64,000 nucleotides of DNA, taken from NCBI GenBank assembly GCA_902588925.1, contig CACIRB010000003.1:1-64000 (forward strand), given 5' to 3'. The DNA comes from an uncultured Pelagibacteraceae bacterium. GTDB taxonomy: Bacteria > Pseudomonadota > Alphaproteobacteria > Pelagibacterales > Pelagibacteraceae. Positions within the stretch are counted from its first letter, which is position 1. Each line of letters opens with the position of its first letter. This document shows, piece by piece, positions 1 to 64,000 of this stretch. The position numbers and the translations under genes were made by a program. The notes beneath the pieces were generated by a model, which was not told where the DNA came from, did no database searches, and saw only the letters and a list, made by a program, of their open reading frames with translations.

Positions 1-1275
1 TATTCCAATCATCAAATAAATATCAAAATTATTAAATGACATTACGTAAATTCCAGTAACAGAGAAAAATAAAATTAAAGGAATTAAGTAATTTTTAGGA
101 ACAGCAAGAATTCTAGCGATATAAGGTATAAGTGGTAAATTTAAAATAAGAAGAATTACCATTCCAATATACATAGACATAATTATTGACCAAAAAATCT
201 CTGGGTTAGTCATATAAAGTCTAGGACCAGGCTGAACACCAAAACCTAAAAGAGCACCTAGCATTACAGCTGTAGTTCCGCTACCAGGAATTCCTAAAGT
301 AAGCATTGGTACAAAAGAACCAGAGCAAGCAGCATTGTTTGCAGTTTCTGGTGCAGATAAACCATTAACACTACCTTTGCCAAATTTTTCTTTTTCTTTA
401 TCACTAACTACGTTTCGTTCCATTCCATAAGCTAAAAACGATGCAATTGTTGCTCCAGCACCAGGTAATACACCAATTAAAAAACCGATTACTGATGATC
501 TTGGAATTGTTTTGTACATTTTAGTTCGTTCTTCTTTGTTAATCTTAATTGAACCTAACTCAGTTAATGAAACTTGTTTGGCAGCACTAGTTGGATCATT
601 TCTCTTTAAAATAATAGATAAAGCTTCACTCATCGCAAAAGTTGCCATAACAACTAGTACAAAGCTAATCCCGTCAGTTAAATTCATATTGTTAAATGTA
701 TATCTTGTAATGTCAGACAAACTATCTTGGCCAACTGAAGCTAACATTAAGCCTAGAACAACCATCATCATTGCTTTTAGAAATTGTCCTTTAGATGAAA
801 AAGCAGCAATGGCAGTTAAACCTAAAATCATCAAAGCAAAATAATCAGGTGATCTAAAAGATAAACTTACTTTAGATAAGCTTGGTGCCATGAATAACAA
901 ATAAATTGCAGATAACGTTCCTCCTGCAAATGAACTCCATGCTGCAATAGCTAAAGCTTTTCCAGCCTTACCCTGCTGTGCCATTGGATAGCCGTCAAAT
1001 GAAGTTGCAACTGTACCTGGAACACCGGGGGCGTTTAATAATATTGAAGAAGTTGAACCACCAAATACTGCTCCATAATAAACTCCAGCCATTAAAATTA
1101 ATCCAGTTGCAGGTTCAAAACCATATGTAATAGGTATCATTAAAGCTATTGCGGTCATTGGACCAAGACCAGGAAGCATTCCAATAATTGTTCCAAAAAA
1201 ACAACCAACCATAACCATTAGTATATTTTGGAATGTAAGTGCTGTAGTTAATCCAATTAGTATTCCTTCAATCAT
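1..1275 (-). CDS. tctA: Tripartite tricarboxylate transporter large permease TctA (partial, runs off window start)
   Basis: Translating the minus strand from the ATG at 1275 gives an uninterrupted hydrophobic protein of 425 codons that is still open at base 1. It begins MIEGILIGLTTALTFQNILM and contains the TctA hallmark glycine-rich stretches GMLPGLGPMTAIALMIP near residue 40, LNAPGVPGT near 85, and a second copy, GVLPGAGATIASF, near 265. Typical TctA proteins are about 500 residues, so roughly the last 75 are missing. The provided ORF track does not list it because it lacks a stop in the window. The start overlaps the tctB stop (ATGA), so the two are translationally coupled. It forms the main membrane channel of a sodium- or proton-driven uptake system for carboxylates, working with TctB and TctC. 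The substrate is unknown. Confidence 0.93.
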   Translation of the reverse strand, partial: MIEGILIGLTTALTFQNILMVMVGCFFGTIIGMLPGLGPMTAIALMIPITYGFEPATGLILMAGVYYGAVFGGSTSSILLNAPGVPGTVATSFDGYPMAQQGKAGKALAIAAWSSFAGGTLSAIYLLFMAPSLSKVSLSFRSPDYFALMILGLTAIAAFSSKGQFLKAMMMVVLGLMLASVGQDSLSDITRYTFNNMNLTDGISFVLVVMATFAMSEALSIILKRNDPTSAAKQVSLTELGSIKINKEERTKMYKTIPRSSVIGFLIGVLPGAGATIASFLAYGMERNVVSDKEKEKFGKGSVNGLSAPETANNAACSGSFVPMLTLGIPGSGTTAVMLGALLGFGVQPGPRLYMTNPEIFWSIIMSMYIGMVILLILNLPLIPYIARILAVPKNYLIPLILFFSVTGIYVMSFNNFDIYLMIGI

Positions 1276-1742
1276 CCCATTACTCCAATTAATTGTAAAA
1301 ATGGATCTCTTAAATAAATATCAAGAATACCATGTAATAAATACATAAAGGCAGCAACAAATGGAAAGGATAACAAAAACATTAAAACCCATCTTCGTTC
1401 TCCTAAAAAATAATATGAAGCAAATAAAAATAATGAAGTGCTTAAAAAATAACCAACTTTTAAAATTGTAGCTCCGTAAATAATTGCAATTAATATAAGT
1501 ATACCTGTTTTTTTATACTCTAAATTTTTATGATCTACTTTAATTGTATTTGGGTCTGGTAAAATAAGTTTTAATCCAGAAAAAAATAATCCTGTATAAC
1601 CTAAATAAATTGGAAATGTTCTAGCATTAAATGGAGCATTTTCATCAAATGTGAAAACTTGAATTTGATAAGCTAAATATAAATAGAATGCAGAAAAAAT
1701 AAAGAAGAGCAGTGATATAATTTTTGTAGTATTTATATTCAC
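1272..1742 (-). CDS. tctB: Tripartite tricarboxylate transporter small permease TctB
   Basis: This 156-residue protein has four predicted membrane segments, the usual size and topology of TctB. The N-terminal helix IISLLFFIFSAFYLYLAYQ is followed by a short loop with TFPIYLGYTGLFFSGLKL, which resembles the conserved FP...G motif of the family. The start is a GTG at 1742 with no strong Shine-Dalgarno sequence. It lies 28 bases after tctC and overlaps tctA by four bases, the standard C-B-A order. TctB is the small membrane subunit that accompanies TctA; its exact role in transport is not well defined. Confidence 0.88.
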   Translation of the reverse strand: MNINTTKIISLLFFIFSAFYLYLAYQIQVFTFDENAPFNARTFPIYLGYTGLFFSGLKLILPDPNTIKVDHKNLEYKKTGILILIAIIYGATILKVGYFLSTSLFLFASYYFLGERRWVLMFLLSFPFVAAFMYLLHGILDIYLRDPFLQLIGVMG

Positions 1743-1770
1743 TGCTCTAATTTTAATGTCTAACCAAAGG

Positions 1771-2751
1771 TTAAATTACTCCTAGTTTTTTCATAAGAGC
1801 TGTCATTTCTTCAGTTTGTTTTTCTAAGAATTCAACAAACTTACCTTCTGGGTTATAAATATTAACCCAAGCGTTTCTTGCTCTTACCGCTTCCCACTCT
1901 GGTGTTTTTTGAACATCTCCAAGCTTTTTAGCAAGAGCTGATCTTTCAGATTCACTCATACCTGGAGGGCCAAAGAAACCTCTCCAGTTAACGAATTGCA
2001 CATCATAACCTTGCTCTTTAAGAGTTGGTGCATCTGGTGCATCAGAAACTCTTGAAGGAGCAGTAATACCAATGATTGTTACTTGGTCTCTTGCACCCAT
2101 CAATTCACCTAAACCAGTTGAAATGATTTGAGTTTCTCCAGATAAAAGTCCAGCTAACGCTTTTCCACCAGCATCATATGGAATGTATTGAACAGCATTT
2201 GGATCTGCACCTGCAGCCTGGAATGCTAAAGCACCAATTAAATGGTCCATACTTCCTCTTACTGATCCACCAGCCATTTTAACTGAGCTTGGATCTTTTT
2301 TATATGCCTCAACTACATCTTTAAAGTTTTTGTAAGGTGAATTTTTTGCAACTGCGATAGCACCGTAGTCACCAATTACACCTGCAATCGGCACAACATC
2401 TTTATAAGATAAAGTTCCACTACCTTTTACATAACCTTCGTGCCTAGTAATTGATCTTAGTACCAATGGTGTAGATTGAACTAAAATTGTGTTGGCAGGT
2501 TTAGTATTAATCATATAAGCAAGCGCTTTACCACCACCACCACCTGACATATTTTCAAATGATGCACTTTTTAACAAACCAGCTTTTGTTAAAGCCTCTC
2601 CAGTACCTCTAGCAGTTCCATCCCAACCACCACCAGCACCACCACCGATTACAAAGTGCAATTTTTCATGCGCTACTGAGCTAGTAGTTGTTGCTGAGAA
2701 TAATAGGATTGCTGAAAATAATACTGAAACTATTTTTTTTAAGTTTTTCAT
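1771..2751 (-). CDS. tctC: Tripartite tricarboxylate transporter substrate-binding protein TctC
   Basis: This 326-residue secreted protein starts with a signal peptide (MKNLKKIVSVLFSAILLFSA, cleavage probably after SSVAHA-like residues near 27). The mature part opens with KLHFVIGGGAGGGWDGTARG, matching the Bug/TctC phosphate-loop-like start that contacts the carboxylate ligand. The IPYDAGGKALAGLLSGE motif near 190-210 is also typical of the family. Bug proteins bind carboxylates such as citrate, tartrate or aromatic acids, and the ligand cannot be read from sequence. It is the first gene of the tctCBA operon, with a TTATTTATCCCTCTC (plus-strand) ribosome-site region just upstream. A perfect 10-bp inverted repeat sits in the promoter region. 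Confidence 0.93.
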   Translation of the reverse strand: MKNLKKIVSVLFSAILLFSATTTSSVAHEKLHFVIGGGAGGGWDGTARGTGEALTKAGLLKSASFENMSGGGGGKALAYMINTKPANTILVQSTPLVLRSITRHEGYVKGSGTLSYKDVVPIAGVIGDYGAIAVAKNSPYKNFKDVVEAYKKDPSSVKMAGGSVRGSMDHLIGALAFQAAGADPNAVQYIPYDAGGKALAGLLSGETQIISTGLGELMGARDQVTIIGITAPSRVSDAPDAPTLKEQGYDVQFVNWRGFFGPPGMSESERSALAKKLGDVQKTPEWEAVRARNAWVNIYNPEGKFVEFLEKQTEEMTALMKKLGVI

Positions 2752-2782
2752 TATTTATCCCTCTCTAATTTAAAAATGGTAG

Positions 2783-2820
2783 TTAATTATAGTCTTGGTC
2801 TTTATGCAACCTATAATTAA
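2783..2820. promoter_or_regulatory. Perfect 10-bp inverted repeat between tctC and the AbrB-like gene
   Basis: TTAATTATAG at 2783-2792 and its exact complement CTATAATTAA at 2811-2820 are separated by 18 bases. The element lies 32-69 bases upstream of the tctC start inside a 214-base divergent intergenic region. Its place and spacing fit a regulator operator or an untranslated-leader hairpin. The sequence is A+T-rich in a very A+T-rich genome, so chance is a real alternative. The rest of the intergenic region is T- and A-tract sequence without further clear structure. Confidence 0.4.
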
Positions 2821-2965
2821 GTAACACAACTTTTAATTGAAAATGTTTTTTTATAAAATTTATCAAAAAAAACTAATAGTTTTATTTTTTAACAAATTGA
2901 ATTTTCACTTTTTTTACTAAAATATTTTTTCTTATCTTTTATATAGTTGATGGTAGAAGCTTTAA

Positions 2966-4042
2966 ATGATTAAAAATCAAATCAGATTTTATCTTGAAAA
3001 TGCAAAACAAATTTTTTCAATTAAATTTATTTCTGTTCTAATAATTTCTATTCCTAGTGCAATTGTTGCTTATTACTTCAATATTCCTTTAGCTTGGTTT
3101 TTAGGTCCAATGATTATCACATCAATTGCTGCTTTATCAGGACTTAAAATAATTATGCCTAAAATTGTATTAAGCTTTATTCTAATAATTCTAGGTTTGC
3201 ATATTGGAAATTACATAGATCAAAATCTATTTAACCAAATGATAAATTGGATTTGGACATCTCTAATTATGCTAATTTATATAATTATTTGTATTTTAGT
3301 TGTTGCTAAGTACCTTCAAAAATTTGCAAATTATGAGGAAAAAGCCTCTATATTTTCTGCTGCTCCAGGTGCTCTAGGCCCATTAATGATTTTAGCAGAA
3401 AATGAAAAAACTGATCTATCTCAAGTTGCGACTTCCCATCTAATTAGATTAATCATTATAATAACTGTAATTCCACTTATTATAGTAAATAATACTGGAA
3501 ATGATGTTTTATTAAATGATGAATTTAATTACTTGGCTCAAAATCATTTAAATTTAATTTTACTCATTATTGGATCTTTATTTTTTATTTTTGTTTTTGA
3601 GAAAATTAGAATTCCTGCGGCCTTACTCTCAGGAACACTATTTGCGAGTGGCTTGTTACAGATTACAGATTTAGCCACTTATAGATTACCAAATGAAACA
3701 GTAAATTTTTGTCTATTAATTCTTGGTTCCTCTGTTGGATGTAGATTTGCAGAAAAAACAGTAAAAGAGATTGCGAATAATTCTCTTCACAGTATTGTAG
3801 CAACAACTATCTTGGTAATATTAGGATTAATTACAGCTTACGTTGCAACTTTTTTTGTTGATACAAATATTTTAACTTTAATATTATCTTTTAGTCCTGG
3901 TGGAATTTATGAAGTAGCGGTTATAGCAATTGCTTTTGATCTAGATCCAGATTTTGTTGCTTTCCATCATATTATCAGATTACTTTTTATTCTTTTTACA
4001 GTTCCTATATTTTTAAGATTTCTAGAAAATGTTAAGAGATAA
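2966..4042 (+). CDS. AbrB-family (COG3180) integral membrane protein
   Basis: This 358-residue protein has about ten hydrophobic helices. It shows the internal duplication of the AbrB membrane family: an LGPMI block (WFLGPMIITSIAALSG) near residue 47, a similar LSGTLFASGLLQITDL block near 220, and paired GLHIGNYID and LGSSVGCRFAEK segments. SPGGIYEVAVIAIAFDLDPDFVAFHHIIRLL near the C-terminus is the best-conserved family stretch. Despite the E. coli AbrB name (regulator of aidB expression), these are probably transporters with unknown substrates. It is divergent from tctC and overlaps the next, convergent gene by 11 bases. Confidence 0.8.
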   Translation: MIKNQIRFYLENAKQIFSIKFISVLIISIPSAIVAYYFNIPLAWFLGPMIITSIAALSGLKIIMPKIVLSFILIILGLHIGNYIDQNLFNQMINWIWTSLIMLIYIIICILVVAKYLQKFANYEEKASIFSAAPGALGPLMILAENEKTDLSQVATSHLIRLIIIITVIPLIIVNNTGNDVLLNDEFNYLAQNHLNLILLIIGSLFFIFVFEKIRIPAALLSGTLFASGLLQITDLATYRLPNETVNFCLLILGSSVGCRFAEKTVKEIANNSLHSIVATTILVILGLITAYVATFFVDTNILTLILSFSPGGIYEVAVIAIAFDLDPDFVAFHHIIRLLFILFTVPIFLRFLENVKR

Positions 4043-4973
4043 TTTCAGAAACTTTTTCAAAAACTTTTTCTGCAGATAGTTTAGATAATTCAGGGGCTTG
4101 TATTGCTTTAAAATTTTCTCTTTCAATACTAACTTTAAACGGAGTTGTATGTGAGCCAAATAAAGTAATGCCTTTTGATCCTAAGTGCGCCGTTATATGA
4201 GCAGGTCCAGTATCATTTGCGATAACAAATGAACTATCTTTTATTAATCCAGATAATTGTGAAATATCTAAAGCTTTACCTTTATCTAAAACACATAAAG
4301 CATTTATATTTTTTGCATCTTCAATTTCATCTGGTCCAGGTGCAGTAACCACTTTAAATTTATTTTCAAATTTTTGATTAATCATAGTAATTAAATCATT
4401 ATAGTAAGGCCATTTCTTTGAAGTTAAATGGGGTGAGCAAAAAGGAAAAAGTATTATGTATTTATCTAGTTCATAACTTTTTTTTATTTCTGAAATATCA
4501 ACTGCACTCCATGAAAAATCTGGTTTCATTGTATGATTGGTATTAATTCCCGAAGATTTTAACTGGTGATCAAATCTTGAAAGAACAGAGTCTTTATCAA
4601 AATCTTTTTTAGTTGTTCCTTCTGGTAGAGTTGTTTCTGTTGAACACCAGATAGTTTTATCAGATTTAGGAAATAATATATTTTTGTAAAATGATGTTCT
4701 GCTAGAATTTTGAAGATCATAAACTTTTGAGAAATTATATTTTTTAATCTCTCTCATTAGTAAATATAAATAAATTAAGTTAATCTTTGATAATCTCTTG
4801 TCTAGAATAACATTTGAAATATGTGGGTTTTTTTTAAATAATTCGTAATAAGGTTTAGAGGTTAATAAGTAAATTTGATCTTCTTTATGATTTTCAGAAA
4901 TATCTTGAATTGCTCCGCATGCTTGAGCTATATCGCCTAAAGATCCATGTTTAATAATTAAAATATTAGACAT
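4032..4973 (-). CDS. Glycosyltransferase family 9 (heptosyltransferase-like)
   Basis: This 313-residue protein opens with NILIIKHGSLGDIAQACGAI, the GT9 N-terminal motif. Its C-terminal donor-site region contains VIANDTGPAHITAHLGSKGITLFGSH, which matches the heptosyltransferase D-(S/T)-GP-xH-x-A-(A/S) signature. GT9 enzymes add heptose or related sugars to the lipopolysaccharide core in the cytoplasm. The neighbouring DUF6165 gene, divergent with only a 32-base gap, is often found in LPS glycosylation loci, which supports an envelope-glycan role. Donor and acceptor are unknown. Confidence 0.87.
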   Translation of the reverse strand: MSNILIIKHGSLGDIAQACGAIQDISENHKEDQIYLLTSKPYYELFKKNPHISNVILDKRLSKINLIYLYLLMREIKKYNFSKVYDLQNSSRTSFYKNILFPKSDKTIWCSTETTLPEGTTKKDFDKDSVLSRFDHQLKSSGINTNHTMKPDFSWSAVDISEIKKSYELDKYIILFPFCSPHLTSKKWPYYNDLITMINQKFENKFKVVTAPGPDEIEDAKNINALCVLDKGKALDISQLSGLIKDSSFVIANDTGPAHITAHLGSKGITLFGSHTTPFKVSIERENFKAIQAPELSKLSAEKVFEKVSEIIS

Positions 4974-5005
4974 AATTCTAACAACTTAACATAGTATAAA
5001 GTTTT

Positions 5006-5395
5006 ATGAATAAAATTATAGTCGAGGTTTCTGTCGGAGAGCTTTTAGACAAGATTTCAATATTAGAAATTAAACAAGATAAAATTAAAGACTCAGAAAA
5101 ATTAAGTTTTATAAACAATGAACACTCTATTCTTAAAAGTCAATTTGAAAAAAATGTTAAGTCTGATGAGAAGCTTGAAAAATTGTTTCAAGACTTAAAA
5201 GATATAAATGCTAAACTTTGGGTTATTGAAGATGAAAAAAGAGATTGTGAAAAAAATAAAGATTTTGGAGAAAAATTCATAAAACTTTCTAGAGATGTTC
5301 ATTTTTTAAATGATGCTCGGGCAAAAATAAAATTAGAAGTTAATAACCATACTGGTTCAGCTATTAAAGAGATTAAAGAATATACTAGTTACTAA
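5006..5395 (+). CDS. DUF6165 family small protein
   Basis: This 129-residue soluble protein begins with MNKIIVEVSVGELLDKISIL, the distinctive start of DUF6165 proteins. The remainder is charged and helical (SILEIKQDKIKDSEKL, KSDEKLEKLFQDLKDINAKLW), suggesting a coiled coil. There is no signal peptide or membrane segment. Members of this family commonly sit beside heptosyltransferase or other LPS glycosyltransferase genes, as here, but no biochemical function is established as far as I know. It shares a very short divergent promoter region with the GT9 gene and overlaps the following convergent gene by 11 bases. Confidence 0.75.
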   Translation: MNKIIVEVSVGELLDKISILEIKQDKIKDSEKLSFINNEHSILKSQFEKNVKSDEKLEKLFQDLKDINAKLWVIEDEKRDCEKNKDFGEKFIKLSRDVHFLNDARAKIKLEVNNHTGSAIKEIKEYTSY

Positions 5396-6173
5396 AAACT
5401 TTCGGAAACCAATCCTCTCTCATCTGATCACCTGATTTTAAATTAATTCCATCAAATGGTGGCGATGTTGGACCACCTCTTTCAACAAAAGCAATATCAT
5501 CACCTATAAATCTCATTGAAAATGCTCTACGAGATTGAGAACTTTGATTTCCTGTGGAACCATGAACAGTTTTAAAATTAAATAAAACCGCATCACCTAA
5601 TTTTAAATCAGGAACTAATATATCTCTTTCAAATTCTTCTATTTTAGGAAGATTCATAAATGAGCTATCATCTTGATACCATGATTGATCATTTGACCAT
5701 TTGGTTGGTCTTAAAAGCTTTTGCCATTTGTGCGATCCTAAAATTAGTTTAAGATTATTTTCTTTATTCACTTCATCTAATGGTATCCAAAAACTGCCTG
5801 TATCATTTCCATCAACACAGTAATATGGCATATCTTGATGCCAGGGTGTTTCTTTGTTTGTTCCTGGATCTTTAACAAAAAGATGATCATGAAAAATTTG
5901 TATAGATTTTGAATTTGTAGCCTCAGCAACTATTTGGGCAGCAGGAGAATTGAACATACAATCTTTAAATTCATTTATTCTCTTCCAATTACAATAGTCT
6001 TCAAAAAACCTTCCCTCATTTTCACTCACATTTTCTCTTCCATGTTGACTTGGGTTGTCTAAAACTTTTTGAAAACCATTTCTTAATGGTTCAATCCAAT
6101 CTTTAAATGCATCTTTAATAATTATTGCACCATAATTTTGATAATCATTAATTTGTTTTTGAGATAGATACAT
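5385..6173 (-). CDS. Phytanoyl-CoA dioxygenase (PhyH) family Fe(II)/2-oxoglutarate oxygenase
   Basis: This 262-residue protein fits the PhyH fold. The iron ligands are visible as HQD in TPWHQDMPYYC (His112, Asp114) and His204 in KTVHGSTGN. Arg215 or Arg216 in SQSRRAFSMRF is the expected 2-oxoglutarate anchor. The N-terminal YQNYGAIIIKDAF segment is typical of the family. It would hydroxylate a small organic substrate using O2 and 2-oxoglutarate. It lies two bases downstream of the ABC permease gene in the same direction, so it may act on the imported compound, but that is inference. The substrate is unknown. Confidence 0.85.
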   Translation of the reverse strand: MYLSQKQINDYQNYGAIIIKDAFKDWIEPLRNGFQKVLDNPSQHGRENVSENEGRFFEDYCNWKRINEFKDCMFNSPAAQIVAEATNSKSIQIFHDHLFVKDPGTNKETPWHQDMPYYCVDGNDTGSFWIPLDEVNKENNLKLILGSHKWQKLLRPTKWSNDQSWYQDDSSFMNLPKIEEFERDILVPDLKLGDAVLFNFKTVHGSTGNQSSQSRRAFSMRFIGDDIAFVERGGPTSPPFDGINLKSGDQMREDWFPKVFSN

Positions 6174-6175
6174 TT

Positions 6176-6853
6176 TTATTGTTGGAAACTATACTTTTTT
6201 TCTAAATACTTAATCACGTTGTGAATGATAAAGGTCATAAACAAATATATACCACCAGCTACAATAAATACTTCGATAGGCTTAAATGTTGTTGATATGA
6301 TATATTTTGCTACACCAGTTAAGTCCATTAGTGTTACGGTACTTGCTAATGAAGTACCTTTCATCATTAAAATTATTTCATTTCCATATGCAGGGAGTGA
6401 TTGTCTAATCGCGATAGGTATTTGAATTTTATAGAATATAATTCTATTTGAAATACCTAGACTTTTTCCAGCCTCAATAATTCCAGGTTTTATAGTTTGA
6501 AATGCTGATCTTAATATCTCAGACGTATATGCGCCTGTATTTAATGTAAAAGCAATAATTGCACACCAATAAGGTTCTTTTAAAACAACCCATAAAACTG
6601 TAGATCTTAAATATTCAATTTGTCCTAATCCAAAGTAAATAATAAAAATTTGAACTAATAATGGGGTGCCTCTGAAAACATAAGAGTATCCATAAGCAAA
6701 TTTGTTAATAAATATATTTTTATTTAATCGTAAAATTGCAAAAAATAATCCTAGAAATAATCCAAAAAATATAGAAGCTGATAAAAGTTTTAAGGTAATA
6801 ACAGTTGCTCCTAAAAGTTTTGGGAAACTAGTGATCATTAAATCAAAATCCAT
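6176..6853 (-). CDS. Polar-amino-acid ABC transporter permease (HisM/GlnP type)
   Basis: This 225-residue protein has five hydrophobic helices and the conserved binding-protein-dependent permease features RGTPLLVQIFIIYFGL, AYTSEILRSAFQTIKPGIIEAGKSLGIS and the EAA loop. The ALTFNTGAYTSEI-like segment (here TLNTGAYTSEI) identifies the His/Glu/Arg permease subfamily. It starts exactly at the base where the second permease gene ends, forming the heterodimeric channel with it. No ATPase gene is present in this operon, so the ATP-binding subunit must be encoded elsewhere or shared. Confidence 0.93.
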   Translation of the reverse strand: MDFDLMITSFPKLLGATVITLKLLSASIFFGLFLGLFFAILRLNKNIFINKFAYGYSYVFRGTPLLVQIFIIYFGLGQIEYLRSTVLWVVLKEPYWCAIIAFTLNTGAYTSEILRSAFQTIKPGIIEAGKSLGISNRIIFYKIQIPIAIRQSLPAYGNEIILMMKGTSLASTVTLMDLTGVAKYIISTTFKPIEVFIVAGGIYLFMTFIIHNVIKYLEKKYSFQQ

Positions 6854-7545
6854 TAATAACCCCTGGTATATTTAACTTCTAATTTATTAATAAACTTCAT
6901 GCTTATGTAAGTAAGCAATAAATATAAAACTGCTGCAAAAGAATAAAAAAATAATGGATCTCTTGTGGATCCCGCAGCAATATAGGATTGTCTCATAATT
7001 TCGACCAAACCAGTTACTGATATTAAAGAAGTGTCCTTTAAAGTAATTTGCCAAACATTACTTAAATTTGGAATCGCTAGTCTTAACATTTGAGGAAGGA
7101 TTATTTTATAGAATTGAACAAACTTACTGATGCCTAAGACTTTTGCAGCTTCAAACTGACCTTTGTCAATTGATTGAATGGCTCCTCTAAAAACCTCTGT
7201 TGAATAAGCCCCTGAAATTATTCCAATAGCAACAGCACCAGTAATAAATGCGTTTATTTCTATATATTCGTAATAACCAAATATTGATGCAACATACATT
7301 ATTGCACCACTCCCACCAAAAAAAAATAAATATATGACTAATAGTTCCGGAACACCTCTAATTACTGTGGTATAAAAATTTCCAACAAAGTTAAGGGTTT
7401 TGTATTTTGAAAGTTTTAGTGGAGTAAAAATTAAAGCAAAAAGAAAACCAACTAACATTGCTGTAACAGATACAGCAACTGTCATTAAGGTTGCGTAAAA
7501 TAACTCGTCACCCCAACCTGTTTTTCCAAATGCAAGAAGTTCCAT
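6853..7545 (-). CDS. Polar-amino-acid ABC transporter permease (HisQ type)
   Basis: This 230-residue protein has five predicted membrane helices. The family motifs RGVPELLVIYLFFFGG and ISGAYSTEVFRGAIQSIDKGQFEAAKVLGIS are both present. The ATG follows directly after the base of a stable hairpin (7549-7580), leaving no room for a Shine-Dalgarno sequence, so translation may depend on hairpin opening or on leaderless-like initiation. It would pair with the HisM-type permease and take substrate from the upstream binding protein. Confidence 0.93.
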   Translation of the reverse strand: MELLAFGKTGWGDELFYATLMTVAVSVTAMLVGFLFALIFTPLKLSKYKTLNFVGNFYTTVIRGVPELLVIYLFFFGGSGAIMYVASIFGYYEYIEINAFITGAVAIGIISGAYSTEVFRGAIQSIDKGQFEAAKVLGISKFVQFYKIILPQMLRLAIPNLSNVWQITLKDTSLISVTGLVEIMRQSYIAAGSTRDPLFFYSFAAVLYLLLTYISMKFINKLEVKYTRGY

Positions 7546-7548
7546 ATA

Positions 7549-7580
7549 GATTGGCGACTATATATTATAGCCGCCAAATC
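7549..7580 (-). promoter_or_regulatory. Intercistronic hairpin between binding-protein and permease genes
   Basis: On the minus strand GATTTGGCGGCTATA pairs with TATAGTCGCCAATC around a three-base loop, with one bulged T and one G-T pair. It begins nine bases after the binding-protein stop and ends three bases before the permease ATG. No T-tract follows. It therefore looks like an mRNA-stabilising or translation-limiting structure rather than a terminator. Confidence 0.6.
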
Positions 7581-7589
7581 CAAAATTAA

Positions 7590-8441
7590 TTACATAGAAG
7601 CGTCAAAACCAAAGTGTTTAATGGCAAGTTCGCTAATAATTCCTTTTTTTCTAGCTTTGTTAATAGCTTTGTTGAAATCTTTTAAGATTTTAGCGTCTCT
7701 TTTTCCGATTTCGCTATCACTAGCTTGTCTAATTCCAACACCAACACCATTTCCAAATGCACCACCAGAAAAAGTTGGTCCTACTAATACAACTGGTTTA
7801 CCAGATTTATCAGCATAGTCTGTAAATGCTACAGCCGCAGCAAGTGCAACATCACATCTTCCAGAAGTTAAATCTAAATTAACCTCATCTTGAGTTTTGT
7901 AAGTTCTAACATTTACACTTCCAACGTCACCAGACTCTAAAAAGTTTTGGTGAATTGTACCTGTTTGAGTACATACAGTTTTTCCAGCTAAAGCACCTGT
8001 TAAAGTTTTTAAAGCTTTTTTAACATCAGACCCGCCTAAAGATAAATTAATACCTTCTGGTGTATCCATACCTTCTAAGCTTGAACCTTTCATTACAGCA
8101 AGAGATGCAACTTCATCAGCATATCCTTGTGAGAAAGTAATTGTTTTCTTTCTTTCATCAGTAATAGACATACCAGCCATAATTGCATCAAATTTTCTCA
8201 TTACTAATGCGGGTATCATTCCATCCCAATCTTGCTCAACAATTGTACATTCGTACTTCATAATTTTGCAAAGCTCTTGGGCTAGCTCAACCTCAAAACC
8301 AATTAAATTGCCAGAAGCATCTTTTGAATTCCATGGAGGATAAGCACCTTCAGTTCCAATTTTAATTTTCTCAGCAGAAACATTTCCGATGATTAAAAAA
8401 GAAGCTAGAACTGTTAAAATAGTTTTTTTGAATATATTCAT
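7590..8441 (-). CDS. Polar-amino-acid ABC transporter periplasmic binding protein
   Basis: This 283-residue protein has a signal peptide (MNIFKKTILTVLASFLIIGN, cleavage after VSA) and a mature start KIKIGTEGAYPPWNSKDASG, the SBP_bac_3 lysine/arginine/ornithine-binding motif. The following GFEVELAQELCKIMKYEC and MIPALVMRKFDAIMAGMSIT blocks confirm the family. Cationic amino acids are the commonest ligands of close relatives. The operon lies just downstream of the polyamine/MTA cluster (57-base gap), which makes a polyamine or basic amino acid attractive, but the sequence alone does not decide it. Confidence 0.92.
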   Translation of the reverse strand: MNIFKKTILTVLASFLIIGNVSAEKIKIGTEGAYPPWNSKDASGNLIGFEVELAQELCKIMKYECTIVEQDWDGMIPALVMRKFDAIMAGMSITDERKKTITFSQGYADEVASLAVMKGSSLEGMDTPEGINLSLGGSDVKKALKTLTGALAGKTVCTQTGTIHQNFLESGDVGSVNVRTYKTQDEVNLDLTSGRCDVALAAAVAFTDYADKSGKPVVLVGPTFSGGAFGNGVGVGIRQASDSEIGKRDAKILKDFNKAINKARKKGIISELAIKHFGFDASM

Positions 8442-8498
8442 ATTTTCTCCTTTAATTGGAATAATTATTTCACAATTTTTAGAAATAAAAAAGAAAAA

Positions 8499-9539
8499 TT
8501 AATGATTTATTGAGGATGAAAAGTTCCAAGCACAATCAAAACTTGGTATGTAAACCCTCGATAATTTAGCATTCCCAAAATTTTGATTAAATACATTTAA
8601 CCAACTATCAACTTGTTTGGGTTTTTTATCCTGACTACCAACTTGAGCTGTGATTACCCCTTTTGGCTTTAATATTCTTACCAATGAGTCCATATTTTTT
8701 GCTGCTAGATCGATACAAAATTGATCATCATTTAGATCAACAAAAATATGATCGTACGTATCATCTGCAACTGATTTAATACTTTCAAATGCATCTCCCC
8801 ATACACATTTAACTGAATTTTTTTCTGTAGCTTTTTTTCCGATATCGCCAAGATGCTTATTACAAACATCTACAACTTCTGGATCTAACTCATACCAATC
8901 AATAAAATTAAAATTTTTAGAAATACATTCTCTTGCAACACCACCATCTCCACCTCCAATGATAGCCGCTCTTTCATTATCTTTGTTTAGATTTAAACCT
9001 GATCCAACAAAAGTTGAGCTATATAAATGTTCATCAGTCGCAGCAACTTGAATTTCACCATCTATAAATAGTGATTTTCCAAACTGCTCAAGATCTAAAA
9101 TTTCAATATGCTGACCAACTTTGGATTTAAAATCTTCTAAAACATCATTTACAACATATGATTTTTGCAAACCTGGAGAACTATAAATGTCGTGATAAAG
9201 TGATTTTGTATCCCTATTAAATTCTTTTTTAACAATTCTTGTATGTTCAAATTCTTTTTTAATTATATCAATTGCAACAGATGGACTTACTTTTCCGCAT
9301 GTAAAAAAATCAAAACTAATAATTCCTTTTTCAGGAAATGTATGAAAGCTGATATGACTTTCTGCTAAAAGAGCCAATATTGTAAAACCTTGTGGTTCAA
9401 ATTTATATTTAGAAATATTTAATATCGTTACTTTTGCAGCTTTTGCGATTTCTTGAATTACTTTTTCATAAACAGAAGGATCATATTCTTTTGTTGTTCC
9501 AATGATGTCTAGAGTTATGTGCTCTCCAACTTTAGTCAT
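8499..9539 (-). CDS. SpeD-SpeE fusion: S-adenosylmethionine decarboxylase-like + aminopropyltransferase-like
   Basis: This 346-residue protein joins two polyamine enzymes. Residues 1 to about 120 are a class-1b SpeD: GEHITLDIIG start, the self-processing Glu60-Ser61 in LLAESHISFHTFPE, His66, and Cys81 in FFTCG, all in register with known pyruvoyl decarboxylases. Residues from about 135 to 346 are a spermidine-synthase domain with GGGDGGVARE and the ribose-binding acidic pair in WYELDPEVV. The synthase active site is unusual. The canonical YHE segment is YSS (EHLYSSTFVG) and the D-(S/C)-x-DP loop is DLNDDQF. Expected products are decarboxylated SAM and a polyamine plus MTA. SpeD homologues with arginine or ornithine decarboxylase activity are known, so the decarboxylase substrate is not certain. 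It is the last gene of the MTA operon (TAATG junction with the aldolase). Confidence 0.85.
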   Translation of the reverse strand: MTKVGEHITLDIIGTTKEYDPSVYEKVIQEIAKAAKVTILNISKYKFEPQGFTILALLAESHISFHTFPEKGIISFDFFTCGKVSPSVAIDIIKKEFEHTRIVKKEFNRDTKSLYHDIYSSPGLQKSYVVNDVLEDFKSKVGQHIEILDLEQFGKSLFIDGEIQVAATDEHLYSSTFVGSGLNLNKDNERAAIIGGGDGGVARECISKNFNFIDWYELDPEVVDVCNKHLGDIGKKATEKNSVKCVWGDAFESIKSVADDTYDHIFVDLNDDQFCIDLAAKNMDSLVRILKPKGVITAQVGSQDKKPKQVDSWLNVFNQNFGNAKLSRVYIPSFDCAWNFSSSINH

Positions 9540-10174
9540 TAGCTATCCTTTTTATAATTTTTAGCTTTGGATAAAACTTTTTTCATTTCTTTTATAGAAA
9601 GAATTTTAGGCTTACCCAATTTCAGGCTCGTTATATACTGAAGGGATATATTTTCAACCTCTTCAGCTAACTCAAAAGCTTTGGACAAACTATCTTCAAA
9701 TGCAATCTGACCGTGATTTGCAATTAAGCAAGCTTTTCTTCCTTTTAGAGCTCTCAAAATATTTTTAGATAATTCTCTCGTTCCAAAAGTAGCATATTTT
9801 GCACATTTAATGTCATGGCCACCAGCCATTGCAACCATATAATGAAAAGAAGGGATCCCTTTATTGTGAGTAGATACAGCGGTTGCATTTGTTGAATGAG
9901 CATGAACAATCGCCTTAGCTTCTTTCTTATTTTTATAAATATCTTGATGAAATTTCCATTCTGAGGATGGAGTTCCTTTTTTTTTATCAAATTCACCGTC
10001 TAATGAAACGAAAACTATATCTTTAATTTTTAAAGTTGAATATTTTTTTCCAGAAGGAGTAATTAGAAAACCATTTTTATATCTAATTGATATATTTCCC
10101 GATCTTAAAGCTGATAATCTTTTTGTATTCAACATTTTTGAATATCGAATAATTTCAGAGCTTAAATTTTTCAT
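9539..10174 (-). CDS. Class II aldolase, FucA-like; candidate methylthioribulose-1-phosphate aldolase
   Basis: This 211-residue protein aligns along its whole length with L-fuculose-1-phosphate aldolase. GNISIRYKNGFLITPSG carries the phosphate-binding residues, PSSEWKFH places catalytic Glu72, VHAHS gives zinc ligands His91 and His93, and IANHG gives His154. These are each one residue offset from E. coli FucA Glu73, His92, His94 and His155. The ATFGTREL block is also shared. MtnB dehydratases belong to the same superfamily, but the SSEWxFH block fits the aldolase better. Next to mtnA and mtnP it most likely cleaves 5-methylthioribulose-1-phosphate (and perhaps 5-deoxyribulose-1-phosphate) to DHAP and a two-carbon aldehyde, as in the described DHAP shunt. 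It overlaps mtnA by ATGA. Confidence 0.82.
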   Translation of the reverse strand: MKNLSSEIIRYSKMLNTKRLSALRSGNISIRYKNGFLITPSGKKYSTLKIKDIVFVSLDGEFDKKKGTPSSEWKFHQDIYKNKKEAKAIVHAHSTNATAVSTHNKGIPSFHYMVAMAGGHDIKCAKYATFGTRELSKNILRALKGRKACLIANHGQIAFEDSLSKAFELAEEVENISLQYITSLKLGKPKILSIKEMKKVLSKAKNYKKDS

Positions 10175-11241
10175 TTAAATAAGTTTTTTAGTCCGTTGGA
10201 GGAAGCTTCACATACTCCTCTCTCAGTAATTAATCCACTTACATATTTTGCAGGAGTTACATCAAAAGCTAAATTCATTGCTTTACTTTTTTGTGGGTAT
10301 ATCAAAACTTTCTTAACTTGATTATTTTCATCAATCCCCTCCACATGAGATAATTCCTCAGAATTTCTTTCCTCAATAGGAATGTGTTTTGCATCATTGA
10401 TATTCCAATCAATTGTTGAGCTTGGCAGTGCAACATAAAAAGGGACTTTATTATCATGTGCAGCTAAAGCTTTTAGATAAGTTCCAATTTTATTACATAC
10501 ATCTCCATTTGATAGAGTTCTGTCTGTTCCAACAATACACATATCAACTTCGCCTCTTTGCATTAAAATTCCTCCAGTATTATCAGCAATTATTGTATTT
10601 GGAATTTCTTCCTCATTTAGCTCATATGAAGTTAAATTTGCACCTTGGTTTCTTGGCCTTGTTTCATCAACCCATACATGAACTGGAATACCTTTTTTAT
10701 GAGCATGATAAATGGGTGAAGTTGCAGTTCCCCAATTAATAGTTGCTAACCAACCTGCATTACAATGAGTTAAAATATTGACTGTACTTTTTTTCTTATT
10801 GTGAATTTCTTCAATTATTCTTAATCCATTAATTCCTATATTCTCACAAAACTTTTCATCTTCATCACAAATTTCTTTAGCTTCTTTTAAAGCTATATCT
10901 AAAATTTGATTATTATTTATTCCTGATAATTTGTTCATCATACGATCTACGGCCCATTTTAGATTTATGGCAGTAGGTCTAGATTGAACTAAATCTTCTG
11001 AACTTTTTTTAATAAATTCAGGATCATTACACTCTTGAATAGCCAAAACAATTCCATAAGCTGCAGTTGCTCCAATTAGCGGGGCACCTCTTACTTCCAT
11101 AACCTTTATTGCATTAATTGCGTCCTTTACTGTCTTTAATTCTTTAATAACGAAATTGTGTGGTAGCTTAGTTTGATCAATTATCTTAACAACACTTTCC
11201 TCATACCATATTGTTCGATATTCTTTTCCCTCTATTCTCAT
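10171..11241 (-). CDS. mtnA: 5-Methylthioribose-1-phosphate isomerase MtnA
   Basis: This 356-residue protein is the usual MtnA length. It shows EVRGAPLIGATAAYGI near residue 53, the catalytic cysteine in ILTHCNAGWLAT near 160, VWVDETRPRNQGANLT, and the catalytic aspartate in CIVGTDRTLSNGDVCNKIGTY. It converts methylthioribose-1-phosphate to the ribulose form. It starts one base after the upstream hydrolase gene ends and overlaps the aldolase downstream, placing it mid-operon. Distinguishing it from eIF2B-related proteins is easy because of the cysteine and RPxNQGANLT motifs. Confidence 0.95.
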   Translation of the reverse strand: MRIEGKEYRTIWYEESVVKIIDQTKLPHNFVIKELKTVKDAINAIKVMEVRGAPLIGATAAYGIVLAIQECNDPEFIKKSSEDLVQSRPTAINLKWAVDRMMNKLSGINNNQILDIALKEAKEICDEDEKFCENIGINGLRIIEEIHNKKKSTVNILTHCNAGWLATINWGTATSPIYHAHKKGIPVHVWVDETRPRNQGANLTSYELNEEEIPNTIIADNTGGILMQRGEVDMCIVGTDRTLSNGDVCNKIGTYLKALAAHDNKVPFYVALPSSTIDWNINDAKHIPIEERNSEELSHVEGIDENNQVKKVLIYPQKSKAMNLAFDVTPAKYVSGLITERGVCEASSNGLKNLFK

Positions 11242-11242
11242 A

Positions 11243-12172
11243 TTAATAAATTTTATTTAAATATTTAATTATCTCTTTGCTTCTAGGATCCTCGTCTGCA
11301 AAACATTTTGTTAAAGTTATTCCATGCCATCCACCAGTTGTTAATTTTTTTTTACAATTGGTATCGCTAACATCAACAAATATAACATTTTCAGAGTCAG
11401 ATAAAAATTTTAATGTTTTAGAATTTTCATATTTATCTTTTATATGACTAAAAACTAAAACATTTTCTAATTGTTCTAATTTAATTAATGATATTTTATA
11501 GTTTCTCCAATTTATCCAACCTTGATGTGGATTTTTTGAATTTGCAAATTTACTTGATTGTGCAGGATGAAAAGCTATTACACCTTTAATATCATTTGGG
11601 AAATTTGATTTTAATGTAAGCGAGTCCCATCCACCTGCAGAGTGTCCTGATAAAACTATATTTTTAAATCCATTGTTTTTAAATTCATCTATCTTAACTT
11701 TCATAACATTATTTCTTCTTTTTGGCCCCTTCCATTTATCAACTAACAAAATGCCATTTTTATCTTTAAGATTTAATACACTGTTTACGTCTTGATTATT
11801 TTTATCGTAAATTTCCCAAAATTTATCTTCTTCACTTTGAGTCCAGCCTCTTACTCCAGAACACAATTGATATGTTTTTATAATTAAATCTTTAATTTTC
11901 GTTCCATCTAATTGATAGATTGCAGGTGGTATTTTTCCCCAAATATTCTTGCATCCATTTACTTTTTGTTCGCCGCCCCAAGCGCCATGTGTGTAAATCA
12001 AAATTAAAGTTTTATCTTTATCAATGCTATTATTTATTTGATAATATTCACCTTTGTTGTTTACAAAAGAATTTAAATTAGAAATTTTTTTTAAATCCTT
12101 TTCAAATCTTTTATCAGCAAATGAATTTGTATTTATTAATAAAAAAAATATTAAAATTAATATTTGTTTCAT
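11243..12172 (-). CDS. Secreted alpha/beta-hydrolase-like protein of unknown role
   Basis: This 309-residue protein has a clear signal peptide (MKQILILIFFLLINTNSFAD). The mature part is a predicted serine hydrolase: ILIYTHGAWGG resembles an oxyanion-hole HG segment, the nucleophile is Ser178 in LSGHSAGGWDSL, and GGWHGITLTKCF near 285 could supply the catalytic histidine. Paired cysteines (Cys74, Cys104 and two late ones) suggest disulfides, consistent with export. It is fully embedded in the MTA operon, overlapping mtnP by ATGA and ending one base before mtnA, although its predicted periplasmic location does not fit a cytoplasmic sugar-phosphate pathway. I do not recognise a characterised homologue. 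Confidence 0.72.
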   Translation of the reverse strand: MKQILILIFFLLINTNSFADKRFEKDLKKISNLNSFVNNKGEYYQINNSIDKDKTLILIYTHGAWGGEQKVNGCKNIWGKIPPAIYQLDGTKIKDLIIKTYQLCSGVRGWTQSEEDKFWEIYDKNNQDVNSVLNLKDKNGILLVDKWKGPKRRNNVMKVKIDEFKNNGFKNIVLSGHSAGGWDSLTLKSNFPNDIKGVIAFHPAQSSKFANSKNPHQGWINWRNYKISLIKLEQLENVLVFSHIKDKYENSKTLKFLSDSENVIFVDVSDTNCKKKLTTGGWHGITLTKCFADEDPRSKEIIKYLNKIY

Positions 12173-13041
12173 TTTTTAAGAACTCTACCAGCAACAGTTC
12201 TGAGTTTATCTATTGTTTTTTGGGTTCGTTTTTCCGGAGCAGTAATAATAGCTACATCTAAGCAATTATTAGTTGGATCGTTTGGATCTATATAGTTCTC
12301 AAAATTATCAATTAAATTTTTGATCATTACTTTTGCTTTTTCAGCATTTCCTAGTAAAACTTTTATTACTTGTTGGACATCAACGTTTTCATGATCTGGG
12401 TGCCAACAATCAAAATCTGTTACCATTGAAACTGATGCATATCTAATTTCAGCTTCTCTTGCGAGTTTTGCTTCAGGCATGTTAGTCATTCCAATAACAT
12501 CTGCTTTCCAAGATCTATATAAATTAGATTCTGCTAATGTTGAAAATTGTGGGCCTTCCATAACAACATAAGTTCCATTTCTTTGATATTCTATGTTGGA
12601 TTTTTTAATAGCATCTTCGCATGCATTCATTAATCCATTTGATGTGGGATGTGCCATTGATACATGGGCAACAATTTCCTCATCAAAAAAAGTTTTTAAT
12701 CGTGCAAAAGTTCTATCAATAAATTGATCAACAATAACAAATTTTCCAGGTGGCAAATCTTCTTTTAAGGATCCTACAGCTGAAACTGAAACAATGTCTG
12801 TAACACCTAATTGTTTTAATGCATCGATATTCGCTCTAAAATTTATATTTGATGGAGAAACAAAGTGTCCTCTCCCATGTCTTGGTAAAAAATAAACTTC
12901 TTTATTGTTGTAATTAGTTTTTATAATTTGATCAGATGGTTTGCCCCAAGGGGTATTAACTTCTAACAATTCTCTGTTGGTAAATTCTTCAACATCGTAG
13001 AGGCCACTTCCACCAATTATTGCTAATTTATTTGTTGTCAT
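12169..13041 (-). CDS. mtnP: 5'-Methylthioadenosine phosphorylase MtnP
   Basis: This 290-residue protein carries the family-2 nucleoside phosphorylase phosphate site IIGGSGLYDV at the N-terminus, YFLPRHGRGHFVSPSNINFRAN near 60, VMEGPQFSTLAESN near 160 and IGMTNMPEAKLAREAEI near 185. VTDFDCWH near 208 provides the Asp-x-Asp that selects adenine over guanine. It phosphorolyses MTA to adenine and methylthioribose-1-phosphate, and relatives also accept 5'-deoxyadenosine. It is the first gene of the leftward operon and is divergent from apt with only a 33-base gap, linking adenine release with adenine recovery. Confidence 0.95.
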   Translation of the reverse strand: MTTNKLAIIGGSGLYDVEEFTNRELLEVNTPWGKPSDQIIKTNYNNKEVYFLPRHGRGHFVSPSNINFRANIDALKQLGVTDIVSVSAVGSLKEDLPPGKFVIVDQFIDRTFARLKTFFDEEIVAHVSMAHPTSNGLMNACEDAIKKSNIEYQRNGTYVVMEGPQFSTLAESNLYRSWKADVIGMTNMPEAKLAREAEIRYASVSMVTDFDCWHPDHENVDVQQVIKVLLGNAEKAKVMIKNLIDNFENYIDPNDPTNNCLDVAIITAPEKRTQKTIDKLRTVAGRVLKK

Positions 13042-13074
13042 AATTTGAAATATATTTATTTATAATTAAGTATT

Positions 13075-13602
13075 ATGAATTTAAAAGATCATATTAGATC
13101 AATTCCTGATTATCCTAAAAAAGGTATTTTATTTAGAGATATAACTACTCTAATTAAGAACGAAAAAGCTTTTGCCGAAACGATCAATCAAATTATTGAA
13201 AGATCTAAAAAATATAAAATTGATAAGATTGCTGCAATAGAATCAAGAGGTTTTGTGTTTGCTTCTGCAGTTTCTTATATCCTTAAAAAACCTTTTATAA
13301 TGTTAAGAAAAAAAAATAAATTACCAGCTGAGGTACATTCTGTAGATTTTGAATTAGAGTACGGAACGGCAACTATTGAAGTTCACAAAGATTCTATTTT
13401 AAAAGATGAGTCTGTTTTAATAATTGATGATCTAATTGCAACTGGAGGAACTGCAGAAGCTGCTGCGAAATTGGTAGAAATGTGTGAAGCTAAAGTTGGA
13501 GCGTTTATCTTTGTTATTAATTTATTTGATTTAGGTGGATCGGATAATTTAATTAAAAAAAATTACAAAGTAGAAAATTTAATTGATTTTCCAGGACATT
13601 AA
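13075..13602 (+). CDS. apt: Adenine phosphoribosyltransferase Apt
   Basis: This 175-residue protein has the usual length. MNLKDHIRSIPDYPKKGILF is the classic APT start with the adenine-contacting region. AAIESRGFVFASAVSY precedes a flexible loop, and VLIIDDLIATGGTAEA near 125-140 is the PRPP-binding motif. It makes AMP from adenine and PRPP. Its position back-to-back with mtnP means that adenine released from MTA would be salvaged. It ends one base before the tRNA gene on the other strand. Confidence 0.95.
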   Translation: MNLKDHIRSIPDYPKKGILFRDITTLIKNEKAFAETINQIIERSKKYKIDKIAAIESRGFVFASAVSYILKKPFIMLRKKNKLPAEVHSVDFELEYGTATIEVHKDSILKDESVLIIDDLIATGGTAEAAAKLVEMCEAKVGAFIFVINLFDLGGSDNLIKKNYKVENLIDFPGH

Positions 13603-13603
13603 T

Positions 13604-13680
13604 TGGTAGCGGGAAGTGGGATCGAACCACTGACCTCGGGCTTATGAGTCCCGCGCTCTAACCAACTGAGCTACCCCGCC
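13604..13680 (-). tRNA. tRNA-Met (anticodon CAT), probably elongator
   Basis: The minus strand reads GGCGGGGTAGCTCAGTTGG at the 5' end, has an anticodon loop CTCATAA, a T-arm with GGTTCGATCCC and a 3' end CGCTACCA. The length is 77 bases with an encoded CCA. The acceptor stem has two G-U pairs at its ends. The CAT anticodon could be Met elongator, initiator or modified Ile. The ordinary G-T pair at position 1 and TAGCTCAG D-arm favour elongator Met. Confidence 0.93.
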
Positions 13681-13737
13681 ATAAAAAAGTTACTTTTATT
13701 ATAAATCAATAATTTTTCAATAAACTTTTAATCTAAA

Positions 13738-13947
13738 CTAAATCAATAGATAAGCGATTATTCCACTAACAAGTGCTAATAAAATAGCGCTAAAGAAAAG
13801 TTTTTTTCTTAAAGATTTTTTTTGATCTAATCGAACTCTATTAAGGAGAATATTTACATTAGTAGTTTTATAAGGATCTAAATATAAATCTTTTCTTGGC
13901 TCTAAATCATTTTCATACGGACTAGGATCTCGATCTTTATTTTTCAC
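13738..13947 (-). CDS. Small single-pass membrane protein, unknown function (tail-anchored type)
   Basis: This 69-residue protein has a charged, proline-rich N-terminus (KNKDRDPSPYENDLEPRKD), a basic linker (RLDQKKSLRKK) and one C-terminal hydrophobic helix (LFFSAILLALVSGIIAYLLI) that ends the protein. The segment VNILLNRVRLDQKK plus helix resembles the 65-residue protein at 29688-29885, so the two may be paralogues. It lies between the tRNA and the DMGDH-like gene and is probably transcribed separately. I do not recognise a named family. Confidence 0.6.
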   Translation of the reverse strand: MKNKDRDPSPYENDLEPRKDLYLDPYKTTNVNILLNRVRLDQKKSLRKKLFFSAILLALVSGIIAYLLI

Positions 13948-13989
13948 AATAATATTTAATCAGGTGTTTGATATTAATGCAAACTTAAA

Positions 13990-16434
13990 CTAATTATTTT
14001 TAAAATTAGTTTGTTTCAATGGCTTAAAGATAATTTCAGCTGGATATTTAATTTTTTCAATTTCTATTGAAATATCCCCATTTAAAAGTTCGTCATTTGA
14101 AAAGTCATTATCTATATATCCAAATGCAAGATTTTTTTTGAAATTAAAGGAATAATTGCCAGATGTTGTTCTTCCTACGATTTTATCATCTTTATAAATT
14201 GGCTCATCGTGAAGTAGAAGAGGTTTTCCAGGTTCATTGTTTTTAAGAATAAACATGGCAAACTTTCTATTAATTTTTTTATCTTTTATTTTTTCCAGCG
14301 CTTCTCTTCCAATAAAATTAAAATCTTTCTTGTAACTAATAGTGAAATTAAGACCTGCTTGGTATTGATTTTCTTCAGGTGAAATATCATGGCCCCAATG
14401 TAAAAAACCACTTTCCATTCTCATTGTATCTAATGCATGCATTCCACAATTAGATAAATTATATTTTTTTCCTTTTTCTATTATTTTCTCGTATATATTT
14501 TTAGAGTCAGAAATTTTAACATAAAGCTCATAACCTAACTCACCAACATAAGATAATCTTTGGGTCCAAATTTTAATATTATCGATTTCTATAAATTTTG
14601 AATTTGCAAATTTAAAATTTTCATTACTAAAATTATCTGAACTTAGTTCTTGCATTAATAATCTACTTTTTGGCCCAAATATTCCAAACACACAATAATC
14701 ATCAGTAATATCATTTAATTCAACATCTTGAGATAAATGTTTTTTAATATGAAATTTATCTCTTTCTCTTGTTGCTGCTGAACTAATAATTCTAAAGTGG
14801 TTTTGTTCAATACAAACCACTGTAAGATCTGTTTCTATTCCTCCATCTTTATTAAGCATATGAGTATAAGTACATTTTCCAGGTTCTTGCTTTATATTTG
14901 ATGTACAAATTCTCTGAAGATCTTCATGAGCTTTCTTGGATTTAATTTCAAATTTAGAAAACGGAGATAAGTCATATAGCCCAACATTTGTTAGGGTGTT
15001 GTTGGTCTCAAACTCAACTGATGGGTACCAGTTTTGGTAATTATAACTGTATTCATACTCAGCTTTTTCACCATCAAGAGCAAACCACATTGGTCTTTCA
15101 TATCCAGCTGAAACTCCAAAGCACGCACCAAAACTTTTTAATTCATTGTGGTAAGGTAATTTTTTTACATTTCTTGATGTTGTGTGTTGTTTGTAAGGCC
15201 AGTGCATTCCGTATAAATCTCCAAGGGACTCTGTGATACGATCTTTAATAAAACCTATATCTGAGTGAAACTTTTGAAATCTTTTTATATCATAATTAAA
15301 AATATCTTCATTAATATGACCTGTCATTAACCATTCAGCTGTAACCTTTCCAACTCCACCACCGCTACCAATACCAATACTATTTAAACCACAACTAACA
15401 AATAAATTTTTAACCTCAGGAACTTCACCTAATAAAGAATTTGTATCGGGAGTAAAAGATTCTGGTCCTGAAAAAAACTTTCTAATTCCAGCTTGTTCTA
15501 AAATTGGAAATCGTTTTATAGATTTTTCTAAATAAGGTTCAAAATGATCGAAATTTTCAGGAAATTCACCAAATGAAAAATCTTCTGGAACTTTATTTGT
15601 TTTGTTAAACGCTGGAATTGATTTTCCCTCAAATATTCCAATTAAAAGTTTTCCAGCATCTTCTTTTATATATGTGCTACTATCAAAGTCTCTTATAACA
15701 GGTAATGTTGGAGAAAGATTTTCAATAGGTTCTGTGATTACATAAAAATGTTCAGCTGGATATAAAGGAATACTTACTCCTATTTTTTCTCCTATTTGTC
15801 TAGACCACATACCTGTTGCAAGAACTACATATTCACATTCAATATCCTGTCCATTAACTCTAACACCACATACTCTTCCATTTTTAGTTAAAATCGTTTC
15901 AACAGGTGATTGCTCGAATATTTTTGCCCCACCCAATCTTGCACCTTTTGCCAACATGTGAGTAACACCACTTGGATCTGCAGCACCATCACCTGGCATT
16001 AACACTCCACCTTTTAAATCCTCTGTGTGCATGATTGGATAATTTTTCTTTATTTGATCTTTATCTAAAATCTTAATATCTACATCATACAGTTGAGCGG
16101 TAGTTGCTTGTCTTTGAAGCTCTTGCCATCTAGCATCTGTCTGAGCGATAGATAATGCTCCATTAATTCTTAAACCTGCAGAGTGATCAACTTCTTTTTC
16201 TAATTTTTTATAAAGATCTAAAGTATATTTTCTAATTTTTGTAACTGCAGCTGTGGGTCCTAATTGACTAACTAATCCTGCTGCATGCCAAGTTGTACCT
16301 GATGTCAATTGATCTCTTTCTAAAAGAACAACATCTTTCCAACCAAATTTTGTTAAGTGATAAGCAACAGAACAACCTATAACTCCACCTCCAACAACAA
16401 CTACTTTGGTGCTAGAAGGATATTTCTTTTCCAT
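13990..16434 (-). CDS. FAD-dependent demethylase/oxidase of the dimethylglycine/sarcosine dehydrogenase family
   Basis: This 814-residue two-part protein begins with VVVVGGGVIGCSVAYHLTKF, a dinucleotide-binding DAO domain (residues about 9-370). GTTWHAAGLVSQL near 48 carries the histidine that covalently holds FAD in dimethylglycine dehydrogenase. From about 430 to 800 is a GcvT-like folate domain with GMHALDTMRMESGFLHWGHDIS and IGREAL. Such proteins oxidatively demethylate dimethylglycine, sarcosine or related N-methyl compounds and pass the carbon to tetrahydrofolate. It lies three bases downstream of alanine dehydrogenase in the same operon direction as the aminotransferase. The exact substrate is unknown. 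Confidence 0.88.
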   Translation of the reverse strand: MEKKYPSSTKVVVVGGGVIGCSVAYHLTKFGWKDVVLLERDQLTSGTTWHAAGLVSQLGPTAAVTKIRKYTLDLYKKLEKEVDHSAGLRINGALSIAQTDARWQELQRQATTAQLYDVDIKILDKDQIKKNYPIMHTEDLKGGVLMPGDGAADPSGVTHMLAKGARLGGAKIFEQSPVETILTKNGRVCGVRVNGQDIECEYVVLATGMWSRQIGEKIGVSIPLYPAEHFYVITEPIENLSPTLPVIRDFDSSTYIKEDAGKLLIGIFEGKSIPAFNKTNKVPEDFSFGEFPENFDHFEPYLEKSIKRFPILEQAGIRKFFSGPESFTPDTNSLLGEVPEVKNLFVSCGLNSIGIGSGGGVGKVTAEWLMTGHINEDIFNYDIKRFQKFHSDIGFIKDRITESLGDLYGMHWPYKQHTTSRNVKKLPYHNELKSFGACFGVSAGYERPMWFALDGEKAEYEYSYNYQNWYPSVEFETNNTLTNVGLYDLSPFSKFEIKSKKAHEDLQRICTSNIKQEPGKCTYTHMLNKDGGIETDLTVVCIEQNHFRIISSAATRERDKFHIKKHLSQDVELNDITDDYCVFGIFGPKSRLLMQELSSDNFSNENFKFANSKFIEIDNIKIWTQRLSYVGELGYELYVKISDSKNIYEKIIEKGKKYNLSNCGMHALDTMRMESGFLHWGHDISPEENQYQAGLNFTISYKKDFNFIGREALEKIKDKKINRKFAMFILKNNEPGKPLLLHDEPIYKDDKIVGRTTSGNYSFNFKKNLAFGYIDNDFSNDELLNGDISIEIEKIKYPAEIIFKPLKQTNFKNN

Positions 16435-16436
16435 TA

Positions 16437-17555
16437 CTAATGTTTGACAGCTTCTCCAGGTTCTACAAAATTGTGACCAAATACGTCTGCAACTGCTTTA
16501 TAAGTAACCATTCCTTTATGGACATTTAATCCAGCTAAAAAGTTTTTATCTTCACTTAATGCTTTCTGGTAACCATTATTTGCAAGTTTGACTAGATAAG
16601 GAAGCGTTGCATTGTTTAATGCTAAAGTAGAAGTTCTTGGAACTCCACCTGGCATATTTGCTACACAATAATGAACAACATCATCAACAATATAAGTTGG
16701 TTCTCCATGGGTGGTTGGTTTACTTGTTTCAACACATCCACCTTGGTCAATTGCAACATCAACAATTACAGAACCTCTTTTCATACTTTTGATCATATCT
16801 TTGCTAACTAATTTTGGAGCTTCTGCACCTGGAATTAAAACTCCTCCAACTAATAAATCTGCTTCAGAAACTAATTTTGGAAGATCAATTTTATCACTTT
16901 GCTCTGGAATAATTTTATCTCCAAACATTTCAACTAATTGTTTTAATCTAGCTTCTGATTTATCAACGATATGCACTTTAGCTTGCATACCTGTTGCAAT
17001 CACTGCAGCGTTTTCTCCAACTACACCACCACCTAAAATTACTACAGTTCCTCCAGTAACTCCTGGAGCACCTCCCAATAAAAGTCCTCTTCCACTTTGA
17101 TTTTTTTCTAGACAGTGTGCTCCTGCTTGTACTGACATTCTGCCAGCAACTGCACTCATTGGAGCTAGCAATGGTAATCTTCCATTATCATCTGTTACAG
17201 TTTCATAAGCTATATTAACACTCTTTGATTTAATTAAACCGTCAGTTAATTCTTTTGCGGCTGCTAGGTGAAGATATGTATAGACGATTTGGTTTTCTCT
17301 AATCATATCCACTTCAACTTTTTGAGGCTCTTTAACTTTAACAATTATATCTGCATCATTAAAAATATCAGCTGCTGTGCTTGCTATTTTTGCGCCTGCA
17401 TTTGTATACTGATCATTTTCAAATCCAGCTTCGAAGCCACCGTTGTTTTCAACAATAACCTCATGACCCTCTGAAACTAAAGTTTTAACACTTTCTGGTG
17501 TTAACCCTATTCTATTTTCTTGAGGTTTTATCTCTCTAGGTACGCCTATCTTCAT
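16437..17555 (-). CDS. ald: Alanine dehydrogenase
   Basis: This protein of about 372 residues begins MKIGVPREIKPQENRIGLTP, the standard Ald start. It shows YTYLHLAAAKEL near 94 with the catalytic histidine, GGAPGVTGGTVVILGGGVVG for NAD binding near 165, and DVAIDQGGCVETSKPTTH near 270. I choose the ATG at 17555, which sits five bases after GGAGAG, rather than the GTG at 17561 in the ORF track. It interconverts alanine and pyruvate with NAD. Beside an aminotransferase it would regenerate the pyruvate amino acceptor and release ammonium, as in taurine degradation. Confidence 0.94.
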   Translation of the reverse strand: MKIGVPREIKPQENRIGLTPESVKTLVSEGHEVIVENNGGFEAGFENDQYTNAGAKIASTAADIFNDADIIVKVKEPQKVEVDMIRENQIVYTYLHLAAAKELTDGLIKSKSVNIAYETVTDDNGRLPLLAPMSAVAGRMSVQAGAHCLEKNQSGRGLLLGGAPGVTGGTVVILGGGVVGENAAVIATGMQAKVHIVDKSEARLKQLVEMFGDKIIPEQSDKIDLPKLVSEADLLVGGVLIPGAEAPKLVSKDMIKSMKRGSVIVDVAIDQGGCVETSKPTTHGEPTYIVDDVVHYCVANMPGGVPRTSTLALNNATLPYLVKLANNGYQKALSEDKNFLAGLNVHKGMVTYKAVADVFGHNFVEPGEAVKH

Positions 17556-17585
17556 AAGCACTCTCCGTATCTTTAAATAAACTAA

Positions 17586-18932
17586 TTAATTCTTTTGGTT
17601 TTTTTGATAATTCGTAATACCTGTTCTTAGTTTATCAATAATCTCGTCTATATGTTTTTCTTCACATATAAACTGAGGAGCTATAATTAAACAGTCACCA
17701 GTTGCTTTAAAGTTTACTCCTGCTTCATAACAAGCTTTAAAACATTCAAGACCAGCTTTACCTGGTTTGGTATTCATTTTCATATCAATACCACCCATCA
17801 TTCCATAACCTCTTATATTCTCAACAGATTCTAAATCTTGAAGAGAAAATAATCCTTTTTGGAAATAAGGCGCTAAATTTTTTGCTCTGTTAAATATATC
17901 TTCTTTTTCAAAAATATCTTGAACCGCTAAACCTGCTGCTACAGCAACTGGAATTCCTGAATAAGTATAACCATGAAACAATTCAACAGATCCCATTGGA
18001 GAAGCATCCATCACTGCATCATAAATTTCATCTTTACATGCAACTACACCCATAGGAACAACACCGTTAGTTGTTGCTTTAGCCATAGTCATTAGATCTG
18101 GAGTAACACCAAACTCATGACTCGCAAAAGAAGAACCAGTTCTTCCCCAACCGGTAATTACTTCATCAAAAATTAAAAGTATTCCATGTTTGTCACAAAT
18201 TTCTCTTAATCTTTGCAAGTATCCTTTTGGAGGAACTAAAGTCCCAGTAGATCCAGCAATAGGCTCAACTATACAAGCTGCAATATTTTCTGGCCCAAAG
18301 TTACTTGCAATTCTCTCTAGATCGTCCGCAAGATCTCCACCTGTTTCAGGTTGACCACTTACAAATTTATGTTCTGGTAAATGTGTGTGTCTCATGTGTT
18401 GAACACCTGGCATTAAAATACTTGCAAATGTTTTAACATTATTAATCATTCCACCAACTGAAACACATCCTATATTCATTCCGTGATAACCTCTTTCACG
18501 TCCTACAAATCTAAATCTATGAGCATTTCCTTTTGCTCTGTGATAAGCAATAGCAATCTTAATTGCAGTCTCAACAGCAGTTGATCCACAAATAGTAAAA
18601 AACATTTTATTTAAATCACCTGGAGTGTGTTTTGAAATTTTTGTAGCTAATTCGAAAGAACCACCAAATCCTTGTTGAAATGGTTGAGCATAATCTAAAG
18701 TCTCTAATTGTTTAGTAACTGCTTCTGTAATTTCTCTTCTTCCATGTCCTAATGGATTACAAAACAATCCTGAGCTCGCATCAATTTGTGTTTTTCCATG
18801 GTGAGTTTTTAAATAAACTCCTTTTGCTTCAGTAATTAATCTTGGGTTTGCTTTAAAATCTTTATTCGATGTAAACGGCATCCAATGTTCATTTAATGAA
18901 TTTGGAACTGAAGTTCTTGTTTCTGAGCTCAT
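17586..18932 (-). CDS. Class III omega-aminotransferase, candidate taurine/beta-alanine:pyruvate aminotransferase
   Basis: This 448-residue class III aminotransferase has the PLP region DEVITGWGRTGSSFASHEFGVTP and the Schiff-base lysine in LMTMAKATTNGVVPMG near 290. The NEHWMPFTSNKDFK start is typical of omega-amino acid:pyruvate aminotransferases. It is divergent from the taurine-type tauABC operon and followed by alanine dehydrogenase, the arrangement expected for taurine:pyruvate aminotransferase (Tpa) and alanine recycling. Beta-alanine, hypotaurine or other omega-amines remain possible substrates. Confidence 0.88.
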   Translation of the reverse strand: MSSETRTSVPNSLNEHWMPFTSNKDFKANPRLITEAKGVYLKTHHGKTQIDASSGLFCNPLGHGRREITEAVTKQLETLDYAQPFQQGFGGSFELATKISKHTPGDLNKMFFTICGSTAVETAIKIAIAYHRAKGNAHRFRFVGRERGYHGMNIGCVSVGGMINNVKTFASILMPGVQHMRHTHLPEHKFVSGQPETGGDLADDLERIASNFGPENIAACIVEPIAGSTGTLVPPKGYLQRLREICDKHGILLIFDEVITGWGRTGSSFASHEFGVTPDLMTMAKATTNGVVPMGVVACKDEIYDAVMDASPMGSVELFHGYTYSGIPVAVAAGLAVQDIFEKEDIFNRAKNLAPYFQKGLFSLQDLESVENIRGYGMMGGIDMKMNTKPGKAGLECFKACYEAGVNFKATGDCLIIAPQFICEEKHIDEIIDKLRTGITNYQKNQKN

Positions 18933-19134
18933 ATAATTTTTTCTCTTTTAATTGACTGTTATATATAATTCCAACTATTAGACTAAATGAATTAGTTTGC
19001 TAGAAATATTTTGACCACCCAAAATGATGCGTCATAAATATACAACTTATGATTGAACATATCTTTTTGTTTTACAACCGTTCGAAATTGAATTTAAATG
19101 CCTTTAATTTAATTAAATTAACATAGGGGAATAA

Positions 19135-20076
19135 ATGAAAAAAATACTAAGTTTTATTCTAGGATCTATATTTGCTCTAAACCTTTCAATTTCAGTTGCA
19201 AACTCTGCAGCTAATGAAGTTAGAGTTGCATACTTTCTAGAATGGCCAAGTCCAAATCTAGAGGACATGCAGAAGAAAAATTTTGCAAAAGCTCTTGGTG
19301 TACCAGTTAAGTGGACAAACTTCACTAACGGTGGAGCTATGACTGATGCAATGTTAGCAGGAGATATCGATATTTCTTACTCACAAGGTTTAGTACCTTT
19401 CATTAACGCTGTAAAATCTAACGCGCCAATCAAATTAGTTGATATCGCAATGGAATACGGAATGGGTGGAACTACTTGTGTAACTTCAAATGCATCTGGA
19501 ATTACAAAAGCTAACGCTACTGAATTAGAAGGTAAAAAAGTTGCTGTTCCACTAGGAACAATGGCTGAGTACGTTTTTGATGAAAGTATGAAAGTTGTTG
19601 GTGCTGACAGAGGTAAAATGGATATCATTCAAATGGACCCAGAAGAAGGTGCTGCTGCATTAGTAAGCGGTGATGTTGTAATGGCATGTTTATTTGGTGG
19701 TAACTCTATTAAAGCAGCAACTGCAGTTGGTTCAAGATTGTTAACTGTAGATGAAGCAAGAGCTGCTGGTATATTAGGTATAGATATCACATCTGTTACA
19801 GATAAATTCATGAAAGAAAACCCAGGAATGTTAAGAACTTTCATCGAAGTAACTCACGAAGCAAACGATAGATACAGAGCAGGTAAATCTGATATGAATT
19901 CTATGGCAAAAGCTTCTGAAATGAAAGTTGCTGATATGAAAGAAACTTTAGGTGGATTTAAATTCTTAACTCCAGAAGAAACTAAAGCATCTATGGAGAG
20001 CGGAAACTTAGATGGTTTCTTAAAAGGAATGGGAACACCATCTGGTAACGTAGATACAAGTTTCTTACCTTTATAA
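19135..20076 (+). CDS. tauA: Taurine-type ABC transporter periplasmic binding protein
   Basis: This 313-residue secreted protein has a signal peptide (MKKILSFILGSIFALNLSIS...ANS). The mature protein, starting EVRVAYFLEWPSPNLEDMQK, belongs to the NMT1/TauA/SsuA binding-protein family. GGAMTDAMLAGDIDISYSQG near 65 and GKKVAVPLGTMAEYVF near 130 are typical. Its linkage to tauB, tauC and a Tpa-like aminotransferase supports taurine as ligand. AGGGGAATAA precedes the ATG and gives a good ribosome site. It is followed by a strong hairpin-T terminator, so it is probably expressed well above tauBC. Confidence 0.9.
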   Translation: MKKILSFILGSIFALNLSISVANSAANEVRVAYFLEWPSPNLEDMQKKNFAKALGVPVKWTNFTNGGAMTDAMLAGDIDISYSQGLVPFINAVKSNAPIKLVDIAMEYGMGGTTCVTSNASGITKANATELEGKKVAVPLGTMAEYVFDESMKVVGADRGKMDIIQMDPEEGAAALVSGDVVMACLFGGNSIKAATAVGSRLLTVDEARAAGILGIDITSVTDKFMKENPGMLRTFIEVTHEANDRYRAGKSDMNSMAKASEMKVADMKETLGGFKFLTPEETKASMESGNLDGFLKGMGTPSGNVDTSFLPL

Positions 20077-20097
20077 TTTTAAAGGTTTAAAACTTTT

Positions 20098-20138
20098 TAA
20101 ATAGGCACTGATTTAAATAATTAGTGCCTATTTTTTTT
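20098..20138 (+). terminator. Intrinsic terminator between tauA and tauB
   Basis: AAATAGGCACT pairs with AGTGCCTATTT across a 13-base loop, and the 3' arm runs into a tract of eight Ts. It starts 21 bases after the tauA stop and lies 26 bases before tauB. Placement inside the operon suggests partial termination that keeps the binding protein in excess over the membrane parts. Confidence 0.8.
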
Positions 20139-20163
20139 AAAAAATTTCTAATATAAGTGCGCT

Positions 20164-20961
20164 ATGAGTGATCTTGTTTCTCAAAATCTAAATATGATTT
20201 TTAAAACTCCAAAAGGAGAAACAGTTCATGCATTAAAAGATGTAAGTTTTACCTTAAAAAAAGGAGAACTACTTACAGTTCTTGGTCCTTCTGGTTGTGG
20301 AAAAACAACTTTACTTAATATTACTGCTGGTTTTTTAAGACCTACTTCAGGAAAAATTACTTTAAACAATAATGAGATAGATGGACCTGGTGTTGAAAGA
20401 GGAATGGTATTTCAACAAGGTGCTTTATTTGAATGGTTAACAGTTGCTGAAAACGTGAACTTTGGTCTTCGTATGAAAAAAGAAGATCCAGAAGTAACAG
20501 CAAAAAAAGTTGAGGAATGGCTAGATATAGTTGGATTAAAAGGATTTGGTAACACTCCAACTTATCAATTATCTGGCGGTATGCAGCAAAGAGTTGCTCT
20601 TGCAAGATGCCTTATCAATGATCCTGATTTAATTTTAATGGATGAACCGTTAGGTGCATTGGATGCATTAACAAGAGAAAAGATGCAGTCATTAGTTTTA
20701 AAAATTTGGAAAGAAACTGGAAAAACAATTATCTTAATTACTCACTCAGTTGAAGAAGCTCTTTTACTTGGTGAAAGATTATATGTAATGGCACCTAGAC
20801 CTGGAAGAATACATAAAGAGTATAATCTTCCATTTGCAGAAATGGGACTTACTCAAGATTTAAGAGAAATTAAAAAAAATAAAGAGTTTTCATCTACCAG
20901 AGAAGAAATTTTATCCATGATCTGGAATATGGAAGAAGAAATAATGGGGAAAGATAATTAA
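20164..20961 (+). CDS. tauB: Taurine-type ABC transporter ATP-binding protein
   Basis: This 265-residue ATPase has Walker A GPSGCGKTT near 38, signature LSGGMQQRVALARCL near 138, Walker B LILMDEPLGALD and the switch histidine in ILITHSVEEAL. The QQGALFEWLTVAENV Q-loop and MAPRPGRIHKEYNLPF C-terminus match the TauB/SsuB/NrtD group. It energises taurine-type uptake with TauC. Its last base is the first base of tauC, so the two are translationally coupled. Confidence 0.94.
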   Translation: MSDLVSQNLNMIFKTPKGETVHALKDVSFTLKKGELLTVLGPSGCGKTTLLNITAGFLRPTSGKITLNNNEIDGPGVERGMVFQQGALFEWLTVAENVNFGLRMKKEDPEVTAKKVEEWLDIVGLKGFGNTPTYQLSGGMQQRVALARCLINDPDLILMDEPLGALDALTREKMQSLVLKIWKETGKTIILITHSVEEALLLGERLYVMAPRPGRIHKEYNLPFAEMGLTQDLREIKKNKEFSSTREEILSMIWNMEEEIMGKDN

Positions 20962-22886
20962 TGTTAACCCAATTTGTAACAATACTAATTATCGTTTCAG
21001 TTATTGGATGTATTCTCTATGGAAGAAGATTAATCAGAACTGAAAAAGTAGATGCCGTTTTTGGAAACCCAGAAAGAGCTAAAGGTGGAACACACTGGGT
21101 AATAGTTGGTAGTAGTGCAATTCTGATGCTGTGGCTTTATTATTCATGGGATATTGCAAAAGGTTTTTATCCAAAATCAGCGAATGAATTATGCCAGGTT
21201 GCTAAAATTAATGAGTCTTTATTAGGTCTAAAATATCAGTTCCCTATTGAGGAAAGAGAATTCAAAAGCACATCAATTATTAAAATTGAAAATAAAAATC
21301 TAATAAAAATTGCAAATGAAATAAAAGCATCTCCCGATCTTAATGATCAACAAAAAACAATACTTGTAAGTTACATTGATAGAACTTCTAAATTAATTCC
21401 ATTTTTAACAAGTGAAGAGTTAATGGAAATGGATACCAAAATTAAGCTTCAAGAAATGACAGAAGAAATAAAACTTCTTAGTTCTAATTTCCAAAAGAAA
21501 GATTATCCCTTTGAGACAGATGCTCAAAAAACTGAAAGACAAAAACTTATAAATGAACAAGGCGGCTGGGGAATTACCACAATAGACTCTGGAACAGGTA
21601 CAATTGAAAATACAATTGAAATACCAACTGCACCACAAACTATCAAAGGCTTAAAATTTCATGCAGCTGCAGCAGAACTAAAAAAAATTGACGACAAATT
21701 TTTCAAATTAAAAAACCATAACCCACAATTCAAAAGCTCAATAAAACAACTTAAAGCTGATATTAAAGCTTACAGAAAAGGTTTAGATGACAGTGGAGAA
21801 ATAGCATCTGACTATGCAAAAAATATTGTTAAAATTGCAAGAAGAATAGAGTTTGCGAGCATCTATCCTCCTAATGCATTAAATGAAATGCAAGCAGCAA
21901 TCATAGAGTTTGACGAATTACAAAATAAAGAACAAGGTGGATTACGATTAATTGATATTCTTCTATTTCCAGCAGGAACAATTGTAGCAAGTGGACCAAC
22001 ATGTTCTGAACAAGGCTCAGGTAGATGGCTACCTAAACCATCAGATACATTTAATAAGTTTGTTTTGATGTCTAAACCAAGTGTTGGATACAAAAATATT
22101 CCTCTTTTATGGATTGAAATGGTTGATGTAAGTAAAATGATAGGCTTCATTTTACCGGATTGGATCGCAGATATGTTGCCTGGTGAATATCCAGTGCATA
22201 CAAAAGATGGAATTGTAAAAGAAAACTTTAAAAGTAACGTTTTAAAAGTTGTCACTGGTGACTTTAAATTATTTAAAGTACCTGTTCCGTATGGACACAT
22301 ATGGGACTCATTCTTAAGGGTATTTTTAGGTTTAGTTTTTGGAATTCTTATTGGGGTGCCATTAGGATTGTTTATGGGTCTAAATCGATTTGCCAAAGGC
22401 TTCTTTGATCCTTTAATCGAATTATACAGACCTGTTCCACCGTTAGCTTGGGCACCATTGATTATTTCAGTTCTTGGAATAGATAATACAGGTAAAATAT
22501 TTTTATTATTCATGGTCTCACTTTCAATTATGATTATTTCTGCAAGAGCTGGTGCATCAGGAACACAGCTTTCAAAAATACATGCTGCACATTCATTAGG
22601 CGCTACTAAAAAACAAATTTTAAGATATGTGATTTTCCCTAATTCACTCCCGGAAATTCTCACAGGTATTAGGGTTGCTGTAGGTATGTGCTGGGGAACA
22701 CTTGTTGCTGCAGAATTTCTGGCAGGTACAACTGGTATTGGTTTTGTTGAAAATGTTGCAAAAAAGTACTTTCAGTATGAAGTGATTTGGATAACAATTT
22801 TCATAATGGGTATGCTGGGTCTTTTGTTTGATATATCTTTAAGAAAAATAATAGATAAGACTATTCCTTGGAGAGGCAAAGGTTAA
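20961..22886 (+). CDS. tauC: Taurine-type ABC transporter permease with a large extra N-terminal region
   Basis: This 641-residue protein is more than twice the usual TauC length. Two hydrophobic helices (residues about 4-20 and 46-62) are followed by about 370 hydrophilic, helix-rich residues. A normal BPD_transp_1 permease domain follows from about 440, with HIWDSFLRVFLGLVFGILIG, PVPPLAWAPLIISVLG and the EAA loop SLGATKKQILRYVIFPNS. The frame is clean, so this is a fusion or insertion and not a frameshift. Topology suggests that the extra segment is periplasmic, where it could dock TauA or substrate, but it is not a recognised domain to me. The next gene is convergent. Confidence 0.88.
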   Translation: MLTQFVTILIIVSVIGCILYGRRLIRTEKVDAVFGNPERAKGGTHWVIVGSSAILMLWLYYSWDIAKGFYPKSANELCQVAKINESLLGLKYQFPIEEREFKSTSIIKIENKNLIKIANEIKASPDLNDQQKTILVSYIDRTSKLIPFLTSEELMEMDTKIKLQEMTEEIKLLSSNFQKKDYPFETDAQKTERQKLINEQGGWGITTIDSGTGTIENTIEIPTAPQTIKGLKFHAAAAELKKIDDKFFKLKNHNPQFKSSIKQLKADIKAYRKGLDDSGEIASDYAKNIVKIARRIEFASIYPPNALNEMQAAIIEFDELQNKEQGGLRLIDILLFPAGTIVASGPTCSEQGSGRWLPKPSDTFNKFVLMSKPSVGYKNIPLLWIEMVDVSKMIGFILPDWIADMLPGEYPVHTKDGIVKENFKSNVLKVVTGDFKLFKVPVPYGHIWDSFLRVFLGLVFGILIGVPLGLFMGLNRFAKGFFDPLIELYRPVPPLAWAPLIISVLGIDNTGKIFLLFMVSLSIMIISARAGASGTQLSKIHAAHSLGATKKQILRYVIFPNSLPEILTGIRVAVGMCWGTLVAAEFLAGTTGIGFVENVAKKYFQYEVIWITIFIMGMLGLLFDISLRKIIDKTIPWRGKG

Positions 22887-22902
22887 GCAAACTTTTAAAG
22901 AA

Positions 22903-23412
22903 CTAGACCTTTTTTATAAAACCAATGGCAGCACCAATGGTAGTCAAAAATCCAGCTAACGGTAGAATAGCAACTGCGTATTTTTTAGGCATATAATTTG
23001 GTTTAAACTCAATACCTTGCATACTAATTTCTAAATACCACATTTCCCAATACTTACCTCGCATACCCTCTACAAGTTCAATTCCATAAATAATTAAGAC
23101 TACACCAATTATCATAATCATAATTTTCCAAAACTGGCGTATGTATAATGAAAGTCGCTCTGGTAATTTTTCATAAATTAAATTTAGAGCTACATGTTCA
23201 TTATCTCTAGCTGTTAAAGAGAGCGCTATAAACATTAACCAAATATTACTTAATACTGTTAGCAAATCTCCCCAAACAGGAGGGTTGTTAAAAACATATC
23301 GCATTGTAACATTGTAAAGTGTGAAACCAACCATAGCAGCCAACAAGAGTGAGCACATAGCTTCCAAAATACGATGAATAAAACGATCAATACTGTTTAA
23401 AAATTTTATCAT
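22903..23412 (-). CDS. dctQ: TRAP transporter small membrane subunit DctQ
   Basis: This 169-residue protein has four membrane helices. LLLAAMVGFTLYNVTMRYVF followed by PPVWGDLLTVLSNIWLMF matches the DctQ signature (N-x-x-x-R-Y and W-x-x-E/D). It pairs with DctM to import a carboxylate using a sodium gradient. It begins at the same base at which dctM ends. The order dctP-dctM-dctQ is less common than dctP-dctQ-dctM but frequent in marine alphaproteobacteria. Confidence 0.9.
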   Translation of the reverse strand: MIKFLNSIDRFIHRILEAMCSLLLAAMVGFTLYNVTMRYVFNNPPVWGDLLTVLSNIWLMFIALSLTARDNEHVALNLIYEKLPERLSLYIRQFWKIMIMIIGVVLIIYGIELVEGMRGKYWEMWYLEISMQGIEFKPNYMPKKYAVAILPLAGFLTTIGAAIGFIKKV

Positions 23413-24695
23413 TAATTACTCAATAAGTTTGGAAGGAACATTGTTAATTCTGGAACAACTAATATAAAAAATAAAAGTAAAAAAAGACCAACAAGATAAG
23501 GAATTAAAGCAACAGCTACTTTTTCTAAACGAACTTGTGCTATAGTTGCAGATGTAAAGTACGCAACCCCAACTGGTGGTGTAACTGATCCTATCAAAAA
23601 TCCTACTATTACAACCATCGCTGCTTGTACTTCAGGAAAGCCTGCTTGAGACATAACATTTACAAGAACTGGACCAACAATGATAATGTTAACTGCTGAG
23701 TCCATTACCGTTCCAAGAAGAAAAATAAATAATATTAATGCTAAAATAAATAATATTGGAGAATCCGCTAAACCTAAAAGCCAAGCTTCAAGATCACCAA
23801 TTGCTCCAAGAGAAGTAAGTAACCAACTAAAAGGTCCTGATGCAGCTATGATTATAAAAACCATTGCTGAATTACGGAATGCTCTTCGGAAAGCCCCTGT
23901 ACAATCTTTCCATTTAATAGTTCGATAAACAAACACACCTGTAAACAATGCAACTAAAGCAGTAATAGCTCCTGCCTCAACAACCGATGCGACACCTCCC
24001 ATTACTGAACCAACTAAAACTAAAGGTATTAACAAAGCAAATGAAGAACGATACAATTCTTTACCGGCTCTACGAACTGAGAATGGTTCATCGCTACGCT
24101 CGAAATTATATTTAACTGCAAAGTAATGATTGATTACCATGATCACAACACCAATCAAAATCCCTGGAACAATCCCAGCTGCAAATAAAGATGCAATTGA
24201 AATTTCAGTTGCATTAGCTAGTACAATCATCATGATACTAGGTGGAATAATCCCTCCTATAGTGGAACTTACACCTGTAACCGCAGCTGAAAATGCAGCA
24301 GGATATCCAGCTTTCTTCATAGCTGGTAAAACTAATGCTCCAACTGTTGCCGTATCTGCTACAACAGAACCATTCATACCTGCAAAAAACATACTCACAA
24401 GAACATTAACTTGAGCCAATCCCCCTCTTATACGTCCAATTAATGCTCTACTTAAAGCAACTAAACGGTCAGTGATTGTTGCACTTGTCATCAACTCACC
24501 TGTTAACATAAAGAATGCAATAGCAGTCAATGGAACCGAGTCTATGGCGGTAAACATTTGACTGGGAATTAAAACAAGAGGAACAGCATCTGTTAGTAGA
24601 ATATAAACAAACGGTATCAGTATTAATATAAAACCAATAGGAGCTCCTAATAAAATTAGAAAAAGGAGTACTACGAGTAAAATAATACTTTCCAT
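23412..24695 (-). CDS. dctM: TRAP transporter large permease DctM
   Basis: This 427-residue protein has about twelve helices. PLTAIAFFMLTGELMTSATITDRL, ALIGRIRGGLAQVNVLVSMFFAGMNGSVVADTATVG and GGIIPPSIMMIVLANATEISIASLFAAGIVPG are the hallmark DctM blocks. LGTVMDSAVNIIIVGPV and GSVTPPVGVAYFTSATIAQV complete the second half. It is the ion-coupled channel of the TRAP system. It lies downstream of dctP across a stable hairpin. Confidence 0.95.
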   Translation of the reverse strand: MESIILLVVLLFLILLGAPIGFILILIPFVYILLTDAVPLVLIPSQMFTAIDSVPLTAIAFFMLTGELMTSATITDRLVALSRALIGRIRGGLAQVNVLVSMFFAGMNGSVVADTATVGALVLPAMKKAGYPAAFSAAVTGVSSTIGGIIPPSIMMIVLANATEISIASLFAAGIVPGILIGVVIMVINHYFAVKYNFERSDEPFSVRRAGKELYRSSFALLIPLVLVGSVMGGVASVVEAGAITALVALFTGVFVYRTIKWKDCTGAFRRAFRNSAMVFIIIAASGPFSWLLTSLGAIGDLEAWLLGLADSPILFILALILFIFLLGTVMDSAVNIIIVGPVLVNVMSQAGFPEVQAAMVVIVGFLIGSVTPPVGVAYFTSATIAQVRLEKVAVALIPYLVGLFLLLFFILVVPELTMFLPNLLSN

Positions 24696-24724
24696 AAATA
24701 TTTATAAGTTATGATTTTTTTTAG

Positions 24725-24767
24725 GTAAAGACCATCTAATTCTAAAATAGAACTAAATGGTCTTTAC
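24725..24767 (-). promoter_or_regulatory. Intercistronic hairpin between dctP and dctM
   Basis: GTAAAGACCAT at 24725-24735 is an exact complement of ATGGTCTTTAC at 24757-24767. The enclosed 21 bases also pair partly (CTAATTCTA with TAGAACTAA, two mismatches). It begins 17 bases after the dctP stop. On the transcribed minus strand the downstream side is A-rich, not T-rich, so this is not a standard terminator. It more likely protects the dctP mRNA 3' end. Confidence 0.65.
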
Positions 24768-24784
24768 ATAGTTTTGTTTGAAGA

Positions 24785-25825
24785 TTATAGAGCTCCAGCT
24801 TTTTCTAACTGAGCTACAAATCCATCCATACCTTGTTCTAGAAGTACTCTTTTAGCTACTTCTGGTTCAAAAGTACCCTTAGCGTCTAACCAAGCACCGA
24901 TTGCACCTGCTCTCCACTTAGTCATTTCCGCTTCTGTTGGTACATACCACTCTTTTGCAGATGCTTTAATTGCATCTTCACCATTTTTAATCCAAGCGTT
25001 ATCCAACTCGTTTACTTTCTCTCCATAAGCATCAGCTGCTTCGTGTAACCACTTTCTTTGTTGGTCAGTCAAAGCATTGTACTGTTTAGCATCCATCGCT
25101 AAAATATTTCCAGACCACATTCCTCCGATCTCAGTGAAATATTTTGCAACTTCATGAAGTTTTGCTACATGCTGCCATGGACTAGCAACATACTGACCTT
25201 CTACTACACCTGATTGAAGACCTTGATATAATTGGCTCCAGTCATAAGGCGTTGGTGTTGCACCCCAGTTTTTAACTAACATGAACTCAACTGGACTTTT
25301 AGTAGTTCTCCACTTAAGTCCTTTCATATCATCTGGTTCATGAACAGGTTTAGTTGCATTTCCAAGCTGTCTAAATCCTCCACTTGAATATACAGAAAGG
25401 CAAATATGACCAGCATTCTCAAGAGCTAGTTTACATTGTCTTTCAGCTAACCATTCGTCTGAAATTCTTTTAGCATCCTCTAATGATTTGAAAATAAAAG
25501 GCAAATCGAAAATTGCTAATTCAGGCCCAAAGTTACCGTAGTTTGCAGTAGAACTAGTCCATAAAGCTATAAGTCCTTGGTTAGCTTGTTCACCACATTT
25601 TTGTTCTGCGCATAAGCTTCTTTGATAATGAGGTTCAATTTTCATTTTACCTCCAGATGCTTTCTCCATAGCTGGTATCAGCGCCTGATCTATTGCGTCA
25701 CCAATTGGCATACCCAATCTACCAGTAGTTCCAAGCTTAAGAGTTACCTCAGCATAAGCAGCTTGTGCAAAGAAAATAATCGCAACCACTTTGATAAGTG
25801 TCTTGCTAATTGTTTTAATAAACAT
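24785..25825 (-). CDS. dctP: TRAP transporter solute-binding protein DctP
   Basis: This 346-residue protein has a signal peptide (MFIKTISKTLIKVVAIIFFA...AYA) and a mature start EVTLKLGTTGRLGMPIGDAI. MKGLKWRTTKSPVEFMLVKNWGATPTPYDWSQLYQGLQSGVVEGQ is the core DctP block, with the arginine that binds the ligand carboxylate. Two nearby cysteines (LCAEQKCGEQ) are an unusual detail. The ligand is probably an organic acid. The divergent operon with aldehyde dehydrogenase, an epoxide-hydrolase-like enzyme and an Ldh_2 dehydrogenase is a plausible catabolic partner. Confidence 0.93.
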   Translation of the reverse strand: MFIKTISKTLIKVVAIIFFAQAAYAEVTLKLGTTGRLGMPIGDAIDQALIPAMEKASGGKMKIEPHYQRSLCAEQKCGEQANQGLIALWTSSTANYGNFGPELAIFDLPFIFKSLEDAKRISDEWLAERQCKLALENAGHICLSVYSSGGFRQLGNATKPVHEPDDMKGLKWRTTKSPVEFMLVKNWGATPTPYDWSQLYQGLQSGVVEGQYVASPWQHVAKLHEVAKYFTEIGGMWSGNILAMDAKQYNALTDQQRKWLHEAADAYGEKVNELDNAWIKNGEDAIKASAKEWYVPTEAEMTKWRAGAIGAWLDAKGTFEPEVAKRVLLEQGMDGFVAQLEKAGAL

Positions 25826-25982
25826 TTTATTTATCTCCTCTTAGTTAGTTTAAAGTATCAATTTAAATTAATTTTAGCCTAATTAAGTTTCCAACGGAAG
25901 TACACACAAAAAAAAACTTGTCTAATCAAAATGGGATTGCAATTAAAAGTTGTATTAATAATTTGATAGTTAATCTATTTAT

Positions 25983-26009
25983 TTTAGTCTCAAGGTGTCT
26001 TAGACTAAA
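25983..26009. promoter_or_regulatory. Inverted repeat in the dctP / aldehyde dehydrogenase divergent region
   Basis: TTTAGTCT at 25983-25990 and AGACTAAA at 26002-26009 form a perfect 8-bp inverted repeat with an 11-base spacer. It lies about 40 bases upstream of the aldehyde dehydrogenase ATG in a 223-base divergent region. The half-sites are separated by about two helical turns, which suits a dimeric repressor operator. No cognate regulator is adjacent; the nearest is the two-HTH protein at 30002. Confidence 0.45.
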
Positions 26010-26048
26010 TTTAATAAATAAAATAAATACAATTTATAGGAAAAATTT

Positions 26049-27536
26049 ATGAGCTCAGGTAACAAATATAAAGTAATTGCTAGTAAAATTAAATTTGAAG
26101 GAAGAGCGTTTATTAACGGAAAATATGTGAATGCTATTGATGGTAAAAAATTTGAAACTATCAACCCTGCCACTGGTAAAAAACTTTGTACTGTTGCAAA
26201 ATGTAATCATAAAGATGTTGACTTAGCAGTTAAAGTTTCAAGAAAAGCTTTTAATAGTGGAGTTTGGTCTAAAAGTTCACCTGAGCATAGGAAAGAAGTT
26301 TTATTAAAATTTGCTGAATTACTTAGAAAACATGGTGATGAAAATTCAGTTTTAGAATGTATTGATACAGGTAAACTAATAACAGATTGTATTAATGAAG
26401 TTGCAAATGATGCGCCAATGCATTTTCAATGGTATGGAGAATTAATTGATAAGGTATTTGGAAAAGTTGGTCCAACAGAACCCTCTATTACTAGTTTAAT
26501 TGTTAAAGAACCAATTGGGGTTGTTGCTGGAATTGTTCCTTGGAACTTTCCTTTAATGATGGCAGTATGGAAAATGGCACCAGCTCTTGCGGCTGGCTGT
26601 TCAGTAATAATTAAGCCAGCAGAAGATACACCTCTTACAGCAATTAGAGTCGCTCAAATTGGAAAAGAAGCAGGAATACCAGATGGAGTTTTGAACGTGC
26701 TTCCAGGTTATGGTGATGTTGGTGAAGCTTTGGGTCGACACAAAGATGTTGATGCAGTTTCTTTTACAGGTTCAACTGAGGTTGGAGGATACTTTTTAAA
26801 ATATTCAAGTGAAAGTAATTTAAAACCTGTAGCACTAGAGATGGGAGGAAAAAGTCCATTTATAGTTTTAGAAGATGCTAAAATCACTGACGATCTGATA
26901 GATAATGCTATGAATTCTGCATTTTGGAATGGTGGACAAAACTGTTCAGCAAATATGAGACAGATAGTTCATAAAAAAGTTAAAGATGAATTTTTAGATA
27001 AAGTTATTAAAAAAGTTAAAAAGTTAAAAGTAGGAGATCCATTAGATCTTAAATCGAATATGGGATCTATGATTTCAAAAGGTCATTTGCAAACTGTTGA
27101 TGGGTATATTCAAAAAGGTATAGACGAAGGAGCAAAACTTTTATCTGGAGGTGTTTCAAGCAAAAGCCAAAAAGGTTTTTATGCAAAACCAACCTTATTT
27201 GATGGATTAAAAGAAAATATGACAATTGCTCAAGAGGAAATTTTTGGACCAGTGCTTGGTGTTTTAACGGTAAAAAATGATGAGGAAGCGTTGAAAATTG
27301 CAAGTAATTCTAAATACGGATTGCATGCAAGTGTGTTTACTCAAGACATTAATAGAGCATTTCATTTAGCTAAAAGCTTACCTTGTGGAACTGTGTCAGT
27401 GAATACTTTTTCTGAGGGAGATATTAAAACTCCTTTTGGAGGATATAAGCAATCAGGATCCCTAAGTAGAGATCAAGGCACTGAAGCTTTAAATTCTTTT
27501 CTACAAACAAAAACAATCTGGATAAGTCATAATTAA
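26049..27536 (+). CDS. NAD(P)-dependent aldehyde dehydrogenase
   Basis: This 495-residue ALDH has VPWNFPLMMAVWKMAPALAAG for cofactor binding, the general base Glu in ALEMGGKSPFIV near 267, and the catalytic Cys in NGGQNCSANMRQ near 300. The EEIFGPVLGVL and FGGYKQSGSLSRDQGTEAL motifs near the C-terminus place it with the betaine-aldehyde / gamma-aminobutyraldehyde dehydrogenase cluster. It oxidises an aldehyde to its acid. It heads a three-gene operon with no gaps and is divergent from the TRAP transporter. The aldehyde is unknown. Confidence 0.92.
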   Translation: MSSGNKYKVIASKIKFEGRAFINGKYVNAIDGKKFETINPATGKKLCTVAKCNHKDVDLAVKVSRKAFNSGVWSKSSPEHRKEVLLKFAELLRKHGDENSVLECIDTGKLITDCINEVANDAPMHFQWYGELIDKVFGKVGPTEPSITSLIVKEPIGVVAGIVPWNFPLMMAVWKMAPALAAGCSVIIKPAEDTPLTAIRVAQIGKEAGIPDGVLNVLPGYGDVGEALGRHKDVDAVSFTGSTEVGGYFLKYSSESNLKPVALEMGGKSPFIVLEDAKITDDLIDNAMNSAFWNGGQNCSANMRQIVHKKVKDEFLDKVIKKVKKLKVGDPLDLKSNMGSMISKGHLQTVDGYIQKGIDEGAKLLSGGVSSKSQKGFYAKPTLFDGLKENMTIAQEEIFGPVLGVLTVKNDEEALKIASNSKYGLHASVFTQDINRAFHLAKSLPCGTVSVNTFSEGDIKTPFGGYKQSGSLSRDQGTEALNSFLQTKTIWISHN

Positions 27537-27539
27537 TTG

Positions 27540-28694
27540 ATGATCAAACCATATAAGATAAGTGTGCCTAAAAGCACACTTAATAATATCTATAAAAAAG
27601 TAAGAGCCTATCCATGGAAGATGATGCAAAATGTAGATGGATGGGAATATGGAACTAATTATAATTTTTTAAAAAAAATATCTAAATATTGGGTTTCAAA
27701 ATATAATTGGAAGAAATTTCAAAATAAAATAAATTCTTTTAAAAACTATAAGACTAATGTTGATGGTATAAATCTACATTTTATTATTGAAAAAAGTAAA
27801 AATCCTAAATCAAGACCATTGTTATTGTTACATGGTTGGCCAGGTAGCGTAATTGAGTTTTTTAATATCATTCCTAGGCTTGCTCATCCTGAAAAGTTTG
27901 GCGGAAAAATTGAAGATGGTTTTGACGTCATTGTCCCCTCTTTACCAGGATTTGGTTTTTCTACACCAATTAATAAAGCATTAGGTCCAAGAAGGATTGG
28001 AAAAATTTTAAATAAATTTATGGTCAAAAACTTAGGTCACAAAAATTATATTGTACAAGGTGGAGATTGGGGAGCAACTATTGCTGCATGGATTGGTCTT
28101 GATAGTGCAAAAAATTGTAGGGGAATTCATATTAATTGCTTACCAATCAGACATCCTAAAGGGCCAAAAAATAATAAAGAAAAAAAATGGGAAAAAAAAT
28201 TCAATTTTGATCAAATAATGCAGGAAGGATATAGAACTCAACAAGCAACAAAACCTCAAAGTTTATCTTATGCGATGATAGATAGTCCTGTAGGAACAGC
28301 AGCATGGATTTTAGAAAAATTTCATGGTTGGTCTCACTTAAATAAAGGCAAGATAGAAAAAACATTTTCAAATGATGAGCTGATATCCAACATAATGATC
28401 TATATAATTACAAATAGTTTTAATACTGCAGCTTGGATATATTTTGGAAGAAGAAAGGAAGGTGGTCGATCTTTTCCAAAAAATTTTAAAAAAATAAAAG
28501 TTCCAACGGCAATAGCAGAATTTCCAAAAGAAATGCTAGAATGGCCTCCAAAATCTTACGTTAATAGAATTTTTAATATTAAAAGATGGAAAAAATTTCC
28601 TAAAGGTGGTCATTTTGCAGCTTTAGAGGTTCCAAATTTATTAATTAATGATATTAAAAATTTTTTTAACGAAGATTTAAAAATATTCAAATAA
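27540..28694 (+). CDS. Epoxide-hydrolase-family protein (EHN + alpha/beta hydrolase)
   Basis: This protein of about 384 residues has an N-terminal epoxide hydrolase domain (KPYKISVPKSTLNNIYKKVR; TNYNFLKKISKYWVSKYNWK). The alpha/beta-hydrolase core follows: LLLLHGWPGSVIEFFNII with the HGWP oxyanion motif, VPSLPGFGFSTP, and the nucleophile Asp in VQGGDWGATIAAWIG near 180. PKGGHFAALEVP near 365 holds the catalytic histidine. It resembles juvenile-hormone / microsomal-type epoxide hydrolases. The ATG at 27540 is preferred over the TTG at 27537. It directly follows the aldehyde dehydrogenase stop. Confidence 0.88.
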   Translation: MIKPYKISVPKSTLNNIYKKVRAYPWKMMQNVDGWEYGTNYNFLKKISKYWVSKYNWKKFQNKINSFKNYKTNVDGINLHFIIEKSKNPKSRPLLLLHGWPGSVIEFFNIIPRLAHPEKFGGKIEDGFDVIVPSLPGFGFSTPINKALGPRRIGKILNKFMVKNLGHKNYIVQGGDWGATIAAWIGLDSAKNCRGIHINCLPIRHPKGPKNNKEKKWEKKFNFDQIMQEGYRTQQATKPQSLSYAMIDSPVGTAAWILEKFHGWSHLNKGKIEKTFSNDELISNIMIYIITNSFNTAAWIYFGRRKEGGRSFPKNFKKIKVPTAIAEFPKEMLEWPPKSYVNRIFNIKRWKKFPKGGHFAALEVPNLLINDIKNFFNEDLKIFK

Positions 28695-29699
28695 GTGAAA
28701 ACACCTCTATTAAAGAAACAAATAATTAAGATTTTTAGAAAGTTTGGTTTAAGTAAAGATCATGCTTTAATTTCAGCTAATGCTTTAATCAATGCAGAAC
28801 TAGTTGGCGCGTACGGTCATGGTTTATCAAGACTTAAAATGTATTGTGATCGAATTTCAAAAAAAGTAATTAACCCTAAACCAAAAATTAAAATTAAAAA
28901 AATTTCATCTTCAATTTCCCACATTGATGCAAATAATAGTATTGGATTTGTTGCTGCTGATCTTGGAATTAAAACTGCAATTAAACATGCACAAAAAACT
29001 GGTATAGGGATGGTAGCTGTAAAAAATAGTGGTCACTATGGTTTATCAGGTTATTACGCCGAACAAGCTGTTAAGAAAAATTTAATAGCAATGATTTATA
29101 CAAATGCTCCTCCAGCAGTTGCTCCTCATGGTGCATTAAAAACATTATTTGGAACTAATCCAATTTGTTTTGGAACCCCTACTGGATCAAAAGTTCCTTT
29201 TATTTTAGATACCTCAATTTCAATGATTAACAGAGGTAAAATTAGAGTTGCTGCAAGGAACAAAAAAACAATTCCTGCAGGTGTGGCATTAGATAAATTT
29301 GGTAAACCAACTATTGATGCAAAAAAAGCTTTAGCGGGTGTGCAATTACCAATTGCAGGTTTTAGAGGCTCAGGACTAGCTTGGATGGTTGATATTTTAA
29401 GTGGGGTATTAACTGGAGGAAATCATGCAGGTCGAGTTAAAGATCCTTTTGATGATTTTTCAGGACCACAAAATATTGGACACTTGTTTATAACTTTTAA
29501 AGCAAACTTATTTCAAAAAAATTATAATCAAAGAATTAAAGAAAATATTAAAACAATAAAAAAACTTCCTAAAATTAAAGGTGTAAAAGAAATAATGTAT
29601 CCAGGACAAAATAAATTTAATCGTTATAAACAAAATCTTAAAAAAGAAATAAATATTCCAGATATTATTAAAAAAGATTTAGAAACTTTAATAAGTTAA
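28695..29699 (+). CDS. Ldh_2 family NAD(P)-dependent 2-hydroxyacid dehydrogenase (malate/L-lactate/sulfolactate type)
   Basis: This 334-residue protein begins with GTG immediately after the preceding stop. GAYGHGLSRLKMYCDRI near 38, NSGHYGLSGYYAEQAVKKNL near 112, APHGALKTLFGTNPICFGTPT near 150 and GFRGSGLAWMVDILSGVLTGG near 225 are diagnostic of the type-2 malate/lactate dehydrogenase family. Members reduce or oxidise malate, lactate, ureidoglycolate, sulfolactate or cyclic imines. The family does not separate these by eye. It completes a probable catabolic operon, and its 3' end overlaps the small convergent gene by 12 bases. Confidence 0.9.
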   Translation: MKTPLLKKQIIKIFRKFGLSKDHALISANALINAELVGAYGHGLSRLKMYCDRISKKVINPKPKIKIKKISSSISHIDANNSIGFVAADLGIKTAIKHAQKTGIGMVAVKNSGHYGLSGYYAEQAVKKNLIAMIYTNAPPAVAPHGALKTLFGTNPICFGTPTGSKVPFILDTSISMINRGKIRVAARNKKTIPAGVALDKFGKPTIDAKKALAGVQLPIAGFRGSGLAWMVDILSGVLTGGNHAGRVKDPFDDFSGPQNIGHLFITFKANLFQKNYNQRIKENIKTIKKLPKIKGVKEIMYPGQNKFNRYKQNLKKEINIPDIIKKDLETLIS

Positions 29700-29885
29700 A
29701 AAAGTTAAAACTCCTAAAGAAGCAACAACAGAAGAAACTATAATTGTTCTCTTAACTTTTTCTTTTTTTTTCTCTACAATGAGCCTTTGCTTTAGAACAT
29801 CCACGTTAACCCTTTTTTGAGCATCAACATATTGAGAGGGGGTCTCTACAATCTCGGATGTTCTATTTAAGCTTTCTGTACTCAT
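29688..29885 (-). CDS. Small single-pass membrane protein, unknown function
   Basis: This 65-residue protein has a polar N-terminus (STESLNRTSEIVETPSQYVD), a lysine-rich linker (LIVEKKKEKVKRT) and a terminal hydrophobic helix (IIVSSVVASLGVLTF). VNVDVLKQRLIVEKKK followed by the helix mirrors the 69-residue protein at 13738-13947 (VNILLNRVRLDQKK). It is divergent from the two-HTH regulator. The coding call rests on the coherent membrane architecture and on the similarity to the other small protein. Confidence 0.55.
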   Translation of the reverse strand: MSTESLNRTSEIVETPSQYVDAQKRVNVDVLKQRLIVEKKKEKVKRTIIVSSVVASLGVLTFLTY

Positions 29886-29955
29886 ATTTATTTTATAAGA
29901 TCAATTTAAATCATTATTAGCTTTATTTTTACATACTAGGATTGTCCAAAATGGG

Positions 29956-29984
29956 TTGACACAAATTTCACTTTTGTTCATATT
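29956..29984 (+). promoter_or_regulatory. Probable sigma-70 promoter for the two-HTH regulator
   Basis: A perfect TTGACA at 29956-29961 is followed after 17 bases by CATATT (four of six matches to TATAAT). Transcription would start about 10 bases upstream of the ATG at 30002, giving a nearly leaderless mRNA. CCAAAATGGG and TCATATTGGG around the boxes form a loose direct repeat that could be an operator. Confidence 0.5.
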
Positions 29985-30001
29985 GGGTTTTTTATAAAAG
30001 C

Positions 30002-30961
30002 ATGAACACTTTACCTAGTATTTCCGCTCACATTAATGAAAAGGTAATCAATAAAGTAATTCAAGAAAATTTTGCCGCACTGGCACCCTCTTATTTTACT
30101 TTAACCAGTAATTGGTTTGTCAGAGCATATGATCATTACAAAGATATAGATAAATTCATCATCATTATATATTTGATAAATATCAACCTTATATATTTTA
30201 GGCAAAATGGATTAAAAATAGACTACGACACTTTTTATAAGGATAAATCAATCGAAATTACCAAAATTAACATTTCAGATATCTCAAAAGATCTAGGGGT
30301 GCCTAAAGAAAGTATTAGAAGAAAAGTTTTAGAATTAGAGAAAGAAGGAACAATCAAAAGGTCTGGTAAAAAAATATTTATTGTAAGAGATACATTGTAC
30401 TCAGCTAGAGCAACTAATACGCTGACAGAGATTGCAACTATTTTGCATGAATTTAATAAAATTTTAAAAAAAGAAAAACTATCAACTGAGATCTATTCGG
30501 TAGATGAAATAATATCCGCAATGAAAGAAAATTTCTCTTACTGTTGGTATCAGTTTAATAAATTCTGGTTTATTTATATAAATAGATGGAGAGCTGAGCT
30601 TAAAGATTTAGAATATTTAGCTATTGGAATGGTAGTTATAATCAATGCAGTAAAGAATAAAGAATTTTCTTCAAAAAAAAATATACGTTCATACCATAAA
30701 GCGGTTATGGGTTCTGATGTAAGAGGTGTAAATGCTATGTCAATTTCTGAGATAACCGGTATTCCAAGACCTACTGTTGTTAGAAAATTAAAATTTTTAA
30801 TTGATAAAAAATATCTTCATATTAATGAAAAAAAATTAATCACATTTAATGCTAAAGATAGTGCCTTTCAAAAAACTGGTAAAATGATAAACCAAAACAT
30901 GCTTAGTTTAAGTAATTTTATCTATAAAATTTTTAATCAAATAAGAATAATAAATCCTTAA
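30002..30961 (+). CDS. Putative transcriptional regulator with two winged-helix-like HTH motifs
   Basis: This 319-residue protein has two similar helix-turn-helix segments: ISDISKDLGVPKESIRRKVLELEKEG near 95-120 with KKIFIVRDTLY as a wing, and MSISEITGIPRPTVVRKLKFLIDKKY near 245-270 with EKKLITF. The central region is hydrophobic and aromatic (YCWYQFNKFWFIYINRW) and may bind a ligand or form a dimer. I do not recognise a named regulator family. Two DNA-reading modules in one chain could bridge separated sites. It is the only obvious regulator in the window, so it may control neighbours such as the TRAP / aldehyde dehydrogenase genes, the BASS transporter or the pta operon. Confidence 0.68.
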   Translation: MNTLPSISAHINEKVINKVIQENFAALAPSYFTLTSNWFVRAYDHYKDIDKFIIIIYLININLIYFRQNGLKIDYDTFYKDKSIEITKINISDISKDLGVPKESIRRKVLELEKEGTIKRSGKKIFIVRDTLYSARATNTLTEIATILHEFNKILKKEKLSTEIYSVDEIISAMKENFSYCWYQFNKFWFIYINRWRAELKDLEYLAIGMVVIINAVKNKEFSSKKNIRSYHKAVMGSDVRGVNAMSISEITGIPRPTVVRKLKFLIDKKYLHINEKKLITFNAKDSAFQKTGKMINQNMLSLSNFIYKIFNQIRIINP

Positions 30962-31809
30962 TTAGATTTTCTTAAAAAAGAAATAAAAATAAATCCTGTA
31001 ATATACATAATCAGCGCGTAAGCACCTGTTGGTAATGCATATAATATATCAGTACCAAATATTTGCGTAGAAACAAATAACGCTAACGTTCCATTTTGTA
31101 ATCCACATTCCAAAGCAATACACTTCATTTGTTTAACACCCGAAGCAAAAGCTTTTGCAATGTAATATGCAATTACCATCATTGATATATTTAAAATTAA
31201 AGCAATTAGACCTGCTTGTTTTATAAAGCTTATAATACTATCTCTTTCTTCATAAAATGCCGCAATGAAAAAAATTACAAACAACACAATGTTAAGTTTG
31301 TTAAATATTTCAACTTTAGATGAAATAAAATTTTCAGCAAATCTTCTTATAATCATCCCTAAAATAACAGGCACAGTCACAACTAAAAACATTTTTAAAG
31401 CTATTCCTGTCATTGAAATATTTCGAGAAACTTCTGTTATTCCAAGCAAATCTGCAGATGTAAAGATTATAAGAGGAACAGTTATAATGCTAAGTAAACT
31501 AATTACAGCAGTTAAAGATATAGATAATGCAACATCACCATCGGCAAATTTTGTCATTACATTAGAGGTTACTCCCCCAGGTGCCGCAGCTATAATCATA
31601 ACCCCTATTGCTATTTCAGGTGGTGTTCTTAAAATTAAAATTAATATGTAAGCTACAATTGGAAGAATTATTAATTGAGAAATAAAACCAACTATAAAAT
31701 CTTTTGGTGTTTTAAATACTCTTCCAAAATCATCTAGTTTTAATCCTAGGCCTAAGCCTAACATTATCAAGGCTAAAATAATTGGCGCAATTTTAGTTAC
31801 AATTTCCAA
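30958..31809 (-). CDS. BASS (bile acid:sodium symporter) family transporter
   Basis: This 283-residue protein has about nine helices. IGVMIIAAAPGGVTSNVMTKFADGDVALSISLTAV near 72-105 matches the BASS discontinuous helix with its GG-x-x-SN motif, and ALECGLQNGTLALFV near 235 is the sodium-site helix E-x-G-x-QN. Bacterial members move organic acids such as pantoate, pyruvate, 2-oxo acids or sulfur-containing acids by sodium symport. It is divergent from pta and overlaps the regulator gene by four bases at the 3' end. The substrate is unknown. Confidence 0.9.
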   Translation of the reverse strand: MEIVTKIAPIILALIMLGLGLGLKLDDFGRVFKTPKDFIVGFISQLIILPIVAYILILILRTPPEIAIGVMIIAAAPGGVTSNVMTKFADGDVALSISLTAVISLLSIITVPLIIFTSADLLGITEVSRNISMTGIALKMFLVVTVPVILGMIIRRFAENFISSKVEIFNKLNIVLFVIFFIAAFYEERDSIISFIKQAGLIALILNISMMVIAYYIAKAFASGVKQMKCIALECGLQNGTLALFVSTQIFGTDILYALPTGAYALIMYITGFIFISFLRKSN

Positions 31810-31910
31810 AGTCTCCCCCGCTCAAAACCAATTATATAAACTTGTTAAATTTATATAAAGAATTTTTTTTTATATACATGTTCAGTTTTTTCACTTATTT
31901 GTAGAAAAAA

Positions 31911-32822
31911 ATGCTCTCAAACAAAGAAATTGTCTGTCCAAACAACTTATTAGATTTAGCTCATAAAAAAAAAGGAGTTACAGTTGCGGTTGTAAATGCT
32001 GGTAAACCTTTACCCATGTTATCAGTTCAAGATGCGGTTAATGAAAATTTAATTGAGCCAATATTTATTGGTCATGAAGTAGAAATTCAAAAATGCGCTG
32101 AAGATATCAAATGGGATATTTCTAAATATGAACTTATCCATGAACCTGTAGAAAATGATACTGCTAAAATTGCAGCTAAATTAGCAAGTGAAGGCAAGGT
32201 GCAAATAATAGTGAAAGGCCATATTCATACGGATGTGCTTATGAAAGAAGTGCTTAAACGTGAATATAATTTATTGGGAAAAACAAGATTAAGTCATATC
32301 TGGCATATGACTACCGGTAAAGATGATAAACCATTAATTATTACTGATGGAGCATTAAATGTTTTGCCGAATGTTAAAACAAAAATGCACATTCTTAAAA
32401 ATGTAGTTAATTTTTCAAATAGAATAGGAATTGAAAGACCGAAAGTATCTGTATTATCTGCAACTGAAGAAGTATTAGAAAGTGTACCAAGTTCTATTGA
32501 GGCTGCAGAAATTACAAAATTAGCCAAAAAAGAAAATTTAAATGCTGATGTTTTTGGACCTTTAGCATTTGATAATAGTATTTCAAAAAAATCTGCTGGA
32601 ATAAAAGGGATTAAAAATACAGTTGCGGGTGAGGCAGATGTGTTATTAGTGCCAAGTGTTGAGGCAGGTAATGCCTTGGTTAAAATGCTTATATACTTTA
32701 GTGGTGCATGTGCGGCAGGAGTAGTAGTTGGCGGAAAAGTGCCAGTGGTAATAACTAGTAGATCTGATGAGGCTCAAGCACGTTTAGCTTCAATTGCAGC
32801 TGCGGTAGTAGCTTTAGACTAA
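31911..32822 (+). CDS. pta: Phosphate acetyl/butyryltransferase (PTA_PTB family)
   Basis: This 303-residue protein is of the short Pta/Ptb type. TVAVVNAGKPLPMLSVQDAV near the start, VKGHIHTDVLMKEVL near 105, ITDGALNVLPNVKTK near 145, and DVLLVPSVEAGNALVKMLIYFSGA plus VVITSRSDEAQARLASIA near the C-terminus are characteristic. It exchanges acyl phosphate and acyl-CoA. In taurine and sulfoacetaldehyde degradation a short Pta converts the acetyl phosphate made by Xsc to acetyl-CoA. Here it precedes an HpsN-like dehydrogenase and a rhodanese, but no xsc is in the window. The symbol is by family. Confidence 0.87.
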   Translation: MLSNKEIVCPNNLLDLAHKKKGVTVAVVNAGKPLPMLSVQDAVNENLIEPIFIGHEVEIQKCAEDIKWDISKYELIHEPVENDTAKIAAKLASEGKVQIIVKGHIHTDVLMKEVLKREYNLLGKTRLSHIWHMTTGKDDKPLIITDGALNVLPNVKTKMHILKNVVNFSNRIGIERPKVSVLSATEEVLESVPSSIEAAEITKLAKKENLNADVFGPLAFDNSISKKSAGIKGIKNTVAGEADVLLVPSVEAGNALVKMLIYFSGACAAGVVVGGKVPVVITSRSDEAQARLASIAAAVVALD

Positions 32823-32882
32823 ATGTTTCATTGAATTTCAAAAGAAATTCATTTAAATAAATTGAAATTTAAAAGGAGAGAA

Positions 32883-34169
32883 ATGGCAATTACATACTTA
32901 AAAAAATCACCAAAAACATCATCAACTGACGACACAAAAACAAGAGAAATTGTTGAAAATATTCTTAAAGATATTGAGACTAGTAAAGAAGAGGGCTGTA
33001 AGGAGCTTTCGAAAAAATTTGATAAATATGAAGGTGATGTAATTGTTTCAAAAGAAAAAATTGAAGAAATAAAAAAAAATTTAGATCAAAAAACTAAAGA
33101 TGATATTCAGTTCTCTCATGAAAGAGTTAGAAAGTTTGCTGAAGCACAATTAAAAAATTATGGTCAAGACTTTGAAGTTGAATTATCTGACGGTTTATTT
33201 GCTGGACAAAAACTTATTCCTGTAAACACAGCAGGTTGTTATGTGCCTGCTGGAAGATACGCTCATATAGCTTCAGCCGTAATGAGTGTAACAACAGCAA
33301 AAGTAGCTGGTGTTAAAAATATTATAGTTTGTAGTTCTCCTAAACCTGGAGTTGGAGTACATCCATCAATTGTTTATACAGCTGACTTATGCGGAGCTGA
33401 TGTAATAATGAATTTAGGTGGTGTACAAGCTATTGCAGCAATGACAAATGGATTATTTGGTAATGCACCTGCAGATATTTTGGTTGGGCCTGGAAACCAA
33501 TTTGTTGCGGAAGCAAAAAGAATTTTATTTGGAAAAGTTGGTATAGATTTATTTGCAGGACCTACAGAAATTGCAGTAATTGCTGATGAGACTGCTGATC
33601 CTGAGATGGTAGCATATGACTTAGTTGGACAAGCTGAGCATGGGTACAATTCTCCTGCTTGGTTGTTTACTAAAAGTAAAAAAGTTGCAGATTATGTAAT
33701 GGAAAGAGTTCCAGAATTAATTGCAGATTTACCAGATCTTCCAAGAGAAAATTCAGGTGCTGCATGGAGAGATTATGGTGAAGTAATTCTTTGTGACACT
33801 GATGAAGAGATCGCTAAAGTTAGTGATGAATACGCTCCAGAACATTTAGAAGTCCAAACTAAAAATTTACAATGGTACCACGATAGATTAAAAAATTACG
33901 GATCTTTATTCATTGGTGAAGAAACAACTGTTGCTTATGGAGATAAATGTTCAGGTACAAATCACATTTTGCCGACAAAAGGTGCAGGTAGATACACAGG
34001 GGGTTTGTTTGTTGGTAAATTTATTAAAACATTAAGTTTCCAAAGAATGAGTAAGGCTGCAACAAAAGAAGTTGGTGCTGCTTGTGCAAGAATTTCTAGA
34101 TATGAAGGAATGGAAGCACATGCTAGAACAGGTGATGTGAGATTAAGAAAATACGGTTTTCAAAACTAA
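32883..34169 (+). CDS. Histidinol-dehydrogenase-family NAD enzyme, candidate sulfopropanediol dehydrogenase (HpsN-like)
   Basis: This protein of about 428 residues has all the HisD-fold catalytic features: GPGNQFVAEAKR near 202, the zinc ligands Gln and His in GQAEHGYNSPAW, the catalytic Glu-His in APEHLEVQ, Asp in YGDKCSGTNHILPT and His in MEAHARTGDVRL. I place the start at 32883, where AAAAGGAGAG precedes the ATG, rather than at 32862 in the ORF track. Paralogues outside his operons include HpsN, which oxidises 2,3-dihydroxypropane-1-sulfonate to sulfolactate. The pta and rhodanese neighbours make a sulfonate role plausible, but biosynthetic HisD cannot be excluded by eye. Confidence 0.83.
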   Translation: MAITYLKKSPKTSSTDDTKTREIVENILKDIETSKEEGCKELSKKFDKYEGDVIVSKEKIEEIKKNLDQKTKDDIQFSHERVRKFAEAQLKNYGQDFEVELSDGLFAGQKLIPVNTAGCYVPAGRYAHIASAVMSVTTAKVAGVKNIIVCSSPKPGVGVHPSIVYTADLCGADVIMNLGGVQAIAAMTNGLFGNAPADILVGPGNQFVAEAKRILFGKVGIDLFAGPTEIAVIADETADPEMVAYDLVGQAEHGYNSPAWLFTKSKKVADYVMERVPELIADLPDLPRENSGAAWRDYGEVILCDTDEEIAKVSDEYAPEHLEVQTKNLQWYHDRLKNYGSLFIGEETTVAYGDKCSGTNHILPTKGAGRYTGGLFVGKFIKTLSFQRMSKAATKEVGAACARISRYEGMEAHARTGDVRLRKYGFQN

Positions 34170-34186
34170 TAATTTAGGGATTTTAA

Positions 34187-34552
34187 ATGAAAAAATTTGA
34201 TGAACTTATGAGTGTAGGAAGTGAAATTGAAAACATTACTGCTGAAGATGCAAAGAAAAAATTAAATGATCCTAATGTTCAATTTATTGATGTAAGAGAT
34301 AAAGATAGTTTTTCTAATGGTACAATAGGAAATGCCATACACCTGGACAGAGGATTGCTTGAATTTTATTTAGCAGAGGGAAGTCCCTTAGAAAATGATA
34401 TTTTTAAAAATAATCCAGATAAAGAGTTTGTAGTTTTTTGTGGTTTAGGCGGTCAAGGCACTCTTGCCACAAAAACAATGAAAGACATGGGTGTCAAAAA
34501 TGTTAAAAACATTACTGGCGGAATGTCTGAGTGGGATAAGTTAAAAGACTAG
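34187..34552 (+). CDS. Rhodanese-like domain protein
   Basis: This 121-residue single-domain protein has ITAEDAKKKLNDPNVQFIDVRDKDSFSNG as the CH2A block, GNAIHLDRGLLEF, and the active-loop cysteine in VVFCGLGGQGTLATKTM, ending NITGGMSEWDKL. The loop C-G-L-G-G-Q lacks the basic residue common in thiosulfate sulfurtransferases, so it may act on another persulfide or be a carrier. It follows the HpsN-like gene by 17 bases and overlaps the convergent gene by four bases, completing a three-gene unit. Confidence 0.9.
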   Translation: MKKFDELMSVGSEIENITAEDAKKKLNDPNVQFIDVRDKDSFSNGTIGNAIHLDRGLLEFYLAEGSPLENDIFKNNPDKEFVVFCGLGGQGTLATKTMKDMGVKNVKNITGGMSEWDKLKD

Positions 34553-35634
34553 TCCTTTATTAAATCTAAAACATCAATACCTATTTGCTTAAGTATATGT
34601 ATTAAGTCTATAGGTACCCAGTTTTCTCTAATTTTACCTTCATGGTGATGGTAAAAATCCATTACTCTCATAGTTACGTTTTGATTATCAGATTTGTATC
34701 CTAACCAATCATCTGATCCGTAAACTGCTTGTATGCTATGCCAGCCAGCAGTCATTGAAAAATTTCCATCACCAAGTTCACAGTAATGTCCTAGTTTCCA
34801 ATAATTTCTTTCTTTAAAAGTTTTTCTAAATGGTAACTGATGGTTATCGACAAATCCCTCTAAGTTTCTTCCAGTACCTATTCCACTTGGCCCATACCAT
34901 ATCATTTTATCATGCCAAAATTCACTTTGTGGATGATTAATTAATTTTTCTTTTAATTCTTTATCTGAATTAGTTTCTAATTCTGGCTTTATGTTCAAGC
35001 TTCTTTGCATCGTTAAAGATTGGTCTAAACTTGCTTCAGAAACTTTCATATCTTTTTCAAAATAATCTACACCATCGGTATTAATTGGGTTTAGCCAATT
35101 TCCCTCTGAACCTCTTGAAGGTTTGATTGGATTTTTACCTGTTTGAAATATCAAATCTAATAGATCGATTAAAATATAACTTTCTACTATTTTATCATTT
35201 TTCAATTCATGAACTTCACAACATTTAAGATTTACCATTTTATTAATTGGCTTTATCCCAAAAATAGGTTTTTTGAATGTGCCTGAAAGCATAGATACTG
35301 ATCCAACTTGAACTTTATCTCTAAATGTACCTCCAATGACTATCTGTTCTCTTCTCTCAATGTCTGGGAAAGCTTCAAATAGAGGTAGCCAAAATTTTTC
35401 TTTAAATGTATTTGCACCCTCAAATTCATTAACAGGATGAAAACAATTAACTTTTACATCTTTATCAAAATAATTTTCTATATTTTGACCTAATTTAGAT
35501 ATTCCACCTTCTATGATTGTTTTTAAGTAGCCTCTTACTTTTGTTTTATTATTGAAATTTTCTTCAGGTGTAATTTCTAATTTTTTTACACCATGTTGTT
35601 CTTTTAAACCTGTATCAAATTGTTGTATTGGCAT
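34549..35634 (-). CDS. Two-domain SnoaL/NTF2-like protein
   Basis: This 361-residue cytoplasmic protein contains two SnoaL-type domains. The first (about 45-160) has VNCFHPVNEFEGANTFKEKFWLPLFEAFPDIE; the second (about 230-350) has IWYGPSGIGTGRNLEGFVDN, MTAGWHSIQAVYGSDDWLG and VTMRVMDFYHHHEGKIRENWVPIDLIHIL. The W-x-x-x-D and RE-x-W-V-x-D patterns are typical of SnoaL ester-cyclase-like proteins. Enzymatic activity is not predictable. It is divergent from a cupin gene that precedes a second two-domain SnoaL protein, so the set probably acts together. Confidence 0.8.
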   Translation of the reverse strand: MPIQQFDTGLKEQHGVKKLEITPEENFNNKTKVRGYLKTIIEGGISKLGQNIENYFDKDVKVNCFHPVNEFEGANTFKEKFWLPLFEAFPDIERREQIVIGGTFRDKVQVGSVSMLSGTFKKPIFGIKPINKMVNLKCCEVHELKNDKIVESYILIDLLDLIFQTGKNPIKPSRGSEGNWLNPINTDGVDYFEKDMKVSEASLDQSLTMQRSLNIKPELETNSDKELKEKLINHPQSEFWHDKMIWYGPSGIGTGRNLEGFVDNHQLPFRKTFKERNYWKLGHYCELGDGNFSMTAGWHSIQAVYGSDDWLGYKSDNQNVTMRVMDFYHHHEGKIRENWVPIDLIHILKQIGIDVLDLIKD

Positions 35635-35683
35635 TTATAATAATTTAAATAGGGTTAATATCATAATTCAATTAGAATAACAT

Positions 35684-36628
35684 ATGGAAAATAGGTTAGC
35701 AAAATTTAATGAGTTGGTTCCAAGCACCTTGCCCTTTGTGGAGGGAAAACTCGAAGGTCACAAAGAAAGAAAAAATTATTCTATAGTTGGACCTGGTGTA
35801 GCTGAAGATAGCAAACAATTTATAAAAATTGCTATGCCTCATAGTTTTAATTTAGGTGCTGTGTCAGCATTACCCAAAAATGGATCGGGTTTACATAGTC
35901 ACACAACTGCAGAAGTATTTTTAATTTATTCTGGTAGATGGAGGTTTTATTGGGGAGCGGAAGGAAAAGATGAAACAATCTTGAATGCTGGGGACATAAT
36001 TTCAATGCCAACTAACATGTTTAGAGCATTTGAAAACGCAGGCGATGAAGAAGGATTAATTTTTGTTGTTTTAGGAGGGGATGATCCTGGAATAATAACT
36101 TGGGTACCAAGTGTTTTAGAAAAAGCAAAAAAAACTGGTATGGCGCTTTTAAATGATAACTCGTTAATTGATTTATCTATTAATAAAATTCCAGAAGGAA
36201 AAACAATTCTTAAGCCTATTTCTCAAGAAGAAATTAAAAAATTTGATAACTACAAACTAAATCAACTAGAAAAATTTATATGTAAAAATAGTGAAAATTC
36301 AAAATATGAAAATAAACTAAATGAGAATATTTATTTAATTCAAATTATTGGAAACAAATTTGAAAAAAAAGAATTCTCTCCAGTAATAAAACAAGATACC
36401 GGATTTAATCTTTCGATTTTAAAATCCAGTAAAGGTCATATAACTAATTTAAAATTTGAAAAACCTACAATAATGTTTTCAAGGACTGGAAAATGGGAAA
36501 TTATGATTGATGATTTTCAATGTATTTTAAATCCTAAAGATACAATTTCTATTCCAATTAATTCAAATGTTAATATTAAAATAGATGAAAATGAGTATTG
36601 TTACTTGAATTGTGTAACACAAATCTAA
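35684..36628 (+). CDS. Double-cupin protein
   Basis: This 314-residue protein has two cupin modules. The N-terminal one is well conserved: GSGLHSHTTAEVFLIYSGRWRFYWG with metal-type histidines, then ILNAGDIISMPTNMFRAFENAG. The C-terminal module (about 205-314) has lost the histidines (GHITNLKFEKPTIMFSRTGKWEIMI, LNPKDTISIPINSN) and is probably structural. Such bicupins include dioxygenases and isomerases of small acids. Its stop overlaps the start of the SnoaL gene (TAATG), so the two are translationally coupled. Confidence 0.82.
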   Translation: MENRLAKFNELVPSTLPFVEGKLEGHKERKNYSIVGPGVAEDSKQFIKIAMPHSFNLGAVSALPKNGSGLHSHTTAEVFLIYSGRWRFYWGAEGKDETILNAGDIISMPTNMFRAFENAGDEEGLIFVVLGGDDPGIITWVPSVLEKAKKTGMALLNDNSLIDLSINKIPEGKTILKPISQEEIKKFDNYKLNQLEKFICKNSENSKYENKLNENIYLIQIIGNKFEKKEFSPVIKQDTGFNLSILKSSKGHITNLKFEKPTIMFSRTGKWEIMIDDFQCILNPKDTISIPINSNVNIKIDENEYCYLNCVTQI

Positions 36629-37590
36629 TGAAGGGTTTTGATCCAAAATATAAAAACTTTCCTGATTACATACTAAAAATAACTAAACAAATTTGGGAAA
36701 ATAAAGATGTTGAGTCTATTGGTCAGTTTTATAGTGATAACATTCCAGTTAGATCACCGTTTGGTGTCACATATGGAAATAAACCTGTAATTGATGCTAC
36801 CTATGCAACATTAAAAGAATTTCCTAACAGGCAACTGCTTGGAGAAGATGTGATTTGGAATGGAAATGATGATGTCGGTTATCATTCGTCTCATAGAATT
36901 TTAAGCAAAGGAACACATCTTGGTGATGGTTCTTATGGCAAACCAACTGGTAAAGATATTTATTATAGAGTAATTGCTGATTGTGCATGCAAAAATAATC
37001 AAGTCTATGATGAATGGATTGTTCGTGATCAAGGTGCGATGGTAAGACAAATAGGATTTACACCAAAAGATTTTGCTCAAATGCTTATAGATAAAGAAGG
37101 TGGTTTTGAAAAAGCAAAACAATTATTTAATTCAAATTCTGAGATGAATTCAGATTACAAACAAGGCATTGTTCCTGATGATTCTGCTGGAGGTAAATAC
37201 TCCAAAATATTGACAAATATCTTCAAGGATAATTATGATTTTTCAGATTATGCAAGAGCTGCAACTATTTATTGGCCTGGAAATAAAATTGGACATGGAA
37301 GAGAAGATATAATCAAATTTTGGAATGCTTTAAAGAATACTTTGACCGATATAAATTTTTCTATAGAGCACATTGGTTATTTGGAAGAACCAGATAAAAA
37401 TCCTAAAGCGTCAATAAGATGGTTTCTGGAAGGTAATCATTCTAAAGACACTGAAGAATTTGGAAAAAATTCAAATAAAAATATTTTTATAATGGGTATA
37501 AACCATGCAGAAATAATTCATGGAAATGTTATAAGAGAATGGGTTTTGTATGATGAGGTTGCAATTTGGAAACAAATTTTAATGAAATAA
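36628..37590 (+). CDS. Two-domain SnoaL/NTF2-like protein
   Basis: This protein of about 320 residues begins MKGFDPKYKNFPDYILKITK. I prefer this ATG at 36628 (TAATG overlap with the cupin stop) to the track start at 36598. Two SnoaL domains are visible: VESIGQFYSDNIPVRSPFGVTYGNKPVIDA with YDEWIVRDQGAMVRQIG, and YARAATIYWPGNKIGHGREDIIKFW with IHGNVIREWVLYDEVAIWKQI. It resembles the 34549 protein in architecture and is sandwiched between the cupin and a MetE-like enzyme. Substrate and activity are unknown. Confidence 0.8.
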   Translation: MKGFDPKYKNFPDYILKITKQIWENKDVESIGQFYSDNIPVRSPFGVTYGNKPVIDATYATLKEFPNRQLLGEDVIWNGNDDVGYHSSHRILSKGTHLGDGSYGKPTGKDIYYRVIADCACKNNQVYDEWIVRDQGAMVRQIGFTPKDFAQMLIDKEGGFEKAKQLFNSNSEMNSDYKQGIVPDDSAGGKYSKILTNIFKDNYDFSDYARAATIYWPGNKIGHGREDIIKFWNALKNTLTDINFSIEHIGYLEEPDKNPKASIRWFLEGNHSKDTEEFGKNSNKNIFIMGINHAEIIHGNVIREWVLYDEVAIWKQILMK

Positions 37591-37593
37591 ATT

Positions 37594-38721
37594 ATGAGTA
37601 AAATTAAAACAACACATGTAGGAAGTTTACCAAGATCAAATGAATTATCCGATCTCTTATTCAAGAAAGATCAAAAAGAAAAAATAGATTTAAATCAATT
37701 TGATGAGATTGTTCAAAGAGATGTAGATAATATTGTTAAAAAGCAAATAGAGGTTGGAATTGACTATATTAGTGACGGTGAAATGTCTAAGATTAGCTAT
37801 GCAACTTATGTTAAAGATAGAATTGATGGCTTTTCAGGAGAGAGTGAAAGAAAAGCGCCAAAAGATTTAGATGACTTTCCATCTTTTAAAGAAAGAATTG
37901 CAAGAACAGGTGGTACTCCTACTTACACAAGACCTTGTTGTACAAGTGAATTAAAAATTAAAGACAAAACCTCTTTAACAAAAGATATTAATAATTTTAA
38001 GCAATCATTAGAAAAAAATAATCACAAAGACGCTTTTATGAATGCTGCTTCTCCAGGAGTTATTTCAGCTTTCTTACCAAATAAATTTTATAAAAATGAT
38101 GATGAATATTTAGAAAATTTATCTAACCTAATGAAAGATGAATATGAAGAGATTACATCAAATGGATTAAAACTTCAGTTAGATTGTCCAGATTTAGCAT
38201 TAGCGAGACACATGACTTTTAAAGATTTATCTGAAGGAGAATTTTTAATTAGAGCAGAAAAACAAATAGAATGTTTAAATAATGCAATTAGTAATATCGA
38301 TAGCTCCAAAATAAGAATGCACATATGCTGGGGTAATTATGAAGGACCCCATTTACACGACATTGGACTAGAAAAAATTATGCCAATAGCTTTAAAAGCT
38401 AATGTACAAACTTATTTAATTGAGTCTTCTAATCCAAGACATTCTCATGAGTGGCAAATTTTTGAAAATTTAAAAATTCCAAAAGATAAAATAATTGCTC
38501 CTGGGGTCATTGACTCTACTACAAACTTTGTCGAACATCCCGAGGTTGTAAAAAATAGAATTGTAACTTACTCAAAAATAATTGAAAAAGATCAGCTAAT
38601 TGCTGGAACAGATTGTGGCTTTAGCACCTTTGCTGGCTTCGGAAATGTTGATGAAAATATAGTTTATAAGAAACTAGAGTCTTTGGTGCATGGTGCTGAA
38701 CTTGCGTCAAAAGTGATTTAA
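37594..38721 (+). CDS. Short MetE-like (cobalamin-independent methionine synthase C-terminal domain) protein
   Basis: This 375-residue protein matches only the catalytic half of MetE, with THVGSLPRSNELSDLL at the start. All four likely zinc ligands are present: His and Cys in RMHICWGNYEG, Glu in YLIESSNPRHSHEW and Cys in GTDCGFSTFAGFG. The N-terminal folate-binding repeat of full-length MetE is absent, so methyl transfer from methyl-folate polyglutamate is doubtful. Relatives of this short type include alternative methionine synthases and thiol transferases such as epoxyalkane:CoM transferase. It closes the cupin-SnoaL operon, three bases after the SnoaL stop. Confidence 0.85.
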   Translation: MSKIKTTHVGSLPRSNELSDLLFKKDQKEKIDLNQFDEIVQRDVDNIVKKQIEVGIDYISDGEMSKISYATYVKDRIDGFSGESERKAPKDLDDFPSFKERIARTGGTPTYTRPCCTSELKIKDKTSLTKDINNFKQSLEKNNHKDAFMNAASPGVISAFLPNKFYKNDDEYLENLSNLMKDEYEEITSNGLKLQLDCPDLALARHMTFKDLSEGEFLIRAEKQIECLNNAISNIDSSKIRMHICWGNYEGPHLHDIGLEKIMPIALKANVQTYLIESSNPRHSHEWQIFENLKIPKDKIIAPGVIDSTTNFVEHPEVVKNRIVTYSKIIEKDQLIAGTDCGFSTFAGFGNVDENIVYKKLESLVHGAELASKVI

Positions 38722-38806
38722 TTTCCTCTTTAATTTAAACTACGTAATAGATATAGTTTTTGAACTTAAATTATAATTAAACAATTAATATAAAGAGAGA
38801 AAACAT

Positions 38807-40027
38807 ATGAGAAAAATACTAGTTAGTTTGTTGTTTTTACTTTTTGGAACTTCTGCTTATGCAGATTGTAACATTAAAAGTGGTTCAATAAATATTTTGG
38901 CTAATGATTTTCCTGCATTAAGAACTTTCGTTGAAACTTCTAAACAATGTAAAGGAAGCGCAGATTTTAAAGTGACTCATTCATCAGAGCACAATAAAAT
39001 CGCAGTGCCAGCTCTTACTGCAAATCCATCTGAATTTTCAGCTAGAATTGCAGCAAACAGTTCAATCGTTCCTTTAATGAACCAAGATTTAATAAGACCT
39101 TTAGATGATCTTGTTAAAAAATATGGAAAAGGAATTCAAGACTCTCAATTGATCACAATTGATGGAAAAGTAATGGCTGTAGCATTTATGGCTAACACTC
39201 AACACTTATACTACAGAGAAGATGTTTTAAAAGATCTTGGTATAGCTGTTCCAAAAACATATGAAGAGGTAGTTGCTGCTTCTGAAAAAATTAGAGCTTC
39301 AGGAAAAATGCAATATCCGTATGCCGCTGCTTACAAAGCTGGTTGGAACTTAGCAGAAGAGTTTGTTAACATGTATATTGGTCATGGTGGTGAATTCTTT
39401 AAGTCTGGAAGTGCAGAACCAAATGTAAATAATGCAAAAGGTGTTGCTACTTTAAACATGCTTAAAAAATTATCTGAATTAAGTAACCCAGATTATTTAA
39501 CACATGATAGTGAAGCTATTAAAGTTGAGTGGGAATCTGGAAATGTTGCTTTAATGACATTGTGGGCTTCTAGATCAGGTACACTTTTAGATGATGAAGG
39601 TGATCCTAATATTACTAAAGCTACAAAACTAACTGGACCAGCTACAGTTGGAGGTGGAAATATCCCTGCTGCAACTTTATGGTGGGATGGTTTCACACTT
39701 GCAAAAAACAGATCTGACGCTGATGCAGAAGCTACATTTAGAGCTTTAGCTCACGCAGCATCAAATAAGAAAATGGTTGCTGACGCTGCTGACCAAGCTG
39801 TTTGGTTGGTAGAAGGATTTGTTCCAGGACCAAAATCTATTGGTGTAATTGAAGCTGTAAAAATGGGCGCAAAACCATATCCAATGTTACCGCAAATGGG
39901 TTTAATGCATGGTGCATTAGGAAGTGAGATTGTTGAGTTTTTACAAGGTAAAGAATCAGCTGAACAAGCATTGAAAGATGTTGAGGCTGCTTACACTAGT
40001 AAAGCTAAAGAACAAGGCTTTCTATAA
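38807..40027 (+). CDS. Sugar-type ABC transporter extracellular binding protein
   Basis: This 406-residue secreted protein has a signal peptide (MRKILVSLLFLLFGTSAYA). SBP_bac_1 features include the PLMNQDLIRPLDDLVKKYG hinge region, GKVMAVAFMANTQHLYYREDVLKDLGIAVPKTYEEV, VEWESGNVALMTLWASR and WWDGFTLAKNRSDADA. The fold belongs to the cluster that binds sugars, polyols and glycerol phosphates. AAGAGAG precedes the ATG. The gene is followed by a perfect hairpin and then by two permeases. Confidence 0.92.
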   Translation: MRKILVSLLFLLFGTSAYADCNIKSGSINILANDFPALRTFVETSKQCKGSADFKVTHSSEHNKIAVPALTANPSEFSARIAANSSIVPLMNQDLIRPLDDLVKKYGKGIQDSQLITIDGKVMAVAFMANTQHLYYREDVLKDLGIAVPKTYEEVVAASEKIRASGKMQYPYAAAYKAGWNLAEEFVNMYIGHGGEFFKSGSAEPNVNNAKGVATLNMLKKLSELSNPDYLTHDSEAIKVEWESGNVALMTLWASRSGTLLDDEGDPNITKATKLTGPATVGGGNIPAATLWWDGFTLAKNRSDADAEATFRALAHAASNKKMVADAADQAVWLVEGFVPGPKSIGVIEAVKMGAKPYPMLPQMGLMHGALGSEIVEFLQGKESAEQALKDVEAAYTSKAKEQGFL

Positions 40028-40038
40028 AATCTAATCTT

Positions 40039-40063
40039 TAAGTGGGGACTTGGTCCCCACTTA
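40039..40063 (+). promoter_or_regulatory. Perfect 11-bp hairpin between binding-protein and permease genes
   Basis: TAAGTGGGGAC pairs exactly with GTCCCCACTTA around a three-base loop TTG. It begins 11 bases after the binding-protein stop and ends 13 bases before the permease ATG. The next bases are ACAAAAA, so no U-tract follows. The high G+C of the stem stands out strongly from the surroundings. Confidence 0.8.
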
Positions 40064-40076
40064 ACAAAAAATTTCA

Positions 40077-41105
40077 ATGCCTAATAAAACTTTTTTTTGG
40101 TTTTTTTTACCAACAGGATTAGCAATGGTCCTATTTATTGGGCTTCCCATCATTTCTACAGGAGTTCAATCTTTTTACGCTCAGCATGATCAAGTAGTTA
40201 AAGAGGTCAAAAAATGTGATCCATTTGGTTGTACTGTTTCAATTGTAGTCGACAATGAAGAAACTACAAAAATTAGAGAAGCAAAACCTCTTGGAAAGTT
40301 TAATGGTTTCGGTACGTATGTAGACAGAAACCATTTGGCAACAGAAGAAATAAAAAAATTTTGGAATGAAACGGAAACTTTTGGTGAATTTGTCGATCAA
40401 GTAACAAATCTACCATTTTATAAGGCACTAATATTTACATTAACTTATTGTATATTTGTTACACCAAATGTCTTGTTATTAGGTTTTATTATTGCCTTGA
40501 GTTTAAACGCAATCTCAAGAAAAATTAGAGGTCCTTTAATCTTTGGTACTATTTTACCAATGATTGTAACTCCATTAGTTGGATCTTTAGTATTATTCTG
40601 GATGATAGACTCTCAAGGAATAATTGGAGCCAACATTCAAAATTTGATGAATGATCCATATTTATCTTTAAAATCCTCTAAAACTCTTACTTGGATAACA
40701 ATTATAATATATGGAATTTGGCATCACTCCCCTTTTGCATTCGTAGTTTTCTATGCTGCACTTCAAACAGTACCTCAGGAACCTATTGAAGCTGCAATTA
40801 TTGATGGTGCTTCAAGATTTCAGAGAATAAAACATATTGTACTACCTCATATTTACCCGGTGGTAACATTTGTTGCATTAATATCATTGATGGACAATTT
40901 TAGAGTTTTTGAACCGATTATAGGTTTTAGTGCCGAGGGTAGTGCGCAATCTCTTTCATGGTTAATTTACGATAACCTAGTAAATGAAGAAGTAATTTTG
41001 TTTGGTTCGGCTGCAGCAACATCGATGATGACAATCATTGGGATAGCTATTTTGCTTGCACCTGTATTAGTTAGAACATGGAAAGAATTTAAAACTGCGA
41101 GATAA
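40077..41105 (+). CDS. Sugar-type ABC transporter permease (MalF/UgpA type)
   Basis: This 342-residue protein has six helices. A periplasmic segment after the first helix (about residues 30-115, HDQVVKEVKKCDPFGCTVS...) is longer than in many UgpA-type permeases and holds two cysteines. The cytoplasmic EAA loop is PIEAAIIDGASRFQRIKHIVLPHIYPV near 235. FWFFLPTGLAMVLFIGLPII is the first helix. It forms the channel with the next permease. No ATPase gene occurs in the operon. Confidence 0.92.
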   Translation: MPNKTFFWFFLPTGLAMVLFIGLPIISTGVQSFYAQHDQVVKEVKKCDPFGCTVSIVVDNEETTKIREAKPLGKFNGFGTYVDRNHLATEEIKKFWNETETFGEFVDQVTNLPFYKALIFTLTYCIFVTPNVLLLGFIIALSLNAISRKIRGPLIFGTILPMIVTPLVGSLVLFWMIDSQGIIGANIQNLMNDPYLSLKSSKTLTWITIIIYGIWHHSPFAFVVFYAALQTVPQEPIEAAIIDGASRFQRIKHIVLPHIYPVVTFVALISLMDNFRVFEPIIGFSAEGSAQSLSWLIYDNLVNEEVILFGSAAATSMMTIIGIAILLAPVLVRTWKEFKTAR

Positions 41106-41107
41106 GT

Positions 41108-41989
41108 ATGGATTATGGGTTAGATAAAAAAACAAATACTTTAAAAACATTTAATACCATATTTATTATTTCTTGGTTGTTAGTTGCATGTTTTCCATTC
41201 ATCTGGACTTTTTGGGGATCATTTAAAGTAAGAGCAGATTTTTTTTCAAGATCAGATTGGTGGTATGCAATTTCAGCTTTCAATACATTAATTGAAACTG
41301 GTGAAAAGTTTACGACAAATGCTTATCATGAAGCTTGGTTTGAAGGAGAATTTTGGAAAGCATCAAAGAATACCATAATCGTTACTGTATTTGTCGTTAG
41401 TATTTCATTGTTTTTAGGAACTTTAGGAGCATACGCTCTTTCAAGATCAACTGAGAAATATGCATTTTGGATTTTAATGGCAGCTTTAATCTTTAGAGCT
41501 ATGCCACATATAACTTTAGTATCAGGTTATCTATTTCCTTTTTTTGAATTACAAATATGGGGAATACTTCCAACAACTATTGTTGTTTTGGTTGCTATTA
41601 ATCAACCGTTTACATTATGGTTGCTATATTCATTTTTTAAAACAATACCAAAAGAACTTGATGAAAGTGCGTTGATTGATGGATGTTCATATTTTCAAGC
41701 ATTTAGACATATCATAATGCCAGTCATGTGGCCCGGGGTTATTACTGCTGGATTATTTAGTTTAATGCTTGCTTACAATGATTTCACTGTAACGGCTTTG
41801 CTTCTTAATCAAGAAAATCATACAATGGTTCCAAAGATACAAAGTTATTTAGGAACTAACCAACACGAAGGTAATCTAATGTGGGCAGTATCTGCTGTAG
41901 TGTCTGCAACAGCTCCATTGTTTATGCTAGTAATGTTCTTCCAGAGACAAGTCATCAGTGGTTTAACTACTGGGGCTGTAAAAGGTTGA
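41108..41989 (+). CDS. Sugar-type ABC transporter permease (MalG/UgpE type)
   Basis: This 293-residue protein has six helices: FIISWLLVACFPFIWTFWGS first, then FWKASKNTIIVTVFVVSISLFLGTLGAYALSR. The EAA loop is ELDESALIDGCSYFQAFRHIIMPVMWPGV. It partners with the 40077 permease, two bases upstream. Its stop is embedded in the TTG start of the HAD gene, so the two are translationally coupled. Confidence 0.93.
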   Translation: MDYGLDKKTNTLKTFNTIFIISWLLVACFPFIWTFWGSFKVRADFFSRSDWWYAISAFNTLIETGEKFTTNAYHEAWFEGEFWKASKNTIIVTVFVVSISLFLGTLGAYALSRSTEKYAFWILMAALIFRAMPHITLVSGYLFPFFELQIWGILPTTIVVLVAINQPFTLWLLYSFFKTIPKELDESALIDGCSYFQAFRHIIMPVMWPGVITAGLFSLMLAYNDFTVTALLLNQENHTMVPKIQSYLGTNQHEGNLMWAVSAVVSATAPLFMLVMFFQRQVISGLTTGAVKG

Positions 41990-42651
41990 AAAAATATTAC
42001 AAAGCTTTGTTATTCGGTTCTATTGGAACACTTGTTGAAACTTCTGAAATTCAGAGAAAGTCTTTTAATCAGGCTTTTAAAAATAAAGGTTTGAATTGGT
42101 ATTGGACTAAGGAGGAATATATCAAACTACTAAACAAATCAGGTGGCAGCGATAGAATAAAAGAATACGCAAAGAAAAAAAATACGAAAGTTAATGCGAA
42201 GCAATTAAGAGATTTAAAAACTAAACTGTTCAATAATTACTTGAAGAAAAATCATTTAAAATTAAGACCAGGTGTTAAAAGTATAATTAATCTCTGTAAT
42301 AAAGAAAAAATTAGATTAGCTTTTGTAACCTCTACCTCAAAAAATAATATTAATTCTATTCTTTTCTCATTAAGAAAATCAATTAATCGAAAAAATTTTA
42401 GTTTTATTGGAAATTCAAATTTAATTAAAAATTTAAAACCAAATCCAGATATATATCTTCTTGCATTAAAAAAACTTAAATTAAAATCTACAGAATGTTT
42501 AGCTATTGAAGATTCTCAAGAAAGTTTAAACTCTGCAGTTAATGCTAAAATTAAATGCATAATTTTTCCAGGAAAGTTTCATCTAAATAAAAATTTTAAG
42601 AACGCTTATAAAAAAATAAGTAAATTAAATAAAAATATCATTCTGAAATAA
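41986..42651 (+). CDS. HAD-superfamily (CbbY/beta-phosphoglucomutase-like) protein lacking the nucleophilic aspartate
   Basis: This protein of about 221 residues begins with TTG at 41986, overlapping the permease stop. The ORF-track start at 41881 is an upstream extension inside the permease. The cap and later motifs are intact: VTSTSKNN (motif II), KPNPDIYLLALKKL (motif III Lys) and AIEDSQESLNSAV (motif IV acidic pair). Motif I, normally FDxDGT, reads LLFGSIGTLVETSE, so both catalytic aspartates are gone. Mutation in one strain or a conserved non-catalytic subfamily attached to sugar transport are the two explanations; the clean operon fit favours the second. Phosphatase or mutase activity should not be assumed. 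Confidence 0.82.
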   Translation: MKKYYKALLFGSIGTLVETSEIQRKSFNQAFKNKGLNWYWTKEEYIKLLNKSGGSDRIKEYAKKKNTKVNAKQLRDLKTKLFNNYLKKNHLKLRPGVKSIINLCNKEKIRLAFVTSTSKNNINSILFSLRKSINRKNFSFIGNSNLIKNLKPNPDIYLLALKKLKLKSTECLAIEDSQESLNSAVNAKIKCIIFPGKFHLNKNFKNAYKKISKLNKNIILK

Positions 42652-43393
42652 AATCATTTACTAGATTATTAAATCTATCTGGTTCTTCTAAGTGAACATT
42701 ATGACTACAATTTTTAAATATTTCTAAACGACTATTCTTAATATTTTTATTTAACGTATCCACTTGTTCAAAATTATATGAGATATCTTTATCACCCCAT
42801 ATAATTAAGGTTTCATTTTTAATGTTTTTTAAATTTTCTATACCCCTCCAATTTTTCATTGCTATTAGAGCATTATCAGCAGTTTCTAATGAAACATTTT
42901 TAACTGCATTGGCACACAAAAAATAATTTTTATCCTTATCTCCCTTTACAAACCATTTAGGAGGAACTCTTGCAAATGATGCCTCTGCACCTTCTTTTTT
43001 AAGTTTTTCTCTTGTTTCATCCATAGTTTCAAATCTACCAGGGATATCTCCTATAGATCCTGTTGCAAAACAGATTAATTTGTTAACTCTATCATCAACA
43101 ATTTTTGTGATTTCTTGAACAATCATTCCACCCATTGAATGTCCAATTAAATTAAATTTTTCGATGTTTTTTTCATCTAGTATTTCAATTATTATTTTTG
43201 CCATCGCATTAATAGAATTTAATGATTGAGCATTATAACTTTCACCAAAACCAGGAAGTGCTGGAGCAATAACTCTATGATTTTTAGAAAAATAATCTTT
43301 TTGAAAGCACCACATATCTGAGGAGCCTAAATACCCATGCACTAAAACAAATGGAAAACCTTCACCTTTATCATCTACAAAAATATTACTCAT
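42638..43393 (-). CDS. Alpha/beta-hydrolase fold protein
   Basis: This 251-residue protein has the full alpha/beta hydrolase set: VLVHGYLGSSDMW oxyanion segment, APALPGFGES, the nucleophile Ser in NLIGHSMGGMIVQE near 93, Asp in LIIWGDKDISYNFEQ near 205, and His in FKNCSHNVHLEEPDRF near 233. It resembles 3-oxoadipate enol-lactonase / haloperoxidase-type esterases, but the substrate is unknown. It overlaps the LysE gene by ATGA and ends 14 bases inside the convergent HAD gene. Confidence 0.9.
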   Translation of the reverse strand: MSNIFVDDKGEGFPFVLVHGYLGSSDMWCFQKDYFSKNHRVIAPALPGFGESYNAQSLNSINAMAKIIIEILDEKNIEKFNLIGHSMGGMIVQEITKIVDDRVNKLICFATGSIGDIPGRFETMDETREKLKKEGAEASFARVPPKWFVKGDKDKNYFLCANAVKNVSLETADNALIAMKNWRGIENLKNIKNETLIIWGDKDISYNFEQVDTLNKNIKNSRLEIFKNCSHNVHLEEPDRFNNLVNDFISE

Positions 43394-44007
43394 AAAAGCT
43401 TAATTATCATTTCCTTTAGAATAAACAAAACTAAAAAACTCATAAAAGCAATTATAAAAATATTTATTATCTGCCAAATTTTTTTATCATTAGCATATTT
43501 AGAAAGATAATTTGATAAATATCCTAGTGTAAAAAAAAATAAAAAAGAAGCTAAAGAAGCTCCTATTCCAAATGCAAGTTTTTGATTAAATAAGTAATTC
43601 TTAGAAAAGTTTCCAAGAATAAAAACTGTATCAGAGTAAACATGTGGATTTAAATATGTGAACCCTAATGTTTTTAAGAAAATATTTAACTTTGATATCG
43701 CACTAACATTACTTTGAAAATTAACTTCTTTATAATGAGTTTTAATTTTTGAATAAATAAAATGAATTAAAAAAACTACTAAAAGAAGGTTTAAAATAAA
43801 TTCTATTATTGGGTTAAAAAATTGATTAAAAAAATGAAATAAAAAAATTCCAAAAAAAATTAATATTAAATCAGAAATAGAGCAAACTAAACAAACTAAA
43901 AATACATACTGCTTTTTTAAACCTTGTTCAATTACAAAAATATTTTGAGCACCAATTGCTAAAATTAAGCTTAGGCCAGTAATAAAACCTAACAGTGCGT
44001 ATTCCAT
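43390..44007 (-). CDS. LysE/ArgO-family amino-acid exporter
   Basis: This protein of about 205 residues starts MEYALLGFITGLSLILAIGAQNIFVIEQGL, the exact LysE/ArgO N-terminal motif, so the true ATG is at 44007 and not 44049. About six helices follow. TYLNPHVYSDTVFILGNFS near 125 is the second family motif. It probably exports arginine, lysine or a similar amino acid. With the revised start it lies seven bases downstream of the betaine-type permease gene. Confidence 0.9.
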   Translation of the reverse strand: MEYALLGFITGLSLILAIGAQNIFVIEQGLKKQYVFLVCLVCSISDLILIFFGIFLFHFFNQFFNPIIEFILNLLLVVFLIHFIYSKIKTHYKEVNFQSNVSAISKLNIFLKTLGFTYLNPHVYSDTVFILGNFSKNYLFNQKLAFGIGASLASFLFFFTLGYLSNYLSKYANDKKIWQIINIFIIAFMSFLVLFILKEMIIKLL

Positions 44008-44014
44008 TGAATTC

Positions 44015-45520
44015 TTAAACTCTTTTTCTACCCTGAACAACTCTATCAAGAATAAGAGCTACAAATAATATCGCAACACCTGCTAAAATACCTTGTCCTA
44101 CATTAGCGTATTGAAGTGCTTCTAATACATCTTGACCTAAACCTTTGGCCCCAATTAATGAAGCAACAACTACCATTGCTAAACTTAACATTACTGTTTG
44201 GTTAACACCTGCTAATATAGATGGAGTCGCTAACGGTAGGTCTACTTTTCTAAGCAAATACCATTTAGATGCACCATATGCAATTGCAGCTTCTCTGATT
44301 GTTTCAGGCACTCCTCTTAAACCAAGAACAGTTAATCTAACTACAGGTGTTCCGCCAAAAATCATTGTAATAATTACTGCTGCAACTTTTCCGGTACCAA
44401 AAAATGCTATAACGGGAATCATGAATACGAAAGCAGGCATTGTTTGCATGAAATCCATAATCGGTCTAATCATTGAATAAAATCTTTGCCGCCTTGCACA
44501 AAAAATTCCAAGTGGAATACCAATTACAATACTTAATACCGCTGCCGTTCCTAAAAGAGCTAATGTAGTCATAGCTTTAACCCAGAAACCTAAAAATCCC
44601 ATGTAACACAAAAATCCTGCTGAATAAATTGCAGCCCTAGGTCCTGCCGCTAATCCAGTAAGGGTTACAATGGTTGTAATAATTACTATCCATGGAGTTT
44701 TAACAAATAGTAACTCTAAGAAATCTAGTACTGATCTAATACCAATTGTGATTGCTGTAAATAACGCATCTCCTTTTAATACCGCATAATCGAAGATCGT
44801 TTCCACCCATTTTATTGACGTTAATCTGATATCTGGATGAGTTGGGAAGTCATCCATTAATGTAATTACACCTGGAAAACTATAATGTACCACAGAAAAA
44901 AACATAATAACTGCAGCAAATATTGTGCTGGAAACAAAGTTCTTAACTTGCATTCCAGGTTTTAAAGTTTTATCTGATAACCATTCTGAATATCTTTTTT
45001 CTAATATTGAATTAGCCAGTATTCCTTGAACAATTTTACTGGCAATTAATAATCCAATACCAAAAATTGTAATCCAAATAGCTGATGCTTCAATTCTTGC
45101 TACTTCATCTATGTAGCCTTGCATTGCATCTTCTAGTGATTTGATATTTCTTTTATAAACGTCAACTTTATCTGGATTATTTGTTATGGCTGCCTCTAAC
45201 TGTTTGTTTCTAAAAGCTATTGTTGATTCAACCTGTTTTATTTTTTCTACAGCTTCTTTAGTAATATTACCAAATAAACCTCTAATAATTTGAACAACAG
45301 AAAAAGTTTCAATAATTAAAAAAGCTAGAGCCCAATTCCAAATATTTCTCATTCCAAACCAAATTGGTCCTAGAATTCCAGCATATAAATTAAATGAAAA
45401 TGAAAAAGAAGGTTTACTTCCAATTTTTTGAAATTCTTTAATATAATATTTAGGATTAGATTTTACAAAATCTGTAATTAATTCTGATCTAGTTGGATTA
45501 TATATTTGTTTATTCTCCAT
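44015..45520 (-). CDS. proW: Glycine betaine/proline-type ABC permease with N-terminal DUF2628-like and coiled-coil extension
   Basis: This protein of about 501 residues has a normal ProW core (about residues 300-495: ALLGTAAVLSIVIGIPLGIF, the EAA loop IREAAIAYGASKWYLLRKVDLPLATPS, and SLIGAKGLGQDVLEALQYAN). Before it lies SFSFNLYAGILGPIWFGMRNIWNW (about 40-65), which resembles a DUF2628 membrane segment, and then a charged helical stretch, about 88-145, likely a coiled coil. The ATG at 45520 is chosen over the GTG at 45526. It overlaps proV by 11 bases. Substrates of this family are glycine betaine, choline, TMAO or related osmolytes. Confidence 0.9.
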   Translation of the reverse strand: MENKQIYNPTRSELITDFVKSNPKYYIKEFQKIGSKPSFSFSFNLYAGILGPIWFGMRNIWNWALAFLIIETFSVVQIIRGLFGNITKEAVEKIKQVESTIAFRNKQLEAAITNNPDKVDVYKRNIKSLEDAMQGYIDEVARIEASAIWITIFGIGLLIASKIVQGILANSILEKRYSEWLSDKTLKPGMQVKNFVSSTIFAAVIMFFSVVHYSFPGVITLMDDFPTHPDIRLTSIKWVETIFDYAVLKGDALFTAITIGIRSVLDFLELLFVKTPWIVIITTIVTLTGLAAGPRAAIYSAGFLCYMGFLGFWVKAMTTLALLGTAAVLSIVIGIPLGIFCARRQRFYSMIRPIMDFMQTMPAFVFMIPVIAFFGTGKVAAVIITMIFGGTPVVRLTVLGLRGVPETIREAAIAYGASKWYLLRKVDLPLATPSILAGVNQTVMLSLAMVVVASLIGAKGLGQDVLEALQYANVGQGILAGVAILFVALILDRVVQGRKRV

Positions 45521-46571
45521 CTCCACCCTCTATAACTGCTTTTAAAAGATCTGATTGCATTAACACACCAATATTATTTTGATTATTATCTTTAACAATT
45601 AATGGTCCTTCGCTAGATTTTGATAATTCAATTAACTTACTTAATAATTCATTTTCTCCTACACTTTGATTATTTTCATCTAATTTTCCGTTAGCACTTT
45701 CGTAATTTTCTATCGATTGCATGATAGTTTTGGCTTGAACAACTTTTAGTCTTGAAATTCCTTTTACAAAATCAGCAACATATTCATCTGCAGGACTTAC
45801 AACTATTTCCTCAGGTGTACCTATTTGAATAACTTTTCCATCTCTCATAATTGCAATTCTGTGTCCTACTCTTACTGCCTCATCTAAATCATGAGTAATA
45901 AATACTGTAGTTTTTTTCATTTGTTTTGAAAGTTTAATGAACTCAGCCTGAAGCTGTCTTCTAATCAATGGATCTAATGCGCTAAATGGCTCATCCATTA
46001 AAAGAAATTCAGGATCAGCTGCTAGCGCTCTAGCAAGACCTACCCTTTGTTGCATTCCTCCAGATAATTCATGGGCAAACTTATTACCCCAACCTTGTAA
46101 TTCTACAATTTCTAAAATTTTATTTGCAGCATCCAATCTATCATTTTTACTTACACCTCTTATCTCAAGCGGCATTGCAATGTTATCAACAACAGATCTA
46201 TGAGGCATAAGCGCAAAGTTTTGAAAAACCATTCCTATTTTTTTGTTTCTTAATTCTTGAAGGTTTTCTCTATCTAGGGCCATTACATCCTGACCATTAA
46301 TTAAAATTTTGCCTGATGTTGGTTCTAAAAGTCTATTAATATGCCTTACTAATGTAGACTTTCCGCTTCCAGAAAGCCCCATAACACAGAATATTTCTCC
46401 TTGTTTAACGTCAAAAGAAACATCTGAAACACCAATAACTGAGTTGTAATTTTCTAAAGCTTCTGTTTTTGAAATTTTTTTATTTTGGATTGCATCCAAT
46501 GCTTCTTTGGAATTATTTCCAAATACTTTCCAAACATTTTGAATTTGTATTGCTGAACTCGATGAATCCAT
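45510..46571 (-). CDS. proV: Glycine betaine/proline-type ABC transporter ATP-binding protein
   Basis: This 353-residue ATPase has Walker A GLSGSGKSTLVRHINRL near 70, signature ELSGGMQQRVGLARAL near 168, Walker B FLLMDEPFSALDPLIRRQLQ and the switch histidine in VFITHDLDEAVRVGHR. A short C-terminal region (about 280-353) includes GPLIVKDNNQNNIGVLMQSDLLKAV, a partial CBS module that in relatives senses ionic strength. The N-terminal VWKVFGNNSKEALDAIQNKK is typical of ProV. It lies downstream of proX after a perfect hairpin. Confidence 0.94.
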   Translation of the reverse strand: MDSSSSAIQIQNVWKVFGNNSKEALDAIQNKKISKTEALENYNSVIGVSDVSFDVKQGEIFCVMGLSGSGKSTLVRHINRLLEPTSGKILINGQDVMALDRENLQELRNKKIGMVFQNFALMPHRSVVDNIAMPLEIRGVSKNDRLDAANKILEIVELQGWGNKFAHELSGGMQQRVGLARALAADPEFLLMDEPFSALDPLIRRQLQAEFIKLSKQMKKTTVFITHDLDEAVRVGHRIAIMRDGKVIQIGTPEEIVVSPADEYVADFVKGISRLKVVQAKTIMQSIENYESANGKLDENNQSVGENELLSKLIELSKSSEGPLIVKDNNQNNIGVLMQSDLLKAVIEGGDGE

Positions 46572-46594
46572 TTTTGTCTTTTATTATAGGAAAA

Positions 46595-46625
46595 TATACT
46601 CGGCAATCTTAAATTGCCGAGTATA
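46595..46625 (-). promoter_or_regulatory. Perfect 13-bp hairpin between proX and proV
   Basis: TATACTCGGCAAT at 46595-46607 is the exact complement of ATTGCCGAGTATA at 46613-46625, with a five-base loop. It begins 14 bases after the proX stop. On the minus strand four Ts follow the stem, so weak termination is possible, but protection of the proX mRNA end is as likely. Confidence 0.78.
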
Positions 46626-46639
46626 AATTTTGATTTAGG

Positions 46640-47602
46640 TTATAGTCCTAACCAACCGTCTACAGTTGATTTGTTTGCTTCCATCCAAGCTCTTGCTACA
46701 TCAGCTGGATCTTTTTTCTCAACTGAAACTGCATAAGCCATTGCAGAAACATCATCAGCTGTTAATTGAAAATTCTTGAAGAATTCTACAATTGCTGGTG
46801 ATTGACTTTCTAAAGAGGTAGCCCAACCGATTTGGATTTGCTTAAGAGCATCTTTTGATGCAACATAAGATTTCTTGTACCAGTCAGCATCTGCTTTAGG
46901 TTGAATCATTTTATATTTTGCAGGATCATATTTTGGTTCTGTTAACATCACTACGTCAGCCATTCCCCAAATTGCATGAGGTTTGTAACAATAGAATGCA
47001 TAACCTTCACCTTTTTTGATTGAGTCTAGTACTCTAGCATTTTTAACTGCTTCAGCAGCTCTAACTGCTTCGATACCAGCATCATATAAACCATAGTCTC
47101 TTAATTTAACTTGGTTAACATTTGCAGAAGCCCAACCATCAGCACCAATCCAAAACTCACCTTTACCATTTCCATCGCTGTCCATTGCTTTAACAACTTC
47201 TGGTCTAGCTAAGTCTTCAATTGCTGTGATATTCATTTTTTTAGCAAATTGTTGAGAAACACAGTAACCTTGGTTTCCTTCATATGGTTTGCTACTTAAT
47301 TTTAAAGTTCCTTTTGGAACTAAATCATTAGTGTAAGCTTCTTGGTTTGGTAACCAAATATCAGGGTGAACATCAATTTCACCTTTTCCTCTATCAATTG
47401 CTGCATAAATTGCAGTATTGTTTCCAGGAACTAGTTCAGCTTCACCACCCATTTTATCTGTGACTACTGCAGCAAGTAAATTTGCTATAGCAGTTGCACC
47501 TGTCCAACCTGGATCCCCGATTTTAACTTTTTCTGCATTTGCAGAGAAGATTGCTAAAATTGAAATTAATCCAGCTACAAGTGTAGTTTTAATCATTTTC
47601 AT
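46640..47602 (-). CDS. proX: Glycine betaine/proline-type ABC transporter binding protein
   Basis: This 320-residue secreted protein has a signal peptide (MKMIKTTLVAGLISILAIFS...ANA). The mature OpuAC fold begins KVKIGDPGWTGATAIANLLA. Aromatic residues likely to form the quaternary-ammonium cage occur in VHPDIWLPNQEAY, IGADGWASANVNQVK and FYCYKPHAIWGMAD. Betaine, choline, proline betaine, DMSP or TMAO are possible ligands. It is the first gene of the operon, with GGAGAAATT before the ATG. Confidence 0.93.
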   Translation of the reverse strand: MKMIKTTLVAGLISILAIFSANAEKVKIGDPGWTGATAIANLLAAVVTDKMGGEAELVPGNNTAIYAAIDRGKGEIDVHPDIWLPNQEAYTNDLVPKGTLKLSSKPYEGNQGYCVSQQFAKKMNITAIEDLARPEVVKAMDSDGNGKGEFWIGADGWASANVNQVKLRDYGLYDAGIEAVRAAEAVKNARVLDSIKKGEGYAFYCYKPHAIWGMADVVMLTEPKYDPAKYKMIQPKADADWYKKSYVASKDALKQIQIGWATSLESQSPAIVEFFKNFQLTADDVSAMAYAVSVEKKDPADVARAWMEANKSTVDGWLGL

Positions 47603-47710
47603 AATTTCTCCTTAATTATTTAAAATTAAAGTCTAACGTGGATTTAGAACGGGAGTCAAAGAAAATAGATATGCTATTATTGCAATATAGATTAGAACAA
47701 TTATAAGAAA

Positions 47711-48121
47711 TTAGTCTGGATTTGAGGTAAGTGTCTTGATTTCTAAAATGTTCTCGTTAGGGTCTTTAACAAAAAAAGTCTCTTGCTCGTATTTTGTTCC
47801 TTTAAATCTTAAATAAGGCTCATCGTAATATTTTGTTCCACTGTCTTTTAATCTTTGTTTAAGAGCATCAAAATCTTTTCTCGACAAGTGAACTCCAAAA
47901 TGAGGAACTGATACATTACCCATGTCAACGTCATGTCTTTCATTATCCAATTTATGTTCACTCTTATGAAGAGTAAGTTCATTTCCCCAGAAATCTACGT
48001 CTGCCCATTCTTGAGCTGAATTATCAAGTCTGCATCCTAAAGTTTCGCTATAAAACTTTTTCGCAACCTCAAGATCACCACATGGGATTGCTAAATGAAA
48101 ACAATTAGTATTCTTATACAT
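47711..48121 (-). CDS. VOC/glyoxalase-fold metalloprotein
   Basis: This 136-residue protein has paired beta-alpha-beta-beta-beta modules. TNCFHLAIPCGDLEVAKKFYSETLG carries a metal-type His and VPHFGVHLSRKDFDALKQRL a second. TFFVKDPNENILEIKTL provides the terminal Glu. This H-H-E arrangement fits a divalent-metal dioxygenase or isomerase of the glyoxalase superfamily. It is divergent from cysE with an 80-base gap. The substrate is unknown. Confidence 0.88.
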   Translation of the reverse strand: MYKNTNCFHLAIPCGDLEVAKKFYSETLGCRLDNSAQEWADVDFWGNELTLHKSEHKLDNERHDVDMGNVSVPHFGVHLSRKDFDALKQRLKDSGTKYYDEPYLRFKGTKYEQETFFVKDPNENILEIKTLTSNPD

Positions 48122-48201
48122 ATAAACCTCTTTTAATTGAGCAATTAACTACTATATAAGGCATATAATTTTTTAATCAACACCAGCTAAATTAAATAAA
48201 A

Positions 48202-48786
48202 ATGAGTGATTTTTTACAATCCATAATTGATAGAGACCCTGCAGCAAGGTCTAAGTTAAGTTTAATTTTAACTTATCCAGGTGTCAAAGCAGTATTCTTC
48301 CATAGAGTGGCTAACTTTTTTAGCACTGCTAAGTTTCATTTAATTGCAAGAATCATATCTCAATTATCGAGGTTCTTAACTGGAATTGAAATACATCCAA
48401 ATGCAAAAATTGGAAAAAATTTATTTATTGATCACGGTATGGGGGTTGTTATTGGAGAAACATCTGAAATTGGTGATAACGTAACTATTTATCATATGGT
48501 AACTTTAGGTGGAATTGCTCCAAGTATTAATTCAAATGATCAACGAAATTTAAAAAGACACCCGACTATAAAAGAAGATGTTGTAATTGGTTCAGGTGCA
48601 CAAGTTTTAGGACCAGTAGTTGTTGGTAGAGGTGCAAGAATTGGAGCAAACGCAGTTATTACTAAAGATGTTGAAGAAAATTCTGTGATGGTTGGAATTC
48701 CAGCAAGAAGTGTTGGAATAGCTGATAGTGAATTTAAACCTTACGGAATTACTCCTGATAGTGATAAAAAATCAGATAATGAATAA
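48202..48786 (+). CDS. cysE: Serine O-acetyltransferase CysE
   Basis: This 194-residue protein has the short CysE form. [21 protein letters not shown] is the N-terminal helical part, then a left-handed beta-helix of hexapeptide repeats ([38 protein letters not shown]) with the catalytic DH in LFIDHGMG and the active His in [10 protein letters not shown]. It acetylates serine to O-acetylserine for cysteine synthesis. Its last eight bases overlap cysK. Confidence 0.94.
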
Positions 48787-49780
48787 TACACAAAACGATT
48801 TTATTTCTGGGATTGGAAATACTCCTCTAATTAAATTAAGAGCAGCATCCGAAATTACTGGTTGTAATATTTATGGTAAAGCTGAATTTTTAAATCCAGG
48901 TGGATCTGTAAAAGATAGAGCTGCACTTGCATTAATTAAAGATGCACAAGAAAAAAAGCTGATCTCTAAAGGAGGAACTGTTGTTGAAGGTACAGCTGGT
49001 AATACTGGAATTGGTTTGGGTCTTTTAGGAAATTCTTTAGGTTACAAAACTATAATTGTCATGAACGATAATCAAACTCAGGAGAAAAAAGATTTACTTA
49101 GAAATCTTGGAGCTGAACTAAGACTAGTTCCACCTAAGCCTTATAAAGATGACAATAATTTTGTTAAAGTTGCTGCAAGACTAGCGGATGAGTTAAGACC
49201 AACAAATAATAACGGTGTAATTTGGGCTAACCAGTTTGATAATAAAGCAAATGCTAAAGGTCATTATGAAGGGACAGGACAAGAAATTTGGGAACAAACT
49301 GAAGGTAAAATAGACGGTTTTGTCTGCTCTTCTGGAACTGGAGGAACTATTTCTGGTGTAAGTAATGCTCTTAAAGAAAAGAACAAAGATATAAAAATTT
49401 ATTTATCAGATCCAAAGGGTTCTGCGCTATACAATTATATAAAGAATGGTGAACTTAAGTCAGAGGGTGGTTCAATTACTGAAGGGATTGGCTCAAGTAG
49501 AGTAACAGCTAATTTTGGTGAAGCTAAAATTGATGACGCATATTCAATTGATGACCATGAAGCTCTGCCTATTCTTTATGATTTAATTCAAAACGAGGGA
49601 TTAAGTTTAGGAACTAGTTGTGGAATAAATATTGCAGGAGCAATTAGAATGGGAAAAGAATTAGGGCCAGGAAAAACTATTGTAACTATTCTTTGTGATA
49701 GAAGTGACAAATACGCGACCAAAATGTTTAATAAAAAATTTTTAGAAGAAAAAGGTTTGCCGATACCTAATTGGTTTTAA
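48779..49780 (+). CDS. cysK: Cysteine synthase (O-acetylserine sulfhydrylase)
   Basis: This protein of about 333 residues starts [20 protein letters not shown] at the ATG at 48779, inside the cysE tail. The track start at 48728 is too long. The PLP lysine lies in [15 protein letters not shown] near 43. The substrate loop GTAGNTGIG, the phosphate site [10 protein letters not shown] near 170 and LGTSCGIN near 280 are visible. It makes cysteine from O-acetylserine and sulfide. It resembles CysK but has an insertion near 110-130 ([20 protein letters not shown]), as seen in some marine alphaproteobacterial forms. Confidence 0.93.
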
Positions 49781-50193
49781 ATATAAATTTTATCAGCTAA
49801 TCCGTAAGTAAGAATAGCACTTAAAATTGTAAGTACTCCAGCAGCTATTACACCTTCACTGTTAGTCTTTTCAGTGTGTCCAAGTTTATTTATGTAAATG
49901 GTATAAATACCAAATATAAAGTACATTAAATTTTGAACAAATACTAAATTAAAGAATGCCCAAGTTCCATTTACTCCACCGTCCCTAACGAACATAATAT
50001 AAAGAGCCATTAAGAAAGACCCAACAAAAGGAGCTCCAAAAAATCTTGTAATCACAGCTGCCGAATGATCGATGTTATATTGATCCATAAAACTCTTTGT
50101 TCCAACTATAGCTCTAAAAGCATAAACAGCGTAAACAAGGAAATGAACAATAAAAATTATTAGATAAATAATTCCATTAAATTTTTCGATCAT
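49777..50193 (-). CDS. Four-helix membrane protein, unknown function
   Basis: This 138-residue protein has four hydrophobic helices: IIYLIIFIVHFLVYAVYAFRA, ITRFFGAPFVGSFLMALYIMFV, WAFFNLVFVQNLMYFIFGIYTIYI and VIAAGVLTILSAILTYGLA. There is no signal-peptide-like cleavage site or enzymatic motif. It is divergent from the small-gene cluster at 50351 and converges on cysK with a four-base overlap. I do not recognise a named family. Confidence 0.65.
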   Translation of the reverse strand: MIEKFNGIIYLIIFIVHFLVYAVYAFRAIVGTKSFMDQYNIDHSAAVITRFFGAPFVGSFLMALYIMFVRDGGVNGTWAFFNLVFVQNLMYFIFGIYTIYINKLGHTEKTNSEGVIAAGVLTILSAILTYGLADKIYI

Positions 50194-50292
50194 AATTATT
50201 TATTATCAAATATTTACGTTAAATAAAACAGCATAATCAAGATTTTTTACCCTCTAAAATTGCATAACTGTCGCGCGCTATAAACACAAGAG

Positions 50293-50346
50293 ACTCCTAA
50301 ACAATTATGAGAGAATGTTAGATAAATTAAGTTAATTTATAGGAGT
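50293..50346 (+). promoter_or_regulatory. Leader with an anti-Shine-Dalgarno arm upstream of the small-gene cluster
   Basis: ACTCCTA at 50293-50299 is the exact complement of TAGGAGT at 50340-50346, which contains the ribosome-binding site for the ATG at 50351. Pairing would close a 40-base loop and hide the ribosome site. This is a possible cis-regulatory RNA switch. The rest of the 157-base intergenic region includes an unusually G+C-rich TCGCGCGC patch next to a TATAAA. Confidence 0.45.
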
Positions 50347-50350
50347 AATA

Positions 50351-50749
50351 ATGAGAAAAATTTTATTTGTTATGATGTTTTTAACTATTTCAAATTATTC
50401 TTTGGCGGATGGACATGTGAAGAGAATTATATCCACTAGTGAAACTGGCATGGGTAACGAAATAGTATACCCCTCAGGTAAAGCGATGATAACAGCTTTT
50501 GAATTTAACGTTCCTGTTGGGGGTCCAGTTGTTCCTCATACTCACTCTTTTCCAGTGCTAATAATGATCCAACAAGGAGAGATTGAACTTACCCAAGGCG
50601 GTAAAAGCTATATCTATAAAGCTGGAGATGCATTTGTAGAAGATGTAGGTGTAGTACATGAGTCGAAAAATATTGGGAATGTTCCTGTTAAAGCGATTGT
50701 AGTTGCGATAGGAGTTGAAGGTCAAAAAATTATGACACCAGTTAAATAG
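50351..50749 (+). CDS. Secreted single-domain cupin
   Basis: This 132-residue protein has a signal peptide (MRKILFVMMFLTISNYSLAD) and a compact cupin: VPVGGPVVPHTHSFPVLIMIQQGEIELTQGG with a His-x-His metal pair, and YKAGDAFVEDVGVVHESKNIG with the later His. A periplasmic metal-binding cupin could act on a small oxidisable compound or be a binding protein. It is the first gene of a nine-gene rightward run, and its leader can fold over its ribosome site. Confidence 0.82.
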   Translation: MRKILFVMMFLTISNYSLADGHVKRIISTSETGMGNEIVYPSGKAMITAFEFNVPVGGPVVPHTHSFPVLIMIQQGEIELTQGGKSYIYKAGDAFVEDVGVVHESKNIGNVPVKAIVVAIGVEGQKIMTPVK

Positions 50750-50788
50750 AAAGAGAAAATGAAAAAAATAATTTATGGAGGATAAAAT

Positions 50789-51079
50789 ATGATTATAAAA
50801 ATAGAGGAAAATATAAAATCTTTTTCAGCATGGAGAGATATGGTTGAAGATAATGCTGAAAAAATTAAAGGATTTGGTGCAACCATTATTTTTGCTGGTG
50901 TATCAAAAGAAGATGCTTCAAAATTTACAGTAATTGTAAAATATGCAACTATGGAGGGGTTTGAGGCTTTTAAAAATGATAAAGAACTTCACGCTGCAAG
51001 AGCTGCAGCTGGGGTTGATTTAGATTCTGCAAAAATCACTCCCATGGATGGGGACTTTATGGAAAATTTTTCAGGATAA
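50789..51079 (+). CDS. Small dimeric alpha/beta-barrel-like protein, unknown function
   Basis: This 96-residue protein has a beta-alpha-beta pattern (MIIKIEENIKSFSAWRDMVE; FGATIIFAGVSKEDASKFTVIVKYATMEGFEAF) resembling ferredoxin-like dimeric barrels such as ABM-domain proteins. The spacing from strand to SFSAWRDMV helix and the later EGFEAFKNDKELHAARAAAG helix support this. GGAGG seven bases before the ATG is a strong ribosome site. I cannot assign an activity; oxygen-dependent monooxygenases and cofactor-free enzymes both use this fold. Confidence 0.65.
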   Translation: MIIKIEENIKSFSAWRDMVEDNAEKIKGFGATIIFAGVSKEDASKFTVIVKYATMEGFEAFKNDKELHAARAAAGVDLDSAKITPMDGDFMENFSG

Positions 51080-51095
51080 TAAAATAGGAGGAAAA

Positions 51096-51380
51096 ATGGA
51101 AAAAGAAATGCTAGTGGTAGCAAAGTTAAAAGAAGGTACTTTTGAAAAATTTATGGGATTTATGCAATCTCCTGAAGGACTTGCTGAAAGGGCTAAAGTT
51201 GCTGTGGTTGAAAAAACAATTGGAACTGTAACTCCAGACAAAAGTACTGTAATGTTTAAAATATTTTGTACTGATGAAGCTGCACTTCATAAGTTTATAG
51301 AAGGTACAGAGGTATCAAAGCCAATAATGGATGAAGTGTTAGACAGTTATTCAATATACGATTTAACTAAGGTTAAATAG
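51096..51380 (+). CDS. Small dimeric alpha/beta-barrel-like protein, unknown function
   Basis: This protein of about 94 residues starts MEKEMLVVAKLKEGTFEKFM. AGGAGG precedes the ATG at 51096; the track start at 51048 overlaps the previous gene and is rejected. The pattern strand-helix-strand (MLVVAKLKE; FEKFMGFMQSPEGLAERAKVA; STVMFKIFCTDEAALHKFIEG) is similar to the preceding protein. A distant duplication is plausible. It ends 73 bases before the next cupin, with a repeat-containing spacer. Confidence 0.65.
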   Translation: MEKEMLVVAKLKEGTFEKFMGFMQSPEGLAERAKVAVVEKTIGTVTPDKSTVMFKIFCTDEAALHKFIEGTEVSKPIMDEVLDSYSIYDLTKVK

Positions 51381-51402
51381 AAAGCTGAGGCTACACATAC
51401 TG

Positions 51403-51442
51403 ACTAATCTCTGCTAGAATTAGTAACTAAATCATTAGTAAC
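51403..51442. promoter_or_regulatory. Direct and inverted repeats upstream of the second cupin
   Basis: ATTAGTAAC occurs at 51419-51427 and 51434-51442 (15-base period), and ACTAAT at 51403-51408 is the inverted half of ATTAGT. The array ends next to the AAGGAGG ribosome site of the cupin at 51454. It could be an internal operator, or an RNA element modulating that ribosome site. Confidence 0.35.
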
Positions 51443-51453
51443 AAGGAGGAAAA

Positions 51454-51804
51454 ATGGCTGGAATAGAAGTAAAAAGTTTTGATAAAGCAGATGAAGTAAA
51501 TGATAAATTTAATAACGCTAAAATTGAAGCGGTCAAAGTTGGAAATCAAAGATTGATGAAACTTACCTTGCAACCTGGTTGGCAATGGTCAAAAGACATA
51601 AAGCCAACAGTTGGTGGCGACAGCTGTCAAGCTACACATCTTGGTATAATTATCTCAGGTGCTGTTTGTGCAAAACATAATGATGGAACTGAACTAACTT
51701 ATAAAGCTGGTGATGCATATTCGATACAACCAGGTCATGATGGATGGGTTGTTGGAGATAAACCAGCAGTAGTATATGAATTTCATGGAATGTGGGGTGA
51801 GTAA
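51454..51804 (+). CDS. Small cupin
   Basis: This 116-residue cytoplasmic cupin contains GWQWSKDIKPTVGGDSCQATHLGIIISGAVCAKHNDGTELTYKAGDAYSIQPGHDGWVVGD. Metal candidates are His in CQATHLG and His in QPGHDGW. It lacks a signal peptide, unlike the first cupin. It has the strongest ribosome site of the run (AAGGAGG) and abuts the GYD gene (GTAATG). Its substrate is unknown. Confidence 0.82.
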   Translation: MAGIEVKSFDKADEVNDKFNNAKIEAVKVGNQRLMKLTLQPGWQWSKDIKPTVGGDSCQATHLGIIISGAVCAKHNDGTELTYKAGDAYSIQPGHDGWVVGDKPAVVYEFHGMWGE

Positions 51805-52127
51805 TGTCTAAATTTTATGTAATTGGAAAAGCAAGTCCTGAGTTATTAAAAAAAATGCATGCTGACCCTGCTGCAGATAGAGGTGCAGTGATGAAATCCA
51901 TGTGTGATAGCTTAGGAGTTAAAGCAATAAGTTATGAGTGGTTAAGAGGACGTTTTGATGTTCTTTTTTGTGTAGAGGGGGACTATGAAAGTGTTCTTGC
52001 AATGAAAGTAACCGTTCTAAATAGCGGAATGATGTCGGATCTGATGGTTCATGAAGTATTTGACTACAACAGTGCATTTAAAAAAGCCTCTGATGCATCT
52101 AAAAGTTACAAGAAGCCAGGTGAATAA
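51804..52127 (+). CDS. GYD-domain-like small protein
   Basis: This 107-residue protein has a ferredoxin-like pattern: KFYVIGKASPELLKKM, a helix, VKAISYEWLRGRFDVLFCVEGDYESVLAMKVTVLNSGMMSDLMVHEVFD. The G-R-F-D-V segment corresponds to the G-x-Y-D motif of the GYD family, where Tyr is replaced by Phe. No function is established for GYD proteins that I know of. It is joined to the next gene by TAATG, so translation is coupled. Confidence 0.68.
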   Translation: MSKFYVIGKASPELLKKMHADPAADRGAVMKSMCDSLGVKAISYEWLRGRFDVLFCVEGDYESVLAMKVTVLNSGMMSDLMVHEVFDYNSAFKKASDASKSYKKPGE

Positions 52128-52417
52128 TGTCAGCTGGTTATGCAATATTTAATATCAATGTTACTAATCCAGAAAATTATAAACATTATATTGAACAAGT
52201 TGTATCAGTAGCTGAGAAGTTTGGAGCTGAATACATTGTAAGAGGAGGAGAAAATCAAGTGATAGAAGGAGTTTGGCAACATCCGAGAACTGTAGTTATG
52301 AAATTTCCCTCATATGAAAAAGCTTTGGAATGGTATAACTCAGAGGAATATCAACCAATTAAACAAATTCGATTAGATAACGCTGAAACTAATGGGATAA
52401 TAATAAAAGGAGTATAA
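52127..52417 (+). CDS. DUF1330 family protein
   Basis: This 96-residue protein fits DUF1330: AGYAIFNINVTNPENYKHYIEQV start, FGAEYIVRGGENQVIEGVWQHPRTVVMKFPSYEKALEWYNSEEYQPIKQIR. This family is another dimeric alpha/beta-barrel group of unknown activity. It overlaps the GYD gene and lies five bases before the NTF2-like gene. Confidence 0.88.
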   Translation: MSAGYAIFNINVTNPENYKHYIEQVVSVAEKFGAEYIVRGGENQVIEGVWQHPRTVVMKFPSYEKALEWYNSEEYQPIKQIRLDNAETNGIIIKGV

Positions 52418-52421
52418 AATT

Positions 52422-52742
52422 ATGTCTATATTAGAAAAATATAGTGCTGCATTAAAAAATAAAGACGAAGCTACAATGAATGATTTGTTGCATGATGATT
52501 TTAAATTCACAATGCATAAATCAGGAAATGTTTTAACTAAAGGTGATGTTATTAAATGGGCTATGAGCGGTGACATTAATCAAGATAAGGCAAGAATTGT
52601 TTATGAAAATGATGAAGTTGGAATTCATCATGCATTTGTAACATTCAATGATGGAAATGTTGAAGCGGTAATGGCAGTTTATAAATATGACAATGGAAAA
52701 ATTGTTAGTTTAGAAACTGGTGCTACTCCAATGCCTAAATAA
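52422..52742 (+). CDS. Small SnoaL/NTF2-like protein
   Basis: This 106-residue protein has the NTF2-like pattern: ILEKYSAALKNKDEATMNDLLHDDFKFTMHKSG, KGDVIKWAMSG, GIHHAFVTFNDGNVEAVMAVYKYDNGKIVSLETG. It lacks the catalytic Asp-His pair seen in ketosteroid isomerases in an obvious place. AAGGAG is seven bases before the ATG. It lies between DUF1330 and the SMR-like pair, so it is probably the last soluble member of the cluster. Confidence 0.78.
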   Translation: MSILEKYSAALKNKDEATMNDLLHDDFKFTMHKSGNVLTKGDVIKWAMSGDINQDKARIVYENDEVGIHHAFVTFNDGNVEAVMAVYKYDNGKIVSLETGATPMPK

Positions 52743-52780
52743 TTATATATATTTAGCGGGATTTCATTTAATATCATTAA

Positions 52781-53113
52781 ATGAGTCTCGCTACTTCATA
52801 CTTGTTCCTAGGTGTTGCTGTATTCCTAGGAGTTACCTCTAATAGTTTTGCTAAAAGTGCGGAAGGCTTTACTCTTCTTGTTCCAAGTATAATTACAGCA
52901 ATTACAATTGTCTTATGCATGTATGCACTTTCACTGGTGATGAAGAATATACCAATGGGTATCACTTACGCTTCGTTTGCAGGATTAACAATCATTGCAA
53001 CAGTTATAGTAGGTGTAATCAAATATAACCAAGTTCCAAATCTTTACTCCATAATTGGATTAGCATTTATAATTATTGGAGTTTTAATGGTTAATTTGTT
53101 AGGTAGTAAATAA
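52781..53113 (+). CDS. SMR-like four-helix membrane protein lacking the coupling glutamate (subunit 1)
   Basis: This 110-residue protein aligns over its length with small multidrug resistance transporters: AEGFTLLVPS matches EmrE SEGFTRLWPS, IPMGITYASFAGL matches IPTGIAYAIWSG and IIGVLMVNLLG matches AGVLIINLLS. The essential EmrE Glu14 falls on Gly17 (VFLGVTSNSFAK), and Trp63 on Phe66. Proton-coupled drug export is therefore unlikely. A flippase or a facilitated pathway for a small solute is more plausible. It is followed after one base by a second, similar gene. Confidence 0.85.
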   Translation: MSLATSYLFLGVAVFLGVTSNSFAKSAEGFTLLVPSIITAITIVLCMYALSLVMKNIPMGITYASFAGLTIIATVIVGVIKYNQVPNLYSIIGLAFIIIGVLMVNLLGSK

Positions 53114-53114
53114 C

Positions 53115-53450
53115 ATGAAGCCTCTTATAGGATATTTATTTTTAGCTAACGGTATAATTTTTGGAATAGCTTCAAATAGTTTTGCTAAAATTTCTGAAGG
53201 TTTTACAAAGCTAACTCCTTCAATTTTATGTATCCTTTTTATGTGTATTACAATGTTTTCAATTGCAAAAGCTATGCATGCAATACCTGTTGGATTTGCT
53301 TATTCAATTTATAGTGGCTTAACAGTAACAGGTGTTGTTCTTTTTGCTGTATTAAAATTTAACCAAGTTCCTAATATTTATGGAGCTATAGGAATTATTC
53401 TAATTATTATTGGTGTAATAATGGTTAATTCTCTTGGAAAATTAAATTAA
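53115..53450 (+). CDS. SMR-like four-helix membrane protein lacking the coupling glutamate (subunit 2)
   Basis: This 111-residue paralogue of the preceding gene shares SNSFAK, SEGFTKLTPS, KFNQVPN(I)Y and IIIGVIMVNSLG. EmrE Glu14 again corresponds to Gly17 (IIFGIASNSFAK) and Trp63 to Tyr66 (YSIYSG). Two adjacent, diverged SMR genes usually encode an asymmetric heterodimer. The shared loss of Glu14 in both halves argues against sequencing error and for a distinct subfamily. Its stop lies 14 bases from that of the convergent lyase-like gene. Confidence 0.85.
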   Translation: MKPLIGYLFLANGIIFGIASNSFAKISEGFTKLTPSILCILFMCITMFSIAKAMHAIPVGFAYSIYSGLTVTGVVLFAVLKFNQVPNIYGAIGIILIIIGVIMVNSLGKLN

Positions 53451-53464
53451 AATAACTTAATTTT

Positions 53465-55930
53465 TTAATTTACGTTTGTTTTTAAGTAGCTCAATATTGA
53501 ATTACTTCCACTTAGCATAGCCTCAAAGAATTCAAAAGACTCAGCATCATCAATTTCTGAAAAATAATCGTGAATACATTGTTGTTCATTTACTAATTTT
53601 TCATTATCAGTTTCACTTATAAAACTCATCCAGCCCCATTGATTTAGTAGTCTGGTACCACATTTACCTTGAATATTTTCACGATGTCGAAATAATGGCA
53701 TAATGGCATCTTGTCCTGGTTCCTCTCCTATATAAACCACAAGCATTTGATCATCAGTCTCAAACTTTCTTTTATAAACCATTGCCTCATCCAATATAAT
53801 TTTTTTATTTTTTGTATTGGTTAAATTTCCATTGATAATTGATTTATATAATTGATCCTCTTTTTGTCGCTTTGGTTTAATGGGATTTGTATTTGATGTG
53901 AAATTTACATCATTTGATTTAAGCTTAAATGTTCCATTTTCAAAATTGAAGATTGAAAAATTTTCTTCTTTCGAGTCTAAAATTGATTCATTCAATTCTA
54001 ATTTAGCTATTTGCTTTTCAGGATTTTTCAAATAATCTAAAATAGAATTTGTACCAGCCAAAATAGTCTCAAACAATTCCAAGGACTCAACGTCATCTAT
54101 TTCTGCAAAATAGTCGTGAATACATTGTTGGATTTTTGCAAAATTTAAATTGCTAGTCTCACTTACAAAATTCATCCAACCATATTCAATAAAATTGAAC
54201 CCATTGAATAATGTGTTACATTTTTCTTTAATACTTTGACTGTGTCTAAATAGAGGTAAAATAGCATCTTCATTTGAACTCTCTCCTATATAAATAGATA
54301 AAATCTGATGGTTCATCTCTTCAAATGAATCCTGGTAAACCAATGCTTCATTAAATTTAATTTTTTTATTTTCCTCAGTTATCAAATTTCCCTTAATAAA
54401 AGCTTTGTATAATTCATGATCATTTTGTTTTTTTGGCTTAATAGGATTTGTGATCGATGCAAATTTTACATCATTTGATTTAAGTTCATATCTTCCACTT
54501 GCATTTTTATTAAAAATTTTAAATTCAGAAAATCTATATTTTTTTTCATAATCCTTTGGTTTTTCAGATAATTTTTTTATCCAAAGGTTCTCTCCTTCTG
54601 ACATTATATTTGCATTAAAAATTTCAAAAGCTTGAATATGATAGTATAAGCTTAGCCACGGGTATACTTTAATTTCATGTGGTGTAAATTTTCCATTTAA
54701 CCACTCTGGATGTTTTTCTGAAACAAATCTTATAGACCAGTTTATAAAATCATCTTTATTTCTTATCCAATTTTCTTCTAGAGCCTCTTCGTATCCCTTT
54801 TTACCACCATGTTCATATACGGTATGCTTTTGATGAGTCTTAAAAGGTTTTCTTCCACAACTCGCTGCACCTATTGCTTTTTTTGCGATATGCTTTGAAA
54901 TAGTAATATCTTCATATTGTTTAAAAAGTACCTCATAAGCATCCGATATTGTTTTTCCATGTCTCGTTTTGTAATCTAATAAATCAAAGCTAGCTAATCT
55001 CAAAAGCTCAACATTCATGGAGAATAGTTTGCTTGTATCCCAAGTATAGCCTAAGGCTTTACATCCTTTTGCAGATAACGGGACGAAGAAACCTTTATCA
55101 TTAGTCATACTTAAAACATAATCTAAATCCCATAAACCTTTGGCCCAAAGTTCTTTGTCTTGTGACACAATTGCTAAAGCCAGTTCTGCAGAGGCAAACC
55201 GAAGTCTAACAGTTCCACAATTATTAACTTTGTGTTTTTTTCCACTCAATTTCATTGGATTATCAATTGGACAAAGTTTTGTTCTACTACGATTGCCATC
55301 TCTATCAAGTCGTTCGATCATCGCTTTATTTTTAAAATAGTTTTGGATAGTTTTATGCTGATCTTCTGTGTAATTAAACTGATCATAATTAACTGCATAA
55401 AATGTTACTAGAGGAGAAAGAACTCCCCATAACTGATAATCTCTAGGATTAAAATTATCTTTGCCTGAATTTTCATAAACCCATTTGTCTTTATCTGCAT
55501 TTGCTATATTAAAAATTATTTTCTCATGTAATTTTATTCCGCCTTCAAAATCTATAAGTGCATAATCCCTTAAAGCACCTAAACATCTTTTAAATACTTC
55601 CTCCTGAATTTTTGGAGTGGTTGGTACTTTGAATTCAATAATAACGCTTGTACAAAAGTCTTTAGTTAATTTTTTTCCATCTAATTCATCTTTCCAAACA
55701 TAAGAAGTGTAATGCCAGTTATTAGCCATTACATTTGTTCGATAATATTTGTATCTTTCATAATCTTTTATAATTCTATTTATTTTGGGAAGTGGAACTT
55801 TGAGAAGCTCACTAGATTTTACATGATCATCCATCATCTCTTTTGCTTCATCTGCATAAATCACCTCAGATGCAAGTGAATTTATGAAATTAAATAAAAA
55901 TAAAAAAAAGATGATTAAAAATTTAAACAC
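53465..55930 (-). CDS. Large secreted alginate-lyase-like protein with two C-terminal repeats
   Basis: This 821-residue protein starts with a signal peptide (MFKFLIIFFLFLFNFINSLA). Residues about 60-450 form a helical region with features of the alginate-lyase-like alpha/alpha-toroid: KVNNCGTVRLRFASAELALA near 235 with NN-x-G in place of AlgL NNHSYW, DLDYVLSMTNDKGFFVPLSAKGCKALGYTWDTSKLFSMNVELLRLASFD near 270-315, and YPWLSLYYHIQAFEIF near 424. Two tandem repeats of about 150 residues follow (479-635 and 667-817), each with YELKSNDV/FKLKSNDV, NPIKPK, ILPLFRH/IMPLFRH, W(M)(N/S)F(V/I)SET and QQCIHDYF. They may bind glycans or a surface. The catalytic assignment is tentative because the usual tyrosine/histidine cannot be placed with certainty. 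Confidence 0.65.
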   Translation of the reverse strand: MFKFLIIFFLFLFNFINSLASEVIYADEAKEMMDDHVKSSELLKVPLPKINRIIKDYERYKYYRTNVMANNWHYTSYVWKDELDGKKLTKDFCTSVIIEFKVPTTPKIQEEVFKRCLGALRDYALIDFEGGIKLHEKIIFNIANADKDKWVYENSGKDNFNPRDYQLWGVLSPLVTFYAVNYDQFNYTEDQHKTIQNYFKNKAMIERLDRDGNRSRTKLCPIDNPMKLSGKKHKVNNCGTVRLRFASAELALAIVSQDKELWAKGLWDLDYVLSMTNDKGFFVPLSAKGCKALGYTWDTSKLFSMNVELLRLASFDLLDYKTRHGKTISDAYEVLFKQYEDITISKHIAKKAIGAASCGRKPFKTHQKHTVYEHGGKKGYEEALEENWIRNKDDFINWSIRFVSEKHPEWLNGKFTPHEIKVYPWLSLYYHIQAFEIFNANIMSEGENLWIKKLSEKPKDYEKKYRFSEFKIFNKNASGRYELKSNDVKFASITNPIKPKKQNDHELYKAFIKGNLITEENKKIKFNEALVYQDSFEEMNHQILSIYIGESSNEDAILPLFRHSQSIKEKCNTLFNGFNFIEYGWMNFVSETSNLNFAKIQQCIHDYFAEIDDVESLELFETILAGTNSILDYLKNPEKQIAKLELNESILDSKEENFSIFNFENGTFKLKSNDVNFTSNTNPIKPKRQKEDQLYKSIINGNLTNTKNKKIILDEAMVYKRKFETDDQMLVVYIGEEPGQDAIMPLFRHRENIQGKCGTRLLNQWGWMSFISETDNEKLVNEQQCIHDYFSEIDDAESFEFFEAMLSGSNSILSYLKTNVN

Positions 55931-55990
55931 TACTTGATTATAAGCATATTCTTCAAATATGTAATGTTATTATGTTAAATTTTTGTTAAT

Positions 55991-56332
55991 TTAAAATTTT
56001 GGAATTTTATGATGACCTTTTTCATCCAAAGTTAATTCAAACTCATCAACAACTGTGCTTGTATCTAATGCAGAATATAAATGTGGGTACATATCACCAT
56101 TTGATGCTTGTTCCCAAAGTAAGTGTTCAAGTTTAAATGCATTTACTCTCAATAAAACTAGGTTTTCTTTATTTGGGTAATGTTTTTTTAAGGTTTCCTC
56201 AACTTGGTCTTCCTCTGAAAAATGAATGTAACCATCTTTAATATCTTTTTCGGAACCTCCATAAGTCCCAGATTGTTTGGCTTTTTGCCACTCTTCCTTA
56301 TCTATTACTTTAAAAATATACTCTAAATTCAT
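55991..56332 (-). CDS. DUF952 family protein
   Basis: This 113-residue protein matches DUF952: YIFKVIDKEEWQKAKQSGTYGGSEKDIKDGYIHFSEEDQVEETLKKHYP, then ENLVLLRVNAFKLEHLLWEQASNGDMYPHLYSAL. The DGYIHFS and PHLY motifs are diagnostic. The fold resembles ADP-ribosyl or RNA 2'-phosphotransferase-like proteins, but no activity is established. It follows the DUF924 gene by one base. Confidence 0.9.
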   Translation of the reverse strand: MNLEYIFKVIDKEEWQKAKQSGTYGGSEKDIKDGYIHFSEEDQVEETLKKHYPNKENLVLLRVNAFKLEHLLWEQASNGDMYPHLYSALDTSTVVDEFELTLDEKGHHKIPKF

Positions 56333-56333
56333 T

Positions 56334-56897
56334 TTACCAAGAAGAGTTGGGTCCTTTTAAAAATTCTAGTTCTTCTTCGGTAGACTCTCTTCCTAAAATT
56401 TCGTTTCTATGTGGATATCTGTGAAATTGTCTAATTGCTTTTGTATGATCCTGCCAAAATTTTTTTATTTCATTGTAACCTTCGTGTTCTCTTAAATATT
56501 TATTTAATAAATAATATGCCATCTCATGATCGCTTATTTCTTCACTATGAATTAAAGGTAACAACATAAAAAATCTTTGATTTACATTCATAGCTTCTAA
56601 ATAACCTGAATAAACTGCATCATTTACAATCAATCTGGTTTTTTGATCTTGTGCAAAAGCCTTTTTATCATTTCTAAACATATTTCTAGAAAACTGATCA
56701 AACAAAATAACTAGCGCTAAACAACTCATAGGATTATCTTGCCAATCATCATACTCATTTTGACAGGCAAGTTCATAATCATTTAAAAAATTATCTTTAA
56801 TTTTTTGATCAAACTTTTCATCTTTTTTGAAACGCATTTCAGAGGGAGTTTCTTTAAACCAGAAATCTAGAATTTTTTGCGCTCTTTCTGGTATCAT
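56334..56897 (-). CDS. DUF924 family protein
   Basis: This 187-residue all-helical protein has ILDFWFKETPSEMRFKKDEKFDQKIKDNF, CLALVILFDQFSRNMFRNDKKAFAQD and FFMLLPLIHSEEISDHE, ending WQDHTKAIRQFHRYPHRNEILGRESTEEELEFL. DQFSRN-x-(F/Y)R and RFPHRN-like motifs define DUF924, a TPR-like superfamily. Its function is unknown. It starts inside the stop of the phosphatase gene (ATGA). Confidence 0.92.
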   Translation of the reverse strand: MIPERAQKILDFWFKETPSEMRFKKDEKFDQKIKDNFLNDYELACQNEYDDWQDNPMSCLALVILFDQFSRNMFRNDKKAFAQDQKTRLIVNDAVYSGYLEAMNVNQRFFMLLPLIHSEEISDHEMAYYLLNKYLREHEGYNEIKKFWQDHTKAIRQFHRYPHRNEILGRESTEEELEFLKGPNSSW

Positions 56898-57700
56898 TCA
56901 GCTAAAGGCTTTAATAATTTTAATATTTGTTTATGATTTGCTTTATTATTTGAAACAATAATATTTCCTCCTACCACAGGATTTTTATTTCCCCATGTAG
57001 TTACTATTGCCCCACTTGCTCTAACTATTGGCATAATCGGATGGATATCCCAAATTTTGTTTGCACATTGCGCAACCATTTCAAGTCTACCTTCAGCTAG
57101 TTGACAATATGTTAAAGCGTCAAAACATGGAAATTGCATTCGTTTTATAAATTTTTGAATTTTAGATTGTTGTTTTAGAGTTAATTGATTGTGAAATGCT
57201 GCAGCTAATTTTGCATTAGCAAAATTTAATTGAGAATTAACTTTTAGTTTTCTTTTTTTGTTATTTTCAAAAACGTAGGCTGTATTTTTATTTATATTTA
57301 AATAATATTTTTTCATTTTAGGAAAATTTGCTAATCCTAAAATTGGTTCCTCATTATAATTTAAAGAAATTAAATTACTCCAACTAGGATTGCCTACAAC
57401 ATATGATCTAGTTCCATCAATTGGGTCGATTACCCATGAAAACTCACTTTTGGTAAGTTTATGACCATACTCCTCACCAATGATTTGGTGGTTTGGAAAT
57501 TTTTTTGAAATTTTAGATCTTATAAATTTTTCAAATGCTTTATCAGATGTAGTTACAGGATCATAACCTTTACCTTTCATCTTATTGGTTATCTTGAATG
57601 GTTTATCTAATTTAGCGTAGTAAAATCTTGTTAAATCTTTAGCAAGTTGATTTAAAAAGCTTGCATATATTGGATATTTTTTTGAATCAAATTTTTTCAC
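56894..57700 (-). CDS. Inositol-monophosphatase-family phosphatase (histidinol-phosphatase-like)
   Basis: This 268-residue protein has the Mg/Li phosphatase motifs GEEYGHKLTKSEFSWVIDPIDGTRSYVVGNPSWSNLIS (motif A with DPIDGT) near 75-105 and ANKIWDIHPIMPIVRASGAIVTTW (motif B) near 205-230. PVTTSDKAFEKFIRSKI near 50 gives the first metal region. The GTRSY-V-GNP form is common in HisN-type histidinol phosphatases, which would complete histidine synthesis, but nucleotide or inositol phosphatase activity is also possible. Confidence 0.87.
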   Translation of the reverse strand: MKKFDSKKYPIYASFLNQLAKDLTRFYYAKLDKPFKITNKMKGKGYDPVTTSDKAFEKFIRSKISKKFPNHQIIGEEYGHKLTKSEFSWVIDPIDGTRSYVVGNPSWSNLISLNYNEEPILGLANFPKMKKYYLNINKNTAYVFENNKKRKLKVNSQLNFANAKLAAAFHNQLTLKQQSKIQKFIKRMQFPCFDALTYCQLAEGRLEMVAQCANKIWDIHPIMPIVRASGAIVTTWGNKNPVVGGNIIVSNNKANHKQILKLLKPLAE

Positions 57701-57767
57701 AGTGAACTCTTACTATTTAATTTATGTTGATTAAAGTTAAATTTTAAATAATCCTTGCCTTAGTAGT

Positions 57768-58871
57768 ATGAAAATTGAGCTAATTGAAAATAAAGTTTAT
57801 TTTAATAATGGATCTGAAAAAAAAGAAATTCACCCATTCTGGTTACGTGAAAGGGCGAACGGTGAAGAGTATTTAGATAAAGGAACTCAGCAAAGACTTT
57901 TTGATCCAACCTTTCTAAGTAATAATATTTCAATAAATAAAGCCAACATTAATGAAAAATATTTAGAAGTTGATTTTAATGATGGTGTTAATTCAAAATT
58001 AGAAATAGACAAAATTGCATCTGAGTTTTTTAAAGAAGATACTGTAATTAGATCTATAGAAAAGACTAAATGGGACTCCACTCTAAAAAATATTAAAAAT
58101 TTCGAATACCAAGAAAATTTTTATGAGAGTAGAGAAATGCATGATTTACTTGTTTGTTTCTATAAATTTGGATTTGTTGTAGTAAAAAATATTCCAACAT
58201 CAAAAAATTACATCGTGGAATTTGCAAACTCAATTGGGAGTGTAAGAAGAACAAACTTTGGAGAATATTTTGATGTAAAATCTAAACCTGATCCTAACGA
58301 TCTTGCCTATACATCATTAGCTTTAGCACCACATACAGATAATCCCTATAGAAATCCTGTTCCTTGTATTCAGCTTTTACATTGTATTGAAAGTAAAGTT
58401 TCAGGAGGATTATCGACATTAGTAGATGGTTATACAGTTACTGAAGATTTAAAAAATGAATATCCAGAATTTTACAAAATATTAACAGAGGTAAAAGTAA
58501 GATTTAGATTTATTGATAAAGAAGTTATCTTAGAAACAATTTCTCCTTTAATTGAATTAAATGATGATAAAAGTTTTAAACAGGTAAGATTTAGTCCTAG
58601 ATTAGACTATGTCCCAATTTTAGAAAAAGAAAAATTAGATCTTTACTATAGTGCGAGAAAAAAAATATCCGAAATGTATAATTCAGATAAATATAGAATT
58701 GAATTTAAACTCGAGCCAAAAGACTTAATGATGATGGATAATCATAGATTACTTCATGGACGAACAGTCTATGATGCAAATGAAGGAGAAAGATTTTTAC
58801 AAGGTTGTTATATCGATTACGATAGTACTGAAGGAAAATTGAGACATTTAAAAAGAAAGTTTAATCTCTAG
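57768..58871 (+). CDS. Gamma-butyrobetaine hydroxylase-like Fe(II)/2-oxoglutarate dioxygenase (TauD/TfdA fold)
   Basis: This 367-residue protein has an N-terminal GBBH-like domain (KEIHPFWLRERANGEEYLDK) and a TauD core. The iron ligands are His and Asp in LAPHTDNPYRNPVP near 187 and the distal His in RLLHGRTVYDANEGERFLQGCYID near 328, where Arg may hold 2-oxoglutarate. The cysteine cluster that binds zinc in the N-terminal domain of mammalian BBOX1 is missing (ERANGEEYLD). It would hydroxylate a betaine-like or trimethyl-lysine-like substrate. It converges on the FMN reductase with an 11-base overlap. Confidence 0.87.
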   Translation: MKIELIENKVYFNNGSEKKEIHPFWLRERANGEEYLDKGTQQRLFDPTFLSNNISINKANINEKYLEVDFNDGVNSKLEIDKIASEFFKEDTVIRSIEKTKWDSTLKNIKNFEYQENFYESREMHDLLVCFYKFGFVVVKNIPTSKNYIVEFANSIGSVRRTNFGEYFDVKSKPDPNDLAYTSLALAPHTDNPYRNPVPCIQLLHCIESKVSGGLSTLVDGYTVTEDLKNEYPEFYKILTEVKVRFRFIDKEVILETISPLIELNDDKSFKQVRFSPRLDYVPILEKEKLDLYYSARKKISEMYNSDKYRIEFKLEPKDLMMMDNHRLLHGRTVYDANEGERFLQGCYIDYDSTEGKLRHLKRKFNL

Positions 58872-59448
58872 AAATATTTTCTATTTGAGCTTCTGCATCT
58901 CTAATTGATTTTTCATAGTCTAAAGCCATTTGATCAGCACTAATTACTTCAACTTTTTCTATTCCAAAAAAGTTTAAAATAAATTTTAACCAAGGCGTCA
59001 AAAAATCCTCAGAGCTATTTAGTTTAGTTCCACCTGAAGTAATTACTAAATATGCTTTTTTGTTTTTTAATAGCCCTTCTCGTCTACCATTAGGTTTAAA
59101 TTTAAAAGTTTCCCCTATTCTAGCAGCTAAATCTGACCACGCTTTAAGTGTTGCTGGAGGACCATAATTATAAATTGGGGCTGAAATTATAATAATGTCA
59201 CTTTCTTTTAATTCTTTTACAAGCTTGTCAGAAAGTTCAAACATTTTTTTGTGTTCTTCTGTTTGATCTTTCTCGTCAATTTTCATTCCAGACTCTGTTA
59301 AGCCACTTACAAAAAGCATCTCATCATCTAAATCTCTATAAATTACCTCATCTCCTGGTTTTTTTATTTTATCTAAAAGTTTTTTCGCTAAAGCTCTAGA
59401 AGTAGAACCTTTTTTTCTAGCGCTGGAATCTATTTGATAAATTTTCAT
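58861..59448 (-). CDS. FMN-dependent NAD(P)H oxidoreductase, azoreductase-like
   Basis: This 195-residue flavodoxin-fold protein has YQIDSSARKKGSTSRALAKKL (phosphate loop for FMN), IISAPIYNYGPPATLKAWSDLAARIGETFK near 95-120, equivalent to the AzoR APMYNF-x-P-x-L-K motif, and KAYLVITSGGTK. It probably reduces quinones or azo compounds with NAD(P)H. It lies eight bases downstream of ccdA. Confidence 0.88.
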   Translation of the reverse strand: MKIYQIDSSARKKGSTSRALAKKLLDKIKKPGDEVIYRDLDDEMLFVSGLTESGMKIDEKDQTEEHKKMFELSDKLVKELKESDIIIISAPIYNYGPPATLKAWSDLAARIGETFKFKPNGRREGLLKNKKAYLVITSGGTKLNSSEDFLTPWLKFILNFFGIEKVEVISADQMALDYEKSIRDAEAQIENISRD

Positions 59449-59456
59449 TCAATACA

Positions 59457-60164
59457 CTAACCAAAATTTTGCATAAAAGGAAAGATCTTAATTATGTAAA
59501 AACCAATTACTTGTAATTGATTAGTTAAAATCAAAATTCCAGTTATAAGTAGAGTTATACCGCCGATTTTTGATATTAAATTAATATTCTTTTTGAAGTT
59601 TTTAGAAAATAATAAAAATCTTTGAATTAAGTATCCAGATAAGACAAATGGAATAGCAAGACCTAATGAATAAGAAATTAACAGAATTACTGCTCTTGAT
59701 AAAGTTTCTTCAATAGATGCTAAAGCTAAAATTGAACCCAAAATTGGTCCAATACATGGTGTCCAGCCAAAACCAAAAGCAACACCAATTACATATGGAA
59801 ATAGAATATTTCTTGATTCTTTTGCATCAAATCTTTTTTCAAAATTTAAATATGGAATATTGATTATTCCAATTAATTGAAGAGAAAAAATTATGATAAC
59901 TATACCGGCTAAAATTCTTAGCACTTCTGAATTTTGTAATAGTGCCTGTCCTAAAAATGATGCTGATGCACCTAAAATAACAAAAACAGTCGAGAAGCCT
60001 AAACAAAATAAGATTAATGGAAAAATATTTATTTTTCGTTGATTTAAAATTTCTTGTAATGATTGACCGGAAATATAGGAAATATATCCAGGTATCAAAG
60101 GTAGAACACATGGAGACAAAAAACTTATAAGTCCTGCTCCAAAAGCAATTAAGTATTCAAACAT
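59457..60164 (-). CDS. ccdA: Cytochrome c biogenesis / thiol-disulfide transporter CcdA
   Basis: This 235-residue protein has six helices. The redox cysteines are in FLSPCVLPLIPGYISYISG (helix 1) and FGFGWTPCIGPILGSILA (helix 4), the symmetrical CcdA/DsbD-beta pattern. It passes electrons from cytoplasmic thioredoxin to periplasmic thiols for cytochrome c maturation. Its ATG directly follows the ppc stop. Confidence 0.94.
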   Translation of the reverse strand: MFEYLIAFGAGLISFLSPCVLPLIPGYISYISGQSLQEILNQRKINIFPLILFCLGFSTVFVILGASASFLGQALLQNSEVLRILAGIVIIIFSLQLIGIINIPYLNFEKRFDAKESRNILFPYVIGVAFGFGWTPCIGPILGSILALASIEETLSRAVILLISYSLGLAIPFVLSGYLIQRFLLFSKNFKKNINLISKIGGITLLITGILILTNQLQVIGFYIIKIFPFMQNFG

Positions 60165-62855
60165 TTATCCAGTATTTTTCATTGCTGCAGAGATACCTGC
60201 AATCGATGTCATTAAAGCATCTTCAAGAAACTTTTTATCTAAATTTTTATATTTTTTATTTGTTAATTTATTCATGACATTTGCCTGTAGTATATTTAAC
60301 ATCTCTGTATAATGGTTTCTTATAAATAAAGATTTTCTAAATTGTTTTCTCTCTTTTACCACTTCCTTAGGAGTAATTTTATTATGCAATTTGACCAGTG
60401 CATCAAATTGAAATCTTAATTTCTTACCAATTCTTTTTAATGAAGCATCAGCTAAATTATTTTCATAAATAACTGATATTTCTGGATCCACCTTAGAAAT
60501 TACCATATCCAAAATATCCATAGTTGATACAAAGTATGGCCAATTTCTTTCCATATCAGTCATTGTTCTTCTAAACTTTTTAATAGAACCATATCTAAGC
60601 GCTTCAGTGGTACCTAGCCAAGCAGGTAACATTAGTCTAATTTGCGTCCAAGCAAATACCCAAGGAATAGCTCTTAAACTCTGAATATTATCGACATTCT
60701 TTCTTTTGGTTGGTCTTGATCCAATAGCAAGCTTTCCAAGTGATTTATGTGGCGTAACTGTTTTAAAGTAACGAATAAAATCCTCACTTTGATTTAGATA
60801 TTTTCTATATGAAGATGTAGAAATTTCTGACATTTTTTGAATTAATTCACGCCAATTACTTTTTGATCTTGGTGGAGGATTTAAAGAAGCATCCATTACA
60901 GAACCTATATAACTACACAAATTATACTCAGCTAAAGGTTTGTAACCGTACTTTTGTTGAATTACTTCACCTTGATCAGTAATTCTAATTTTTCCATTAA
61001 CTGTACCAGAAGGTTGTGATTTTAAAGTAGCCTGAATTGGACCGCCTCCTCTCCCTGGAGATCCGCCTCTACCATGGAAGAAAACAAGATCTATCTTATA
61101 TTTTTTTGCTAAATTTCTAAGCTCCTCTTGAAGTTTGTATTGATGCCAACTTGCAGATAGTTTTCCAGCATCTTTACTCGAGTCCGAGTACCCAATCATC
61201 ACTTCCTGTTTTGACTTAATCATTTTTCTGTACCATGGAAGTTTGAATAAATTTGTCATAACTCTGTTAGCATTTTTTAGATCATCTAAAGTTTCAAAAA
61301 GTGGCACAACTCTTAATAAATTTTTGTTTTGTGCCTGCATTTGTAAAAAATAAACAGATAAGATATCAGATGCTGTTGATGTCATTGATATTACATATGC
61401 ACCTAGGCATTCAATTGGTGTTTTTGCAATCTGTTTGAAAGTATTCCAAACTTCTTTATTTTCTTTATCTTTTAATTTTATTTTATCTACAAAATATTTT
61501 TTTTCTTTTATTGATTTATTTAATAATTTTATTTTTTCTAATTCAGTTAAAGAAGAATATTTTACATTTTTTTTCTTTTTAAAAATTTCGTTTAAAAGTT
61601 TTTCATGTCTATCTGCCTCTTGTCTTATATCTAATCTTGCTAAATTAATTCCAAAACACCTCACTCTTCTCATTAAATCTAATAAGTCTGCGTTTGCAAT
61701 ATGCTCTCCTCTATTTACTTTTAATGAGTTTCTTACTTCTCTTAATGGAAGAGTTATTTCGTTTTTATTTTGAATTAATTTTTTTTCATCTAAAGGTACA
61801 TTTTTATTTAAATGATTTTCAATTAATTGGTGGGTTAGTCTTACCTTGTCTCTGATTGGTCTCAAATAAACTCTATAAGGTTCGTAACTGTTTCCTGTTG
61901 CTCTTTTAATTTTTGTTGAGCATTCTTCCATTGATAAATCTTGTATTAATTTGGTAAGTTCTTTCTCATATAATTTTGCAGCTTGCCATCTAGAAAATAA
62001 AATTACTTTCTTGGTTACTTCTGCAGTTACATTTGGATTCCCATCTCTGTCTCCGCCCATCCATGAACCAAATTGAATAGGATTAAAATCACGAGGCAAA
62101 TCTTTCTTTAAATTTTTTCTAAAAATGTCGTTAAGTCTTTTGTAAACTTTAGGAATGGTATCCCACAAACTATCTTCTATTACGGCTAATCCCCATCTTG
62201 CTTCGTCTAATGGAGAAGGCTTTGTTCTTTTAAGTTCATCTGTTTTCCATATTATTGCAATTTCTGAGTATAGTTTTCTATCTAATTCGATGATTTTTGA
62301 GGGGTATTTTTTGTAGAGATGTCTTTGCTCCATAATTTCAATTAAATTTGCATATTTTTGAATTAAGGTTCTTCTTTTAACTTCTGTTGGATGCGCAGTA
62401 AGAACTATTCCAATATCTAGTTTTGTTGCTAAATTATAAATTTTATTATTTGGAATATTTTTATTTTTAAAAAGTCCCTCAATAATATCCTCAATAAATA
62501 AGTTTTGATTTTTGCTGTTAAAGTATGGATTTTCATATTCATTTAATTTTCTAGAAGCATCCAATGACTCAGCTAAATTCATTAAATTAAGGATGTGTGA
62601 AAAAGCCCTTGTGATTTTAAAAGTTTTTTCTGGTGAAAGTTTTTTTACTTCCTTTGATATTTTTGAGAAAACTTTACTTTTATTTTTGTCTGATAAAGTG
62701 TTTTTTGATAATAATCTAAATTTTTCAACAATTTCAAAAAAAACTAAACCTTCTTGATCTTTAATTACTCTTCCTAAGAATGTTCCTAATAATCTAATGT
62801 CTTCTCTTAAAAGCTTTGTAGGTATTCGCTCATAGTAAAGATCTCTTTTCTTCAT
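60165..62855 (-). CDS. ppc: Phosphoenolpyruvate carboxylase
   Basis: This 896-residue protein is full-length. Active-site motifs are VLTAHPTEVKRRTL near 152, GGDRDGNPNVTAEVT near 270, GYSDSSKDAGKLSASW near 565 and FFHGRGGSPGRGGGP near 600, which carries the HGRGG loop. The ending (ALMTSIAGISAAMKNTG) is a typical PEPC C-terminus with terminal Gly. It carboxylates PEP to oxaloacetate to refill the TCA cycle. The start overlaps the SMP-30 gene by 26 bases. Confidence 0.96.
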   Translation of the reverse strand: MKKRDLYYERIPTKLLREDIRLLGTFLGRVIKDQEGLVFFEIVEKFRLLSKNTLSDKNKSKVFSKISKEVKKLSPEKTFKITRAFSHILNLMNLAESLDASRKLNEYENPYFNSKNQNLFIEDIIEGLFKNKNIPNNKIYNLATKLDIGIVLTAHPTEVKRRTLIQKYANLIEIMEQRHLYKKYPSKIIELDRKLYSEIAIIWKTDELKRTKPSPLDEARWGLAVIEDSLWDTIPKVYKRLNDIFRKNLKKDLPRDFNPIQFGSWMGGDRDGNPNVTAEVTKKVILFSRWQAAKLYEKELTKLIQDLSMEECSTKIKRATGNSYEPYRVYLRPIRDKVRLTHQLIENHLNKNVPLDEKKLIQNKNEITLPLREVRNSLKVNRGEHIANADLLDLMRRVRCFGINLARLDIRQEADRHEKLLNEIFKKKKNVKYSSLTELEKIKLLNKSIKEKKYFVDKIKLKDKENKEVWNTFKQIAKTPIECLGAYVISMTSTASDILSVYFLQMQAQNKNLLRVVPLFETLDDLKNANRVMTNLFKLPWYRKMIKSKQEVMIGYSDSSKDAGKLSASWHQYKLQEELRNLAKKYKIDLVFFHGRGGSPGRGGGPIQATLKSQPSGTVNGKIRITDQGEVIQQKYGYKPLAEYNLCSYIGSVMDASLNPPPRSKSNWRELIQKMSEISTSSYRKYLNQSEDFIRYFKTVTPHKSLGKLAIGSRPTKRKNVDNIQSLRAIPWVFAWTQIRLMLPAWLGTTEALRYGSIKKFRRTMTDMERNWPYFVSTMDILDMVISKVDPEISVIYENNLADASLKRIGKKLRFQFDALVKLHNKITPKEVVKERKQFRKSLFIRNHYTEMLNILQANVMNKLTNKKYKNLDKKFLEDALMTSIAGISAAMKNTG

Positions 62856-63741
62856 TACTTAATATAAATTTTTTTTGTAAAACTCCTTTTGCGTTTGTTT
62901 TTACACTAAAAAAGAATCCTGAATATCTAAATTTTCGCAAATCAGCTTTGTCCATTCCTTTTGTTGCAGTTGAAACATACAGTTCTTGATTATTCTTTCC
63001 CCCAAATGCACAATTAGTTATGTTTTTAGCTGGAAATTGAATTCTATGAATTAATTTTGCTCTACTATTAAATACTGAGACACATGCCCCACGAAAATGT
63101 GCAACCCATAAATTTTTATTTTTATCTAAAGTCATTCCGTCTGGAACTCCTTCCTCAGGTGTTAACTTTTTAAATATTTTTTTACTAATTATTTTATTAT
63201 TTTTATTTATCTTAATTTTATAGATAGTTTTTTTAGGACTATCAGTGTGGTAAAAGTTATGTTCATCAATAAATGCTGGACCATTTGTAATTCTATAATT
63301 TTTATCAACTCTAGTTAATTTTAGATTTTTATCTAATTTATACAAAGATCCTTTTTCAATTTTTCTCTCTAAATTATCCATAGTACCAAACCAAAGATTT
63401 CCAGCAGGATCAGTTTTACCATCGTTTATTCTATTTAACTTTATTTTTGGCTCTATAGGTATTGATTTTAAAACTTTTTTTGATTTTAAATTTTGAATTC
63501 TTAATTCACCTTGCAATCCTAAAATAAATATATGATATTTTATATGAGCAATGAAACCTACTTCTTTATTAACTTTAAAGATTTTCTTTTTTTTATTTTT
63601 GATATTTAAAGAACAAATTTTTTTTTTCTTTATATCTACAAAATAAATACTGTTATGCTCTTTAACCCAAAGTGTTCCTTCACCTAAAGTACATCTTATT
63701 TTCCAAATTGCTTTTGGTTCTGTAGTTTTAATTTTATTCAT
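62830..63741 (-). CDS. SMP-30/gluconolactonase family lactonase
   Basis: This 303-residue beta-propeller has the family metal-site pieces: RCTLGEGTLWV (Glu), NDGKTDPAGNLWFGTMDN (Asn and Asp), NGPAFIDEHNFYHTDS and EGVPDGMTLDKNKNLWVAHFRGACV. ITNCAFGGKNNQELYVSTA is the last conserved blade. It hydrolyses sugar-acid lactones. The overlapping upstream enolase-superfamily gene (partial here) often makes or uses sugar acids, so the pair fits a sugar-acid catabolic operon. Confidence 0.91.
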   Translation of the reverse strand: MNKIKTTEPKAIWKIRCTLGEGTLWVKEHNSIYFVDIKKKKICSLNIKNKKKKIFKVNKEVGFIAHIKYHIFILGLQGELRIQNLKSKKVLKSIPIEPKIKLNRINDGKTDPAGNLWFGTMDNLERKIEKGSLYKLDKNLKLTRVDKNYRITNGPAFIDEHNFYHTDSPKKTIYKIKINKNNKIISKKIFKKLTPEEGVPDGMTLDKNKNLWVAHFRGACVSVFNSRAKLIHRIQFPAKNITNCAFGGKNNQELYVSTATKGMDKADLRKFRYSGFFFSVKTNAKGVLQKKFILSNEEKRSLL

Positions 63742-64000
63742 TTACCTCAAACTCTTTAATAAAGTCTTCATTAGGGTTTATACCAATACCTACATTGTCT
63801 GTCACTGATGCAAATCCATTATTATTTTTGACCTGATCTAAAATTGAAAAATTCTCTTTTGGTAAATCTGTAATAAATATATTTTTCTCTGTCGTATCAA
63901 ACTCTAGCATAGATTTTGTAGGGAATAGTCCCCCTGGCATGTCGGGTTGTGCAGTCAATAAATGAAGATTTACCGCTATACTTACAGCAGATCCCCAAAC
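63734..64000 (-). CDS. Mandelate racemase/enolase-superfamily enzyme, C-terminal fragment (runs off window end)
   Basis: The minus strand is open from base 64000 to the stop at 63734, 88 residues in all. The sequence VWGSAVSIAVNLHLLTAQPD and MPGGLFPTKSMLEFDTTEKN, with FASVTDNVGIGINPNEDFIKEF, matches the C-terminal end of mandelate-racemase-type sugar-acid dehydratases or cycloisomerases. The barrel with its metal ligands is outside the window. The TTG at 63958 in the ORF track is internal and not a start. It overlaps the lactonase gene by eight bases. Confidence 0.83.
   Translation of the reverse strand, partial: VWGSAVSIAVNLHLLTAQPDMPGGLFPTKSMLEFDTTEKNIFITDLPKENFSILDQVKNNNGFASVTDNVGIGINPNEDFIKEFEVNE

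Follow-up and report, generated by a model that had tools for sequence, protein, structure and literature searches.

What does a large, probably exported relative of the alginate lyases do in a Pelagibacteraceae bacterium? SAR11 bacteria are usually pictured as consumers of small dissolved molecules. The protein in question has 821 residues and is encoded in the window, the whole 64,000-nucleotide stretch of DNA analyzed here, which belongs to a fragmentary host genome (852 kb, 62% complete). Residues are numbered with the GTG start counted as M1. The gene and the parts of its product are as follows.

53465 to 55930, minus strand: gene of the 821-residue protein, GTG start (open reading frame list, orthologues, dN/dS of ~0.2)
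55868 to 55930, minus strand: signal peptide, residues 1-21, probably of the signal peptidase I type (sequence, alignment)
54539 to 55867, minus strand: PL5-related helical domain, residues 22-464 (PF05426, PDB profile search, hhalign, Foldseek)
54020 to 54532, minus strand: C-terminal repeat R1, residues 467-637, with two invariant cysteines (repeat alignment)
53468 to 53965, minus strand: C-terminal repeat R2, residues 656-821, with two invariant cysteines (repeat alignment)

The open reading frame is a genuine gene and not a chance one, on the basis of its orthologues and their dN/dS. It has the length originally described, and its 821 codons run from the GTG start without an internal stop. 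Intact orthologues occur in about 24 other Pelagibacteraceae genomes, most of them at 69-88% identity. A genome-contig scan identified Pelagibacteraceae single-cell genomes as the nearest named relatives of the window genome and returned 20 loci for the protein, nearly all full length, in the same identity range and all within this family. The dN/dS between orthologues, ~0.2 overall and somewhat higher (0.3-0.5) in R1, indicates that the protein is under purifying selection. It is encoded by a rare accessory gene, present in 6 of 397 Pelagibacteraceae genomes and in one of 14 genera; the whole-genome search located it in 2 of 61 relatives, the window's own genome counted. A class-wide search returned only the window's gene and one match, L029, and among 399 genomes of the phylum just one weak partial match (E 0.007) was found. 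Weak BLAST matches in L035 and L036 were rejected, being confined to the signal peptides of secreted proteins that are otherwise unrelated, and matches to a metallo-beta-lactamase and a myoglobin were discarded as noise.

The protein is probably exported and disulphide-bonded. Its N-terminus is predicted, both from the sequence and from the orthologue alignment, to be a Sec-type signal peptide, with a hydrophobic stretch followed by LAS/E (...ILA/E in the orthologues). The orthologues begin MKKFLIFLLFSIFTF (MKKFLIF...), and their starts and signal peptides coincide with those of the window's protein. All ten cysteines are invariant among the aligned orthologues, which would fit disulphides formed outside the cytoplasm. 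The signal peptide had been part of the original prediction, and so had two C-terminal repeats with shared LFRH, SET and QQCIHDYF motifs; these motifs are indeed present in R1 and R2, and R1 rows are 53-60% identical to the window's R2 in the alignment. The repeats have no match in Pfam, in the PDB or elsewhere in 289 genomes of the class. They may serve to anchor the protein on a glycan or the cell surface.

The one relative found by the class-wide search, L029 (genome G707), is a secreted protein of 621 residues from another alphaproteobacterial family. It matches the N-terminal domain at E 6e-30 and carries the active-site Arg and Tyr, but is only 26% identical, and its C-terminal domain has no detectable relation to R1 and R2. 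A by-eye likeness of that domain to the repeats was dismissed, since the repeat profile gave E 0.11, at an unrelated place. Within the family of L029, this type of gene is found in one more genome and as a truncated remnant in a third. The remnant, of 86 residues, lies between the same neighbors (L034:1124-1384, genome G748), so this type of gene, too, is gained and lost in that family.

The N-terminal domain is homologous to the PL5 alginate lyases, on the strength of four tests that agree, each of them weak alone. The PF05426 (Alginate_lyase) profile scores 19.8 bits with the full-length protein and 21.4 bits with the domain, both under the Pfam gathering cut-off of 22.2 bits; among seven further orthologues, L015 reaches 19.2 bits and the other six give no match at E 0.1. 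A profile search of PDB sequences returned three matches only, all of them to alginate lyase A1-III, at E 1.6. In hhalign, a profile of the domain that included L029 aligned with 14 PL5-type proteins at a probability of 93.8% (E 1.7e-7, 289 columns), and other subsets gave 2-88%. AlphaFold2, provided with 15 and 20 near-identical rows, produced toroid-like models with a pLDDT of 42.8-43.9, too low for active-site geometry. With the model of pLDDT 42.8, 19 of the 21 best Foldseek matches are PL5 entries, one a design (best E 2.8e-3, TM-scores 0.3-0.4), and PL5 entries again rank first with a full-length model, which is likewise poor. The helical AlgL-like domain of the original prediction is thus upheld, and a PL5-derived fold is very probable. 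Its catalytic site is half kept, as the following positions illustrate.

55046 to 55069, minus strand: K288 to Y295, aligned to Arg239 and Tyr246 of A1-III at the same seven-residue spacing (alignments)
55208 to 55210, minus strand: V241, the commonest partner of the PL5 catalytic His (alignment runs)
55217 to 55225, minus strand: N236-N237-C238, of which C238 is invariant and the Asn residues are not

In the PL5 enzyme Smlt1473, the key residues are N167, H168, R215 and Y222; Tyr222 is able to act as the base, Arg215 aids Asn167 in neutralizing the carboxylate, and H168A is an inactive mutant (PMC8511899). The Arg and the Tyr of PL5 are seven residues apart. In all alignment runs with the Pelagibacter family, Y295 falls on the catalytic Tyr, and the neutralizing Arg is replaced by K288 (Arg in L029); both residues are invariant across about 20 Pelagibacter orthologues. 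The catalytic His is absent from the family in every alignment tried. Its position is taken by V241 in most runs, by Lys or Pro in a few, and by Asn or Arg in L029. The Asn position falls, depending on the run, on T240 or on the unconserved N236 or N237, and under no alignment register do the orthologues present the Asn-His pair. An altered AlgL-like NN motif had been proposed at residues 236-237. The catalytic site is altered, as that proposal held, but the NN itself is untrustworthy as an active-site motif, because its Asn residues vary (GN in L005, L015 and L019, NT in L029).

The protein resembles the PL5 enzymes A1-III, AlgL, Smlt1473 and PanPL (PF05426) in its helical, probably toroid-type domain, its catalytic Tyr, the basic residue seven positions ahead of it and the signal peptide. 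It differs from them in having no Asn-His pair, a Lys instead of the Arg, a score below the Pfam cut-off, a larger N-terminal domain with six invariant cysteines and two additional C-terminal repeats. PL5 membership is not claimed, given the missing Asn-His pair, the replaced Arg and the Pfam score under the cut-off; at most, the domain would function as a modified form that binds or cleaves polyuronates. A more canonical type occurs in the same genus: PF05426 proteins of ~396 residues (L037-L051), also secreted and PL5-like, match A1-III at 9e-11 with phmmer. In contrast to the 821-residue protein, they retain HNH, Arg and Tyr, score above the Pfam cut-off and are devoid of the C-terminal repeats.

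The loss of the His need not end catalysis. Tyr is the base in one proposed PL5 route, and the PL35 glycosaminoglycan lyases, toroid enzymes with an Asn where PL5 has this His, obtain their base from a different residue, His401, supplied from elsewhere (PMC12088678). The PL35 comparison (Asn-Asn for His-Asn) follows the published description, according to which enzymes that lack the His can be active on other uronates. In the 821-residue family, the NN is unconserved. A non-catalytic protein with a merely borrowed PL5 fold, serving as a glycan-binding or structural component of the envelope, would account for the missing Asn-His pair and for the change of Arg to Lys. A weak PF05426 match encoded next to an orthologue (L007:6493-7623, also in L011) likewise has no Asn-His pair by eye. 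However, the invariance of Y295 and K288, together with the Tyr and Arg of a relative at 26% identity, goes beyond the needs of binding, and we consider such a pseudoenzyme a possible but not the favored outcome. An active lyase has close to an even prospect, glycan binding only is a tentative option, and a function that is neither of these is rather unlikely. With an alginate-lyase-type fold but no catalytic His, the protein is likely to bind acidic sugar chains and may still be able to cut them.

Would such a protein feed the cell? The original prediction suggested an alginate or uronate lyase supplying a sugar-acid pathway, an idea that draws on the PL5-type domain, the secretion signal and two genes located 7-8 kb away, one for an SGL-family lactonase and the other for the C-terminus of an enolase-superfamily protein (63734-64000, identified by eye). 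Both genes sit in a low-divergence block common to the window and L003, and the fetched flanks of the other orthologue loci do not contain them; a functional partnership with the 821-residue protein is not supported. The usual uronate route ends with KDPG aldolase. This enzyme (PF01081) was detected neither in seven genomes that carry the gene nor in one that carries L029 (five of the eight are at least 90% complete), against 8 of 14 control genomes. Feeding on alginate is unlikely for this reason, and with the catalytic His missing as well, a nutritional lyase is very improbable. The original alternative, in which a protein of the envelope or periplasm has borrowed the fold, stays a live option; the uronate catabolism proposed with it is not borne out.

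The genomic setting of the gene varies from strain to strain.

53451 to 55990, no strand assigned: cassette inserted between the genes for an SMR transporter and a DUF952 protein; the site is filled in the window and L003, empty in G028 (L083)

In the window and in L003, the gene is flanked by the SMR transporter gene and the DUF952 gene; in the relative G028, these two are adjacent, about 330 bp apart, without such a gene between them. Synonymous divergence between the window and L003 is 0.06 for the PEP carboxylase gene, 0.44 for DUF952 and 0.45-0.89 for the SMR genes, while R1 alone has a dS of 0. This climb beside a nearly identical R1 points to frequent recombination at the locus. R1 and its linker (54020-54532 in the window, L003:9351-9863) are almost identical, with the N-terminal domain and R2 at a dS of 0.25-0.47, and the near-identity suggests that gene conversion took place recently. 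Adjoining the cassette are two tandem genes for SMR-family transporters (PF00893, 52781-53450), which have the peak dS against L003. The other carriers have the gene at other sites, in many cases within a variable region close to genes identified by eye as tuf, nusG and rplK. The gene is a strain-to-strain cassette in recombining variable loci.

In seven other carriers, a secreted lyase-like gene lies immediately upstream of the orthologue; in five of them, this neighbor encodes a PF14099 lyase-family protein. Such arrangements do not count as independent events, since they were possibly inherited. The neighbor in L007 and L011 (at 6493-7623 in each) is a secreted protein of 377 residues with a sub-threshold PF05426 match, in which the Arg-to-Tyr stretch is kept by eye. 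In three further loci, the orthologue is preceded on its own strand, at a distance of 7-89 bp, by a gene for a ComA-type sulfolactate synthase (PF02679; L016:7157-7951, L018:7075-7869, L019:7157-7951), which adjoins an apparent tripartite transporter cluster.

The best explanation of this locus is an exported, PL5-derived accessory protein that acts on acidic glycans of the envelope or exopolymer and is mobile between strains, a reading that, taken whole, we regard as evenly poised. The toroid cleft would hold an acidic (uronic-acid) glycan, whose carboxylate would pair with K288 and perhaps also with the invariant R242. Proton shuttling would fall to Y295, so that slow or altered beta-elimination may be possible without the PL5 His, and the repeats would keep the protein in place. 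Most likely, envelope or exopolymer glycans would be modified or bound at the cell surface, rather than alginate being fed upon, with the gene traveling between strains as a cassette. PL5 homology, the invariant Tyr and Lys at PL5 spacing, purifying selection, the variable locus and the lyase-like neighbors favor this explanation. It is weakened by the unconserved Asn and His positions, the inactivity of H168A, the marginal PL5 scores and the low pLDDT.

Polysaccharide lyases had been thought uncommon in SAR11-like genomes, which is wrong for Pelagibacter. In a sample of 119 genomes with a completeness of at least 85%, from which that of the window was left out, PF14099 is found above its cut-off in 57 and PF05426 in 21, with up to five copies. 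One genome contains an uninterrupted run of seven genes, all on one strand, whose products are secreted and lyase-like (L089, G805:C5:71000-80918, at 1993-9618), several with overlapping stop and start codons or short junctions. Two proteins of this array from different families (512 residues, PF05426; 396 residues, PF14099) have a common C-terminal stretch, ending ENGCYVHYSSQVAFGG and NNGCYVHYSSQVAFGG, which is perhaps an anchoring domain. Multi-gene lyase arrays and accessory, mosaic, recombining loci are what would be expected if such secreted proteins trimmed the capsule of the cell itself or of a competitor as a weapon or shield, altering recognition by phages and grazers. Against this, no homologue of the 821-residue protein was found in the phage, plasmid and viral-contig sets searched, and this role is improbable.

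Secreted lyase-family genes are present in about half of the Pelagibacter genomes sampled, and some genomes have divergent ones like that of the 821-residue protein. A literature search of partial coverage found no paper describing such proteins in SAR11. Their presence raises the question of whether SAR11 cuts or binds acidic polysaccharides, and whose. If these proteins act on the cell's own surface, recognition by phages and grazers could change; if they act on outside polymers, SAR11 would join the polymer-processing bacteria. More speculatively, and with little likelihood at present, Pelagibacter may draw on an exchangeable repertoire of secreted lyase-fold proteins, in which canonical members occur beside others with a rebuilt active site and which remodels its own or rival acidic glycans; the 821-residue protein would then be a lyase with a His-free PL5 site and a new type of anchoring repeat. 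Such a repertoire would constitute a hidden layer of surface-glycan variation in SAR11, beyond the known O-antigen island.
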